Source of the DNA: Gracilariopsis chorda
Taxonomy: Eukaryota > Rhodophyta > Florideophyceae > Gracilariales > Gracilariaceae
Direction: 5' to 3'
DNA: 64,000 bases
NCBI GenBank assembly: GCA_003194525.1
Contig: NBIV01000012.1
Location: 496,001-560,000 of the forward strand
Both the position numbers and the translations under genes were made by a program. Positions 1 through 64,000 of this stretch are shown here, in pieces. Under the pieces are notes generated by a model. The model saw only the letters and a list, made by a program, of their open reading frames with translations. It searched no databases and was not told the DNA's origin. How positions within the stretch are numbered: position 1 is the stretch's first letter; each line of letters begins with the position of its first letter.

Positions 1-362
1 GTGTGCCTGTATTTACTTATTGTTTTCTTCTTTGCACATCTACCGCGCCAAGTCAAGAGGCTTTCTTATCAGACATTTCATACAATCGTCTTACTCAGAG
101 GGCAGGCAGCAACTCCCAGCCCGTCGAACAGGTCGAAAACGAGAGGTCCAAATCATTTTAGCACTTCGAATGGCAAAAAAGGACTGAAACAAGTGGTAAG
201 GAAAAGCTGAACCACAACTTTACAAAAACCAAGACACACAAGTAGACAAAAAGCAATACACTGGTACAAAGAAATCATCTGTAGAGGATCATTCGCAGCG
301 ATAGGAAACAGTATGGATACTAGTACAAGATGACACGCGGTATATATCAACACCGGTGTCTC
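1..362. other. intergenic edge of window
   Basis: Downstream flank of the minus-strand zinc-finger gene. It contains only short overlapping open frames with no recognisable protein character, so I call no gene. It probably holds the 3-prime untranslated region of the neighbouring gene. Confidence 0.5.
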
Positions 363-1055
363 CTAGAAAAGGGCGTTCGCAAAGTTGAGCGTTGTTGTAG
401 GTTTGAGAGGTATAGGAACGAGAGAAACCCGACCTGAACGACACTGAGCAAGGTAAACGTCGTGGGAACAAGGCCCTATACTTTCGCCTGGAACTGGGGT
501 GGGATTTTCGTCTGTAGATGAGCAGGTTTGCGGTCGCTTTCGCTTTGAGAGACGCTCAGGGGGCGCGCTGTCATAGGAATCGCTAGTGCTTGTTTCTTCA
601 AACGTTGTACGTTTTCGCTTGTTCTCCGAAGTTCGTAATTCTCTCGGCTTACTCGGCGACTTATCTCGCGGTTTGAAACTGTTGTTTGAGTGTTGAATGG
701 AATCTGTCTTCGAAGAGGTGACATGCTCGCTTATAAACTTGGTTCCCAGAGCTGCGCCAAGGAGTTGATCTAACTCGTTGATATCGCTGGGAAGCCACGG
801 TGAACTGAGTGTTATTGAGCGAGTGTCATCCGCAGGAGTGGTCGGTAGTTTGAGCGTGGCATGTTTTGAGAGCACGTGAAGCGCAAGGTCTTGCCTTGTT
901 CGGAACTTCTTCTCGGAGCACCGCTGACAACGAAGCAAACGTCTTGAACGAGTGGATGGCGTGGTGCGAATCATTAGAAGGAGGGTTATGGTGTTGGAAA
1001 AAGGTTGGTTTCCACCTTTGCTAAGCTGTGTAGTGAATGAAGCAGAGTGTTTCAC
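363..1055 (-). CDS. single C2H2 zinc-finger protein, basic and Ser-rich
   Basis: A 230-residue open frame. One C2H2-type finger is visible near the N-terminus, with Cys43, Cys46, His60 and His65. The spacing is C-x2-C-x13-H-x4-H, one residue longer than the classic linker. The remainder is polar and low in hydrophobic content, with a Lys/Arg/Ser-rich stretch around residues 125-185 (KNKRKRTTF-like) that could act as a nuclear signal. No second domain is recognisable. Met1 is used as start, but Met28 (position 974), which lies directly before the basic finger region, is equally plausible. A role in nucleic-acid binding is inferred from the finger only, and the target is unknown. It is moderately likely to be a real gene, because one long frame carries a recognisable motif and no competing frame does. 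Confidence 0.55.
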   Translation of the reverse strand: MKHSASFTTQLSKGGNQPFSNTITLLLMIRTTPSTRSRRLLRCQRCSEKKFRTRQDLALHVLSKHATLKLPTTPADDTRSITLSSPWLPSDINELDQLLGAALGTKFISEHVTSSKTDSIQHSNNSFKPRDKSPSKPRELRTSENKRKRTTFEETSTSDSYDSAPPERLSKRKRPQTCSSTDENPTPVPGESIGPCSHDVYLAQCRSGRVSLVPIPLKPTTTLNFANALF

Positions 1056-2334
1056 TTGATGGGAGGAAGATTGTTGAGCTCAGGGGGAGAATTGCGTGGA
1101 GAAGCGGGTGTCTGCCGTTACACGGCTTTTTCAATGCTGAGCCAGTGCTTGTGATGAAGCAAAAATACGACAGACAGCAAGGTTGCGAATGGGTCCCAAG
1201 GATGTGGCATGGCTTTACCAAGATTCGGCACAGCAGCATATAATTCGTTTCAAAAGCGAATCGGACCTTGAAGGTGGCCCTTTCGGGTGAAAGACGTGTA
1301 TCGAAACATCGAAACGCAGGCCTTTTTGCTGGCTGCCCCCATCCTTTTCGCACATGCCCCGCCTGTGTGCCGGTGCCGTTGACCCCACTCTATGCGACTG
1401 TCGGTAGCCTCATCAAATACCGATTGGGCAGAAGCTCGCAACCAATTAGAACGCTGTTTCCGAGTGTGCATCAACACATGTGACGCACGAGTGCCAGTAT
1501 GTTTCGGCATGGGTTGCAGCAGCCTGTGGCAAGGAAGCAAGCGAATTGTGTAAGCCAAAATACGTTGACAGCGCACACAACAGCCCACGTGCCACGGCGC
1601 CTTCACTGCCCGCCCCACGCGGACATCCAGCTCTCGCCCCTCCACAAGCACCACTCGGCAAGGGAATGTCTCCGAGCGTGCCAAAAGGCACCTTTGGTAC
1701 CCCTTCTTTTGGGCGAAGTTGGCGAAAGTTCACATTCCAGTGAACCTTAACCATCAAGCAACTGCCCGTGGTCGCCGAGGAAAACGTAGTCTTCCTACCT
1801 TTGGTACCGTCACGGCATGGGAATGCTCTAGGCGATGTAGCTGGCCTTGGTACCACATTCGATCAGTGAACCAGAAACGTGATCTCCTCCAAACAAAACA
1901 AAATTATCTCGGACGGCCAAGTGCCACAATCTGATTGGGCACAAACTCCAAAATATCCCGTCCGTTGGTTGGGGCAGTTACCCTCCAAATGTCGAAACCG
2001 TGACCAGTTTGATGAGATCTTTTCCCAACTCGTCCACCGGCTGCCTCTGCATTTGCAGCTCCGCCTTCGACGTCACAAAACAGACGCTGCTCAGATCTGC
2101 CAATGAGCCCAGGAGTACCCTGAAACCCTCGAAGGTGCAACTTGCACAGCTGCAATCGCGCTGAGCATCGCCCCAGCAGCTTTCAACTCCTGTGCTCGTT
2201 CCCTACCTTTTACCCGCCTTATCAATAGTGAGCCACCCCCACCACAGCTTCACCTACCCTCGCCTACACCTCCTCTATCCGACATTGCCATTGCCCATCT
2301 TCGCAGTCAATTCCAGCACCCACTCTAACTCACC
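1056..2334. other. 1.3 kb intergenic region with GGTACC-type motifs
   Basis: No convincing gene. Several frames of 70-144 codons overlap on both strands, which is expected of GC-rich non-coding DNA. The right half is the presumed promoter and leader of the LHC gene and becomes pyrimidine-rich toward 2200-2330. Two copies of CCTTTGGTACC lie at 1691-1701 and 1798-1808, with a shorter relative at 1845-1854. Two small hairpins occur, GTGCC/GGCAC at 1678-1691 and GTTCAC/GTGAAC at 1728-1745. Confidence 0.5.
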
Positions 2335-2997
2335 ATGGCCTTCGTCGCATCATCATCTGTAATCCGCCCGTCTGTGCAGCGCACTTCCTTGTGCCGCACT
2401 TCCACTTTTGGAACTCGCCTATCCTCCAATGCTGTCTCCGCCCGTTCCTCCGTCACCATGAGCTCGGTGCTCTCAGTTTTCACAAAAGCCATGGACGAGT
2501 ACAAGAACGACTACCCGGCATTTGCGGCTCGTGGCTGGGGTGCTACCGTGAAGGCCGAACGCTGGAACGGTCGTCACGCCATGTTTGGATTCCTTGTTCT
2601 TGTGCTCACTGGTTACTGCAAGGGTCATGGCCTTTTGCCGGAGGGCACGCTTGACGTCTCGCAATGGGGCACTCTTGGTTCACTCGGTGATACCGCCATG
2701 ATTACTAAAGAACGTGCCGTTATTCTGGTTGCTCACGTTCATGTTCTCATAGTATCCGTCGCTGCAGCCCTCGCGCCGTTCAGCTTCCAGGATAAACTTC
2801 TGCTTGCCCCAGGAGAGGAAGATGAGGAGCCCGCTGGTCTTTTCCCTCCCTTCAAACTTGGACTGACAAAGAGTGCAGAGCTCTGGAATTGCCGAGTGGC
2901 AATGCTCGGTCTCATCGCCCTCGTCGGTTGCTCTGTCTCAACTGGAACCCCAGTCTTGGATGTGCTTAACATCGGTCTTGGCAAGATTCTGTACTAA
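2335..2997 (+). CDS. LHC-superfamily chlorophyll-binding protein, RedCAP-like or Lhcr
   Basis: A 220-residue plastid protein of the light-harvesting complex superfamily. Residues 1-41 are rich in Ser, Arg and Thr and begin MAFV, which fits a primary red-plastid transit peptide. Helix I carries the chlorophyll-binding signature around residues 75-86 (ERWNGRHAMFGF, with Glu75, Asn78 and Arg80). A second hydrophobic segment spans about 127-148. Helix III carries ELWNCRVAMLGL at 182-193 (Glu182, Asn185, Arg187). Three helices with Glu-Arg pairs on the first and third are standard for this fold. The Trp-Asn pairs and the long acidic loop before helix III remind me of the red-lineage RedCAP group more than of typical photosystem I Lhcr antennae, but that assignment is from memory. 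The gene is intronless, and the ATG follows a pyrimidine-rich leader. Confidence 0.88.
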   Translation: MAFVASSSVIRPSVQRTSLCRTSTFGTRLSSNAVSARSSVTMSSVLSVFTKAMDEYKNDYPAFAARGWGATVKAERWNGRHAMFGFLVLVLTGYCKGHGLLPEGTLDVSQWGTLGSLGDTAMITKERAVILVAHVHVLIVSVAAALAPFSFQDKLLLAPGEEDEEPAGLFPPFKLGLTKSAELWNCRVAMLGLIALVGCSVSTGTPVLDVLNIGLGKILY

Positions 2998-3869
2998 GTA
3001 GATTTTGGATCGAACTCGGGGCTATGTAGTGTGAAGTGATCCGCACAATCAATGTCCTGTTGATATGTATCGTGACCCCATTAGTACGGATTACGCGGCA
3101 ATAAAAGTCTTTCATCCCCACATTCGCGCTGGTCGCAGACGCTTTTGATGCAGTACCCAGCATTGCCACCTATGGTCGTGTGCACACGACCTACGTTGGC
3201 TCGCAGAAGACGCCTGACTAGACCCCGGGCCTACAATTCATCTACATGCAGCAGGTTGTTGGCCTGTGCATACGCCTTTGACGAGCCACAATCCTACTAC
3301 TGCGAGATTCTGAATGTGATCACACGCATAGAAGAGTATGTACAAAGTAGGCAAACATGCGTGTGCCAGGTTTCCTCCAAGTACATAGTGACTTCTCTAT
3401 GACACTATGCGCCATGCTCCGCCAGTTCTAAGCGAATGCCTATCGCTCTAAAGGATAGCGCCATCTCATGTTTAAACGCTGCTGATTTCTTGATCTTAGC
3501 TCGATTACGCTGTGGTGACAGCTCGGCAAGTAGTGCACGCACTTGATAGCCTCCGTTTACATGTGTTTCGAGAGTGAAGAGTTATTGTACAGTTAGGTCT
3601 TAGATTCGTTTAAAACTTGGCAGGTGCGGTGCTGAATGTAGGCTTAGCAAGCAGCATTCGCAATTGAGACAAGCTTGAATTTGTTCGCGCCTGGTGGTGA
3701 AAAGGTAGCGATTCGCAGGGAAATTACCCCTCTTAGATGAGGCATCCCACCTTTGCCCAAACGTTTCCGACCAAACGCTATATGCAGCACTCATTGGATT
3801 CGCCATACGACAGGCACCGCCAAAACCGTTACGGAGCAACCAAAATGTTCTGGCGACGAGAAAAGATTG
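2998..3869. other. intergenic, convergent 3-prime flanks
   Basis: Lies between the convergent LHC (plus) and ISCA1 (minus) genes. Small open frames (for example 85 codons at 3145) have no recognisable features. No RNA gene, repeat or further structure is seen. Confidence 0.5.
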
Positions 3870-4322
3870 TCATACGTTGAAGGATTCACCACAGCCGCAA
3901 GTTCCCTTGGCGTTGGGGTTATGGAAGACAAATTCCGAGACGAGATCATTATCAAGAAAGTCCATCTTAGTACCAACTATATGCATAAGCGCTCTTGGAT
4001 CAATATACACATCGGCGCCTTCTATCGAAACCTTTTCGTCAAACTTGGACCCTTCTTGTGCGTAATTCAGAGTGTATGCCATGCCATTGCAACCTCTGGT
4101 GCGCAGACCGATGCGTACACCAGCTGGTCTTGGGTTCTTCTGGCTCAGCAAGTATCTAATTCTTTCCGCCGCTGCGGGTGTAACTTCAAGTGCGGCTGGA
4201 GCCCGCCTTTGGGTACGACGCGCTGGCGCTGCTGAGACTGCTTCTGCGGATGTTGATAGATTGGGGTGCCGGGTGAGAACTCGATTTGCGAACTGGCGGG
4301 CGATAGACGTGAATCTGAGCAT
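3870..4322 (-). CDS. ISCA1: mitochondrial A-type iron-sulfur carrier (ISCA1/HesB family)
   Basis: A 150-residue protein. The A-type carrier domain covers about residues 44-150 and keeps the three metal-binding cysteines: Cys78 in RGCNG, and Cys142 and Cys144 in the C-terminal CGCGESF motif. Residues 1-40 are rich in Arg, Ser and Ala with almost no acidic residues, consistent with a mitochondrial presequence. In mitochondria the ISCA1/ISCA2 system makes [4Fe-4S] clusters for enzymes such as aconitase and lipoate synthase. The next gene, divergently transcribed, is aconitase, a client of this step. The length is normal for ISCA1. A plastid location cannot be fully excluded from the presequence alone. 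Confidence 0.9.
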   Translation of the reverse strand: MLRFTSIARQFANRVLTRHPNLSTSAEAVSAAPARRTQRRAPAALEVTPAAAERIRYLLSQKNPRPAGVRIGLRTRGCNGMAYTLNYAQEGSKFDEKVSIEGADVYIDPRALMHIVGTKMDFLDNDLVSEFVFHNPNAKGTCGCGESFNV

Positions 4323-5091
4323 GGTTCTGAGGAGGACGGGAGCATGAAGAAGTAGCTTTTCTCAGAACGAGCGCTAAGCAAAGAAGACACGTCTGTTAAG
4401 GAGTTACAAGTCGCGAACTGGGTGTGCATTGGAGATGCATCCTATTCGCTGGCATGGAGTTCTTCGCGTGTGGTAGCTGTGAGGCGGTTACGCAGGATAC
4501 TAGATGGCGCGACTTAATTAACTTGGTGGCGGATGAATTGATAGACCGAATAGCAGCGCAAGCAATGGTTGGTGCGCGCAAGGCCAAAACGTGATGCTGA
4601 TTGGACGGACTGCCCGACGCCACGTGACCAACGGTCGCCGTCATGCAGATTTCACATTTGAGTGTCCCATCGTAGTACTTGTCGCGAAACGATTCGTTTT
4701 TGGGGAGAGGAGAGGCCAATCGCGACGTGGCATTGCGCTCATCCGTGGGCCAATCCATTTTTGTTTCAGACCGGTCCACGCAGCTGAACAAAACAGGGGA
4801 TAGACAATTCCAGATGATGGAGACGCATGTGCCAAAGTGCTCGGGGCAATCAACGGAACTTTTGCGGACAGACATCGGCTAGTGCGCCCCCGCATGCCAC
4901 GCCGTTTCTCGCTCAACTCACGTGTACCACTTCAGCTCCGGGACTATATTGGTCGTCCGGGGAAGCCATCTCGCACTGCAAGCGGAGCCCGGGTGCTCAA
5001 CTCTCTCGCCGCATTCGTCTTGATTCCGAAAGGCATTCCCCGTTTCTCGTTTCATTCCTTTGTGAGCAATTCGTCTAACTTCCCACACAAG
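4323..5091. promoter_or_regulatory. divergent intergenic region, ISCA1 and aconitase
   Basis: A 769-bp spacer between two divergently transcribed start codons. It must hold both promoters and both 5-prime leaders. Overlapping frames of 60-159 codons on both strands have no protein-like features. No specific element is recognised. Confidence 0.5.
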
Positions 5092-7523
5092 ATGGATCGC
5101 GTTGCCAGAATACCCCTGTCGCGATGGACATCTCGCGCATTGCGTGTCACTGCTACAGCTCGTCAGACCCCAATGACTCCGTTAGAGCCGCACAACCAGC
5201 TCGAGCCTGTTTACGCTGCTATTGACGACAGGCTCAGCACAGTGAAATCCAAGTGCGTTTAAACTGTTCTACCACATCCGTAGTGCTTCTTTCTTTTCAA
5301 TTTGCTAACGATCCCTGTGATTATCTTCATTTTGTGTGATTTCTACCCGTCAGACTCGATCGACCTCTTACGCTCGCCGAAAAGGTCTTATATGGCCACC
5401 TGGACGACCCGACGATAACTCCTGTTCGCGGCGAGACTTTCTTGAAGTTAAGACCGGAACGTGTTGCTTTACAAGATGCTACCGCTCAGATGGCCGTCAT
5501 TCAATTCATGGCGTCAGAGCGACCGCAAGTTGCAGTTCCATCCACTATTCACTGTGACCATCTTATCGCTGCAGAAGTTGGAGCGAAAGAAGATATGGCT
5601 AAGGCCAAGGACCAGAACAAGGAAGTTTACGACTTCCTTGCTTCTGCGGCTGCCAAATACGGTCTTGGTTTCTGGAAACCCGGTTCAGGTATCATTCACC
5701 AGATCGTCCTGGAGAATTACGCTTTCCCAGGTCTGCTCATGATCGGAACTGACTCTCATACTCCTAACGCTGGTGGTTTGGGTGCGTGTGCCGTTGGAGT
5801 TGGAGGAGCCGATGCTGTAGATGTCATGGTGGGCCTTCCGTGGGAGTTGAAGGCACCGAAGGTGATTGGTGTCAAGTTGACTGGTAAGCTCCAAGAATGG
5901 GCTTCTCCTAAAGATGTTATCTTGAAGGTTGCTGGTATTCTCACAGTGAAGGGTGGTACAGGCGCAATCGTCGAGTACTTTGGTGAAGGCGTGGATTCGC
6001 TTAGCTGTACTGGTATGGGCACGATCTGTAACATGGGGGCTGAAATTGGTGCAACTACATCGATGTTCCCATACAACAGTCGTATGGCCGATTATCTGAA
6101 GGCAACCGGTCGTGAGGGTATCGCCAGTCTTGCTGATTCGTTCTCAGAGAATCTCAAGGCGGATGAAAACGCCGTCTACGATCAACTCATTGAGATCAAC
6201 CTGTCAGAACTTGAACCACATATCAATGGACCATTCACTCCTGATCTCGCTCATCCGCTCTCCAAGTTTAAAGAAGCTGTTGAAAAGAATGGATGGCCAG
6301 CAGAACTGTCTGTGGGTCTCATAGGATCCTGTACTAACTCGTCATACGAAGATATGACTCGCTCAGCATCTGTCGTCAAGCAGGCCTTGTCGCATGGCCT
6401 GAAGAGCAAGTCGATCTTCAATATCACCCCCGGTTCTGAGCAGGTTAGAGCAACCATTTCAAGGGACGGAATCCTGGATACATTCACTGAAGCTGGCGGT
6501 ACTGTCTTGGCAAATGCTTGCGGGCCGTGCATTGGGCAATGGAATCGCAGCGATGTTCCAAAGGGTACACCAAACTCCATCATAACTTCCTTCAATCGTA
6601 ACTTTTCGCAGCGTAATGACGGTAATCCCCAAACACATGCCTTTGTTGCTTCTCCAGAGATTGTTACGGCGATGTCATTGGCCGGTTCCTTAACCTTTAA
6701 CCCTGCCACTGACAGCCTGAAGGGCTCAGATGGCGTAGAGTTCAAGTTGACAGCTCCTTCAGGCGATGAGCTGCCCACGAGAGGGTTTGATCCTGGAGAG
6801 GACACGTTCCAACCCCCTTCCGAAGAAAGCACTGCCATTCAAGTGCAAATTGATCCCAACTCTCAGCGACTGGCATTCCTCGAGCCGTTCTCAGCTTGGG
6901 ACGGAGAGGACTACACTAACATGCCGATTTTGATTAAGGCCCGTGGAAAATGCACAACTGACCATATTTCCATGGCTGGTCCGTGGCTGAGGTTCCGAGG
7001 CCATTTGGACAACATTTCAAACAACATGCTCATTGGCGCCGTGAATGATGAGAATGGCGAGATTAACAACGTCAAGAACGTGCTTACCGGAGAATATGGC
7101 GGCGTTCCAGATACTGCCCGGGCGTACAAGGCTGAAGGCGTTAAATGGGTCGTCATTGGTGACGAAAACTATGGTGAGGGTTCTAGCCGCGAACATGCCG
7201 CTCTAGAACCGAGACATTTGGGTGGTGTTGCTGTTATTGTCAAGTCATTTGCTCGAATTCACGAAACAAATCTCAAGAAGCAGGGCATGCTTCCGCTCAC
7301 GTTTGACGATCCCGCAGATTATGACAAGATTTCTCCCAATGATGTCGTATCTATTGTTGGGTTGAAGGACTTGGCACCAGGGGAACCGGTAACGTTGAAA
7401 GTGACAAAGAAAGACGGTTCGTCCCTGGATATCACACTGAGGCATACATTTAACGAAGAACAACTGGAATGGTTCAGAGCTGGGTCCGCTCTGAACAAAA
7501 TTAAGATTGATCTTGGTGCTTAG
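5092..7523 (+). CDS. ACO: mitochondrial aconitate hydratase, two exons
   Basis: Converts citrate to isocitrate in the TCA cycle using a [4Fe-4S] cluster. Exon 1 is 5092-5252, the intron 5253-5353 (101 nt, GT-AG, pyrimidine-rich 3-prime end) and exon 2 5354-7523, giving about 776 residues, the usual length. The split codon rejoins as Lys, giving the conserved run [17 protein letters not shown]. Exon 1 encodes an Arg/Ser-rich presequence ([19 protein letters not shown]). Cluster ligands are visible in [11 protein letters not shown] and in [10 protein letters not shown], and the swivel-domain active site in [18 protein letters not shown]. Exon 2 alone has no ATG before the conserved N-terminal domain, which supports the spliced model. 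The gene is divergent from ISCA1. Confidence 0.95.
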
Positions 7524-10801
<3,278 letters not shown>

Positions 10802-11282
10802 TTTTCTTAGATTCAAATCGAGATTGCCTTTTGCTGTCTTTGTATGTGAGTAAAGTCTAGTCCTGAGGACTGTTTGAATGTATACTGTTTTGCATTATCT
10901 AGTAGACTTATGGCTGATACACACGTGGCGATGTGCGAGTTTTACTTGCTGCCCTTCGTAGTTCACCTCTGCAGGTGTTTCAGGGATAGTCTAGTTCTAA
11001 ACAAGTCAGGCCATGCAGGAAAGGTTTAGCGGCCTTCTTGTCAGGCGCTAAGGGTTTCGGAGGGTACGAACGATTTCCTTTCCTGTTAGCAATCCTTTGC
11101 AGCGGCAACCTTGTCCAGACGTTTTTCTTTCCGGCACGAGCACTATACACACCTCTTAACTTCGTGCAATTCATATGGCACTCCAGCACCCTTATGCGCA
11201 AAAATGCCTGCCTACTGAGGAATATGTCATGTCTGAAAGATGCTGAACTACAGCAAACATGACGTCTGCAGTTCTTACGAAT
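10802..11282. other. intergenic, convergent 3-prime flanks
   Basis: Lies between polyubiquitin (plus) and bL28m (minus). No gene or structure is recognised. Presumably holds both 3-prime untranslated regions. Confidence 0.5.
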
Positions 11283-11759
11283 CTAGTGAAGTACTTCTTT
11301 CAACCCGGTTGAGCTAAACATAGCGGTACTCGTTGGTCTTAACGGCATGCCGCTGTGATGGTGGTCGTGGTCCTCGTGATGATCTTCGTCAATGGGAGGC
11401 TGTTCCGGTTGCGTCGTGGTTGAGTTAATCGTCTTCAGTTCCGCAGCCTTCTGCGCATGAGCCGCACGGATCGCCAAAATCTCTTTCTTAATGGCAATCG
11501 CTTTATCGTACTTAATCTCATCATCGCTCGTTCTTACCAAGTACTCATCTATTCCGCCAAACTTGCGAATGCATCGTATCACGTAAGTGGTCATTCGAAA
11601 CGTTAGCTTCCTTTGTAGGGTCTCGCTAAATACGGTCTTCTTTTGTACGTTGGGCTTCCATGTTCGCCGCGACTTGTTTTCTGCAAAGGACACTTGGTTT
11701 CCAAACTGGATCATTCGATTGCCATACAAACCTTTATATGCACGGTTGAAACGAGGCAT
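11283..11759 (-). CDS. MRPL28: mitochondrial large-subunit ribosomal protein bL28m
   Basis: A 158-residue protein with an L28-family core at about residues 1-75: an N-terminal Gly/Arg run followed by NQVSFAENKSRRTWKPNVQ and LQRKLTFRMTTYVIRCIRK, the typical bL28 strand pattern. Residues 76-158 form a polar extension containing an acidic His-rich stretch near 125-135 (DEDHHEDHDHHH). Such an extension is common in mitochondrial bL28 and absent from bacterial and plastid L28. A plastid role is less likely because red-algal plastids usually encode their own L28. The His-rich stretch could bind metal, but this is speculation. Confidence 0.85.
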   Translation of the reverse strand: MPRFNRAYKGLYGNRMIQFGNQVSFAENKSRRTWKPNVQKKTVFSETLQRKLTFRMTTYVIRCIRKFGGIDEYLVRTSDDEIKYDKAIAIKKEILAIRAAHAQKAAELKTINSTTTQPEQPPIDEDHHEDHDHHHSGMPLRPTSTAMFSSTGLKEVLH

Positions 11760-12501
11760 ATTGGTGCAAAGGAATTGATACCGTATTGTGTGTACTCAAA
11801 AGGTGGTGGGAGTGCGTACTTGCAGAGAAGGCGCTTGGAATAAGTGTGCCTGCCGAAGAATTTGCGTTTGGATAAAGTCTCAATGTAGCTCTTTCCCCGC
11901 AACTCGTCTTCGGCTACATGAACACTCAGCGTAGCCTTGACTAGCAGCTAATCATGAAACCAAGGACAGAGCAACCTTCTCCTATCAGATGAGAATTAAG
12001 CTTGAGATCATTAACCTCAGTGCGAGTAGTATTCGACCTGAAACGGAATAAGGAGAAGCTTCCACGACAACGGCTGGGTGTCTCAAACCACATGATGCCG
12101 GGATCGATTCGACACCGTCGGGGACTTACCGTGCTGATGTATGATAATATTAATAGTGGCATCTTAGGATACTACTCCCGGTACGAGTACATGTACGAAA
12201 ATTTTCTTGAATTTCCAGAAACGCAGAAGATTTATTTGGCAGCTGCCAACTTGGCCGCGATGCAGCGCTTGCCCGACTTGCACCGGCGGTAGAGCGACGA
12301 CTGCGCCTCATTTTGATTTCGGTCCAAGATGCAACTAGGAGCTTTTGTGCGCCCGAGGATAGAGCGTTAGCCACAGTATCACACAGGGGCGCAGGGTGTT
12401 TGTTTATTCTTCCCGGACAATTGTAGATAGATTGCTAACTGTACCGAAGGCGTTCTATATTCGCATACACCTTAGATACATACGAGAACGTAGCCGTTAA
12501 C
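11760..12501. other. intergenic, no gene recognised
   Basis: Short open frames at 12002 (plus) and 12150 (minus) show no known motif and overlap each other. Serves as the upstream flank of bL28m and the downstream flank of the broken haloperoxidase. Confidence 0.5.
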
Positions 12502-14030
12502 TCAGAACTTAATGCAGTGTGTACATTCTTCTGGAACCTTTCCAGCGACAAGCTTGCCCACAAACTCAAATGCGCGCTTCACGATTCCTATCCCCAGTTT
12601 TTGGGCAGCTTCAACGGACGGACGGAAATGAACACCTGCCCACAGACGCGAAATCGAACATTGCTCAGCTGCTCCCTTAAACGATGGAAGGTCCACAAAC
12701 GCCGGGCCATCTAATGGGAACAACGTGATGTTAGGGAAAATGGGAAATCGTACAGGTAGAACTATGTCTCCACCAGGTCGCGTCTTGGCAAACATTTCCT
12801 GGTGCTCGAAGAACGCAGTGCAAATAAGTGTAGAACCGGACGGGAACTCAGAGTGAGGCATCACTCTCAACACCGGTTCGTACTCATCACCAAGCACAAC
12901 GCCAGGACTTTCAATTTCATTCACGTATGCTGAAATGTTCTTTCCCGCAAAGAAACTTCGAATCATCGTGGTGAGTCGGGTGAGATCGTGCAGCCTCTTC
13001 TCCTTCCAGGCTACGAGAATGGCATCATACTGGGAGATAATATCTCCCAAACCCACTCTGGTAACTTCAAAGTCGTTAAGACCCCAAGCGGTGCCTGTGT
13101 ACACTTGAATCAAAGACAAAGACCTGAACTTGTTGTCCCAAAACCGAGCGGAAGTGACCTGCTGCTTGGTGAGATTGCGCGAGACGGAAAGGAAGCCGTC
13201 GAGCAATTCATGCATGGTCTTCTCATCTTCTTCTCAAATGCAGTTCTCCCTTTCTGGGGTTTTGTATGGACCTGGCTGAGTGTGGGAATCTACCTCTTCC
13301 CGAGTGAGAGCAATTGGATTGGCAGTGATTCCAATGTGCGGCGTGATATGTAGCTGAGAAACAAAGCGACCCCTTCCATCGGCTTCCTGAATGAGAGGCT
13401 GCCAGCGAAGCGGCTTCGGAAGTGCGGAAGGATCAGTGGTGGCGATATTTGCCGGTTCGTATCCCGTGGGATCTGAGAATCTCTGCTTGTTGAACTTGCG
13501 CGTCATGTCTCCAAGCGAATTAAATCCATCTTTGGAGAAGTATTGGGCAGCCCTGAAGCCCATCATATTTCCCATTCCGACAGGAGTGCTGACATCGAGA
13601 GATCTGTCCGTGACGTTGAGACCGGCCTGGAGCAGGTAGCCGGCGAAGAAGCGTGTGCCTCATTCGGAAATTCGCGCTCAATGGCTCGCAAGGCGCCAAA
13701 CGAATGAATTATGCCCACTTGATCTGGTCTCCTTTGGCACCATTTCTCTGGATGAGTGTCTCGAATTCCAAAGAATGAAAGAGCAGTTGGGTGACAAGGA
13801 GCATGCGAGTCGTACAGAATTACGTTAGTGATAAGGGTGTAACGAGCTGCGATCGGCGTCTCGGCGGTGATGATTTGGATAGGAAACAGAGCAAAAGCTG
13901 AAGGGCTGATTGCCGGAATGAAGGTGGGGACGAGCGCTTCGTACAGCGAAACGTTTTCGGGGAACCTTGGTATGGAAATTGGCTGGGATTGTGCGACGCG
14001 AATAAGAAGAAATGCAAGCCTGGATACATG
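12502..14030 (-). pseudogene. vanadium-haloperoxidase/PAP2-like gene, interrupted
   Basis: Three collinear minus-strand segments together resemble a vanadium-dependent haloperoxidase-like protein. Segment A (about 14030-13655) has the helical N-terminal part (FPENVSLYEALVPTFIPAIS, then a region ending IEREFPNEA). Segment B (about 13655-13237) continues in another frame with FFAGYLLQAGLNVT and LRWQPLIQ. Segment C (13233-12502) is in the same frame as B but separated from it by one TGA at 13234-13236. It holds the oxyanion pocket candidates: Lys/Arg in WKEKRLHDLTR, PSGST, and Arg/His in SRLWAGVHFRP. A base change near 13651-13658 is needed to join A and B, and no start codon fits A. The usual PSGH His is Ser here, which I believe occurs in some bacterial-like members. 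It is a decayed gene or carries sequence errors. Confidence 0.7.
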
Positions 14031-14866
14031 TCAGTTTTGACTCCATGTTGAAGAAGCGAGAAGGTGGGCCAACCTTGAGAGATGGGTGAGACGAGCTGCT
14101 TCACGACACGCCGGGGAGTGTGTCTGGGAAGCTGTCAATGAACGGCGGTTCAGCCCAACTTCTATCTATAACTAGTGGTTTGAAAAAGAAGCATGGAAGG
14201 TTCGAGTTGGGTGTATAGAAGGACGCATACAGATTGTACGGAACAATGAATAGGTTTCTTTTCCTTTGCAGTGATTGGCAGGCTCCAAGAAACCGAAACC
14301 TGATACCGCGGAGGTAAACGACATTCTTTCGTCTTCAACACACAGTGGGTTTCGCACTGTGGTTTACCAAAGTTAGGATACAGAGGCCTTCGACTTAAGT
14401 TGCAATGGGCTGTGAAAGCTCACAAAACAAACTCAGAAAACAAATCAGTCTCTACACTTTTAAGACAAACCCGTATCGTGTTGGGATGCATAGCTAAGGT
14501 AATATCTGACTGGCCAGTATCGTGTTGGGGTGCATATTATATGCACCCCAACACGATACCGGCCAGTCTCACTGCAAGAGACACATCTTGTGTTGTGAAC
14601 TTGCAATCTCTAGTGTTTAGACCAAGCGCACCTCTAAACTATAACCCAGATTAAAGTACGCTACTGTTGAAGCGACAAATAATTCTGCTTTTTGAACAGT
14701 GGTGGTTCATTGATTCAACAGCAACTCCAACCGGACAGGCGTTCTACCAGGGGAAGTGGTGCTACCGTCCCCAGAAGGATTCATCTGTCCTCCCGAGAAG
14801 TTCGCATCCTCCTCCGACGGACTCCTGGCTATTCGAGTTTTCTGCATTCCAGCTAATCGTTTCAAC
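14031..14866. other. intergenic with a long hairpin
   Basis: Contains the long inverted repeat described separately. The short frame starting at 14104 (minus) begins with a hydrophobic stretch and may be the remains of the haloperoxidase signal peptide in another frame. No other gene is seen. The right end is the COA5 leader. Confidence 0.45.
14508..14568. repeat. 61-bp near-perfect palindrome with an adjacent partial copy
   Basis: Two 30-nt arms (14508-14537 and 14539-14568) are reverse complements with one mismatch and a single central base. The arm core GTATCGTGTTGGGGTGCATA (14517-14536) occurs again upstream as a direct copy with one difference at 14473-14492. This gives three copies of one 20-mer within about 100 bp. 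The transcript would form a very stable hairpin, or the DNA could extrude as a cruciform. Confidence 0.95.
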
Positions 14867-15091
14867 ATGTCGAAATCTTGTAAGGGCTTGTTCAATGAGC
14901 TCCTGAGATGCTTAAGTGACTCTAAGTGCGTGATCGAACACCCCGACAAGAAGAAGGCCTTGAAAGACTGTGCGCAGCCTGACGCGGAAGGAGTCGATCC
15001 GTCGTGTCAGGCGATCAGGGTGGCTTATTCGCAATGTAGAAAGGCCCAATTGGATATGAGGCGGAGAATTAGGGGTGCCCCAGGATACTAG
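14867..15091 (+). CDS. COA5: cytochrome c oxidase assembly factor 5 (COA5/PET191)
   Basis: A 74-residue twin CX9C protein of the mitochondrial intermembrane space, needed for early assembly of cytochrome c oxidase. Cys5-x9-Cys15 and Cys47-x9-Cys57 form the two CX9C pairs, and Cys21 and Cys35 are additional. The N-terminus MSKSCKGLFNELLRCL and the tail with RKAQLDMRRRIRG match the PET191 family closely. The length equals that of human COA5. Import would use the Mia40 disulfide relay rather than a presequence. The start is the ATG at the head of this conserved N-terminus; the long frame upstream of it is unconserved. Intronless. Confidence 0.93.
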   Translation: MSKSCKGLFNELLRCLSDSKCVIEHPDKKKALKDCAQPDAEGVDPSCQAIRVAYSQCRKAQLDMRRRIRGAPGY

Positions 15092-15858
15092 TGCTTTGAT
15101 CAAGTTCTGGGCGACAACATTTGCGATCCTGATTATATTTCTATCATATGGCTTATACAAGGCTCTCCCTTGACACATGTCTTGTTCTAACGTATATCAG
15201 GATGGCAGATACCCAAACAAATATATGGATCACGTACCAGTTGATGCGTCAGCTCCCTTCTACTTGTCAACCATGGATTTGTCTTAAGCTGCATTGTGCG
15301 CCATCTGTGCTTGTAATGACTCCTTCAAATGGAAAGGCCAACCAAATACAATACATCAGAGATTAATGCCCGACCGATACATTGTTCGCGACAAATATTA
15401 AGGATTCAGGTGTTTACATAATGGGGAATACATATGTTAAGAGTAGTGCGTTTTACTGCTTACGTAGAGCAGGTAAACAACTCATCGATGGAAACTGGTA
15501 TCACACCTCTAGGATGAGCGGCAAGCTATCGACGTGCTCGATTTGTAACAGTTCGAATGGCTGGCCTCATCCTGTTCTTTACAATTTCCCGCATCCCCTC
15601 CGATAATTGTAGCATCCCCAGCTCCTCGTCCCAGCCACAAAGCTACCCAACAGCTTCACCCCGATCAGTCGCAATCCTTCTTGGACTGTAAAGCGGTGCG
15701 TTTTTGATGAGAGAATTGAGAAACAGAACGACACCGGACTGAAGATGTTTGAAACGAAGCTTGGCAAATGACTCCTTGTTTGAAGAATTAACCATTACGA
15801 TGGAGCACACAGGTGAGGTTTGGCCAGAAGTCTTCGTGTAACTTGACTCCAACCTTTA
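15092..15858. other. intergenic, convergent 3-prime flanks
   Basis: Lies between COA5 (plus) and the prolyl-hydroxylase-like gene (minus). Small frames at 15148, 15382 and 15643 are not recognisable. No RNA gene or strong repeat seen. Confidence 0.5.
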
Positions 15859-16845
15859 TTATAGCTCCTCCTTCACTTCTGTTGATGAAGAATATACAAG
15901 CTGTTCGGAACAGTTTCGAACAAAAATGGTCGCCGCCATTTTCGTACCTTGAATAACTGGACTGCCACCGTGCAGCGTACGGAGATCAATCGCTTCAGTA
16001 TATGGATGCATGTCATACCAGACAAGGACACGTCCTCGCTTGGGCTTCACTCTTAGATGGTCTGGGTTGTTCTCGTCGTACAAAAAGTATCCATCGAGGA
16101 AACCATCACGGGCAAACACCGTCTCACCCCCTTCTTCGACATCCGAGAGATATATCAGTATAGTTCCTGCGCGCTGGCATCCGCGGAAATGTGGGGCGCC
16201 AGAAAGCTGCTGTTCCTCGAGAAAGTCGTAGTGGGGATTAAAGTATTGCCCACTGCGGTACCTATTAACACCAATAGATTCGGTGTTCTTGATAGAAAAG
16301 CCAGTGAGGGAAACCACTTTCTGAACTACGGATGCCAAGACTTTGTCTTCTGAGCTAGATATCCACGCTGTATCAGATGTTCGTGACTTATCTTCTTCGG
16401 GTTCCCCATTCTTTCCAGCGACCATACTTTTTCTGAACCTGGGAGTAGCCTTGTTGATGATCAGATTAATTTCCTGGTCCGTCAATATATTGTCGTAGAA
16501 TACAACCAGAGGTTCTTTCCATGCGAAGTTGACGATAGCGCCTGGAATAAGCCTTGATATCACAGAAAAGTTGCTATGCATCAGATGTCGTGGGATATCC
16601 CATATCGGGCTCGAAACCCTGCCGTCAGACAACAGTGGGCGAACTTGGGAAGGATGGCAAACATGACCGAGATGGCAGGGTGACAAATGAAGCTTCAAAA
16701 CTGTCCGAACTTGGTCGAGATGCGGTTGCAAATGATCCAATACTGGATGCTTTAGGTTCGGTTTAACCAACAGGAAGTTGAAAGCGAGAAGAATAAAGAA
16801 AGGGAAAGAAAAAAAGAACGTCCACACTGGCTTCGGTGCCTGCAT
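15859..16845 (-). CDS. prolyl 4-hydroxylase-like 2-oxoglutarate/Fe(II) oxygenase, membrane-anchored
   Basis: A 328-residue protein. A hydrophobic segment at about residues 8-27 acts as a signal anchor, giving a type II topology with the catalytic part in the ER or Golgi lumen. The catalytic domain spans about 110-312. The iron ligands are visible as His205 and Asp207 (HYD) and His292, and Lys302 is the expected 2-oxoglutarate anchor. IYLSDVEEGGETVF and RVLVWYDMHP are typical of plant and algal P4H enzymes that hydroxylate proline in secreted or wall proteins. The plant-type ShK tail is absent. Intronless. Confidence 0.9.
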   Translation of the reverse strand: MQAPKPVWTFFFSFPFFILLAFNFLLVKPNLKHPVLDHLQPHLDQVRTVLKLHLSPCHLGHVCHPSQVRPLLSDGRVSSPIWDIPRHLMHSNFSVISRLIPGAIVNFAWKEPLVVFYDNILTDQEINLIINKATPRFRKSMVAGKNGEPEEDKSRTSDTAWISSSEDKVLASVVQKVVSLTGFSIKNTESIGVNRYRSGQYFNPHYDFLEEQQLSGAPHFRGCQRAGTILIYLSDVEEGGETVFARDGFLDGYFLYDENNPDHLRVKPKRGRVLVWYDMHPYTEAIDLRTLHGGSPVIQGTKMAATIFVRNCSEQLVYSSSTEVKEEL

Positions 16846-17907
16846 ATCAATGATTCTGGGTTAGAACAACGCGATATTGGCGTATCTCATGACCTCTATT
16901 TCCCCTGGACGATAGGACGCAACCTCATCAGCTCCCTTTGCAAATTACAGCACAACATCTAAATCACAGCACATCATCGATCAATCGGTAAATGTTGTTG
17001 ACAGACCGATTTCAGTGTTGATGGCCCTAGTAGATAACAGCATTGGGCTTCACCGGTGTGTATGTGTATATGCTGAGCGACAACACTAAAACGCCTCTTG
17101 CTTCACTGCTTGGCGCACTTCAATCGCATAACTGAACACTTTGTGTATCTAACCTACTTCACTCGGGTGGAGAGAGAGATACTGCTGTAGTCAGGTTGCT
17201 ACAATGCAGAAGCACATCCTTCAGGATAGCTTTTATGTGCGTCGGAAAGAAGGGTATGTGCCGCTGGTGCGTTACGCCTGACTTCACTAAGGGACTAGTC
17301 TTCGAGAAGGGGCGATAGCTTTCATTTCCAGTCACGACGTTGTAGCTTCGGTAGCGAAAGTGGTCTCTTTCCGACTTCTTCATGTCAAAGGTATGAATGC
17401 CTGCTTCGAAGTTAGGTTAATAGTCAAAACCGAGTAACTGATCCATTTTGCTTCGGTACGTTCGACTTCGATAGAAAGGTCTGTTTGTCATAGTTTCTGG
17501 AATAATCCATAACGCCACGGATAGGATTAATAGGTTCTAAGCGTTGCCCATCAAGATGCAAATAATGATATGAAGCTATTCAGTGCTGGCCAGTGACCGC
17601 CCTATGCCAGAATCACAGACGAGTCACTCTCATGAGTGGTGTTTGACTGCCGCAATGCCAAACCACCGGAAAAAAGAGGGATTCGCGACCAGTTCTCTGA
17701 AGAAAGCCAACAAACAGGAGATCCGGGTCATGGCATACTTTCATACTTGTCTGTGTCGTTTCCGCGGAGCCCCGAGCGTTCCCATGAGGGTAGCAATCTA
17801 GCTATGTACCCAGATATTTTTTATCTCCGTGCCTCCTGATCTCTGTCATTCTACGTACCCTTGTATCTTTTTCAAAACCTGGGATTTCTGCCCGAAAACC
17901 ACAACAC
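16846..17907. other. 1.06 kb intergenic region, divergent flanks
   Basis: Lies between the P4H-like gene (minus) and the unrecognised gene at 17.9 kb (plus), so it should contain both promoters. Small frames at 17159, 17583 and 17636 are not recognisable. No repeat stands out. Confidence 0.5.
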
Positions 17908-19174
17908 ATGGACAGACCTTCTCGAATCTGGGGGATCGATTTGTTCGCTGAAAGTAAGGATTATCTTCACGCGCCTGAGTGTCTTCGTGGAGCATTGTAC
18001 ATTCTAACTATTGACCAGGACGATGTCAGGTCGGACAGACCTCGTTCTTCTTAGCAAAGCAACAGCATTTGTTGCACACACCGCTCCCAAAGGAGTCTCA
18101 TTCTTTTGGTCCAGTCCTGGTCACCGACACACGATATCATCACAGCGCCGAGCCCCGAGAACATTTGTTCGTCTTGTTCCACAGAAAGATGGGAAACTTC
18201 TTCTTCAGACTGCCGTTACCACCTATGGGATACATAGGGACTCTTGTCCAAGAAAAGTGAGGCTCTTTTCTCTCCTTCATATCGCTGACCCTTTATATTA
18301 TCACCTCATCCAGTCATCTTTAGAGCATGCCACAGTCTTGTTCGAGTTAATAACCTCACGAACAGCTTCAAGTGGAAGCAGTAAACTTAAATCTCTCACA
18401 TCGCCGGTTGACCCGTCCCCTTCTATGAAAGCCTCCGCACGTTCCTTAAAAGCAGTTCCCCAAGTCAGTGCCTTGAACTTGATGCAACCAAACTGGTATC
18501 TTGCAGATCTTCCTCGAGAAAGAATCCCAAGTTTGGCTCAAGGCGTGAAAGGAATTTCTTTCTCCACTAAGATACTAAGCCTCATCGCAGCGTGCCTTCC
18601 CTGCCCCGAGTTAAACGCCTCTCTTCTTCACGCATACTTCACGACAAATTCATTTACCCCTGCTCGTCTTTTTCAGCTTCTCAACGCAGATCTAGTGACC
18701 AAACGCCGATTAACGTATGCTTGGCGCGCTGTCTCAAGCACAAATGCCAAGGCAAATTCGCGAGTGCTGGCTGATCTTGACCGCAATCGAATTGCCTGGG
18801 ATACCATAGACGAAGTCCGAGAAGAGGAGGTTGCGCTTTTGTACGGGGCATGGCACACAGGATGGTTCTGTCGTCGAGCTGAAGCTGACGGTATGCGCTT
18901 TATCAGTCAGGAATGGATAACGGCTATGACGCTACCCAATGTTCCAGTTAGCTTTGTAGACACTTTAAGATGGGCTTTCATTTTGGTATTGTACTGCACA
19001 TATGCAGGTTTGGACTGGGTGTCATTCGTTGAACACATAGCCCAGTCGTTTGCGGGAACATATGAATCAAATGTGCAAGAGTTCTTCCTTTACATGCTGC
19101 GTCACATTGCTCCGTACTTGGCTTTTAGACGGTGGTTCGATGAATGGGATATATACTCCACACTCGACGAATAA
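17908..19174 (+). CDS. unrecognised protein, probably two exons
   Basis: The main open frame (18011-19174) lacks an upstream ATG in its own frame apart from one at 18023. A better model uses exon 1 at 17908-17953 (MDRPSRIWGIDLFAE), a 76-nt GT-AG intron at 17954-18029 with donor GTAAGG, and exon 2 from 18030, giving 396 residues. I do not recognise the family. The N-terminal 130 residues are mixed alpha/beta, residues 135-170 are Ser-rich, and the C-terminal third is helical and aromatic-rich (for example WHTGWFCRRAEADG and a hydrophobic run RWAFILVLYCTYAGLDW). A further in-frame 57-nt stretch beginning GTGAGG at about 18257 could be another intron. It is likely real given its length and lack of competing frames, but no function is proposed. 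Confidence 0.55.
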
Positions 19175-19363
19175 ATTCATCCATGGAGATATAACTGGAA
19201 CGGCCCTACCCACCTAACGGAAACTTCATTTAGTGCGAAAAAACATATCAGTTTGTTGATAAGCGTACGCAGCATAGGAAGGCAACCCATTTCACCTGGG
19301 TTCAAGCGCGATGCTTGTGTTCTTGGCGAGGTTCATTTCCAAGAGTTAGGTTTCTGAATATAT
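19175..19363. other. short convergent 3-prime spacer
   Basis: A 189-bp gap between the unrecognised plus-strand gene and plastid LPD on the minus strand. No feature seen. Confidence 0.5.
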
Positions 19364-20956
19364 TTAGTGCGCGGCCATCCCAACAGCTCCTTTGATGGCT
19401 TCATCGACAACCTCGCTTAGCGTCGGATGTGTATGTACACAAAATGCAAGTTCATCAACTGTGGTGCCTCGTGCAACGGCATTTGAACATTCCTGAATCA
19501 GGTCTGCGGCGTGAAGTCCAATAATGTGTACACCCAAGATCTTTCCGTTGCTCTTGTTAAAGAGGACTTTTGCTATCCCATCCCCTTCTCCTTCTGCTAA
19601 TGCCTTGGAATTTGCCCGGAAATGCCCCACAGACTTGCCAAGTTCGAATCCTTCGTTCGATGCCTTCTCTTTAGCCTGAGGTTCTGTTAGACCCACCATT
19701 GATATCTCGGGGTGTGTGAAGCACGCGGCGGGCACTGCATTATGATCTACTTGGTGTTCTTTCCCAACCATGTTTTCCACTGCACTAATCCCTTGAGCAG
19801 ATGCTGCGTGCGCAAGCATCATCTTTCCGTTGACGTCACCAATGGCATAAAGGTGGTCAATAACATTTCCATCCTTATCAAGAACTCGCATACGATCGTC
19901 TACAGGAACGAAACCACGCTGAGTTTCTACTTGTACAGATTCGAGACCTAAACCTTCAGTGAAGGGAGCTCGACCGGTGGCAATCATTGCCGCATCCACC
20001 TCAAGTTGATCAACCTGCTCCTTCGTTCCTGCATCGATAAGGTCAATTACAACGGGGCGTTGTCCTGGGATCCCCGGGGTAACTTTAGCGGCGAATACAT
20101 TCGTATGATAGTCAATCGGACGAGGATTAATGAGCAGTCTTTGGGCTAACCGAGCAATCTCCGGGTCGAATCCCGGCATCAGATTTGGCATGGCTTCCAC
20201 GAACGTTACGTTGGAGCCTAGCGCCGTATAAACATCAGAAAACTCAAGACCTATATAGCCGGATCCGACAATTGCAACCCAGTCTGGAACCCATTCCATC
20301 TTTAACGCATCATCGCTCGTAAAGACGGTTTTGCCGTCAATCTCAATTCCTCTTGGCACAAAAGGAACGCTTCCAGGAGCCAAAATGATATTTTCTGCAG
20401 TATAAGTCTTCCCATCGGATCCCTTGATGATTTGAGCACCTAGCAATGTTGCCCGGGAATTGATAATCGTAACACCGAGAGCAGTTAAAGAATTAGCCAT
20501 GTTTCCCTTGACTTTGGATGCTAGGCCATTTGCATGATCTGCTACGCCTTGTCGGTCATAAGAAACGCCGTCCAAAGATATTCCAAGAGCCCTCAAATGG
20601 TCGGCGTCTTTCATTTCTCGAATGCGACCCGCCGCTGCTAGAAGAGCTTTCGATGGAACGCAACCTCTATTTACGCATGTACCACCAATATCACGAGCTT
20701 CAAATACGCAGACTTTTAGCCCTTTAGCCACTGCATGGAGGGCGGCACCATGGCCACCAACACCAGCACCAACGATTGCTAAGTCATAATCAAATGAAGC
20801 TCGAGGAGCATTCGATTTACGCGTATTTGAGCGAACGACAACTCGACGCGTCAATACCGGACGGATGAACGACGATCTTTGATACGACAGCGATGGGAAA
20901 GAGTAGCCCCTCGAGAACGGAGGGCAAAACGTGTGAACAAATGCCATTCCCTTCAC
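19364..20956 (-). CDS. LPD1: plastid dihydrolipoamide dehydrogenase (E3)
   Basis: A 530-residue flavoprotein that reoxidises dihydrolipoamide in the plastid pyruvate dehydrogenase complex, supplying acetyl-CoA for fatty acids. Residues 1-55 are Ser/Arg/Phe-rich, as expected of a plastid transit peptide; Met4 could also start it. The FAD motif is [12 protein letters not shown] near 62-73. The redox disulfide is Cys94-x4-Cys99 in [16 protein letters not shown]. The NAD site is [12 protein letters not shown], and the C-terminal interface carries the catalytic His-Glu region in [14 protein letters not shown]. The long insert after the redox cysteines (the [10 protein letters not shown] region) is typical of the cyanobacterial/plastid form, which separates it from the mitochondrial enzyme. 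Confidence 0.94.
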
Positions 20957-21745
20957 AGTACAACTGAGATCGATTGCAAATCTAATGATGTCAGTTTTGC
21001 AGTTGAAGATTACCCGACAGGTGTTATGATGTGGTCAACTGCCAAATCCTTTGAATGTTTCAAAACTGATATCAGGACGATATGAGAACTGGAGAATCAC
21101 TCCAGCACGGATCGTATGTCTCAAAAGCACGAAGATGCACCTTTCTCCTTCGAAGTTGGTCTGCGAATTGAATGCTTCTTCCCAAGAAGTCCTGAGTTCT
21201 AGATCGTCGTCAAAAAGGAGCAAGTTGTGCTAAAGGGTTACTATCAACGGTACCAAAGGTACACGTACCCTGGTATGACGATCTCCGTTGCAAAGCTGAA
21301 ATCGCGGTGTCAAACATCTACCAACCACGTGGGCACATGCCGTTGGTACCTTTGGTACGTGTTTCCGAAACCATTGCAGGACCAGCTACGATTTGTCTTT
21401 CCACACTTTCGAAAAAGTTGCGAAATTCTGTCTACCAAGGGTAAGAGGATCCGTGTGCTCGAGTTAGGCTACGCAGCATACTTGTTCTTCTTGTAAGCAC
21501 GCCGCCGTCTGATACCAAAGCAATGATTCAAAGATATCCTCTCTGTCATTAGTCATTCCGTCTTCTGGGAGTTGTTTCGTCATCGAAGGAGGAATTCTCG
21601 TCACTTCAGCAGAAAAGACGAATTTTTGATAACGCAGGATAGAGCTGGCTACGACGTACATCTAGAGTGGCCATCTGTGAATAGCCGAGTTGCATTTGCA
21701 CTTCGTGCCTAGCACATAAGACGCTACCGGTCTTTGCCCATCTCA
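20957..21745. promoter_or_regulatory. divergent region with inverted GGTACC-type arms
   Basis: Separates the start codons of plastid LPD (minus) and the DDX55-like helicase (plus). It contains the inverted arms described at 21249-21358 and one TAAAGGGTTA word at 21231-21240 immediately next to them. Short open frames here are not convincing. Confidence 0.5.
21249..21358. repeat. 110-bp inverted repeat with GGTACC-AAA-GGTAC arms
   Basis: The left arm GGTACCAAAGGTAC (21249-21262) and right arm GGTACCTTTGGTAC (21345-21358) are exact reverse complements separated by 82 bp. The flanks also partly mirror each other (CAACGG before the left arm, CCGTT just before the right arm). It may be a small MITE-like element or paired regulatory sites. 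Confidence 0.8.
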
Positions 21746-23542
21746 ATGGCTACAGCTGGTCCTTGGGCTGCCCTACGGCCCTCACTAGCACAGCCGTTGG
21801 TAGAGGCTCTGCATAATGTGTTTCAACATAGTTCAATGACTCCCGTCCAAGCGACAGCGATACCGCCTATTCTCAGTTGCAAGGATGTCTGCGTTCAGGC
21901 GGAGACAGGTTCTGGAAAGACACTTTCCTTTCTGATTCCCATTGCTCAAAAATTGTTGGCCACAAAGTCAAAGCCATCGAAACGAATATATGCCATAGTG
22001 ATATTACCAACAAGGGAGCTGGCTGCACAGGTTCACTCAGTGGCTTGTAAGCTTTTCGGTAACATTCCTGGCGATGTCATTCCTGTTCCACTAGTCGGTG
22101 GGGTTGAGTCCAAATCGGCGGCTCCGGACGCCAAATATAAGGACCATCGGCTGATAATTTCAACACCTGGGCGTCTAGCCGCAGCTCTCGAATCTAACTC
22201 TCTTTCTCACAACAGTTTAGAAGTGCTTATCCTTGACGAAGCTGACCGCTTGTTGGACATGGGATTTTCTGTTACTCTCACGTCCATTCTCACGCGTTTA
22301 CCTCGGCAGCGGCGAACTGGCATTTACTCGGCTACGCAAACAGAGGAAGTTATTTCTTTGGCTCGCGCCGGCTTGCGAAACCCCGTTCGTGTTATCATCA
22401 AAGTGGCTTCAGTGCAGGGCAAAAGAGCTATTCCAGCTTCCTTGGCAAGCTATTACGATATTCTTCCACCTGGTCAGAAGCTTGCCCGTCTCATTGAGTT
22501 GTTATCACGCGAGAGCGGCAAGTATATTATTTATTTCTTGACCTGTGCGTGTGTTGACTATTATCGCCGCCTCCCACTTCACAAAATGCTCTCCTCCGCC
22601 GCAAACCATGTAAGCGATAGCGTACAAGACGCAGTTGAAGACAAGCAAAACGAAAGACCTTTCATCGCGCTACACGGGAAGATGACCCAGAATCGACGGG
22701 AGAGAAGCCTTGCTCAATTCACTACTTCTAAACAGGGAGTTTTGCTATGCACAGATGTAGCTGCACGCGGAATCGATATTCCAGACGTCGACTGGGTGGT
22801 ACAGTTCGATGCTCCCCAAGACCCAGATGCATACATACACCGTGTAGGAAGAACGGCACGGCTCGGACGAGACGGAAAGTCCGTCATCTTCCTTGGAGAG
22901 TCGGAAGAGTCGTACGTCGATTTCTTGGAGCTCCGCAAGTGCCCAATGGTGAGACTTGAGCATGAAAGATCGAACGCATTGATTAAAGACGTAGCCTCTG
23001 GCGTGAAGGATGCTACCCTAGCCGATCGAGCAGTTCTTGAGGCGTCTGAATTGGCGTTTTTGAGCTATATTCGAGCATATAAGGAACACAGATGCCGATT
23101 TTTGTTTAAGCTCGACGAGTTGGATATCAACGGCGTAGCAGACTCCTTTGGTCTATTGCGATTACCTCGCTTTTACGAATTCAAAAAGCTTCGGAGCAAA
23201 TTCAAGCCGCGCGGTGAAGGCGTGGACATTCGAGGGATAAAGTTCAAGGATAAACAGAGGGAGGCCGCTCGTCAGAAGAAGATTTTGGAAGCTACGCAGA
23301 ATTGTAATGAAAGAATAGAAAAGATAAGGAGGAAAGGGAAGAAGCGAAAAAAGAAAGCTAAAACTGAAGTGGACAAGCCCGATAACACAAAGCAGAAAGG
23401 GAAACGGAAATCTCAACTAGAAACTGGTGTTGATGAGGAGGAAGAGGATTTCAGTTTCGAAGCAATGCAACTTCGAAAGCTAAAAAGAGGGAAGATCTCA
23501 CAAGAAGTATTTGACAAGGTAACTGGTCAGGAGCTAACGTAA
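21746..23542 (+). CDS. DDX55: DEAD-box RNA helicase, SPB4/DDX55 family
   Basis: A 598-residue nucleolar helicase for 60S ribosome assembly. The Q motif region reads MTPVQATAIP, motif I is AETGSGKT, motif II VLDEADRLLDMGF, motif III SATQT (Ser-Ala-Thr), and motif VI HRVGRTARLG. After the two RecA domains comes the region that marks this subfamily: ADRAVLEASELAFLSYIRAY and FGLLRLPRFYEFKK. A Lys-rich C-terminal tail ends with KLKRGKISQEVFDK, which parallels the human DDX55 tail. The start is the ATG at 21746, four codons inside the longest possible frame, whose first codon is TTG. The stop is only 7 bp from the stop of the convergent rhodanese gene, so the transcripts probably overlap. Confidence 0.94.
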   Translation: MATAGPWAALRPSLAQPLVEALHNVFQHSSMTPVQATAIPPILSCKDVCVQAETGSGKTLSFLIPIAQKLLATKSKPSKRIYAIVILPTRELAAQVHSVACKLFGNIPGDVIPVPLVGGVESKSAAPDAKYKDHRLIISTPGRLAAALESNSLSHNSLEVLILDEADRLLDMGFSVTLTSILTRLPRQRRTGIYSATQTEEVISLARAGLRNPVRVIIKVASVQGKRAIPASLASYYDILPPGQKLARLIELLSRESGKYIIYFLTCACVDYYRRLPLHKMLSSAANHVSDSVQDAVEDKQNERPFIALHGKMTQNRRERSLAQFTTSKQGVLLCTDVAARGIDIPDVDWVVQFDAPQDPDAYIHRVGRTARLGRDGKSVIFLGESEESYVDFLELRKCPMVRLEHERSNALIKDVASGVKDATLADRAVLEASELAFLSYIRAYKEHRCRFLFKLDELDINGVADSFGLLRLPRFYEFKKLRSKFKPRGEGVDIRGIKFKDKQREAARQKKILEATQNCNERIEKIRRKGKKRKKKAKTEVDKPDNTKQKGKRKSQLETGVDEEEEDFSFEAMQLRKLKRGKISQEVFDKVTGQELT

Positions 23543-23549
23543 AAGAATC

Positions 23550-24515
23550 CTAAGCTGTGACGGGGTTAGTTTTGGTTGCGCCATATTCACTCCAACTCCC
23601 ATCATAGACAGCAGAAGTTATTCCAAGCTCGTGCAGTGCTACGCAAAGAACTGCTGCAGTAACCCCGCTGCCACACGTGAGGGAAACAGGCCCGGTAATC
23701 GCGTCGATATCAACTCCAGCTTTCTGAAATGCCTCTTGAAGATCTGCTCGGCTTTTCATTCTTCCCGACTCAACAAGAACAGAGCTCGGCAAGTTGAAGG
23801 CTGAGGGCATGTGTCCGCTCAGTAGACCTGGTCGCGGCTCTGGGCTCGTGCCATCAAACCTCCCTTTCGAACGAGCGTCTATTATCACTCCCTTTCGTCC
23901 TTCTATTTGACGAAGCATATCTTGCATATTACGAACAAGATCTTTGTCCATTTGCGGAATGAACGTTCCTCCCGATGCCGCAGTCACTTTAGCGGGGGGT
24001 GGAGAGGTATCAACGGGAAGTCCTTGATTCTCCCACTCTTTCAGACCACCATCAAGTAGATAAGAATCGCGCTTGCCGTGCAGACGAAACATCCACCATG
24101 CTCGAGCAGCACCCACGAAGCCGGACTGGGCGTACACAACGACTGGCTTGTCATTTGTGACTCCCAGCTCTGATACTTTCGCTGCGAAGTCCTCTGGTGC
24201 TGGGAGCATGTGTGGTAGCGACGATGATGTGTCACAGAGTCCGGGTCCGTCTATATCAAAGTAACGGGCCCCGGGGATCCTCTTCTGCTCATAGTCAGTA
24301 TAAGGATTACGCTTCTCTGCAGGCATGTACCATGATGCATCCAAAACAGTTGAGACCTGCAGCCGAGATTTTACCCATTTCGGGGTTACTAGTGCGGACC
24401 CTGTCGGTTTCGAGGACATGGAGACAACAGATCTGCAGATTCGCAGCGAAGATAAGAATGGGTAAGTGAAGAATGATGAACTGGTTAACGCTGCTGTAAG
24501 TCCAATATAGGTCAT
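23550..24515 (-). CDS. two-domain rhodanese, mercaptopyruvate/thiosulfate sulfurtransferase
   Basis: A 321-residue tandem rhodanese that transfers sulfur from 3-mercaptopyruvate or thiosulfate. The inactive N-terminal domain includes YAQSGFVGAARAWWMFRLHG and YLLDGGLKEW. The C-terminal domain has the catalytic loop CGSGVT with Cys281, a sequence usual in the 3-mercaptopyruvate type. Residues 1-32 look like a mitochondrial or plastid presequence. The second Met (residue 33, position 24419, MSSKPTGSALV) precedes the conserved part and could give a cytosolic form from the same gene. The upstream Met codon lies inside a perfect DNA hairpin (24500-24536), which may affect initiation. Confidence 0.9.
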   Translation of the reverse strand: MTYIGLTAALTSSSFFTYPFLSSLRICRSVVSMSSKPTGSALVTPKWVKSRLQVSTVLDASWYMPAEKRNPYTDYEQKRIPGARYFDIDGPGLCDTSSSLPHMLPAPEDFAAKVSELGVTNDKPVVVYAQSGFVGAARAWWMFRLHGKRDSYLLDGGLKEWENQGLPVDTSPPPAKVTAASGGTFIPQMDKDLVRNMQDMLRQIEGRKGVIIDARSKGRFDGTSPEPRPGLLSGHMPSAFNLPSSVLVESGRMKSRADLQEAFQKAGVDIDAITGPVSLTCGSGVTAAVLCVALHELGITSAVYDGSWSEYGATKTNPVTA

Positions 24516-24536
24516 TTCTTATGACCTATATTGGAC
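24500..24536. repeat. perfect 16-bp-stem hairpin containing the rhodanese start codon
   Basis: Arms 24500-24515 and 24521-24536 are exact reverse complements around a 5-nt loop, and one more base pair (24499/24537) extends the stem. The minus-strand ATG at 24515-24513 is at the loop edge, so the first codons (MTYIG) come from the stem. Confidence 0.95.
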
Positions 24537-26284
24537 TGCAAAGGCAGCGAGAAAGTTCGCAGCTTGGTATGGATCTGAGGTGATCAGCTGGTGAATCAGA
24601 TTCACCAGCACGAAGGCTTTGCATGTTCAGGTTTATCAGGTCCGTACAGTAGTAGTACGGTGTCCAAATTCAGAGTCCAGAAGACTTGTCACACGTTGAA
24701 ACGGTTCTGGATTGCACTCCGGAAAGGGCGATGCTCAAAACGAGAGAGTAGAAGGCTAACGCTAACCCTTACCCGTCATATTTACATCTTCTTCCGTGCT
24801 TGGTCTACCACGCCTTTGGAATCCGGATTCATATATGACGACAGGGTAAAATACTACACAAGATGTAGGACGACCACATAAGTCTCCTTTGTTAAGTACG
24901 GAGCTCTGAATATCCATGTTTCTTGCTGCACGAACCAAGCAACGTACGTTCCTCGTATCAGCCGGTTGTTTCCATTATACCCAGAAGACAGGTCAACATA
25001 GCTACTAAAAAGCAGTCTCTCGATAGGTGGCTGCTTGGTGTGGCGGGAGGAAGTGTCATTCCGACTTCAACATACGGAAACCGTATAAAGTAGTCCCTGT
25101 CTCGAAGGCGAAGTTCCCAAAGCAGACCAGGCCGCCGGCCCAAGCATCTCGCTGATTTGCATCAGCAGAAAGCTCGGCATACCATGGCAGGTAGATAGAT
25201 GCAATGTGCCCGAGGCACGAGGCTCGCATTCTCACGCATGATTCCTCATTATAGTGCTGTATAGCCCAGCCAGAAGCAAGTAAGCGTCACAACTGTAGAT
25301 TAGGAACCGCAGCCTTGGCTTTGACGCTCAGCCTACATCGTTCTCAAAATCGGCGGGCTCTCTTTCCACAAAACGGAAGGTTACGAAAAAACGGCGCACT
25401 CGCGACTCAATAAGATCGCCTAAACGGACCTTACGGAAGAGAGAAAAAAAAGTTTTGTGTGTGTTCAAAGATCGCTTGCGGTACTTTCATCATGGTCATA
25501 TGATGTCACCATAAGCAGGCTTACGCATACGTCCACAACTGTCTCTTATGAAAGCACTCTTCAGATACAGTGATCTCTTGCAGGTCATGCTGCTGTTGGA
25601 CATGTTTGAAGCGAAACGTTTTCTGTGTTTGCGATTGGGTTTACGTGGAATGGAGTCCCGCCTTCAATTGCGAGATCTTGATAAAGAATCTTCTTTCGCT
25701 GTTTTTTGTACAACTGATGAAAGCTCCTTTTCTTTTTGTACTAGCACGCAACCTTGGCTCAGTATAGATACCTGTTGACTCACGGCAAGCAACAGTTCTT
25801 GCCTGCACTGTTGTTCTTTACCGCAGGCATTTGAATTGTGTTCCGTTGTGTTAAGTGTTACGTTCACAGCTTTCAACACCTTTGAAACTGGAGGGTTCAA
25901 AAGCCCTCAAGAGTGGGAACAGAACGCCAAACAATATACCATTTGTGTCGAATTTAGTTATGTTGCTTTCCCAACGAATTGAACCAACTCAACGCGGACA
26001 TTGGCGCTCATCGTGATTTTGCAAGAAACAATTCAACACCCACCCACATCGCGTCGAAGAGTGACCAACTTCGGGGACAGGCTGTCCAAGGCCGAGACTA
26101 CAAGCGTTGTCGCGTCACAGGCGACGTGACGTGGAGAATTACATGCAGACTCTGTACTGCAGAGCGGGCGCTCTCCGCGCTACCCGGTTTCCATACAAAA
26201 CCAATTTAAAAGTCAGATCAAAAAGTTAGTGTAACCGATACATAGCACAAATCAGCGCACGTAATAAAACAGCGAGCACCTCAA
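24537..26284. other. 1.75 kb intergenic region
   Basis: No gene recognised. Frames of 61-90 codons on both strands lack motifs. One TAACCCTTA word lies near 24762. The region spans the rhodanese promoter and the 3-prime flank of the tweety-like gene. Confidence 0.45.
24587..24609. repeat. 23-bp perfect palindrome
   Basis: GCTGGTGAATC and GATTCACCAGC flank a single central A. It lies about 50 bp beyond the 24500-24536 hairpin, in the presumed promoter or leader of the rhodanese gene. Confidence 0.93.
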
Positions 26285-27760
26285 TTAGGCAGCATCGTGG
26301 GGCGCATCATCAACGCCTGAGTTCAACCTGCCCTCCCCAATTCCCCTAGTACCCCTCCAAACAATAAGACTCCTAGCAACCTGCATTCCAAACAAACTAG
26401 CAACACCGGCAACGCTTAGGCAAATCGCCAGTCCCAAAAACCCTACAAACAGTTCATATACACCTTGCACAGCCCCATGTCCCGCGGGGGAACAAGCAAC
26501 CCTCTCCAGTTTACCCGAAACCACAATTTGCATCGAGCAATTCAAAGCGCTTTCCACACGAGTGCCCGACCATAACGCCGTTTCCGCAACGCTTTCTGCT
26601 GATGTATTGAGAAGCATCTGAACGGTTTGTACGGCTAGAGAGCTTTGTAGTATTGAGCCGGCTGTCAGTTGAATGCGTTCTCGAACGTCTGTGGACGATT
26701 GAACGGGGCAGTCGAAGCCGGATTGTAGTAGAGCATTGGGTGCTGTTGACTGATTCCCCAGTAGCACTGCGCGGTAGTCGTGCAGCATAACACAAACGTC
26801 GGCAAGAGTTACACCCACACCCGCAGTAACGCCCACGCAGGCCCAGCAAAACATGACAGGCAAAACTATAAAGCAAAGATGTGCGAAGAAACGTATGATA
26901 CGACGTTGATTTTGCAGGGTGAACGCATCAACAAGAAACAGTAGCAGCGGTCCAGAAGCAATTAGTAGGATGACGGTTAACAAGATGATGTACACAAGTG
27001 TTACAGCACGTCTTACGACTACGAGAACATTGCCAATTGCAGTGACGAGTGTGTCCAGGCTTTGACGCAGCGGATTGAAGTTGGGGTAGTTTTGAAGGAT
27101 GTATTGATGCATAGCCGTCAGCGACCTGTCTCCAAACTCGGGCAAAAAATCGCTAAGAGGGTTTGTGGACAATGCTTCTGAGGGCTGAAAACTTCCAAGT
27201 CGCTTTTGAACGAACAGAGCAACATCAACAAACGAGAAGCCAGTAAGTGAAAGATGGTTTGTCAGACCCGCAATAAGGTCCAGGGCGTCATGTGAGGCGA
27301 ATTGCAGAGAGGCGTTGGCAAGCAAAGTGAGCGAGGTAAACGTGAAGATAAGAAAAAGGCAAAGCGAAGAAAACACACATTGTACAAGGGTAGCGGACTT
27401 TGATTTGGAGATTCGATTGATTCTTGCATCCGTTGAAGACTGTCGACAGGAGTACCGCACGACGAGATGAACGAGCATGTATAGCGTGAGAATGGCTGCG
27501 AAGAAGATTGGTAGCAGTGCTGTAAGCGCGACAGGAGACAGATATGAAAAGGAGAATTCAAAAGTATCAGAAGCTGAAGGCCAGCGCGGAACGGAACGGA
27601 AGAAGCCGACAGCGTGCGATGGTTGTACCGGAAGCGAATAGTTCACTCCGGGATAAAGCGACGTCATGACTGTGACCGCGGTACGGACGGAAGCATGGGG
27701 AGTGGCGGTGTGGAAGGCGAGGGGTGAGAAGAAATGGGGGGCCTTATGTTGGAGGGCCAC
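26285..27760 (-). CDS. tweety-like pentaspan membrane protein
   Basis: A 491-residue membrane protein with hydrophobic segments near residues 72-97, 125-148, 248-283, 293-315 and 438-465, and a long exoplasmic loop between the last two. Within that loop, LADVCVMLHDY, a later DCP, and paired cysteines with several N-glycosylation sequons (NQS, NTS, NCS) resemble the loop of tweety-family and plant tweety-related proteins. Animal tweety proteins sit in the plasma membrane and have been linked to anion conductance or lipid handling; function here is not known. The start could be Met1, or Met32 (MTSLYPGVNYS), because the first 31 residues are poorly structured. It follows QTRT2 on the same strand after only 47 bp. 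Confidence 0.6.
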   Translation of the reverse strand: MALQHKAPHFFSPLAFHTATPHASVRTAVTVMTSLYPGVNYSLPVQPSHAVGFFRSVPRWPSASDTFEFSFSYLSPVALTALLPIFFAAILTLYMLVHLVVRYSCRQSSTDARINRISKSKSATLVQCVFSSLCLFLIFTFTSLTLLANASLQFASHDALDLIAGLTNHLSLTGFSFVDVALFVQKRLGSFQPSEALSTNPLSDFLPEFGDRSLTAMHQYILQNYPNFNPLRQSLDTLVTAIGNVLVVVRRAVTLVYIILLTVILLIASGPLLLFLVDAFTLQNQRRIIRFFAHLCFIVLPVMFCWACVGVTAGVGVTLADVCVMLHDYRAVLLGNQSTAPNALLQSGFDCPVQSSTDVRERIQLTAGSILQSSLAVQTVQMLLNTSAESVAETALWSGTRVESALNCSMQIVVSGKLERVACSPAGHGAVQGVYELFVGFLGLAICLSVAGVASLFGMQVARSLIVWRGTRGIGEGRLNSGVDDAPHDAA

Positions 27761-27807
27761 GGCGCACAGCGCTTACAGACGGTGGCCGGTTGACGGAGGA
27801 CACGCGC

Positions 27808-28965
27808 TCAGTACGGACGCGTAGCGAAGCGTGCGGCGAACGAGTCCAATCGTTGATGGTCGACGGCTTCGCGAAGCGCGTGGAACCAGCACAAGAACTG
27901 CCACAAGTTATGCGCGGCGAGCAGCGACACGCCGCTCATCTCGCGAACCTCCAACAAATGCCGCAAGTACCCCACAGACACCGCTCCCCCCTTGCAACAC
28001 GCACACCCGCAATCTCTCGCGATCGGCTCGGTGCAAAGCGTGTTCTGCCGTTCGCGAATCGCCAGTGGCCGCTTCGCGCTGGTCAGTTGTAGCGCGAGCC
28101 CGTTTTCCGCGGCCTCAAACGGGTAGTCGCTTTCCACTATATCCACCCCCGCCGCGACGGCGCGGAGCACCTCCCAGGGCGCCCCGCTTCCGCCCAGGAG
28201 TAGCACGGGCAGGCCTGTTCCGTGCACCGCCCGAGTAACTGCTTCCACGCACTTGAAACGTGTTTCGGCGCTTTCCCCGGCGTAGAGACCTTCTATCGCG
28301 AACGCTGCCGCATTGCAAAGTGTTGCCGCACGGGCTGCGCCCTCTGCTACACGGCGTCGCGTCGACGGACAATCTCCGCCTTGAACCGCGATTACAACAC
28401 CGTTAACACCTCCCTCCTGCGCACAGCGAATGAAAGACTTCTGCAACTTCTCGTTCCGATTAGCTCGACGTTGTAGAACACGCTCGTTAACAGAGTTATA
28501 AAGTGGCATTCCATCACTCAGACTCACACAAAAGTCCGTCTTCATAGCTACAGCAAGGTCCGCAACATCCTTGCATCCAATCCTCAACCGCTGTGATCCA
28601 TCACACACAAAACTCACAACTTCCTTCTTCCCTGCCGTATCGCTCAAGAACCCGTCTGTACCCACCGTTCGCAACGTTAGAAAGAGTATCACATCCTGTG
28701 AACAGGTTGCGCTCTTCGCACTTAGATTGAGATGACGGAATAGGTCTGTGCCTCGTAAGTTATTGTTGCTGTTGAGTGTATGCCAATCACTAATTGGAAG
28801 CGAGTGAAGTCTTGTCGCTCCTTGGGGAGTTGCCCGCTGCGCGAGGGGGACGGGCAGATACGGTAGTTGGCCTTTTTGTGTTACAAGTAAAGGCGCTGGA
28901 GTTTGCTGACGGAGCGACCCACTCCGGATCTCGTGCACTCGTGCCCCGCTCTCCTTCACACTCAT
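27808..28965 (-). CDS. QTRT2: queuine tRNA-ribosyltransferase accessory subunit 2
   Basis: A 385-residue TGT-family protein. In eukaryotes QTRT2 pairs with the catalytic QTRT1 to insert queuine at the wobble position of tRNAs with GUN anticodons. The start matches the family (SGARVHEIRSG, then TPAPLLVTQKG). The TIM-barrel core includes VVIAVQGGD and FAIEGLYAGES. The structural zinc site is complete: Cys319, Cys321, Cys324 and His352. The overall pattern is closer to the QTRT2 branch than to the catalytic subunit (LSDGMPLYN, GVDIVESDYPFE). Red algae can salvage or obtain queuine, so the gene is expected. GC content is noticeably higher here than in neighbouring genes. Confidence 0.9.
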   Translation of the reverse strand: MSVKESGARVHEIRSGSLRQQTPAPLLVTQKGQLPYLPVPLAQRATPQGATRLHSLPISDWHTLNSNNNLRGTDLFRHLNLSAKSATCSQDVILFLTLRTVGTDGFLSDTAGKKEVVSFVCDGSQRLRIGCKDVADLAVAMKTDFCVSLSDGMPLYNSVNERVLQRRANRNEKLQKSFIRCAQEGGVNGVVIAVQGGDCPSTRRRVAEGAARAATLCNAAAFAIEGLYAGESAETRFKCVEAVTRAVHGTGLPVLLLGGSGAPWEVLRAVAAGVDIVESDYPFEAAENGLALQLTSAKRPLAIRERQNTLCTEPIARDCGCACCKGGAVSVGYLRHLLEVREMSGVSLLAAHNLWQFLCWFHALREAVDHQRLDSFAARFATRPY

Positions 28966-29374
28966 CGCTAAGCCTGCTCATCGCCGGTTCCTCACCAACT
29001 CGGCGGACGCCCAGCAAAGCCTGTCCCGTCCTATCTATCGCGGCCAATCCACCACAGTAGAGCACAGCCCCTTCACGAATGTGCGCCGCGACAGCACACA
29101 CACGTACGTACAGTATTCTAAACATGATCACTTTTCTTCCTCCCGGAGCCAAATTCTGTCGACATGCTTCCCAACGCATTGTTGTGAAAGCATCATACCA
29201 TTGCAATCCCGTCGCGTTTATCGTGACAGGCGTCGCCAGCGCGACGAACCAGCCCGATTCCCATGCCTATACTGAATCTCACCTCCCGTCTTTAACTCGG
29301 CCGCCCCCTCCACATGCCGCACGCCACCCCGTTCATCGTCGACCGTGTCCCGCGGTCCCGCTCCGGCAGCTGTC
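28966..29374. promoter_or_regulatory. divergent region, QTRT2 and PMT
   Basis: A 409-bp GC-rich spacer between divergent start codons. Overlapping open frames are composition artefacts, including a 138-codon frame antisense to the PMT promoter side. Confidence 0.5.
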
Positions 29375-31228
29375 ATGACGACCCCACGCCACAAGTTCAT
29401 CGCCTCCCTCATCACCATCCGTCTCCATCTTCGCCGATTCTACCGTTCTTGCTCGTACCCACCGCCACTGCCTCCCCTATCCCAGGCCCCCTCCCCGCGA
29501 TCTCATGGGCGGATCCCCGCACCGCTTCCCGCACGCCCACGTGATTCCCACCCGAAACAAAACATTCTCCCGCCACTACTATTCATACTCGCTCTTCTTC
29601 CCCGTCTGTATCGCATTTCTTACCCCCGAGTGTAGTGTTTGACGAGGTTCATTTTCTCCGCTTCACATCTGGCTACTACAACCGAAAGTACTTTTTTGAC
29701 ATTCACCCTCCGCTCGGTAAGCTCATTTTTGCACTCATTACCTATCTCTTTTGCGGAGCACCTCATCTGCAGTACGAGCTGAACGGCGAGGACTTTGGGG
29801 ACCAATCCTATATCCCGTTAAGGGTTACAAGTGCGTTATTCGGTGCGGCAGTGTCTCCGATAACATTTCTCATATGTCGAACACTTGGCTTGTCACTACC
29901 AGCCAGTTTACTTCCCGCCTTCATACAAGCCTTCGACCATCTTTCAGTTATTGAAGGCCGACTTGTTCTGTGCGATGCACAGCTGATGTTCTTCATGGCA
30001 CTCTGTCTGTTATGTGCGTTGCGGATGTGGCGTGCACCGCCTTATGCCAGAACGCCCTGGGTGATCGCTACTGCCGTTACGGGTGCTGCTGCACTCAGTG
30101 TAAAGTGGACCGCCCTTGTCACACCTGCACTTGTGGCTATTGTGTCTCTCACCGGTCACCCGTTTACGAAGAGACGATTAGCATCGAACCATATCGTACT
30201 GGCTGCGATCACAGCGCTCGCCTTGTATACTGCTTGCTTCTGGCTCCACTTTCGTATTTTGATTTACAGTGGTATGGGAGATCCATTTATGAAGCTCTCC
30301 TTTCAACGAACGTTGATCGGTGGAAAGAACTATTCACCAAATGCTATTTCGGATGGTTTCCTGCATAACTTTGTCTTTCTTAACAAACAGATGTACATCG
30401 CCAACAAGGGGATCAAAGCCCGTCACCGCTGGGAGAGCAGATGGTGGCAATGGATGATTAATATGAGAGGTTTGCTCTACTATAATGAACTTAACGCTGA
30501 TAACAAAATGTTGAACGAAAAGATCTACCTCATCATCAACCCGGTTGTCACGGCGGTTACTCTGGCGTCGCTCCTTGTTTTCGTGGGTATTTGTGTCGCT
30601 GTGTTCATACGCAAACGTGATCAGTCAGAGAAGCCTACACGAAGCCTCAACTTGCAGGCTTTCATCGCTCGTGGTTCTTTCTTTCTGGCGGCGTACGTGC
30701 TCAACTTACTACCATATCTCGGTAAGCAAAAACCCTCCCGTTTCCTTCACCACTGTCACGTGACAAGAATATCGCGATCCCATCCCCCGTGAGAAACATT
30801 GCTGCTGCGCATCAAGCCATTATTCGTTTGTCGAGCTGACAGTTTTCGTTTTCTTTCCTTTTTTTCGCTCACCCGATTTTTCACGGGGTTTGTAGAAGTA
30901 GCACGGTGTACCTTCTTGTACCACTACTGGCCGCCGTTATTTTATGCACTTTTGGCAACTGCGAACATGGTGAATGGAATTCCATCTCGTCGCTTTCAGG
31001 TTTACGTATCGGCGGGCATCTGCATTTTGGTGTTTGCTGCGTTCTTGTATTGGAGTCCTTGGATATACGCTACTCCGATGTCCAAGGAGGCTCATGCTCG
31101 GAGGCGACTGTTCGGTAAGCATTGGCTATAGTGCGAATGTTTGACCAACGCCTTTGTGCATCTCTGTAGAAGGGGAATGGCGCTTGAATTCTAACTGCGG
31201 GTTATATGACCATCCCTTGTGTGAGTAA
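29375..31228 (+). CDS. PMT: protein O-mannosyltransferase (GT39) without MIR domains, frameshifted near the N-terminus
   Basis: An ER multispan enzyme that moves mannose from dolichyl-phosphate to Ser/Thr. The first membrane helix (LLFILALLPRLYRISYP) and the catalytic acidic motif VVFDEVHF lie in different frames. Adding one C to the CCCCC run at 29623-29627 would rejoin them as YPPSVVFDEVHF, the family consensus. Downstream motifs are YFFDIHPPLGKL, IEGRLVLCDAQL, LSVKWTAL and WESRWWQW. Intron 30722-30895 (GTAAGC...GTAG) restores LPYLEVARCTFLYHYWPP. A second intron, 31115-31169, with the same border words gives the tail FEGEWRLNSNC; without splicing the protein ends at 31131. The three lumenal MIR domains of fungal and animal PMTs are missing. 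Confidence 0.82.
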
Positions 31229-33990
31229 CGTTACGTGCACCGTTGGTAGTAGATATAGTAACAGCAGGGTTATGGATGTTGTTGTCCGTTTCAAATACTT
31301 TGTACAGCATATGCACATTAAATTTGACGGTTTAGTCTCCACGCCCATGTAATTGTTGGTAAATGCCCTTACCCTTAGTAAAGGGTTATATTTCCACCTT
31401 CGTAAATGCTAGTAGGCAAAAGCGATACAAGGGTAGTAGATGGCTACTTCGTGCTGGCCGCTAGCATCGCACTTCCTTTGCTCGGCCCGCGCAACGATGA
31501 CAATCAACGGTTTCGGCTTGTCTTTTTATTCGTTCTTGACAAGAAAGCATTATCGTCCCCATTGATACGCTGCACCAGCACTGGATGATCATCCACAGCC
31601 TCTGCCGCTTTTCTACAGGTTCCGTATGCTCGTCTGCATGTGGAACGGGGGTGTGCCAGCTTTCGCCCTTCAGGAAGAGTCCAACGACCTTCCCATCGTC
31701 CTTCGTGTTGCGATTCAGTGAAGCAAGCTCGGCTGTTCTGAATGAATCCCATATGCTTGTGATAGGCTAGCTTTTGAATACCATGTTTCCCCACCCATTT
31801 TTTTCGTAGGTTTAGGTCTTTAATTCGTCTTCAGCAACGAGATTCCAACGCCTTGCCCTTCTCTAGTGATCGCAATCAGAAGTCCAGTTGTTCCTCGCAC
31901 CTCGAGACCCTTGCGACGTATATCCGTTGTCCTGCAAGGCTTTCTCTGTGCCGCATTGCGTTGAGAAACGTATTGAAGCACCCTACCGCAACATTGCTGT
32001 TGACTTGTCCTTCCCTGCATTCCGCAAGAGGCACGCAACAGCTGCCTTTGTACAGCAAGAAGTCTTCTCAGACACCTCACCAATCGATTCTTCACTCGCG
32101 ATATTTCAGGCTCGAGGGACAAGAAAGAAAATAAAATTTCATCTGTCTCTGCCCCGGTTTGACCATAATCATGACCACGTTCATCACGTTGACGCTTTGC
32201 ACTCCAGGACAGATTAGACGAGTATGATACGAGATGTTTAGGTAGCGCGAAATCACACCTACCCGATACGAAATCTTCGCGTTGTAGACCACTTGTTCCT
32301 CGGTTTTGGGAAACTGGAAAAAGCAGGTAAGTATGAGCAATTTCCGCACTGATATATGAGCATTTATCACCAAGCACACCAGCACAGCAAGCAACGTAGC
32401 AAAAAGGGCTGTCCAGCAATACCGGGGCCAGAACGTTTATACCGAATTCGTAACTAAGACATTTCTCATCAACTGTCGTTATTGGCGAGGCATGTAAGTC
32501 GTAATCTCCATCTCAAAGAATGCTGTAGACTTTTGGCATGATGAAACTTTCGAATCCGAATTCGTGTCCATAGCATGATACAGTATTTTGTTATAGCGAC
32601 GAATATGCTGGGAAGTAGAAAAGTTCGGACCTACACAAAAGAAGAAACTACGAGCACAACATAGCTTTATCAAATTTCTGATTGGAAAGAAACCTGTCGT
32701 GGGGTATAAAGCAGGAAATGAGTTCTCTCGCGAAGCTGAACTGTGTAGCGTAATCCGTAGGCTGCTTCGGTGTATCCTTGAGTAGAACAAGAGCCATAAC
32801 TTTGGTGCAAAGTACGTCTAAATCGCAGAAGCTAGTCGAAGCGGATTGAAGCGAAAGAAAAGCTACTGAGCTTGGAGAACTTCATTGAAGAACCCCTCTC
32901 CCTCAAGATACACCAACATTTGGCAACACTGTATCTTACACGACCCGCCTCCGTCTCGCTCGCGGTGTTTGCATGGTGGCTGTAATGCGGCAAATGATTG
33001 CCGCATTGCCACAGCACGTTTATCTCTTCCGATGTCAAAGAAGAACCATCCCCACCGTCCTTGAGGAAGACATCTTCTTTCCTAAGGAAAGAATTTTGGG
33101 GACTTATCGAGAAGCTTCTCCAGAAGCATCATCCTTATCTCTACCTAGCAACTTAAGCAGAAAAGCTCAACGTGGTGGTATATGACAATGCCCAGTAGTT
33201 CAGTCCTGCGCAGTTAGAACTGCTTTATCCGGTTGAGAGTCTTTGGTCTGAATCAAAGTTTTGCGAAATGAGAGCAATATACTGCCGAATCGTTTTTGAA
33301 GCACTGATCAGTTTTTATACGACAGCGTTCGATGCTGTTGTACAGAACCGGAAGGACGGAAGGAGAAGGCGAGCATCAGGAAATTGGACACCACAGGTTT
33401 GCTCCTGTCTTGGTGTAGTACCCTTGCGAGTGCATCACGGCTGCTGCAGATGGGTGAAGGGATGCTGTAGTCATTGGCTACAACCAAACGACTGGAAGCA
33501 GGACCAGGTTTCAGGAATGTGAAGGTCCTTAGAAAGCACTCCTTGTGGTGAGGGATCACAAGCTGTGTGTGATTCACAGCTGTAGCACGTTTTGGACCCG
33601 AGGTAAAGAGAACTGCTAAGCAGGCCTACCGTGCATTCGGAATTAGGAGCACTGGTCATAAAACAACAGCAGAATTCAATGAGTCACGAGCAAAGCTAGA
33701 TGGGGGCATATAATGGGAAGATCAGTTACTAAGCTACGAAGAGCAATACTAAACGAAACAAGCTCCAGGCTTCGACCAGCTACCCTGGTACTCAATAAAA
33801 TATACGATTTGTAGACGAAGCCATGACCCTGAAAAGCCAGCTGAATAGGGTGCGGGCTTCGCAACAAACAAATATAGACAGTTATCGTCAATGAGTCGGG
33901 CATGAGTTAACCCTTACCTAGTGCTCTGAGAACAAAGCCCTTCCTGCTATCACGCCTGACTGCATTCTTGAGTAAGATAGCAATAGGTGC
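31229..33990. other. 2.8 kb region without a resolved gene
   Basis: No confident gene. A 199-codon minus-strand frame at 31820-32419 overlaps a 100-codon frame and a 60-codon frame (31876-32058), also minus strand. None has a recognisable domain, but a multi-exon gene cannot be excluded. TAAAGGGTTA occurs at 31379-31388. Overlapping hairpins CTTGTG/CACAAG and AGCTGTG/CACAGCT occupy 33542-33581. An inverted pair ATTCTTGAG/CTCAAGAAT (33964-33998) straddles the alanine aminotransferase stop codon. Confidence 0.4.
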
Positions 33991-35592
33991 TCAAGAATAA
34001 GATAGAAGAAACTGCTCATGGAACTTTCGGAGGCGTTTCATGACATCATCGATTGCCTCTTTCGGTGGCAGGAAGGTTGTTCTGAAATGTAAGGTGCCTT
34101 CCTTCTGTCCAAATCCTGAACCGGGAACGACACAGATCCCAGTGGCGTCAAGCAGTTCCATGCAGTATAGCACATCAGCACAAGCATATCCGCGTTTCTT
34201 GGCTTCAATCATTGCTTTTTCGGGTAATGCTATACGCGGGAAGAGGTACATGGCACCTTCTGATTTGTTGCATGTGACACCTGCAAGTGTATTTAGAGAA
34301 TCGCATAGCATGGCTGCCTTGCTCTTCAAATCATTGAAAATGCCATCAGTCTCCGTCTTGTACAACTCATAAGAAGGTTCCCCTTCCTTCGGAGGCGTCA
34401 TCATCAAATCCATAGCGAACTGCCCAACCAAGTTCGAGCACAGCGACACTGACATCACTTTGTACAAAAGCTCTTCGACATCTCTCTCCGTGTTCACGAG
34501 CTCTACATATCCACCGCGTAACCCACATTCTCCCATCACACCCTTGGATACGCTGTGAAAGCTTGCTAGCTCCACAGGGCTATTTAGATCCCGAAGAACC
34601 TTCTTGAAAGATATGAAAGGCTTTTCCTTCGTATATATATTCTTCTGATACACTTCGTCGGCCATGAGCACAAGATTCTCCCTCTCACAGAAACGGATGA
34701 TATCTTCCATATTTTCTCTAGAAAGCACTTGACCAGTCGGATTACCTGGATTTATAACAACAATGGCTCGAACCTGCGTTCCTTCCACTCTGGCATTATC
34801 TAAACTTCTTTGCAGTTCATGAATATTTAAGGACCAATCATTCTGCTCGTCCAAGTAGTAGCCCACTTGCCTTCCGGAAAGAGCCGTGAGAGAGGCAGAG
34901 TACAATGGGTATTGCGGAATAGGCGTCATTACACCGTCTTGCGAGTTTCGGATCGTTATCTGAAGCAAAGCCTTAACCGCCTCACTGGCGCCGTTGGACA
35001 AATACACCGTGTCTGGGTTCGATGGATATCCGTCTCGTCGAGCGATTGCTTCTGCGATACGTTTTCGGATGCTGTACACTCCTTTGCTCTCAGAATACGC
35101 GCCAACACCATGGGAGTCTTCTAGAAATTCACGTGCTCTGCTGATGACATCCGATGGGAGCGCTGAAGTATCTAGAAGGGAGGGACACGTGACGGCAGCT
35201 ACGCATTGGCGGATAAACGTGATCGGAGTCTGACCTACGGATTGCGGATTACCGATGTTGCAATATATCACGGAAGAGAATGGGAGTTCCGCACCCGCAT
35301 CCAGTTGACGTGAGAGCTCTTGAGCGCGAAGCACAAGTTGTCCACGCACCGCATATTGCATAGACTGTACTGCTTCGTTGAAACCAGAAGGCCGATGAAG
35401 AACCTTCACATACTTAGTGGTTTGTGGCTGTGGAGTAGCGAATGTTGTCAGAGTTTGAAGAAACGACATGGTGCCAATGCAGGAAGTCGTCGATGGTGGA
35501 CGGCTGAGCATCGGTAGTGCACGAGGTGCTAAGCGCCTTATAAGTGCCATTGCTCCGGCGGTGGATAGGGTTTGCAGACACGGTTCTATCAC
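33991..35592 (-). CDS. ALT: alanine aminotransferase
   Basis: A 533-residue PLP enzyme interconverting alanine and pyruvate with glutamate and 2-oxoglutarate. The fold-type I core runs from about residue 58. Visible landmarks are YCNIGNPQSVGQTPITFIRQ, SHGVGAYSESKG, the substrate-site NPGNPTGQ (281-288) with ADEVYQ (311-316), and the PLP lysine Lys350 in SFHSVSKGVMGECG. The C-terminal Arg region reads GTLHFRTTFLPP. Residues 1-50 are Arg/Ser/Thr-rich with few acids and suit mitochondrial targeting; Met15 is an alternative start. Intronless. Confidence 0.95.
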   Translation of the reverse strand: MIEPCLQTLSTAGAMALIRRLAPRALPMLSRPPSTTSCIGTMSFLQTLTTFATPQPQTTKYVKVLHRPSGFNEAVQSMQYAVRGQLVLRAQELSRQLDAGAELPFSSVIYCNIGNPQSVGQTPITFIRQCVAAVTCPSLLDTSALPSDVISRAREFLEDSHGVGAYSESKGVYSIRKRIAEAIARRDGYPSNPDTVYLSNGASEAVKALLQITIRNSQDGVMTPIPQYPLYSASLTALSGRQVGYYLDEQNDWSLNIHELQRSLDNARVEGTQVRAIVVINPGNPTGQVLSRENMEDIIRFCERENLVLMADEVYQKNIYTKEKPFISFKKVLRDLNSPVELASFHSVSKGVMGECGLRGGYVELVNTERDVEELLYKVMSVSLCSNLVGQFAMDLMMTPPKEGEPSYELYKTETDGIFNDLKSKAAMLCDSLNTLAGVTCNKSEGAMYLFPRIALPEKAMIEAKKRGYACADVLYCMELLDATGICVVPGSGFGQKEGTLHFRTTFLPPKEAIDDVMKRLRKFHEQFLLSYS

Positions 35593-36479
35593 GCGGAATC
35601 TGCGCAGGGAGTGTACGCCCCAAGGAAGGAGCTTATCAATTGCTCATCAACGAAGGCGAAAGTATTATCTCCCCTGGGATTGTTGCGCAATAGTCTCTGA
35701 ACAAGGGCCAGAGACCGGCCGCCAGACATGCTTAGGACCTCACATCCGTGCACTTCCCCAGAACGAGGGGATTGTGGGTAGATACTGCCAGCACACGGCG
35801 TGGCATGCGAGTTCAAGGGTAAAGGGTTAATAAATTTTGTGTAAGGAACCGTTACGATCTGGTACAGGACTAGAGCTCATCCGCGATCGCCACCCAGGGG
35901 TTTTCGAGCAATTGGCTGGGATGGACTATGACATCTGGTTGTTTGCTCGTCGCGTGGTTTCAACAGTGCGCCTACTCTCTCACCCTGGCTGCGTGATACC
36001 AATAGCGTGGCACGGAACAAAGTCGATTAGTGATAGATGTCAAACGGCGCTGCAACATTTGCGAGAAACTTTTTTTAAGACACATCTCGAGCCCCGCGTG
36101 TTGAATAATGTTAGGCGATGTTGCAATATGGTAGATGTATGTAGCAAATGCAGCCTGGAAGTAAAGGATGGCTAAAGGGTTAACCCTTAGCCCTTTACCC
36201 TGACTACTAGCGAGGCACACCCTCAGAAGTGCAACGGCACACAAACCTTCAATGAGCAGCGAGAAGACTCTCCAAAGGCACCCGTCGAATTGTTTCAACT
36301 AAGCATAAAATACTCCGCTGAAACGAAGTGTACATATCTGCAACGCTCCGACCTCCACATTATGGAAATGAAGCCGCAAAGAGAATGATACAAGGATATC
36401 TCCGTTTGGAACTATTGGGTTCTGATTTGTGGCACGAGCAGTAGGAGATATTCTAGAATACGAGGTGCGGAATAGATAA
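35593..36479. other. intergenic with AAGGGTTAACCCTT palindrome
   Basis: A 112-codon plus-strand frame at 35837 is not recognisable and I do not call it. TAAAGGGTTA occurs twice, at 35820-35829 and 36173-36182. Confidence 0.45.
36175..36188. repeat. 14-bp perfect palindrome AAGGGTTAACCCTT
   Basis: Centre of a run of AGGGTTA and CCCTTA words (36171-36198). The single word recurs at several intergenic places in the window. It is telomere-like only in a loose sense. Confidence 0.85.
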
Positions 36480-37298
36480 TTACGAAACCAATCGCTGTTC
36501 GCCTTTGCGTTCAATCCCGAAGCCAACAAGTACGACCTCTTCAAAACTGGTATCATCCGGCGGACGTCTGTAGTTGACGATACGCCGTAGTCTGGTGGTG
36601 TCGTTTATCAGACTTATCTGGTCAACAGACACGACTTTCGTGTAGAACGTAGTCATGGTAAGCTCCATTCTCGCGCATTCAAATGTAAATGTGGCTTTGA
36701 TAGGGGCTGACTCTTCGTAGCCAAGGTCGCGATAGTAGTTGCCGCACAGCAAACCAGCTTCATGCGCCGAATTGGGTACAAAGGCGAGATTCGTTGAGGC
36801 GCGCACAAGTTCCGATTGTGAGGCCATGCGTGTCAAGAAGGACACATTGAAGCCGTGTGTATTGTGCTGTTGGTGCGCTGAAAAAGAGGCTGTAGCGTCA
36901 CCATTTGTAGCCAGAACTTCGGAAATCTGAGTGGGGGTGAGTCGGACAACATCGAAGGTGGTTTGTGAGTCTTCGCGCTTTGCGTCAGGCGGAGCGTAAT
37001 GATACGTACGCTCCGAGTTCCATGTGCCCGTCATGCACTCGAAGTAGCTAGAAAACGCGCGCAAGGACTGCTGAGAACTCTCGAAGGTGATAGATGAAGG
37101 CAGACCGGTCTTGGCGATAGAAATTGCGGGTTGGACGGTCGTGATGGACGTCATCTCTGCGAATGTTCTTCTTGCGGTTCGGGACCGATAGGCACAGTTT
37201 GGAGACAGACTTTTCGTTCCGATGAAAGCATTGCTATGTTGGGCGCAGGACGTGATAAAGCAGGGCTTCATCTTTGAGCAACTTCGTGTTCGATCCAC
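36480..37298 (-). CDS. phycobiliprotein lyase, CpcS/CpeS/CpeU-type, plastid-targeted
   Basis: A 272-residue protein of the lipocalin-like S-type bilin lyase family, which attaches phycocyanobilin or phycoerythrobilin to Cys84-type sites of phycobiliproteins. Residues 1-45 are rich in Ser, Arg and Cys and lack order, as expected of a plastid transit peptide (Met1 or Met10 as start). The lyase domain opens with YFECMTGTWNSERTYHY, a hallmark of the family. It continues with FECARMELTMTTFYTKVVSV and ends with RLRRIVNYRRPP and EEVVLVGFGIERK, all typical. Its presence shows that phycobilisomes are made. It lies 13 kb from the phycobilisome linker, with no other pathway neighbours. Confidence 0.92.
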   Translation of the reverse strand: MDRTRSCSKMKPCFITSCAQHSNAFIGTKSLSPNCAYRSRTARRTFAEMTSITTVQPAISIAKTGLPSSITFESSQQSLRAFSSYFECMTGTWNSERTYHYAPPDAKREDSQTTFDVVRLTPTQISEVLATNGDATASFSAHQQHNTHGFNVSFLTRMASQSELVRASTNLAFVPNSAHEAGLLCGNYYRDLGYEESAPIKATFTFECARMELTMTTFYTKVVSVDQISLINDTTRLRRIVNYRRPPDDTSFEEVVLVGFGIERKGEQRLVS

Positions 37299-38196
37299 GA
37301 GGAATCATGATGGATATAACTGTAGATAACATGCACGGAGATGATATCGTGTTCTACGGTAGAACTTCTACCAGCGTAGAGGTTCAATCGCAAAACACTG
37401 TACACGTAGCAGCTTCAGGAGATCGTGCCTGCGCACGTCGTTTTATACGAGAGGCCACAGTTGAGCTGCAGAAGCGAAAGCGCGAAGAGGCATGCCAGTG
37501 GCAAGCCCGGGAAAAGTTTCATAGATTCAGGCTCAGACTCTGAGCCTCAGAGATTGACAAGTGCGTGCACCATATCGTGCCTACCAGAATCCCGCAACCT
37601 CCTCCAATGATTTCTGTGCACAAAATCTGTGAAATCAACGGTACCATAAACGGCTCTCCCGGGTTAATTTCAGCTCTCCCCACTCCCAGGATTCTCCAAA
37701 ACAGCTGAAAGCAGCGCGCAGACAAAGCACAACTGCTGCGAGGCTAGAGGAAGGCTTACCTTTCGTCGCGTCATACACAAAGCGCGCGAAGATATCTAAC
37801 TCTACGGTGCGACGGCACAGCGCTCGTGCACCACATCTCATAGCTTTTTACGGTTTTTCTGCCGGCCTGTTATTCGCTCACCAAGATATCGCGGCTGTCT
37901 AAATTACATCCCAGCCGCTCCGGTATTGCACATCTGTGTGTAGCGCAAGCTTTGCCTTTGCCTTCGCCAGAAACGCCAGAAAACAACGCTTTCTGTCCGT
38001 GTAGTTCCGTTCGATAGCCCGCTACGCCCTCTCCCCCCCACAAGCGAAACTTACCGCACCGCAACTCTCTGGGGGTTTTCTGGCCCACCGCCTTTTCCTT
38101 TCGACTCTCTCCCAACCCAGCTTACTACCTCCCCTCTTATCTACACTTCCCTTCTGCACTTTGACCCGTCAACCTCACTGCTCCCCATCTCCAACC
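37299..38196. promoter_or_regulatory. divergent region, lyase and SWIB gene
   Basis: A 0.9-kb spacer between divergent start codons. It contains AACGGTACC at about 37638. Frames of 60-89 codons are not protein-like. Confidence 0.45.
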
Positions 38197-39144
38197 ATGG
38201 TTCTTCCATCCGAGGAAACCCTAACGACCGCCATCAATGATATTCTCCGAAGCAATGATCTGGAGCGCATAACCCTGCGCATGGTCATGTCCATGCTCAG
38301 TGAAAAGCTCTCTCTGCCTCTTTCGCAGCTCCAGCGGCAAAAGCCACTGGTTCGTCGCAAAATTGACGACTTCCTCGCCGCCTTTCAGGGCGAAGGAGCA
38401 GACCATTCTACTGATCAACCGTCAACTGCCGCTGGCTCTAAGAGAAAGTCCTCTGTCTCAGAACCCAAACCCGTTAAGAGTGTCAAGCTGACTGGTCTTG
38501 AACGCGCAGTCGTCCTGTCTGAACCACTTGCAGAATTCATTGGAGAGACTGTCATATCACGTTCGCATATCCCTAAGCACATTTCTGCATATGCGAAGAA
38601 GCATGATCTCCAGGACCCCACTGACAGACGCAGAATCATCTGCGACGATGCCCTCAAGGCCGCGTTGTCAGTTGACCACTTCACATTCTTTTCGCTTGCG
38701 AAGACCGTGTCTGGCCTCGTGCGTAAACCAGAAGAGTGTGATGAGCATCTGCAGGAGCTGGCTAAAAAATGTGAAGAGAAGATAATCCAAGAAAAGCTTG
38801 AACGAAAACAACGAGAGGCGCTCAACCCCCCGCCACCCCGCCCAACGAAGAGACCCAAACAGGATAAATCAAACCCCGACCGTCCCCGAAGGCCTTCTGC
38901 ATTCTCGAAACCAATGCAGTTATCGGATGCACTCACCGCCGTGTGTGGCGAAAGCCAGCTCTCTCGAACTGATGTTGTTAAGAAGATATGGGAGTATATT
39001 CGCGAAAATCAACTCAAGGACCCGGATGATGGCAAGAAAATCCTGTGTGATGAAAAGCTAATGGCCATATTTAAGGGCTCGAAGACCGTGAGCAACATGG
39101 GTATCGCCAAGTTTCTCAGTGCTCACATGACCAAGATTCCGTGA
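38197..39144 (+). CDS. double SWIB/MDM2-domain protein with N-terminal DEK-C-like domain
   Basis: A 315-residue nuclear protein. Residues 1-60 form a DEK-C-like helical domain (LPSEETLTTAINDILRSNDL, then RITLRMVMSML). The first SWIB domain spans about 100-180 (LSEPLAEFIGETVISRSHIP, RRRIICDDALKAAL) and the second about 235-312 (MQLSDALTAVCGESQLSRTD, DGKKILCDEKLMAIF). A Lys/Pro-rich linker separates them. This architecture matches UAF30/SPP27-type chromatin or transcription factors, where UAF acts on rDNA promoters in yeast. A duplicated SWIB domain also occurs in plant and algal relatives. The start is the ATG at 38197, since the frame upstream opens only with a TTG. Confidence 0.88.
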   Translation: MVLPSEETLTTAINDILRSNDLERITLRMVMSMLSEKLSLPLSQLQRQKPLVRRKIDDFLAAFQGEGADHSTDQPSTAAGSKRKSSVSEPKPVKSVKLTGLERAVVLSEPLAEFIGETVISRSHIPKHISAYAKKHDLQDPTDRRRIICDDALKAALSVDHFTFFSLAKTVSGLVRKPEECDEHLQELAKKCEEKIIQEKLERKQREALNPPPPRPTKRPKQDKSNPDRPRRPSAFSKPMQLSDALTAVCGESQLSRTDVVKKIWEYIRENQLKDPDDGKKILCDEKLMAIFKGSKTVSNMGIAKFLSAHMTKIP

Positions 39145-41369
39145 CCGTTTCATGAGAATGCATTGTTTATGTGAGAGCGATGGAGCACATGTAGTTGTAG
39201 AATACAACCAAAGTGACTCTTGTGTTTTGCATTCCATGATGCAGTGCTTTGGTTCTCGAAGAGGGGTTTCTAATGTCTTCTGTAAGGAATTTTAGCTTCA
39301 CTTTCGTCTTCTTAACATCGCTTTTCCTCCATTCGATCGCAAAAAATGTGTTTTAGCCTTGTTTTATGCCGCAGATGTGTGTTCCCTGCTCGCCTCGTCT
39401 TCTTCTTGGGGTTCTTCGTTCATTTCCGACGACGAGGTTGACTCTGGTGACCAGTATTCTCACCATCACTTGTAAAGCTTCTGAATGCGTACCGAGTTTG
39501 TGGGCTTGAACGAATCGTCCTGGCAGCGCTAAACACCGCACACATAGAATCGAAATAGATTCGATCGTTCACTTTATTTTGCTCATTAGCTTTACCGATG
39601 ACGCTGGCTCAAGTCCACGGATAAGTATTGGGTAATGTGGAAATGGGGCGGTGGTTCCTTGATGACAGCAGTTACATCATATTCGACTAACTGATCGTAG
39701 CTGAGATCATTTGTGCACACGACACACATCGTTGAAAATCAGCTGGGGCACCATGGCTAGCCTTAGAGCCATATCTTTATGATTAACCGTAACCTTACCG
39801 AAGACTGATCGACGATCTTCTACTGGCATACAGTATGGAATAAGTTTGGTTTGGATTTTGAGCAAAGGAGCTACCCGTGGTAGTGCAAGAATGATTGCGA
39901 GACGAGGATTGGACTTCATTTCAGGGCAGATGGGTGTTTGAACACCACCTCGTTCAAAGTGTTGATCTTAGGTCTCGAAGAAATTGTGGTCATTCAACAG
40001 CCAACAGGATTTCCCGACACATATATTCAAAGTGTTATGCTACATGTTCTTACGTGAATGCAATGAAAGTGGAGAAAAGCAAGACATTGGTCCGTAGTGC
40101 TCGCAGATCGGTATTGGGTCAAGCTTTTGATCTCTTTCGCTGTGAACCAACTCAACGTGCCGAAACCCTTTTATCAGTACGAAGGTTACGCAGTTGAAAG
40201 CTGTTGTCCACAATAAAGAAGAAGAAGTTACGCAGTTGTAAGATCTTGAGGTCAAATATAATCGTTAATCATACTTATTGAGAAAACCATGGATCAACCC
40301 TTCACATTCTCTCTATTCCTCATTTCAATGTTTACTGCTCGCCCCGCTTTTGCGTAAACAACGGCGGCAAAAGGCTTGATTAGCCATCGCAAACGAGGGC
40401 CCGAATCCTCAGCCACAAAGCTAGGAACTTGCTCGTTTTTTGATCACTTTTAATTCTGTCACGCAGTTTGTTGCTTCTGTTCAGTATATTCATATGGATT
40501 CTTGTCACGAATCTACAGAGCTAAACTTTGAAAATGTCCTCGCTCATGTCAACAAAGTTGTCGCTCTCTCGCTCATAAATTACAAAGAAGAAGGGCAGAA
40601 TCATACTTCACAAATATGTGATTGTAGCTTTCACGGGGTTTGCGCTTCGCGCTCCAGCACTCGCGACCTCCGCACTGTGCGTCATGTTGTTCTTGTGCAT
40701 CCCAAGATGCAATGTAGATCCTTATGAAATGGAACCAATTGGTTCATCCGTTGGTTGAATTTTGCCGCGCATAGTTTGGTTGCCACCCAGGAAAAGGAAA
40801 AGAAAAAAGAAATGCTTGTCTCCAAGGGCAGAGAAAATGAACAACTTTGTTCCAATTCAAAAGCATGGCTTGGCCAACAAACATCTTTCTGTGACGCAGC
40901 TTTTCAGCGACGGGCACATTGACAATATTTGGACGCTCTGGGTTTCTTAAGGCTTTAGGGCCTCTCCAGACTGGTAGAAAGTTGTTTGTAGCACATAGCT
41001 TGTCTTGTCTCGAACGCACTACGCTCAACGCGTCGCTGAGCGGGTCAACACGATCTTTATCGCATTCGTGTCCAAGGGTGTTTGACAATTGCAGATCAAT
41101 ATCGAAACTGGCCGTACTAAGAATTTTGTGACACTTGAAATTGCACTCGATATGCGAGATGCTCGACGTACACTACAGTGGAAGGTGTACGCACCGGCTT
41201 GATAAAGGTTAGTGATGGTTTCGTGATGATTACCAAACTCACGAGTTGTATTGTATCTTCTGCACTGATTGTTGCCGTGTATTGAAGCCATACGCCAGTG
41301 CATGCAGTGTTGTTCCAACTGCGATCACAGCGGGCAAAGGCGGAGGGGACGCATTTCATCAAGTCAACT
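39145..41369. other. 2.2 kb intergenic region
   Basis: No gene recognised. Frames of 60-114 codons on both strands overlap and have no motif. Serves as the convergent 3-prime flank between the SWIB gene (plus) and the RGG protein (minus). A short hairpin GAATC/GATTC is seen near 39548. Confidence 0.45.
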
Positions 41370-42575
41370 TTAGCTAGCTTGCATTACTTCCGGATTCACA
41401 GCTTTCACATGGACAACAGCATCATAGATGTGAGCGTTATCTGGATCCTTAAACCATTTGACAACAAACGGAACATCTCTCTTCTGGTTGAAAGCAAGCT
41501 TAAGAGTTTTCTCATCAATTCGTTCTGGTTCTTTGCGAAGGCTGGCCATGGACTTGAAGAAATCAACAAGCTTTTCGAGCGGTTTCCCTTCCGGAAAGCC
41601 GGTGACAGTGATAGAGCAAGCCTCTTCATCAGGGTCTTTTTCCAGTTTGGCGGCGGCGGAACCAGGGCTATCTTCCTCGTTGGGCTTTGCAAAGATTGCG
41701 GCCACATTATCTGGCATTTCAAAGTCCGGACCGTCAAGACGAGGATCGTGCTGCGGTGCCGTAAAGTTCCTTTCTTCCATGACAGCCCTTAAGTTCTCTT
41801 CATAGTCGGCGATGTATGGCGCTGGCTTCTCTTTTTCGGCACCTCGTCCACCACCACGACCGCCTCCACGGCCGCCGCGGCGACCGCGGCCTCCTCGACC
41901 GCGACCCCTCCCACCACGACCACCACCGCGGAATCCACCACCGTTATCGTATCCACCACCACCATACCTGTCTGAACCTCGACCATAGCCACCGCCCATG
42001 TCACGATTGTTGGACGGGTAACCGTAGCCTCCACTCTGCCTGCGATCGTAGCCAGAGCGGTCATAGCCAGGGCGGTCGTATCCGCTAGAGCCCTGGTAGC
42101 GGTCGCCATAGCCATTGTTTCCGCCGCGATTCATGTAGCGATCATCATGACGGCGACCATAGTCGGAGCGTCCTCCATAATCATAGCCAGCTGAACGAGC
42201 GTCGTACTGGTTGCGACGGTCACCATAAGCGCCAGAAGCTCCACCCATGTTGCCACCACGACCATAGTCGTCACGTCTGGCGTACGGGTCACTGTGGCGA
42301 TTATCAGCCTGTCGACGAGAGTCGTAGCCGTAAGCCTGCTGCTGGTTGCGATAGTCCTGGCGACCGTAGTCTTCTCGGCCTCTGGAGCGGTACGGGTCAG
42401 CATAAGAGGCATCCTGCTGACGGTTGTAGTCATGCTCGGGATAACGTTGGCGCTTATTGTCCCTGTCGTAATCCTGGTATTCCCGATCGCGCTTCTGCGC
42501 GTAGGGGTCTTGTCTGTTTGAACGTGCGTAGGGGTCGCCCTGGGAGGCGTACGGATCTCTGCGGTAGTTGGACAT
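41370..42575 (-). CDS. low-complexity Tyr/Asp/Arg/Gly-rich RGG-box protein
   Basis: A 401-residue protein likely to bind RNA. Residues 1-55 contain repeated DPYA units (DPYASQG, DPYARSN, DPYAQKR). Residues 55-205 are rich in Tyr, Gly, Arg and Asp with many YDR, YGR and RGG steps, a prion-like composition. A dense RGG box follows at about 205-245. The C-terminal 130 residues are ordered and acidic; a segment beginning EEACSITVTGFPEGKPLEKL and including FVVKWFKDPDNAHIYDA could be a small alpha/beta domain, but I cannot assign it to a named family. The composition resembles FUS/EWS-like or Lsm14/SERBP-type proteins that phase separate. Arginine methylation is likely from the RGG motifs, which is inference. 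Confidence 0.75.
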   Translation of the reverse strand: MSNYRRDPYASQGDPYARSNRQDPYAQKRDREYQDYDRDNKRQRYPEHDYNRQQDASYADPYRSRGREDYGRQDYRNQQQAYGYDSRRQADNRHSDPYARRDDYGRGGNMGGASGAYGDRRNQYDARSAGYDYGGRSDYGRRHDDRYMNRGGNNGYGDRYQGSSGYDRPGYDRSGYDRRQSGGYGYPSNNRDMGGGYGRGSDRYGGGGYDNGGGFRGGGRGGRGRGRGGRGRRGGRGGGRGGGRGAEKEKPAPYIADYEENLRAVMEERNFTAPQHDPRLDGPDFEMPDNVAAIFAKPNEEDSPGSAAAKLEKDPDEEACSITVTGFPEGKPLEKLVDFFKSMASLRKEPERIDEKTLKLAFNQKRDVPFVVKWFKDPDNAHIYDAVVHVKAVNPEVMQAS

Positions 42576-43266
42576 GGTGCTTTGTCAGAAAGGAGAAAAG
42601 AAGAACTACGCGAAGAAGAAAGGGAAAGTAAGAAGCTGTGTACCGCGGGTATCTGCGAGCTACGAAGGCAGGCGAGCGGTACCTTTGTTACTGTTTGGGT
42701 GCGGATGCCCGCAGTTCTAGTGTGAGTGCGACACTAATGTTCGGGAGCGGGTCGCTTCGCGTTGTGCAGGTCAGTTCGCGCGGGAAATGAGTGGCAGTTT
42801 GTTTGCTCTAAGCGGCCGTGTGGTGGCGGCCGCAGCGGGCTCGATTCGTTTTGATCCCGCGCTTCGGCTGCACAGTACGAAGCGGAAGCATACAGTAGCG
42901 CCCGCGGCCAGAAGTATCGCGCTGTAATGTGCGCCCACAACGCCTAGAACCGCGCTGTCCAGCACCTCCGCGAAGATCTTGTTTTTCTGAAGAAGAGAAG
43001 GACGCAGAGATCCACACATTACACGTGTACGGAAATGTAAACGCTTCGCTCTTCGTGTCCGTCAAGCAACTGGAGGACCACTTTGATGATCAAAGTTTGA
43101 TCAACCTGGTCCGAGATTTCACTGTGGCCAGGTGTTTGTCCTATGCTAAGATAGTAGTGCGGGCGAAGACCGGACGGATAGCCAAGGGTAAACGGTACCG
43201 TTGTACCCAAGTCTCAGCTGTCAAACTCCTTGAAACGATATACTTCGTGCCACATATTTAAACTCA
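42576..43266. promoter_or_regulatory. divergent region with AACGGTACCGTT palindrome
   Basis: Separates the RGG protein (minus) from the bS1m-like gene (plus). The palindrome at 43191-43202 is flanked by GGGTA and GTACCC and lies 65 bp before the bS1m-like ATG. A 110-codon open frame covers 42929-43261 but ends just before that ATG and is not recognisable. Confidence 0.5.
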
Positions 43267-44259
43267 ATGGCTCGCCGCCTGCTTGCGTTTCGCCGTTTGC
43301 TCGGGTCCAAACATTCAAAGTCTTCATCCCGTCCCCTTTCGACTTTTGCTGACATGTACCGCAACAGTGCGGATAGCGCCCCAATCAGCCCTGGCGATGT
43401 GCTTCACGGCCACGTTGTCGGTGCCAGTCAACCCCGATCGTCTACATCCCGCTTCTACATTGTCGATTTCGGTCTCAAATCCGAAGCCCCATTCACATCC
43501 AATGAAATCCCGCGCGCTTCAGTTGTTGGCCATCCCGTTACGATGCCGCTTCTCCAACTAGAAGATGATTTTAACGAACCAGTGATGGATTACGACAACC
43601 GCTCTCACCTTCCTGCTCTCAACGCTGAGAGACACCAAATGCTTCTCACAGCCGCAGCATCGCGCTCCCGCATCCTGCACGGCCGATTCGCACATTTTAA
43701 GCGAGTCGGTGCAGCTGCCAAGGTCTTGGGAACTGATGTATTTGTACCGCGTCATCATGTAGCTGCGCTGGATCGCGCTATCTTGGGATCATACGCACCA
43801 TTTTACGTTCTCAGAGCCTCCGCTGAGAAGAAACCTCAAGACGAGTCTGGAGTTGACATCAACGCTGTTGGTTCTAGTTACGGCGGCTATCTGTTCTGTA
43901 TCGCCAATCTAGTTGGACTGGATTCCGCGTGGAAGATGAGCGGCGGTGGCACTAGCAAAGAACGTCAAGCATACCTTCGCCTGCTCGTTCGCTTGTTGCA
44001 TCAGAAGAACACTTCAGTGCGTCGCATTCTCCCCAAGCATGTCACTGATCAACAACAGTATCGCCGTCGTGGCAAGAGAGGGCGCAAACACACCCTTAGC
44101 TCTGACGACGCAGCCTGGCTAAACGACCTCCCTCGTGGTGACTGGGCGTCAAGCGCATTTCGGAAGCGTCCGGCGAATCCCAACACCTGGCAGCGCAACA
44201 GGGCGTCTACACAAAAGAGAACACCTACGAACACCGCCACCTATCCTGACAATAACTAA
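43267..44259 (+). CDS. mitochondrial small-subunit ribosomal protein, bS1m/MRPS28-like
   Basis: A 330-residue protein. Residues 1-30 are rich in Arg, Ser and Leu and act as a likely mitochondrial presequence (MARRLLAFRRLLGSKHSKSS). An S1-like beta-barrel segment follows at about 40-105, with GDVLHGHVVG, FYIVDFGLKSEAPF and PVTMPLLQLEDDF in the order seen in MRPS28-type proteins. A second, looser repeat at about 135-215 may be another S1-like unit (LHGRFAHFKRVGAAAKVLGTD). The C-terminal 90 residues are strongly basic. Assignment rests mainly on the VDFGLK-type strand, so it is moderate. Confidence 0.6.
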   Translation: MARRLLAFRRLLGSKHSKSSSRPLSTFADMYRNSADSAPISPGDVLHGHVVGASQPRSSTSRFYIVDFGLKSEAPFTSNEIPRASVVGHPVTMPLLQLEDDFNEPVMDYDNRSHLPALNAERHQMLLTAAASRSRILHGRFAHFKRVGAAAKVLGTDVFVPRHHVAALDRAILGSYAPFYVLRASAEKKPQDESGVDINAVGSSYGGYLFCIANLVGLDSAWKMSGGGTSKERQAYLRLLVRLLHQKNTSVRRILPKHVTDQQQYRRRGKRGRKHTLSSDDAAWLNDLPRGDWASSAFRKRPANPNTWQRNRASTQKRTPTNTATYPDNN

Positions 44260-44339
44260 CCGCACCATCACCCTACCCATCCCTCGTACATTGAATCGCC
44301 TCTCGCCTGGCGCGAAACGAGTCTTGTAAACGGCAAACT

Positions 44340-45207
44340 TTATAAATACCGGGGCTTCGTGGGGTCGAACAGCGCCATGCCCCTTATGCCATCGGGGTCC
44401 GCTACAAAATCCAGCCCTTCGAAAAACTGTTTCTCCTTCTCTGTTGCAAACAATGCTATACTGCATCCAGGAACTGTCCGTCGCAATTCCTTCAGAAGGT
44501 ACTTAACGATATTTCTCTTCATGAGCCCCTGTGCACGAGTGAGAAGTAGTTGTGAGTGTAGAGGCCATCGCGTTCACAAAATTCATGGTTAGGTGAGTTT
44601 TCGGTTTGGACGCGCAGGGTTACATGTGCTCAGTTTCCTTTGCATGCGGAGCTTCGGCAGGTGTGTTATATTGATCGTACCTCGTCGGGAAGGTCTGGGT
44701 CGGTTACTACATCCCATATGGTGCCATTCAAAGCTTGATCAGAAGTGGCCCTCGCAAAGCCAACTATTTTTCTGTTTGCAATTAGACGCGCATACACAAC
44801 GGCGTAGCTTCCGTCTAACGCCTTCTGCCACTTATCCAAGTCGCGCGCCTAAGTCACAGATTGATCAATGAAAGGTTCAATAGCTTCTATTGTCAGGCAC
44901 GGGCTCAGCTCGGTCGCGTTCTCTCTCAAGTGCTGGAAAGGCTGACTGGAGTACATACTTCTTTACCAGCCTTCATCATTAGGTCGTTGACTTCATGAGC
45001 CTTAAGGTCACGTTTGTCTGCGGATATTATGGAGCGCTGACTCTTATACTTATTGATGTTGACGCCTCGCCCATTGGTGGATGTGTTGGGTGTTTCTCTA
45101 GCTGTGGCCCTGATGCTGCACTTTCGAGTGGTGGCGTTGGGTTTGCGTGTGAACGCCGAAGCGTGGGAGGTGAACGTCAGAGGGTGGGAACTCATCGCAC
45201 TTCTCAA
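44340..45207 (-). CDS. plastid-type GNAT N-acetyltransferase, three exons
   Basis: Exons on the minus strand are 45207-44959, 44848-44681 and 44528-44340, all phase 0, with GT-AG introns of 110 and 152 nt. They give a 201-residue protein. Exon 1 encodes a Ser/Thr/Arg-rich transit-like peptide (Met1 or Met5). The exon 2 sequence GFARATSDQALNGTIWDVV and the exon 3 sequence ALFATEKEKQFFEGLDFVAD with GIRGMALFDP match plant plastid GNATs (NSI/GNAT family), which acetylate protein N-termini and lysines. The acetyl-CoA loop, usually Q/R-x-x-G-x-G/A, is atypical here: after DPDLPDE comes GLMKRNIVKYLLKEL, so an alternative splice acceptor or reduced activity is possible. The gene is convergent with the bS1m-like gene, 80 bp away. 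Confidence 0.82.
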
Positions 45208-46226
45208 TGAAGTGGTGCTGGAATTGGAAGATGACGGAGATTTAATGATAAAAAGGGAGCTCTTGCCAAGGAATGGCCCTCACCACTTTGCTGAACTGGG
45301 AACCCTTTCGTGCTTATTGGAAGAAAGTACTCAAATGGCATACGTGGCAGCCCAAAGCTGTTACAGCACAACAAGCAAGGGTCGCCGTGGAAGCTGCCGC
45401 AGTTTATGGACACAAGCATCCCACATCTGTTCTGCGGCTATGTTTTGTCGTCGGAGTTCGTGATCACATTTCTCTTCTAGGCTGCACCACATCATGTCGT
45501 ATGATACGATACGTACGGACTTGTCTGGTTTGGCATAGCAAAACATGAACATATGCAAGACAGCCATATCATCTGGCAGTACGATCATTGCATGATGCCG
45601 GAGAACGTGTTTAATCCTGAAAGCATAGTTTCGACGGCAAACCGTTCAAGAGTTTGCATGAAAACGGTACTGTGTTGTTTCTTGGTTCCTTTCAATATGT
45701 TTCTGAAACTCTTCAATAGCACGTTTGCAGAATGGTGTGTTCCCCGGCAAGCTGTCTTCTGAAACTTCCGAGACCTTCTTCATCACATAGTGTACGTGTA
45801 TCATTGGCACACAAACCATAATCCCTTTTCCAAGTAGAGCTTACGGAGCGAGAAAGAAAAATTTGTAATCCTCTCTTCCTCACCCCGTAAGCTCTACTCA
45901 AATTTGCACATTCTATGCGTCTTCAAACACGTGTTATACAGCACTCTGGTGGCTTCTGGGGATATCTCTGCCGAGACATCCCTAGCTGCGATAACTTTTG
46001 TGCAAGCGAAGAATTTCAACGGTATGAGATCTCACCTCATGGATGATCGAATGCAAGACTACTTGAACCCCCCATCGTGACGTGCGGTGTGAAGATGAAG
46101 AGCATCTGAAGCGGATGCGTGTCTACAGACTGAAGCTTTGCTTCCAGCAAGCCCTGGTTTAAGTGCACTCTTTTCCTCCTCTTCTGGTTGCTCTTTGAAT
46201 TCGACTCGCCTCTTCTTCAACCAAGG
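45208..46226. other. 1 kb intergenic region with an inverted repeat
   Basis: No confident gene. Overlapping frames at 45053-45548 (plus) and 45204-45588 (minus) have no motifs. The inverted repeat at 45833-45898 is listed separately. The right part is the presumed promoter of the membrane-protein gene. Confidence 0.45.
45833..45898. repeat. 66-bp inverted repeat with 14-bp arms
   Basis: AGTAGAGCTTACGG (45833-45846) and its exact reverse complement (45885-45898) flank a 38-nt spacer. It could be a small foldback element. Confidence 0.88.
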
Positions 46227-47075
46227 ATGGGTAAAGTCAACCCTTGGCTTGCGCTTGGGTTTCCAATAAGCATTATTCTAGGTTACACAGCGTATTCTGG
46301 CGCTACTCGACAAGACCTCTATCGGCTTGAGACCCCATCGTACGCAGCGCAAGGAATAGGTCAGGATATATCGAATCTCTTCATAGTTCTACCGGCCTTC
46401 ACTGCCAGTTTGATACTATCTTGGCGAAAATCGCTTCGCGCTTTGCTTGTGCACACTGGAGTGCTTGCTTACCTAGTTTATTCTTATTCTATGTACGCCA
46501 TCACCTTGCATTTCAACTCTTTATTCTTAATGTACGTGTCGTGTTTTGGGCTGTCGTTCTATTCAATGGTAGGAATATTGGTGAACATAGACTCAGGAGC
46601 TTTGCACACATCAATCACAGGCAGGTCCTCACACAAATGGTTCCGGATTGGTCTTGCATCCTTGTTCATATTAGTGGCGGCCTTGTTTTACGTGATGTGG
46701 CTCAGCGAGATCATTGCACACTTGCAGACTGGAACCACGCCTCATAGCATCGCAGAAACAGGATTACCATCGAATATGGTGCATGTGCTCGACATAGGAG
46801 TTGTACTGCCGCTATTTGTGCTTACGGCTCTGTGGCTACTCTTGGATTCCCGTTTTGGGTACTTGTTCGCGCCTGTTGTTTTAAACTTCACCCTGTGCAT
46901 GTCAGTTGCTCTTACGAGTATGGTATATTTCATGTATGTCAAGGGAGTGACAGAAACTGTTGCTCCATGCCTGTTGTTTGTGGTTCTGTTTGTCCTTAAT
47001 CTGGCTTTTGATATTAAGTATTTGAGCTTGCTTTCAGGACACACACTTGAGCTGCAAGAAGATAAGCAAGAATAA
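46227..47075 (+). CDS. polytopic membrane protein of bacterial-like family
   Basis: A 282-residue integral membrane protein with about eight hydrophobic segments: starting near residue 6, then around 46, 72, 98, 145, 190, 220 and 250 (for example LFILVAALFYVMWL and LLFVVLFVLNLAFDI). The central YSYSMYAITLHFNSLFLMYV resembles a conserved block in uncharacterised bacterial membrane proteins that I recall from several phyla, so an origin by gene transfer is possible. No catalytic motif or transport signature is visible. The start is the ATG at 46227 (MGKVNPWLALGFPISIILGY), since the frame before it opens only with a TTG. No targeting peptide is obvious. Confidence 0.72.
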   Translation: MGKVNPWLALGFPISIILGYTAYSGATRQDLYRLETPSYAAQGIGQDISNLFIVLPAFTASLILSWRKSLRALLVHTGVLAYLVYSYSMYAITLHFNSLFLMYVSCFGLSFYSMVGILVNIDSGALHTSITGRSSHKWFRIGLASLFILVAALFYVMWLSEIIAHLQTGTTPHSIAETGLPSNMVHVLDIGVVLPLFVLTALWLLLDSRFGYLFAPVVLNFTLCMSVALTSMVYFMYVKGVTETVAPCLLFVVLFVLNLAFDIKYLSLLSGHTLELQEDKQE

Positions 47076-47237
47076 CTACTTTGGGCCTATACATTTGTCG
47101 TTTTAAAGGTTTTTGTATAGGGTATATCTACTACGTTCTAAGCATTTGCACATTGCGCTACGCCTGGTTACCTGTATTGCAAAGGTGCTCTCAACGTACT
47201 TCGCGAGATATGTCACATATCTCGCCAAGTAGCAGGG
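47076..47237. other. short spacer with a hairpin
   Basis: GCGAGATATG (47203-47212) and CATATCTCGC (47216-47225) form a perfect 10-bp stem with a 3-nt loop, just before the AT-rich element. Confidence 0.7.
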
Positions 47238-48217
47238 ATGGAACGCAATCGATTGCTAGCGATTGCAACATAGACTTCCAATATCATAAATTCATTGCTT
47301 TGTAGCCTTGTTCTGCAATCAACAATACAATTGTTAAGTCAATCGCAATCAGGAATGTCGATTGCAGACTGACTAGCAATCGCAACTCCGTACAGATCTT
47401 ACTCTTAACAATTATGGGTGTGTGTGTGGTTACGGGCACGTGCCTCTAATTCCAAGGCAACGGTATTCGCTTTCTACAAGTAGAATGCTAATTATCTATT
47501 CGACGGCTGAATTCCCCTAATAGACCCATTCGCATCTCCATTTGGCTTCCTCATCTGGCGTAACTTGTAGCGTTTTCGGAAGGTCGGCACACCTCGACGG
47601 GCGGAACTGCATGTGCCCTGAGCGGGACTCTTAACAATTATATAACCATACGATTGCAAAGCTTCAAATAGCAACGGCGTCATTAGAATTGTACAACCAC
47701 AGGAAGACAAAATTACTTCCAGTGTCTGTAGAACATCTTTACGTAACGTTACGTTTTTACAAAAGAAAGAATTCTCTGTAGTTTAACAATTACTCTTCTT
47801 TTCAGCTCTGCACCTTGCGCACCAGCTGATAGGCATTACGAACTGCGTTAGCATCCCGAAAACGAACGTTCATCTTCAAAGAGATAATTGCTTCAAACAC
47901 AAGAGAAGTCATCTTTTGCCTGTAGTTGCAAAGAATGTAGTCCGCCATGGACCATAATTACGTAACCTCTCAACCTCTGGAACAGAAACGTAAATAAAAT
48001 GGCAGTTCTTGGTCCCTCGTTCAACAACTTGCGCCGTTTTCTGAAACGTAATACCAGATTTGTTTGTAAACTTCAATAACGGTAACAGTTACTCCTCTTC
48101 TGGCAATATTGATTGCGATTGGAGTTCACGCTAGGAATACTATTGCATTTCCTGGTTGACGATGCAATCGGTGATTGCAATCGGTAATTGCAATCGATTG
48201 TATCAAAAATTCATTGC
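47238..48217. mobile_element. decayed AT-rich element with GATTGCAATCG-type end repeats
   Basis: A 0.98-kb block that is more AT-rich than its neighbours. The left end has the palindrome GCAATCGATTGC (47245-47256) followed by further GATTGC words. The right end has CAATCGGT/GATTGC iterations (48163-48200). TATCATAAATTCATTGC (47282-47298) is repeated at 48201-48217 with one difference in the same direction. On the minus strand a degenerate reading frame runs from about 48080 to 47800 (includes TAQVVERGTKNCHFIYVSV and, after a frameshift, NVRFRDANAVRNAYQLVRKV). A 72-codon frame follows at 47710-47492. No transposase signature is recognised, so the class is unknown. Confidence 0.5.
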
Positions 48218-48873
48218 GTCCCACGCCTGGATATGTGTCTTTGCTATCACGGTTTAGGAGTAGACCTTTACTTCAGGAGCTTTCTAAGCACCCGTGATGC
48301 GGTTGAAAGTCTACCAGTGCGGAAGGGATTCAGAAGACCAAGAACCTTAAATGCTGCTTGGAAATTCTGGTTGCCAAGTACAGCGTCTTCATACTCATGT
48401 ACTGGTCATGCGCTTGATGGCGTTCTAAAACAGAGAGCAATATAATTCGCCGACTGCAAATACGGTGGGCACTTGTATAGAATCCATTGGTGGATTGTAA
48501 TCGCGCTACCGTTGGCCAACGTTTTCCCTGCCTCACATTGGATCCTGCCAATCCAATCGCAAAATATCAACGTAGTTTCAGAAACCATTGAAGGGAAACG
48601 GCCCGCATTCGCGTCAAGCATTTCAGGAGTCGTAGTGATGCGAGTCCCAGAGGCTTCGTGACCAAGCCAAAGAGACCTTACCCCGCTGGGATTATAGATA
48701 AAGAAGCTTCGTTACGAAAAGGAAATAACAGCTTCTGCGCAGAAAACGAAAAGGGTAAGGGCTACGAGGACACTTTTTCTGTGAGCGGCGGTGTAGCAGT
48801 AGTCCCCTCTGCATCGTCTCTGCAGCGTTAACTGGTTGGTATCTATTCCGAAGGCTCAGTAAATCATTATCAT
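48218..48873. other. intergenic, upstream of GNAT-Nudix gene
   Basis: Small overlapping frames only. Presumed promoter and leader of the GNAT-Nudix gene. No element recognised. Confidence 0.45.
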
Positions 48874-50154
48874 ATGCTACCTTCAGAACATTCGCAAGGG
48901 TGGCCGACAAGCGCCTGGAAGCCACACACAAGCGCAGCATTCGTTGCGTGTCCATCGATACGTTTTGGCTCCTGCCGAAGATTCGATGCACACCCCACGA
49001 AGCATTCTAAGACTGTTTACACAGTTCGCCCAGCGAACCGGTTCCGCAATCGTCAGGCTATGCGACTCTCGATGACTGCAGATGAAGAAGTTGCACGACA
49101 CACTGCGCGTCCCATAACGTCGTCTGTACAGGGACTTGTCCGCCCGAAGCATGTGACGAATTTCTCTATTCCATACCAAGATCTTGTTATACGTGAATGG
49201 AAGAAAAATGATAGAATGGCCTGTGTGGAACTTATTGGATCCGTTCTTTCTGAGTACGGTTTAGAATGGGACCCCATTACTGCTGATAGAGACGTTGTTG
49301 AGGTGGAACAAGCGTATAGCAAGGGAGAATTTTGGGTTGTGGAGGACATAACCACAGCGACTGTTGTTGGTACAGGAGCGTTTTATGAAGTGCCACATCG
49401 AGGGAATGGTGTGGTTGAGATTAGGAAAATGTATTTACACAAGAGTGTGCGGGGACAGGGGTTGGGTTCTTTTCTGTTGTGTGCGCTTGAACAACGTGCC
49501 CTTCAACTGGGTTACAGTTCTGCGATTGTTGAGACAGCACATGTTTTGAAGGAGGCTTGTGCTCTGTACAATTGTCGTGGATATAAGGCATCTACAGGGC
49601 TGGAGACCGAGAGATGTGACTTGGTACTGGAAAAACCATTGCTTCTACCAGAATCAAACTTGAGTCACGACTTGCTGGAAGTAATTGACATGACTCGAGG
49701 GTGGACTGTAACGTATGCGTCCAAGGAACAAGTCAACCGAAACCGCCTTCTGTTTAGAGCAGTTGCGGTGCTTGTCGAGACAGGGAACAAGATTGTCGTC
49801 CACAGACGGTCTTACAAGAAAGCATCCTTCCCCGGTAGGATGGCTGCATTAGTCACGGGCTGTATCGATTGGAATGAGGATCCTCTCACAGCAGCAAAGC
49901 GGGAGGTCTTGGAAGAGGTTGGATTGTCGAATCTTGACTTTTGCGTTCCGTTCGCTCCATTCGTGGCCGATGGTGAAGGGACTGGATACAGAATCCAATT
50001 TCATCCGTTCATTGCAAGTGGGGACTTCGCCGAGGATCAAATAGTTTGTGACCCGACAGAAGTTGACTCTGCGGAACTGATGACTCGAGAGCAGATAATT
50101 GAGGCTGGCATTGGAGGATCGTTGTGGCGGGAGTTTCGTAGCCATGGACTTTAG
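48874..50154 (+). CDS. GNAT acetyltransferase fused to a Nudix hydrolase, probably organelle-targeted
   Basis: A 426-residue single-exon protein with two catalytic domains. Residues 1-70 are rich in Ser, Arg and His without acidic residues early on, as in transit peptides; Met63 is an alternative start. The GNAT domain spans about 100-256, with the acetyl-CoA loop RGQGLG at 193-198 preceded by GVVEIRKMYLHKSV. The Nudix domain spans about 285-426 and its box (329-351) is a perfect G-x5-E-x7-REUxEExGU: GCIDWNEDPLTAAKREVLEE followed by VGL. The Nudix part resembles the YfcD/IPP-isomerase-like branch (HRRSYKKASFPGRMAALVTG before the box). Substrates are unknown. Both active-site motifs are intact, so both activities are plausible. 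Confidence 0.88.
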   Translation: MLPSEHSQGWPTSAWKPHTSAAFVACPSIRFGSCRRFDAHPTKHSKTVYTVRPANRFRNRQAMRLSMTADEEVARHTARPITSSVQGLVRPKHVTNFSIPYQDLVIREWKKNDRMACVELIGSVLSEYGLEWDPITADRDVVEVEQAYSKGEFWVVEDITTATVVGTGAFYEVPHRGNGVVEIRKMYLHKSVRGQGLGSFLLCALEQRALQLGYSSAIVETAHVLKEACALYNCRGYKASTGLETERCDLVLEKPLLLPESNLSHDLLEVIDMTRGWTVTYASKEQVNRNRLLFRAVAVLVETGNKIVVHRRSYKKASFPGRMAALVTGCIDWNEDPLTAAKREVLEEVGLSNLDFCVPFAPFVADGEGTGYRIQFHPFIASGDFAEDQIVCDPTEVDSAELMTREQIIEAGIGGSLWREFRSHGL

Positions 50155-50360
50155 GGGCTTCATGTCCAGTTGTATGATTACCACGTCAATAACATTTGTT
50201 GAAGACGAAAGAACTGTTTAATAGCATTAACGAGAGATGAAAAACTACGGGTTCTAACCAGCAAATGTAATGCGGTTGAGCACACAGCCACTTCCCCCAT
50301 TTTCACAACCTTCAAAATGTTTAGGCGAAGTGACTCATTTCATGAAGTGTATCAACACCC
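50155..50360. other. convergent 3-prime spacer
   Basis: A 206-bp gap between the GNAT-Nudix and linker stop codons. Nothing further seen. Confidence 0.5.
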
Positions 50361-51416
50361 TTATACCGCAGCACCGAGTGCCTTTATCTTGGCTTCCAAA
50401 GCTGCAATCTGAGTCTTCGCGTCCGCAATTTCCTTTTGGGCATAACCAGTAATCATCTGTTCCATAGAGGTTTCCCTCTTCATATCAGCAAATTCTTGCT
50501 TAGTCAAGAACATGAAGCTGCCTGGTACTATTTCGTAGCGAGTTCGAGCTTCAGGATTCTCCTGCACTTTGACGGTCTCCATCGGTCTTCCGATGTCAAT
50601 ATCTGGTCGGGTAGGAATAGCCTTCTTCACGGAGACATGTGAAGGATGATAATTCATGGCAATGACAGATACCAGCTTTGATGCAATTCCAGCCCCATCA
50701 AGAGAAAGCACGTGATTCGGGTTCTCAGTGCCTATCTGACGAGCACGACCTGTCAGAGACTTGTCGGTTGTGCCAGGGAACGAAGCCAGCGTACACATTC
50801 TATTGAACTCATCAGCAGTTTGGTATGTGCCCTTGAATCTCATGTAAGGTACAAAATCGTCTCCGAACGCGTGGTCGTATTCCTCCGAGTCGATGTAGGA
50901 ATTAATCTCGGCTTCAAAGCCTTCGTTCGCTATTCGTTGCACATGTTCGGAAAGCTCCTTTTGAGAGTTCGGGCCGCGGCCGAGCAAATGCTTAAAGTTG
51001 AGCTCTACGGCTCTGTAGGGGCCGCAACACTCAAAGAAACGTCGACGATACGTGCCTGAGAGCGCAACACCGCGAACAAATTCGCGAAGCGTGATTTGTC
51101 CCGCGCGATACATAGACTCCGCGACGTAAGCTTCAGCGCGCTCAGACTCCATGACATAGGCATTGCCAAAAACCTGTTTCCAGACCATATAACATACTGT
51201 GTCCTTATCCTCTACACCACTGATAGATGTTGTTGGAGTGTAAATCAAGTTCTGCAGAGTGATACCATACTCCCCAGTCATGTGAAGCGTTGCCGATCGA
51301 GAACCGCTTCGACTAGGGGCTCTTTTGGGTGAAACGGATACATTTCGCAAACTACGCAAGCCTCCTTGTAGCCGGGTGGAAGGAAAAAGAGGAGAGTGAG
51401 GTACAAACGCACTCAT
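50361..51416 (-). CDS. nuclear-encoded phycobilisome linker polypeptide
   Basis: A 351-residue plastid protein. Residues 1-48 are Ser/Arg-rich with little acid and fit a transit peptide. A phycobilisome linker (pfam00427-type) domain covers about 60-190, with VCYMVWKQVFGNAYVMESER, ITLREFVRGVALSGTYRRRF, FKHLLGRGPNSQKEL and INSYIDSEEYDHAFGDDFVP in the usual order. A less ordered part follows to about 290. A short C-terminal coiled coil (IADAKTQIAALEAKIKAL) is unusual for rod linkers and could bind another linker or the membrane. It would join phycobiliprotein hexamers into rods or to the core. Red algae encode most rod linkers in the nucleus, so the location fits. The exact linker type is uncertain. 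Confidence 0.93.
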   Translation of the reverse strand: MSAFVPHSPLFPSTRLQGGLRSLRNVSVSPKRAPSRSGSRSATLHMTGEYGITLQNLIYTPTTSISGVEDKDTVCYMVWKQVFGNAYVMESERAEAYVAESMYRAGQITLREFVRGVALSGTYRRRFFECCGPYRAVELNFKHLLGRGPNSQKELSEHVQRIANEGFEAEINSYIDSEEYDHAFGDDFVPYMRFKGTYQTADEFNRMCTLASFPGTTDKSLTGRARQIGTENPNHVLSLDGAGIASKLVSVIAMNYHPSHVSVKKAIPTRPDIDIGRPMETVKVQENPEARTRYEIVPGSFMFLTKQEFADMKRETSMEQMITGYAQKEIADAKTQIAALEAKIKALGAAV

Positions 51417-52116
51417 GTTGACTGCGCAGATGGTGCAACGGACGGGAAGACTTCGACTCGAGAATCTACCACTTGATTATGTTCCCTGAGAGAACACAGA
51501 AGGTTGAAGAATGTGGATAAAGGGTTATCACCAGAGCAGCTAAAATAAGCAAGGATAGCTGTGTACGTTCAGGAAGGTTTTTGAAAGACCAATGTGGGGA
51601 TGAGCTTGTGGACGAGGGATGGTCATTTAGCGTGGCACGAGCGTGGGAATACATCAGATATCCTGTAGGGTTTCGTGGCGATCTTGCGCTCAAACCGTGT
51701 GCAAAACTTTCGAGATTATTTGAGCTCGTTCCGTATCTACAACGGTACCCTTTGTACCCTTCGTACATATCTCCGGCGCTGATCCTAAATTTTCCTGGAG
51801 CTATTTAGAAATAATATTATTCCAAAAAATTTAACATACATAAAAAATTCACACTATTGTACAGGGTTCCAAGGATACTGTACGGATACCAGGGGTATTA
51901 GGGATACCGGAGGTAACCTTCGCTACCCCGAAGCAGCCTTCCCTGTCTGAGAGGGAGACAAACATCGACGTGGACAATGCACGGGAAAGAACCGCTTCAG
52001 AACGGGCGTGGCGCTGAACAAGTGAAGCTGGGTCTCGTCCAAATACCAGAGCTGCATGACGTTCGAACGACGACTCTGAACAATTGACGTAGTAGCACTT
52101 GGAACGCCTTCGTACC
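51417..52116. promoter_or_regulatory. divergent region, linker and YJU2, with repeated short words
   Basis: A 700-bp spacer between divergent start codons. It contains TAAAGGGTTA (51518-51527), AACGGTACC (about 51741-51749), an AT-rich stretch with AATAATATTATT (51810-51821), and several GGATAC(C)-type words at 51870-51920. Short frames here are not convincing. Confidence 0.5.
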
Positions 52117-52935
52117 ATGGGTGAGCGAAAAGTGCAGGCAAAGTACTATCCACCGGACTTTGATCCGTCTCGCCTTCCGCGGATCAAAAAGAAACGTCAA
52201 AACGAAGATGCAGTTCGTTTTATGCTCCCCATGTCCGTCCGATGCGAGTCCTGTGGAGAGTTCATGGGAACCGGCCTAAAGTTCAACGCAAAAAAGTCCG
52301 ATAGCGGCGAGAACTATCTTGGAATCCGCATTTTCCGGTTCTCAATGAAATGCAAATCATGTCCGGCGACTTTTACTATAAAAACAGATCCAAAGAACAG
52401 TGACTACACATGCGAATCTGGTGTACGACGCAACTATGAGCCATGGAAAGAGAAAGAAAAGATTCAGCAAGAAAGCAAAGAAGAACGAGAACGTCAAGAT
52501 CAGGACTCCATGCAGGCCCTAGAAAATCGGACTGTTGACGCGAAAAAAGAACTAGAAGATCTTGACGTCCTCAACGAACTCAAATCAGCAAACGCTCAAA
52601 GAGCATCCATTACTGTTGACGATATTCTGGAGAAGAGCAGAGCTCTCCAGGATAGTGCTGAAAGAGAAGCTGAAGGACTGCTCAAGAATCAGGCAAAGGT
52701 AATCTTCCGAAACAGAAAACAAGCTTCTCCTACCAGAGCACAACCAAGAGAGCCATTTAAAGCAAAAGCAAGTGACAGCAAAGAGTCTTCTACCAGTTCT
52801 AGCGTTCTCAAGAACGTCAACTTAACTTTGAAGGTCAAGAAGAAGATCAAAAAGACTTATTCAAACCCATCAGCGACCAAAGAGCCTACATTGGCAGGAC
52901 TAGCGCAGTATTCTAGTTCAAGCGAATCGGAGTAG
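52117..52935 (+). CDS. YJU2: splicing factor YJU2 (CWC16/CCDC94 family)
   Basis: A 272-residue spliceosome protein that promotes the first catalytic step after Prp2 action. The N-terminus MGERKVQAKYYPPDFDPSRL is nearly invariant in the family. A zinc-binding module follows with Cys43/Cys46 (CESC) and Cys79/Cys82 (CKSC), and FTIKTDPKNSDYTCESGVRR. The middle is a charged helical region (residues 105-190), and the tail is basic and Ser-rich. The first frame codon upstream is a TTG, so the ATG at 52117 is the start. Its presence agrees with introns elsewhere in the window. Confidence 0.95.
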   Translation: MGERKVQAKYYPPDFDPSRLPRIKKKRQNEDAVRFMLPMSVRCESCGEFMGTGLKFNAKKSDSGENYLGIRIFRFSMKCKSCPATFTIKTDPKNSDYTCESGVRRNYEPWKEKEKIQQESKEERERQDQDSMQALENRTVDAKKELEDLDVLNELKSANAQRASITVDDILEKSRALQDSAEREAEGLLKNQAKVIFRNRKQASPTRAQPREPFKAKASDSKESSTSSSVLKNVNLTLKVKKKIKKTYSNPSATKEPTLAGLAQYSSSSESE

Positions 52936-53390
52936 TAGTGTAACATAACAGCGTAAACTATTTTCCTTTTGCAATCAGATGGCCCGAAAGAAACACTGGA
53001 AATAACGACATGTGCCGAGGTTGGGAGTTACACGGAAACGAGGAATAGGGTGGGCCCTACTAGCTACATGTTCACGTCTAGGCAAAATTCTGTGTATTAT
53101 CCCAATCCCCTCCACCGATAAAGTTCATTTTCTATCTATCGCCAACCGAAAGGGTATGCAGTCATAGTGGGTCTCGAAAACCTACAGTTAGTCGAAGGCT
53201 GTAGTAGCAGTTTTCTATGAGTCCCGTAAGCTGTAGAACAGACACCACTCGTGGCGTACATGAATGTAAAAATGTACTTCTGTTTATAAAGACAACAAGA
53301 TTGTAAAGCCAGAGAACACCCTCACAAGTTCCAGATCAAGCGACAAGAAGCCTGTTTACCAAATACGATTACGAATGAGAAAAATTATGA
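52936..53390. other. convergent 3-prime spacer
   Basis: A 455-bp gap between YJU2 (plus) and beta-tubulin (minus). No gene or repeat seen. Confidence 0.5.
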
Positions 53391-54769
53391 TCACTCCACA
53401 GGTTCTTCTTCAGGTAGTTCGTCGTCATAGGCTTCTTCCCTGTACTCTCCAACATCATCTTGGTCGTCTCCGGCTGTTGCGTCTTGGTATTGGGTGTATT
53501 CTTGAATCAAATCTTGCATGTTAGACTCAGCTTCGTGGAACTCCATTTCATCCATTCCCTCACCCGTGTACCAATGCAAGAAAGCCTTGCGCTTGAACAT
53601 GACGGAGAACTGGTCTCCAACTCTCCTAAACATCTCTTGAATAGCTGTAGAATTGCCGATGAAAGTACCGGTGACCTTTTGACCCGGGGTGGAACGTTAC
53701 ACACACTTGTCTTGGTGTTATTCGGAATCCATTCCACAAACTGGCTGGCGTTCTTGTCTTGAATTTTTCTCATTTCATCTTCAACTTCTTCAGTAGAAAC
53801 CTTGCCTCGGAAATAGGCTGCGGCTGTGAGATAGCGACCTTCATGAGGTTTACAGTCTGCCATCATGTTCCTTGATTCAAACATTTGAGAGGTGATTTCT
53901 GGGACACTCAAAGACTTGTACACCTGACTTCCGGGGCCGGAGAGCGGTGCGTAGCCAACGACGAAGAAGTGCAGGCGGGGGAATGGAATGAGATTGACGG
54001 CAAGCTTGCGAAGATCGGCGTTGAGCTGACCTGGGAACCGAAGCGAGCACGTAACACCAGACATGACACTTGCAACCAGCTTGTTCAAGTTCTCGTAGTT
54101 GTTATCGGATGCGGGTGCCTTGAGAGTGTTGGTGCAAATGTTATACAAGGCTTCATTGTCAATAGAGAAGACAGCATCGGCGTTCTCGATGAGCTGGTGA
54201 ATGGAAAGAGTGCAGTTGTACGGCTCAACGACAGTATCGGAAACCTTCGGCGAAGGCATGACAGAGTAGGTAACCAGCATACGATCAGGATAATCCTCAC
54301 GAATCTTCGACACGAGCAGGGTACCAAGACCCGAGCCGGTACCACCACCAAGGGAGTGCGACACCTGGAAGCCCTGCAGAACGTCACAAGCCTCAGCTTC
54401 ATGCCGAACACGATCGAGCACGGAGTCGATTAGCTCGGCGCCTTCTGTGTAGTGCCCCTTTGCCCAATTGTTTCCCGCTCCCGATTGACCACAGACAAAG
54501 TTTTCTGGACGGAAGAGCTGTCCCAATGGGCCAGCCTTGATGTTATCTAGGACGCCGGTTTCTAAGTCGAGCATAACGGAGCGGGGAACAAAGCGACCTT
54601 CAGACGATTGGGTGTAGTAGACGCCGATTCGCTCTTTCTGGTTTTCGTCGTGGCCGGTATACTCGCCGTTGGGGTTGATTCCGTGCTCATCGGAGATGGT
54701 GGTCCAAAACGCGGTTCCCATCTGATTGCCGCATTGTCCAGCTTGAAGACAAACGATTCCGCGTGACAT
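53391..54769 (-). CDS. TUBB: beta-tubulin with one single-base frameshift
   Basis: Encodes about 459 residues of beta-tubulin once one base is restored. The first part (54769 down to about 53686) includes AGQCGNQMG, the GTP signature [14 protein letters not shown] and [20 protein letters not shown]. Just after VCNVPP the frame breaks at a short G run on the coding strand (plus 53683-53685, CCC). An extra G there would continue as [15 protein letters not shown] and then into the second frame at [20 protein letters not shown] and the acidic tail. Without it, translation ends at 53507 after about 420 residues. Because tubulin is essential, a sequencing or assembly error is the likeliest cause. 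The N-terminus is MSRGI instead of the common MREI. Confidence 0.92.
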
Positions 54770-56188
54770 GGTTGCGGAGGCTGAAAGATCAAGTAAGATA
54801 GAATGAATGAAGGAGGAATGAGGAAGTGAAAAGAGCGAAAGAAGAAAGTTGGAAAAGAAAACCGTTTATGCTGGTGGAGGTGGGGAGCTGGAGGGGGGGG
54901 TAGGTGGGTTGGTGTTGTGAGTGTATGTAGAGGGTGGAGCGGCAAGGAGGGGGGGGTGGTATGCACGAAAAACACAAAGATTTAAATAGTAGCAGCGTTT
55001 CATTAGGCACAGCAGGGGCGCGAATAAACGCAAAAAACAGCGTTGGCGGCGGTGGGTAAGCGCGGCGCGCCGGTTTGGCGCGCATACGCAGTGCACAAAT
55101 GGCGTGCGTTCGCCAACGGTCGGAAAAGCGCGGCGTACGGCACTGTTTTGAGCGCGTCGCCGGGGATTTGAACCAAAATTTCGAAATGTTGAATGGCGCG
55201 GCGCAACCTCCAGCTCGCTGCTGCTCGTTGCGATGCTGTCAACTCGCACGCGCGTGGCACATTTACCCGCGCTTTTCTTGCAAGCGACCAACCAACGAGC
55301 GCTTTGGCGCTGTAATGCTCCTCTGCACCTCGTGACACTGTTGATCCACCTTTCCAACTCGCGGCGAAACTGCGGGAGCCGAAGATCGACAACGAGCTGC
55401 AGGTGCCCGTCCGAGTACGAGCATATACGCATTGCCCTTGTATCCGCACTACCACGGGCACATATCTACTGCATTGCAGTATCTACGAAGGGTAGATGCA
55501 GCCGCCTCGTCTGTGGATAGAAGGCACCCCTGGTTGGAAACAAGGCTGGCTGCGCATGCCGCAGAAACAGGAAGATGCGGTTTTCCAAATTCCGTTTTTC
55601 TTCTCCGAGGCTGCGTGGTTTAGAGTATTTTAGGGGAAGCTCTGCCTCACCATTGGACCAAATGCGCCAGATTTACAGCTGGGCGTCCAATCACAGCCGG
55701 CTGCGGTTTCCGTGGCGATGAATCCTCGCCGCACGGCTGTAAAGCGCGCGCGAGAGGAATTAGCGCGAGAAAATGCAACTTTCAAGCATTGGCAGGCGCG
55801 CAGATAGCGCGCCTACGTTTCTATTCCCATTCGCTTTACGCTTAAAACGCTGATACCAACGGCAGCAGCCATGACTTTGCCCCTGTAGAGTTACGCTAGA
55901 GGCGTCAATGCACAGCTGTTCGCATTCAACTTTTAGCGCCAAGTGACCCATTTGTAACTCCGCTCCGCTATTGCATTCCGCATCCCGTATTCGCTGCACC
56001 TCAACTCGCACCGATATCACCCCATCACCCCATTCTCTGCGCACAACTACAAGGCTACGCACACACTCGTTGTCATTATAACACTTCATTCATTCACACC
56101 ACCGCCCGCCACCCCCCCCTACGCCCCCAATCTCAGCAACAACACCCTACACCTTCACCGTCCTTCTCGTATCTCCCACGTACCACCG
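54770..56188. other. 1.4 kb divergent region with G/C-rich simple sequence
   Basis: Spans the promoters of beta-tubulin (minus) and the Myb/SANT-like gene (plus). 54880-54960 is very G-rich on the plus strand, so the tubulin leader would be C-rich. 56090-56130 is C-rich just upstream of the Myb/SANT start. Frames of 95-188 codons at 54866-55520 overlap on both strands and are considered fortuitous. Confidence 0.45.
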
Positions 56189-57340
56189 ATGGGACGCGGC
56201 AAGTCCTGGTCACGCGATGAATCCGAGGCCGTCGCCAAAGCATGGGCTCATGTCTCCAGCGCCATCGCATCCCCCCGTGAACAAGGTGGCAAGCGTTTCG
56301 TAAACGCCCTCTACCAGCGTTTCGTCCAACTGGCCCCTGCAAATCTCAATGATCCAGGTCGCTGGCGTGCCCGCTCCCCCACTGCCGTCAAGACCCATTT
56401 CGATTCCATCGCCGACGAAGTCACCAAGTTCAACCGTATTCTGCGCCACGTCATTAACCTCCCCACCACCATAAACGTTAAACCACCGCCCGAAACTCTA
56501 CTCCGCGCCGCAGTCGCCGTCCACACCCACGTCATTCATATCCCGCAACTAGACTTCAACAATCTTCCGCCCGCCATTCCCGAGTGGAAACTCTTCCCTG
56601 CATGGCGCGTCCTTTCCGCTTCTGACCGCTTTGCTCCTAAGCACTTCATAACCTGGTCCGCAGAAAACGGTAAACCTATCCCTCCAGAGCTTCTACCGCT
56701 CGCCGAAATTCCTCAACCCATACACCCCGAACCCGCTCACGTCACAGCACCAACAGCGCCACCCACATTCACTCCGGTTACAAATGCCTCCATCCACCCA
56801 ACCGTGCCCGCTGCCACTGTCGACAACACGGACCGCTCTCCTCGCTTTCAGCGCTTCCAGTACAACACGAGTGGTAACAATCTAGACGACACGGAGCATG
56901 CGCTGAAGAAGCGGCGTGTGCAAGACGGGTCACAGCCTGAACCTCTCGTACACGCCCCAGGTGCTGAAGCCGACGTACTCACAACAATTGCTGCCGCCAT
57001 CCAACGTGTCGCTAACGGTTTGAACGCTGTAGCAGCTGCCCAGACCGAACGAAATTTAATTTCCTTGCTTTCTTTGCCACATGTGGAAACTTCCGAGAAC
57101 CGCACCCCGTACCTCAGTATGCTTCTCGAGAACCATCTGACACGTCTCAAGTCGCTCACCGGCGAGTCTTTAAAACAAGATGTTCAACCCAATACACCGC
57201 AGGGCTCACAAGGCACTCAACAACATCCCAATGGCGCTGAAGCTAATAGTATACCACCGTCTACCGATTCTCAGCAACAGCAGCAACATCAAGAACCTAC
57301 TCAACCAAGCAGTGTCACCAATGAGCACTCGGCGGACTGA
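56189..57340 (+). CDS. Myb/SANT-like DNA-binding protein
   Basis: A 383-residue protein. Residues 1-90 form a Myb/SANT-like (trihelix-related) domain: WSRDESEAVAKAWAHVSSAI, GKRFVNALYQRFVQLAP, and SPTAVKTHFDSIADEVTKFN, with tryptophan and hydrophobic spacing typical of the family. Such domains are frequent in red-algal and oomycete genomes, sometimes derived from transposon-encoded proteins. The middle (170-240) is Pro/Thr/His-rich. A helical segment at about 255-315 could mediate dimerisation, and the C-terminus is Gln-rich. It is probably a transcription regulator, with unknown targets. Intronless; the preceding 60 bp is C-rich. Confidence 0.75.
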   Translation: MGRGKSWSRDESEAVAKAWAHVSSAIASPREQGGKRFVNALYQRFVQLAPANLNDPGRWRARSPTAVKTHFDSIADEVTKFNRILRHVINLPTTINVKPPPETLLRAAVAVHTHVIHIPQLDFNNLPPAIPEWKLFPAWRVLSASDRFAPKHFITWSAENGKPIPPELLPLAEIPQPIHPEPAHVTAPTAPPTFTPVTNASIHPTVPAATVDNTDRSPRFQRFQYNTSGNNLDDTEHALKKRRVQDGSQPEPLVHAPGAEADVLTTIAAAIQRVANGLNAVAAAQTERNLISLLSLPHVETSENRTPYLSMLLENHLTRLKSLTGESLKQDVQPNTPQGSQGTQQHPNGAEANSIPPSTDSQQQQQHQEPTQPSSVTNEHSAD

Positions 57341-58094
57341 AACTCTACCCCCCAGTGCAACTTACGAATTTGTGTTTATGTGTATATAACGCTTATGCTT
57401 TCTGTCTGCGACCAGGCTTTCTGCTTTGGCTGACTTTTACGGTGAGAGGACCATTGATTATTGTCATACGTCTACCGAAACCCGAGCTGCGAGCAGAACG
57501 TGCTATCAGACCTTCACTCTTGGCAGAAGGATCTGTATAAAGTGCGCGCCGTATTGCATGGTGATTGAATCTCCTCTCATGTTATGCTGCACGTCTCCTT
57601 GAATGTCTTTGACCACAGTATTGCTATGAAAGCATCAGAGGAAAGGATGTACAACTTGTACAAGTTTTCGGTTTCCTCGTACTATCCTTGTTCTTCTGTT
57701 TATGACAGTATGCGCAATTTGAAAACTTGCAGGCAACACGCTTTACTCCTGGCTTCAGGGGCTGCATGATTATTGTATCGCTCAAATAGTCTGCATAATA
57801 AACTTGTTGAACCGACACCGTCAAGTGCGCCCTATGCATGGTCTTGACGCGATTCTATTTAGGAAACAGCGAGAAATAAATGAAGACTCGAAGTGAAAGC
57901 ATATCAAACTATTGCTGTTTTGTCACACATTCGCGTTTACTGCTACAGGAAATTAAATTGAGACATGGCTCGATGATTGCGACAGGGTGCGACTACAAGG
58001 AATGTTGGAGAACCCGCATATAGGAAAATCTCAAACGCACTGAAACTAGGACGCAGCGTACTGGGTGGGATGGACAGCTTTGTCATTTCGCATG
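57341..58094. other. convergent spacer with a possible unannotated 3-prime exon
   Basis: On the minus strand, 57393-57535 holds an open frame ending in a basic tail (SGFGRRMTIINGPLTVKVSQ, then SRKPGRRQKA and a stop). It has no ATG but is preceded by TTTATACAG, a possible acceptor. It could be the last exon of a small gene, but no partner exon was found, so I do not call a gene. Confidence 0.3.
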
Positions 58095-58838
58095 TCACGA
58101 AGGTGAAGATTGTGTGGGCAAAGCTGAGAGATGGTCGGCCAGACCCTCGCAAGCGCCCATGAGCAAGTCGAGGGCATACTCGAAGCCATCAGGTCCAGAC
58201 CAGTAAGGATCGGGCACCGCTTTACCCTTAAAGCTTTCATCCGGACTGAACTCGCTCATGAGTACAATGCGAGCCTTGGGGTGTTGAACTCCCCAGTGTC
58301 GGCGAGCGGTTTCTATTGCTTGCAGGTTGGCACGGTCCATAGCAATAATGATTTCGAAGTCGTCGAAGTCCTGCCTTGCAAGGGGACGCGAGCGACTTTG
58401 TAAGTTCAATCCGCGTTTGGAGGCTGCTTCGCGCATTCGCGGGTCCGCAAGATCACCCTCGTGGTAACTGAAACCGCCTTCTTTGTACCAGTTGGAGCTA
58501 CCGCCGCCTGTTCCGCACGAATCGACGAAAAACTGAGGTTGAAGGTTGCGTCTCTCGATCACGTCTTTCATGATGGCTTCGGCGGCGGGCGAGCGGCATA
58601 TGTTCCCGGTGCACAGCATGAGAATGCCTCGGCGACCAGAAGCGGACATGGAGAAGCGACAGGGTGGACGGGCTCGTCGGTTGATGGGGACTAGAGGTTT
58701 GTTGAGGCCGCGGCAGAGCGGGCAAGGATGTTGGGGGGTTGCGAGTCTGGTAAGCGCTGGTGAGACGATGAAAGAGGTGAACATACTGTATCTTGACGTG
58801 GGTCGGGGGCTGTCTGTAGTGGTGGGGCGGCGGCGCAA
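58095..58838 (-). CDS. low-molecular-weight protein tyrosine phosphatase
   Basis: A 247-residue open frame. The catalytic domain covers about 72-240. The P-loop CTGNICRS supplies Cys76 and Arg82 (C-x5-R), and the general acid is Asp210 in VPDPYW. Conserved SCGTGG and ADPRMREAASKRGLNL regions are present. The N-terminal 70 residues are rich in Arg, Pro and Ser and may be a plastid or mitochondrial peptide; Met19 or Met64 are other possible starts. The pocket has an insertion (NWYKEGGFSYHEGDLAD) that is longer than, but in the same place as, the cyanobacterial and plant forms. The substrate is unknown. Confidence 0.9.
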   Translation of the reverse strand: MRRRPTTTDSPRPTSRYSMFTSFIVSPALTRLATPQHPCPLCRGLNKPLVPINRRARPPCRFSMSASGRRGILMLCTGNICRSPAAEAIMKDVIERRNLQPQFFVDSCGTGGGSSNWYKEGGFSYHEGDLADPRMREAASKRGLNLQSRSRPLARQDFDDFEIIIAMDRANLQAIETARRHWGVQHPKARIVLMSEFSPDESFKGKAVPDPYWSGPDGFEYALDLLMGACEGLADHLSALPTQSSPS

Positions 58839-59617
58839 GTGGGCGTTCGTGGATTGGCGGGAGGAGAACTCTGGGAAGGTGTCCGGGTCAACAGCACTAC
58901 TTCACCGGCACACAGACTCACGAGCACCAGAACACGTCTCCAGTACTGTGCCAGATCAGGCGGCGTAGTGAGGGCGCGGAACACGAGTTGAAATATCTCT
59001 GTTCTACAGCATTTCATACACGAAAGGGTGGGCAACTCGGGCCCGAAGGCTATCCTGCTAAGCTATACATAACACAACAAACCCTGTATCCAAGATAGCC
59101 CTCGGAAAATTTGTATGATACAGTGGACCTATGTACCTTTGGTACCTTTGGTACCAACGGGTCCCGAGGGCTGTACCTTTGTAACCGTCGGCGCAAGGGT
59201 GGGACTGCCAGCGATGGATTGCTGCCGCTATCTTGGCGCGTCCGTAGCTAAAGTTTACCGTTTACACGTACGACATTTGCCAGTCGGGAATCAGAATGTG
59301 AAAGGACATTGAGGACGCCTGGGATCTCAAAAATTTGAACAAAAAACCGGCTATCGGTCCACCTCATCGCCCCACAAGCTGTTTAGCGCCATATGTTGAA
59401 GCTACCCGGTCACTGTAAAACGAAACTGCACCCAGCGTGGACCACGTTTCCCGGCGAGCACTAGTAGATACCACCTTACCTTCACTGGCCTGTGCCTCCC
59501 AGAGTATATTCCAGAACCGGCGCGTCAGTGGCCTGATGGCTCTCTAGCCTCCCTCGTACGCTCCTCCAACGCCGGACACTCTCCGATTGGCTCTCGTGAA
59601 CAACTCTCCTGCTCGAA
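58839..59617. promoter_or_regulatory. divergent region with tandem GTACCTTTG repeat
   Basis: Separates the phosphatase and Dicer-like start codons. 59133-59155 contains GTACCTTTG repeated twice then GTACC, followed by AACGG. This is the densest copy of the GGTACC-type motif found in several upstream regions. A 140-codon plus-strand frame at 58546-58968 is antisense to the phosphatase and is not called. Confidence 0.5.
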
Positions 59618-62600
59618 ATGAGTACATCTTCCGGCTCTGACGAGCCGCCTCGCAAGGAGCGGCGTGGAAGACGGCGTCGTTCGCAACGGTCTCATTCATC
59701 GCAGAGCGTGATTGATGCAGAAGAATGCTGCCTCACACTGGACTGGGGTTCTGAAGTCGACTCCACGGACAGTGAACCGTCATCAGTAGTTTCATCAACC
59801 GCTATTTTGTCTTTGCCGTCCACAAGCTTCCCGTTGTTACCAACGACACTACCTCCTCAAGAGGCAGGCGCCTCTCTGCGAGCCGACCACCCAAGTCATT
59901 CTTCTCCGGACCTCTCCAGGGGCTCCGACCGTCCTGTTCCAAAACCATCCACACTCACACCCCGCCGATACCAACTGGAGATTCTCCGTCGGGCTCAAGA
60001 GAGTAATGTTATCGCTCTTCTGGAAACAGGCTCTGGAAAGACTCTCATAGCTGCCCTCCTTGTCCGGGAAGTACTCAGATCTTTATACCAAACATCAAAT
60101 CAAAATACCTCACTACGTTCCACCTCTTCAACGGTATCCGAGGTTTCGTCGACAACAAAGCTCACGGAAATGGAAAGCGTTGCTACACCAATGCAGACTG
60201 TTTCACCTCCGGCGTTGAGTGATTCAACTTCACCAGTGCACATGACGGTCGATTCTTCTCCTCCTCCGACACAATCAGAGGATCCCTCTCCAGCACAGAA
60301 TCCTGTTACATCATCTAACGCCGATGCGGTACTCGAAGGACATATCCCTTCTAGTGATGCCCAGAAGGATGCTTTGCTGAAAGGCAGCGCACCCGCTGTC
60401 GAAGCAGTTTCACCTGCTATGCCTGACGTTGATACAGATGCTCACGAAAACCTGAAAACCTGCGCTTCTGGTTCTGATTCCACGACACAACGAAACGCCG
60501 ATCCACTCGTTGCGGTATCTGAAGAAAACAGAGGTGAGAGGGACGCCGCAAAACCTCCAGACACTTCCAGCACAACCACTTCGTTATTCAATGGGTGCAA
60601 TAGGGCATCCCAAACTGATATGAAGCAGGTTGTCTTTCTCGTCCATCGTGTTCCAATCGCACCGCAACAAGCTCAAGTTGTACGCTCAGTTATCCCTTCC
60701 GAGCACCAAGTCGCAGTTTTCTATGGAGATAAGAAAACCGACAACTGGTCTTCAGCCGAATGGATTCGTAAGGTGCGTGCCAAGAGTGTTCTTGTCATGA
60801 CAGCTCAGCTTCTGTTGAACATTCTCCGGCATGGAATTATTTCTATGGACCATATTGCGTTGCTTATTGTAGACGAAGTGCATCATGCTACCAGAAACCA
60901 CCCTTATTCCCGCATATTTGTCGAGTTCTATCATACGCTTCCGCCTGATCAACGACCGCGTGTCTTTGGGATGACTGCGACTCCAGTGAAGCGCAAGTCC
61001 GCTGCGAGCTCAGAATTAAGCTGCCAGACCGCAATTTGCGCATTGGAAGCTACCCTTGATGCGAAGATTGTTACAGTGTCCGACGACCACGTGAAGGAGT
61101 TTAATGAATTTGTACCCAAACCAGAGGAGTTTGTCTTGACGTACAAAGGGAATTCTTCAGAAGAAAACGTCGAGGAGTTTCAAGACTTCGAAGCCGAAAC
61201 GAAGGTTCTTTCAAAGATGGGTACGTATCAAGATTCCGAACAAGAGGAGAACGAAAAAGTCACTTGTGGAACATCTGGTGCTGGTCAGGATACTGGCAAG
61301 CCAGATAGTGCAGCAGGAGAGCAACGCTCACTAGAGCCCGACGAGATGAGTATCGTTTTTCGAGTTTGTCAGAAGCTGGGTTTTAAGGCTGCGCATGATT
61401 TCGCTCTCCACCTGTGCCGTTCCTCGAACACAGACCCTGGAAAGACGATAGATGAGTTACTCGCTGCAGGTGTGGACTCCCAACTGGAGAATGGCGGGAT
61501 CCCAGAAAAGGTCTCAAAACTACTCGATCTCCTTTGTTACGAATGCTTGCGCTGTGAAGAAGAGTCGAATACCTTATGTGATTCTGAGAAAGCCGATAAT
61601 AGCTTCAGATGTATCGTCTTTATTGAAGAACGTTGCTGCGCGCTTGCACTGGCTTGGTTGATTAATACTGTCTTTGAAGGTCTAAACAGGAAGTCGCTAC
61701 GAGCCAAGTCTGTGGTTGGTTGTCAGAGCGAATCACTTGTTCGTATGTCGCGCTCAAAGCTTCTGCGCACTATAGACGAATTTCGAAGAGGCGAGTACGG
61801 TATACTGATTGCCACGAACGTCGTGGAAGAAGGACTTGATGTTCCGGCGTGCAGGCTTGTGGTATCTTTCGACATCGTCACATCACCTACTGCGTACGTC
61901 CAAGCCCGTGGACGGGCGAGGAGAAGGAACGCCCGTTACATTGCGCTTGTGCAAGACGGCTTTGGGAGATGTTATAAGGCCTTCTTTGACGCAAGACGAG
62001 GTTCCCAGGTAATGAATTGGGTGGCAAAGGGTGCATCTCTTTCAGAAAAAGAGAAGAACGAACTCCGCGCTGGGTTCTTGACCGATAATCGTCTTGCATT
62101 GGACATCCTCTGCTCACGCACCACAGGCGCAAAGGTGAGACCTACAGAAGCAGTTAATCTTCTTCAAAGGTATTGCTTCATAAAGTCCTCAAGTTGGAAA
62201 ACCGATTTCTCGAATCCTGTTTACACCTGCCACGAAACCGAAGCTGGATTCCTGGCTACTGTGACCGTTGACGAGAAGTCTGGCATTGACAAGGGATGCT
62301 GCAGAAAGCCCCAGAAGAACGAAACTCTTGCTCGAAGATATGCAGCGCTTGATGCATACAGAAAGCTATATGAGATAGGTGAAGTGGATGAGTACTTACT
62401 ACCAAAGCGCCCAGCACGATCTCAACGTGTTTTGCGAACCACAGGTGATTTTGCAAATACTCCTGGTATTCGCATCTCGTCCAACAAAAAGGGCCAAAGG
62501 CGAAATGTAGATGTGGCATCAAAAGCTTCCAAAAAGCACAAGAGGGTTCGACGATGTCATATCTTTCACCCTGCTGTACTGCAACTGGAACACTCAGAAG

Positions 62601-64000
62601 CAGGTGACAAAATCATGGAAGACGTTAATCAAGAAAATGTCCGCGTTTCTCCACATGTAGAATGTACGAGCTCAACTTCGAAGAACGCAGATCACAAGGT
62701 TCCAAAGGTACTGTACATGTATCTTGTCAAGAATGATTGTGATATTTCGGGTATGACATGGTACGATACTCACATGGATGAAAAATTAGTTGTCATGGTT
62801 CGAGAGCAACTTCCTGTGCAAGACTTGATTGCCGTAAGGTGCCCAACTGGGCAAAGGTTATTCACTCTTATATATGAAAAAGCTGTAACGTGGTCTGCTA
62901 TGCTACAGGAGAAAGCTTACAAGTATGTCAGATGTCTGCAACAGTGTCTTCGCGGTCGGACTCCTGGATCATTCAAAGGGCAGGAGATGGACAAGGCGGA
63001 TTTGTCAAAAGGTTCCACAGCTGGGTTTCTTCTGATGCCTGCCACTAAGAAAGGTACTGATCTCGAAATCAACTGGAAAAGTGTGGACCAAATGATCAGT
63101 TTCGAGTGGAGAAGTTGTTCAATTGCGAGTGATCCGAGTATGTTTGAGAAGTCTATAGTATGTTCACTTCATGAAGGTCTTGACCGCGTGTACGTTACCG
63201 GTGGACTTCGTGAGGATCTTCGAGCAGATTCAGGAGTTGAAGGTTATCTGAACGCCACTTCTTACAACTCATTCGCACATTACTTCAAACAAAAACACAA
63301 AGTTGCCTTGAAGGACACCAAGCAGAGAATGCTTCCTGCATATAGTGTGAGGAGTACTATGAACCGGCTTTCCGTTTCTGTGTTCATGCTGCCCACAGAA
63401 ACCTGCTATCTCATTCCTGTATCCCCGTATGCTTGTTTTATTACTAGCTTGCTGCCGGCTTGGCAAACGTTTCTAGCTTTACGCAACTGCTGGCGGCGAA
63501 ATAGCGTGGACGGACGCCCGGCTGATTTCCTGTTCTTCGCGAAAGCACTGCAACCGAACATAAGCAACGTTACAAAGGGATCAGTCGACTTGTCCTACGA
63601 AAGACTGGAGTTCTTGGGAGACGCCGTACTCAAAGTTCTCTTCTCAATGGTGACTTTTGTCGGGAATCCGGACCATAGCGAAGGTCTACTGAGCGATGTA
63701 AGGGATATTGAAGTAAGCAATCAGCGTTTGGCAGACTTGGCTATTCAGATGAAGCTTCATGACTGTGTTGCATTCTCGGGAGTTTCTCAGAATGTGAAAT
63801 CCTGGCCGTGGTTCTGGGCAACGCATCAGGGTGGCCAGGTCCAGATCTCGGAGAAGGTCCTCGCGGATTGCGTCGAAGCTCTGATTGGTGTGCATTTTCT
63901 TCATGGCGGGATAAAGTTGGCTGCCGCTTTCGTTGATAAGCACAACCTTATGCAAAACGCCACAAAAATTCTGGGTTACTCACCGGAGCAAGATGCTAAC
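59618..64000 (+). CDS. DCL: Dicer-like ribonuclease, partial at window edge
   Basis: An open frame of 1461 codons without a stop, running off the window. The order of domains is that of Dicer. An N-terminal Ser-rich segment (1-115) comes first. The helicase has Walker A TGSGKT near 138-142, DEVH at 419-422 and MTATP at 452. The second helicase domain has IATNVVEEGLDVP at about 731 and QARGRARR at about 762. A dimerisation-type domain begins near 845 (AVNLLQRYC). A PAZ-like end is near 1215-1240 (HYFKQKHKVALKD). RNase III domain a has the signature ERLEFLGDAVL (1328-1338), with Glu1331, Asp1335, Asp1417 and Glu1420 as metal ligands. Domain b should follow outside. A Ser/Thr/Pro-rich insert of about 170 residues lies between Walker A and motif Ia (160-333). 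It would cut double-stranded RNA in an RNAi pathway. Single exon so far. Confidence 0.92.
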   Translation, partial: MSTSSGSDEPPRKERRGRRRRSQRSHSSQSVIDAEECCLTLDWGSEVDSTDSEPSSVVSSTAILSLPSTSFPLLPTTLPPQEAGASLRADHPSHSSPDLSRGSDRPVPKPSTLTPRRYQLEILRRAQESNVIALLETGSGKTLIAALLVREVLRSLYQTSNQNTSLRSTSSTVSEVSSTTKLTEMESVATPMQTVSPPALSDSTSPVHMTVDSSPPPTQSEDPSPAQNPVTSSNADAVLEGHIPSSDAQKDALLKGSAPAVEAVSPAMPDVDTDAHENLKTCASGSDSTTQRNADPLVAVSEENRGERDAAKPPDTSSTTTSLFNGCNRASQTDMKQVVFLVHRVPIAPQQAQVVRSVIPSEHQVAVFYGDKKTDNWSSAEWIRKVRAKSVLVMTAQLLLNILRHGIISMDHIALLIVDEVHHATRNHPYSRIFVEFYHTLPPDQRPRVFGMTATPVKRKSAASSELSCQTAICALEATLDAKIVTVSDDHVKEFNEFVPKPEEFVLTYKGNSSEENVEEFQDFEAETKVLSKMGTYQDSEQEENEKVTCGTSGAGQDTGKPDSAAGEQRSLEPDEMSIVFRVCQKLGFKAAHDFALHLCRSSNTDPGKTIDELLAAGVDSQLENGGIPEKVSKLLDLLCYECLRCEEESNTLCDSEKADNSFRCIVFIEERCCALALAWLINTVFEGLNRKSLRAKSVVGCQSESLVRMSRSKLLRTIDEFRRGEYGILIATNVVEEGLDVPACRLVVSFDIVTSPTAYVQARGRARRRNARYIALVQDGFGRCYKAFFDARRGSQVMNWVAKGASLSEKEKNELRAGFLTDNRLALDILCSRTTGAKVRPTEAVNLLQRYCFIKSSSWKTDFSNPVYTCHETEAGFLATVTVDEKSGIDKGCCRKPQKNETLARRYAALDAYRKLYEIGEVDEYLLPKRPARSQRVLRTTGDFANTPGIRISSNKKGQRRNVDVASKASKKHKRVRRCHIFHPAVLQLEHSEAGDKIMEDVNQENVRVSPHVECTSSTSKNADHKVPKVLYMYLVKNDCDISGMTWYDTHMDEKLVVMVREQLPVQDLIAVRCPTGQRLFTLIYEKAVTWSAMLQEKAYKYVRCLQQCLRGRTPGSFKGQEMDKADLSKGSTAGFLLMPATKKGTDLEINWKSVDQMISFEWRSCSIASDPSMFEKSIVCSLHEGLDRVYVTGGLREDLRADSGVEGYLNATSYNSFAHYFKQKHKVALKDTKQRMLPAYSVRSTMNRLSVSVFMLPTETCYLIPVSPYACFITSLLPAWQTFLALRNCWRRNSVDGRPADFLFFAKALQPNISNVTKGSVDLSYERLEFLGDAVLKVLFSMVTFVGNPDHSEGLLSDVRDIEVSNQRLADLAIQMKLHDCVAFSGVSQNVKSWPWFWATHQGGQVQISEKVLADCVEALIGVHFLHGGIKLAAAFVDKHNLMQNATKILGYSPEQDAN

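Follow-up and report, generated by a model that had tools for sequence, protein, structure and literature searches.

A single open frame in the 64,000-nucleotide stretch of DNA analysed here (hereafter the window) raises the question of whether a GNAT acetyltransferase and a Nudix hydrolase are joined in one gene, and from where the two halves came and what their product may do. The fused frame is confirmed, as it runs for 440 codons without a stop, when the longest open frames in 20 mononucleotide shuffles of the window never exceeded 221 codons, and the two domains follow each other in this one frame with a short linker between them. The Pfam profile Acetyltransf_1 matches residues 142–237 (E 2.6e-12; score 47.5 bits, cut-off 20.7), while the profile NUDIX matches residues 295–408 (E 3.1e-13; score 50.3 bits, cut-off 21.1). 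The first half belongs to the GNAT superfamily, as it combines the profile match with the acetyl-CoA loop (R/Q)xxGx(G/A), in which R193, G196 and G198 are invariant across an alignment of 35 sequences, and the second half belongs to the Nudix superfamily, as it combines the profile match with a full Nudix box, whose consensus is G-x5-E-x7-REUxEExGU. An earlier note on this DNA had described one frame with an intact GNAT loop and an intact Nudix box, and this description stands, both matches lying over the Pfam cut-offs and both motifs being exact; its further suggestion, that acetylation may be coupled with the clearance of a nucleotide or isoprenoid-type pyrophosphate, is hypothetical. The coordinates of the features are collected in the table below.

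Features of the fusion gene, its neighbours and an example of a cyanobacterial gene pair (window positions, except for the pair on L101)
Feature	Position	Strand	Remarks
Fusion gene frame	48874 (ATG) to 50154 (stop)	+	single open frame, 426 aa
N-terminal leader, putative plastid transit peptide	48874..49059	+	residues 1–62; Ser/Arg-rich, acid-poor; start codon uncertain
AAFVACPS, resembling the AFV/AFI motif that other presumed plastid proteins of the genome have close to their N-terminus	48934..48957	+	residues 21–28
MRLSMTAD, like the leader ends of presumed plastid proteins	49060..49083	+	residues 63–70; possible internal start at M63 or M67
GNAT acetyltransferase domain, cyanobacterial type by similarity	49168..49647	+	residues about 99–258
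Acetyl-CoA (pyrophosphate-binding) loop RGQGLG	49450..49467	+	residues 193–198
Nudix hydrolase domain, N-terminal extension included, YfcD/IDI-like	49660..50151	+	residues 263–426
Nudix box GCIDWNEDPLTAAKREVLEEVGL	49858..49926	+	residues 329–351; every consensus position matched exactly
Phycobilisome linker, plastid-type leader MSAFVP	50361–51416	-	PF00427, E 8e-42
Saf4/Yju2 protein	52099–52935		E 2.8e-63
Example pair, MiaE-family gene and GNAT	L101:3608–4216 and 4294–4791		

To judge from its surroundings, the fusion gene is nuclear-encoded, because its neighbours encode a Saf4/Yju2 protein and a leader-bearing phycobilisome linker, its contig is 595 kb long (in an assembly of 91.3 Mb and 1081 contigs), and no match to the RuBisCO large subunit was found in the assembly. 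The linker gene is convergent with the fusion gene at a distance of about 200 bases, and the host would be a red alga or some other phycobilisome-bearing alga. The window also contains a light-harvesting-like frame with the leader MAFVASSS (2548–2925, + strand; PF00504, 37.5 bits) and a 295-aa open frame that has the look of a membrane protein and gives no Pfam match at E <= 0.1 (46188–47075, + strand). The region 26001–30000 is strongly asymmetric between the strands, one 2-kb block having an AT skew of 0.22 and the next a GC skew of -0.22.

Three methionines (M1, M63 and M67) are candidates for the start of the fusion protein. The leader described in the earlier note as Ser/Arg-rich is indeed so, as residues 1–62 include 14 S+R and 10 K+R against 2 D+E. 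Similar N-termini occur in the same genome, where four of nine light-harvesting-like stretches (L159, L167, L168 and L171) carry AFV or AFI in their first six residues, followed by a basic or Ser-rich run to a methionine; another (L160) is loosely alike, and the remaining four are without such a leader, some of them being later exons. Two further proteins begin alike, a Nudix protein (L023) of contig 35 with MAFVP and the phycobilisome linker next to the fusion gene with MSAFVP. In the fusion protein the AAFVACPS motif is not N-terminal but lies 20 residues downstream of the first ATG, and the two candidate spliced starts that would move AFV towards the N-terminus are both weak. The codon-usage score of residues 1–62 is -0.09, below that of the lowest coding stretch tested (0.11) and inside the range of random stretches of the window, which have a mean of -0.19 and a 90th percentile of 0.08. 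These properties would be accounted for by a cytosolic bifunctional enzyme starting at M63 or M67, both of which precede the folded part, with the upstream part untranslated, the codon usage there not being coding-like and the plastid-type motif lying away from the first ATG; however, the succession of AFV, a basic acid-poor run and an RLSM end resembles the presumed plastid leaders of the genome, and the frame stays open throughout, so that a cytosolic enzyme is considered unlikely. Import of the fusion protein into the plastid is, from its sequence, likely. An organellar and probably plastid location, which the earlier note had raised as a possibility, has become likelier in view of the cyanobacterial character of the GNAT half and of the leader motifs, which recur in leaders of light-harvesting-like frames of the genome, while the displacement of AFV and the codon usage of the leader count against it.

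The assignment of the GNAT half to a cyanobacterial type is based on similarity. Its peptide signature, written as DNA and compared with a collection of 84,980 prokaryote species (one genome each), is present at no fewer than 117 prokaryote loci, which among the matches listed comprise 110 from cyanobacteria (109 Cyanobacteriota by taxonomy and one by title), six from Saprospiraceae and one from Gracilibacteria. All of the 117 listed loci give a GNAT match, with a median open frame of 170 aa, a few of the frames being truncated where the available sequence ends. In the 124 loci examined, which include seven further cyanobacterial loci, at most 52 residues lie behind the GNAT match, the identity to the window GNAT ranges from 35 to 56% (median 50%), and no relatives of the window Nudix half were found in the surrounding DNA at E <= 0.01. 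The stand-alone cyanobacterial GNAT (about 170 aa), for whose function no description was found in the literature searched, is thus like the window GNAT in sequence (up to 56% identity) and in its invariant residues, but differs from the fusion protein in lacking the Nudix half. Samples of 291 cyanobacterial and 198 Bacteroidota genomes, each containing its centre genome, itself a match, were also searched for matches to the window GNAT: 76 of the cyanobacteria match at E <= 1e-5 (67 of these at <= 1e-30) and the other 215 give no match at this threshold, while 33 of the Bacteroidota match, with 2e-20 as their lowest E-value. A quickly built tree with 72 GNAT rows (73 given), made from about half of the GNAT rows and chosen outgroups, separates the Saprospiraceae and places the window sequence nearest to an Acaryochloris protein, but does not resolve its exact branch; descent from the plastid ancestor, as against a later transfer, is not proven, because the window GNAT sits on a long branch (1.65).

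None of the 291 cyanobacterial genomes gives a match to the Nudix half at E <= 1e-5; as a control, the same query finds a Streptomyces plasmid Nudix protein at 5e-13, and all three records in the plasmid collection that match at E <= 1e-3 are from Streptomyces. The absent matches and this one control point to a source that is probably other than cyanobacteria. By sequence, the closest Nudix protein of solved structure is E. coli YfcD (PDB 2fkb; E 4.4e-8 over 83 residues), whose likeness to the window Nudix extends to the stretch preceding the Nudix fold but which is stand-alone, unlike the fused window Nudix; the score of the latter is 43 bits, under the curated YfcD cut-off of 152 bits (NF011922). 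The ADP-ribose pyrophosphatases rank after YfcD among the solved relatives, with weak E-values. Type 1 isopentenyl-diphosphate isomerase was rejected (15 against 105.8 bits for TIGR02150 and 27.1 against 127 bits for NF002995), and a CoA-pyrophosphatase appears less likely, the fusion protein having FPGR and no FPGG, the latter being within the CoA-type Nudix signature. The Nudix half is distantly like isopentenyl-diphosphate isomerase and falls far under the curated cut-offs; the isoprenoid-type substrate suggested earlier is hypothetical. The fold comparison covers residues 101–261, and the Nudix half is without a confident model because the alignment had no relatives of it.

The fusion itself was seen nowhere else in the material surveyed. 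For the genome, 27 GNAT and 15 Nudix matches are listed, which are lower bounds, as the search was made exon by exon and an intron-split fusion could escape it; no second frame with both domains is among them, and the whole protein as a query found no second copy of the gene in the genome. A 400-aa Nudix frame on contig 223 was rejected as a second fusion, being without a GNAT match among the matches listed. A cyanobacterial frame (G050) given as 337 aa was rejected as a bacterial fusion, as the fetched sequence has 187 aa and no Nudix match. Viral relatives were found neither with peptide patterns made from the full protein and from the Nudix half nor with the GNAT signature, and the phage protein families gave general acetyltransferase and MutT/Nudix matches only. 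No description of a GNAT–Nudix fusion was found in the literature searched, outside of which lies the 2016 list of symbiogenetic genes (S-genes), and none occurs in the excerpts of PMC11450739 and PMC7824862.

The bacterial survey bears on the alternative that the complete fusion entered the alga horizontally, from a bacterium in which the GNAT–Nudix protein existed beforehand, and not through plastid endosymbiosis. Bacterial genes are known to reach algal nuclei, and the sampling with the full protein comprised cyanobacteria, Bacteroidota, and plasmid and phage records, whereas Nudix relatives were seen in Actinomycetota and Pseudomonadota, two groups beyond these whole-genome samples. Nevertheless, for the 291 cyanobacteria and 198 Bacteroidota none of the matches listed has an open frame that continues into the Nudix half, the 72,556 plasmid and 50,697 phage records have no place at which 80% of the protein is covered, and the 117 listed loci with the GNAT signature have no more than those 52 residues behind the GNAT match. 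An acquisition as a whole is hence held to be very unlikely.

The reading that we favour, and regard as rather probable, is that the fusion gene is an S-gene, in which a GNAT from the plastid ancestor has been fused to a probably non-cyanobacterial Nudix domain, with a product that is probably sent to the plastid. The GNAT gene would most likely have come from the cyanobacterium that gave rise to the plastid, and a single frame would now unite it with a Nudix hydrolase of YfcD/IDI type, the source of which was probably non-cyanobacterial, the product of the fusion then probably being returned to the plastid. The name S-genes reportedly goes back to Meheust et al. in 2016. With such genes the fusion gene shares its nature as a nuclear chimera of a cyanobacterial or plastid-type domain with another domain, together with signs of plastid targeting, and by similarity the GNAT half would be the cyanobacterial or plastid-type part. 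According to the excerpted text of PMC5851275, S-genes of photosynthetic eukaryotes combine domains that stem from the plastid with others of different origin, and an excerpt of PMC5462543 describes plastid proteins of chimeric make-up in ochrophytes. The class is therefore already known, and the GNAT–Nudix pair is a candidate new case of it. Chimeric plastid genes reveal how the host has rebuilt the enzymes of its endosymbiont, and the parts of the present fusion are separable, as stand-alone cyanobacterial relatives of the GNAT survive, so that the effect of the added Nudix half is directly measurable.

As for its activity, the fusion protein is likely a plastid enzyme that would acetylate a small amine or a protein and is joined to a pyrophosphohydrolase, its substrates and location being putative. 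Nudix proteins with the full motif should cleave a nucleoside-diphosphate-X bond, and the Nudix half would cut such a bond by means of a metal ion located at its REVLEE motif, the fusion holding both steps at one place and in one amount. It may be that only one of the joined halves is active and that its partner has a role in binding or regulation, as is frequent among fused metabolic enzymes; with every position of the Nudix box and the invariant GNAT positions of the alignment intact, this appears quite unlikely. For the GNAT half of the putative bifunctional enzyme, a point of comparison is E. coli YjgM, in which the motifs EIxKMY, RGxG and ET...LKEA have the same spacing as in the window GNAT (31% identity). 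In Salmonella this protein, now named OatA, is an enzyme that N-acetylates O-acetylserine (PMC6277577, in excerpt), and acetylated protein bands also appeared when E. coli YjgM was overexpressed (excerpt of PMC6199490), so that, by analogy, small-amine and protein substrates are both possible for the algal GNAT, although OatA/YjgM is an enterobacterial stand-alone protein more distant from it than the cyanobacterial proteins are. In the available part of PMC4680915, YfcD is used as a canonical nucleotide-sugar hydrolase, and a figure legend there gives these enzymes as ineffective on protein-bound ADP-ribose.

The gene neighbourhood of the cyanobacterial GNAT may offer an indication of its role. 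An upstream gene of one family on the same strand accompanies 64 of the 117 listed GNAT loci, the distance being no more than 300 bases in 53 cases, and these 53 close pairs cover nine named cyanobacterial orders among the matches listed. The one member tested is a MiaE by Pfam (PF06175; 270.5 bits against 27) and lies under the NCBIfam MiaE cut-off (135.6 against 320 bits), for which reason the upstream protein is here called MiaE-family and not a proven MiaE. No MiaE-family gene was found at the other 53 of the 117 listed loci, 14 of which have less than 700 bases upstream and 39 of which have room for it, the latter including loci on complete Picosynechococcus and Calothrix chromosomes. The known activity of MiaE is the hydroxylation of isopentenyl-adenosine in tRNA, and the adjacency suggests a shared role of the two proteins, perhaps in tRNA modification. 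A search for MiaE in the alga gave no match, though the family control was also silent in 14 of 14 genomes. It is conceivable, yet extremely unlikely, that the cyanobacterial GNAT handles prenylated adenosine, a role proposed because its gene stands directly behind a MiaE-family gene in nine cyanobacterial orders, and that the algal fusion of this GNAT with an IDI-like Nudix hydrolase acetylates and dephosphorylates modified-tRNA or cytokinin-type nucleotide products in the plastid; if true, this would be a plastid pathway not described before. That a MiaE-family gene and this GNAT recur as a pair in cyanobacteria is in itself a testable hint to the role of this GNAT family.
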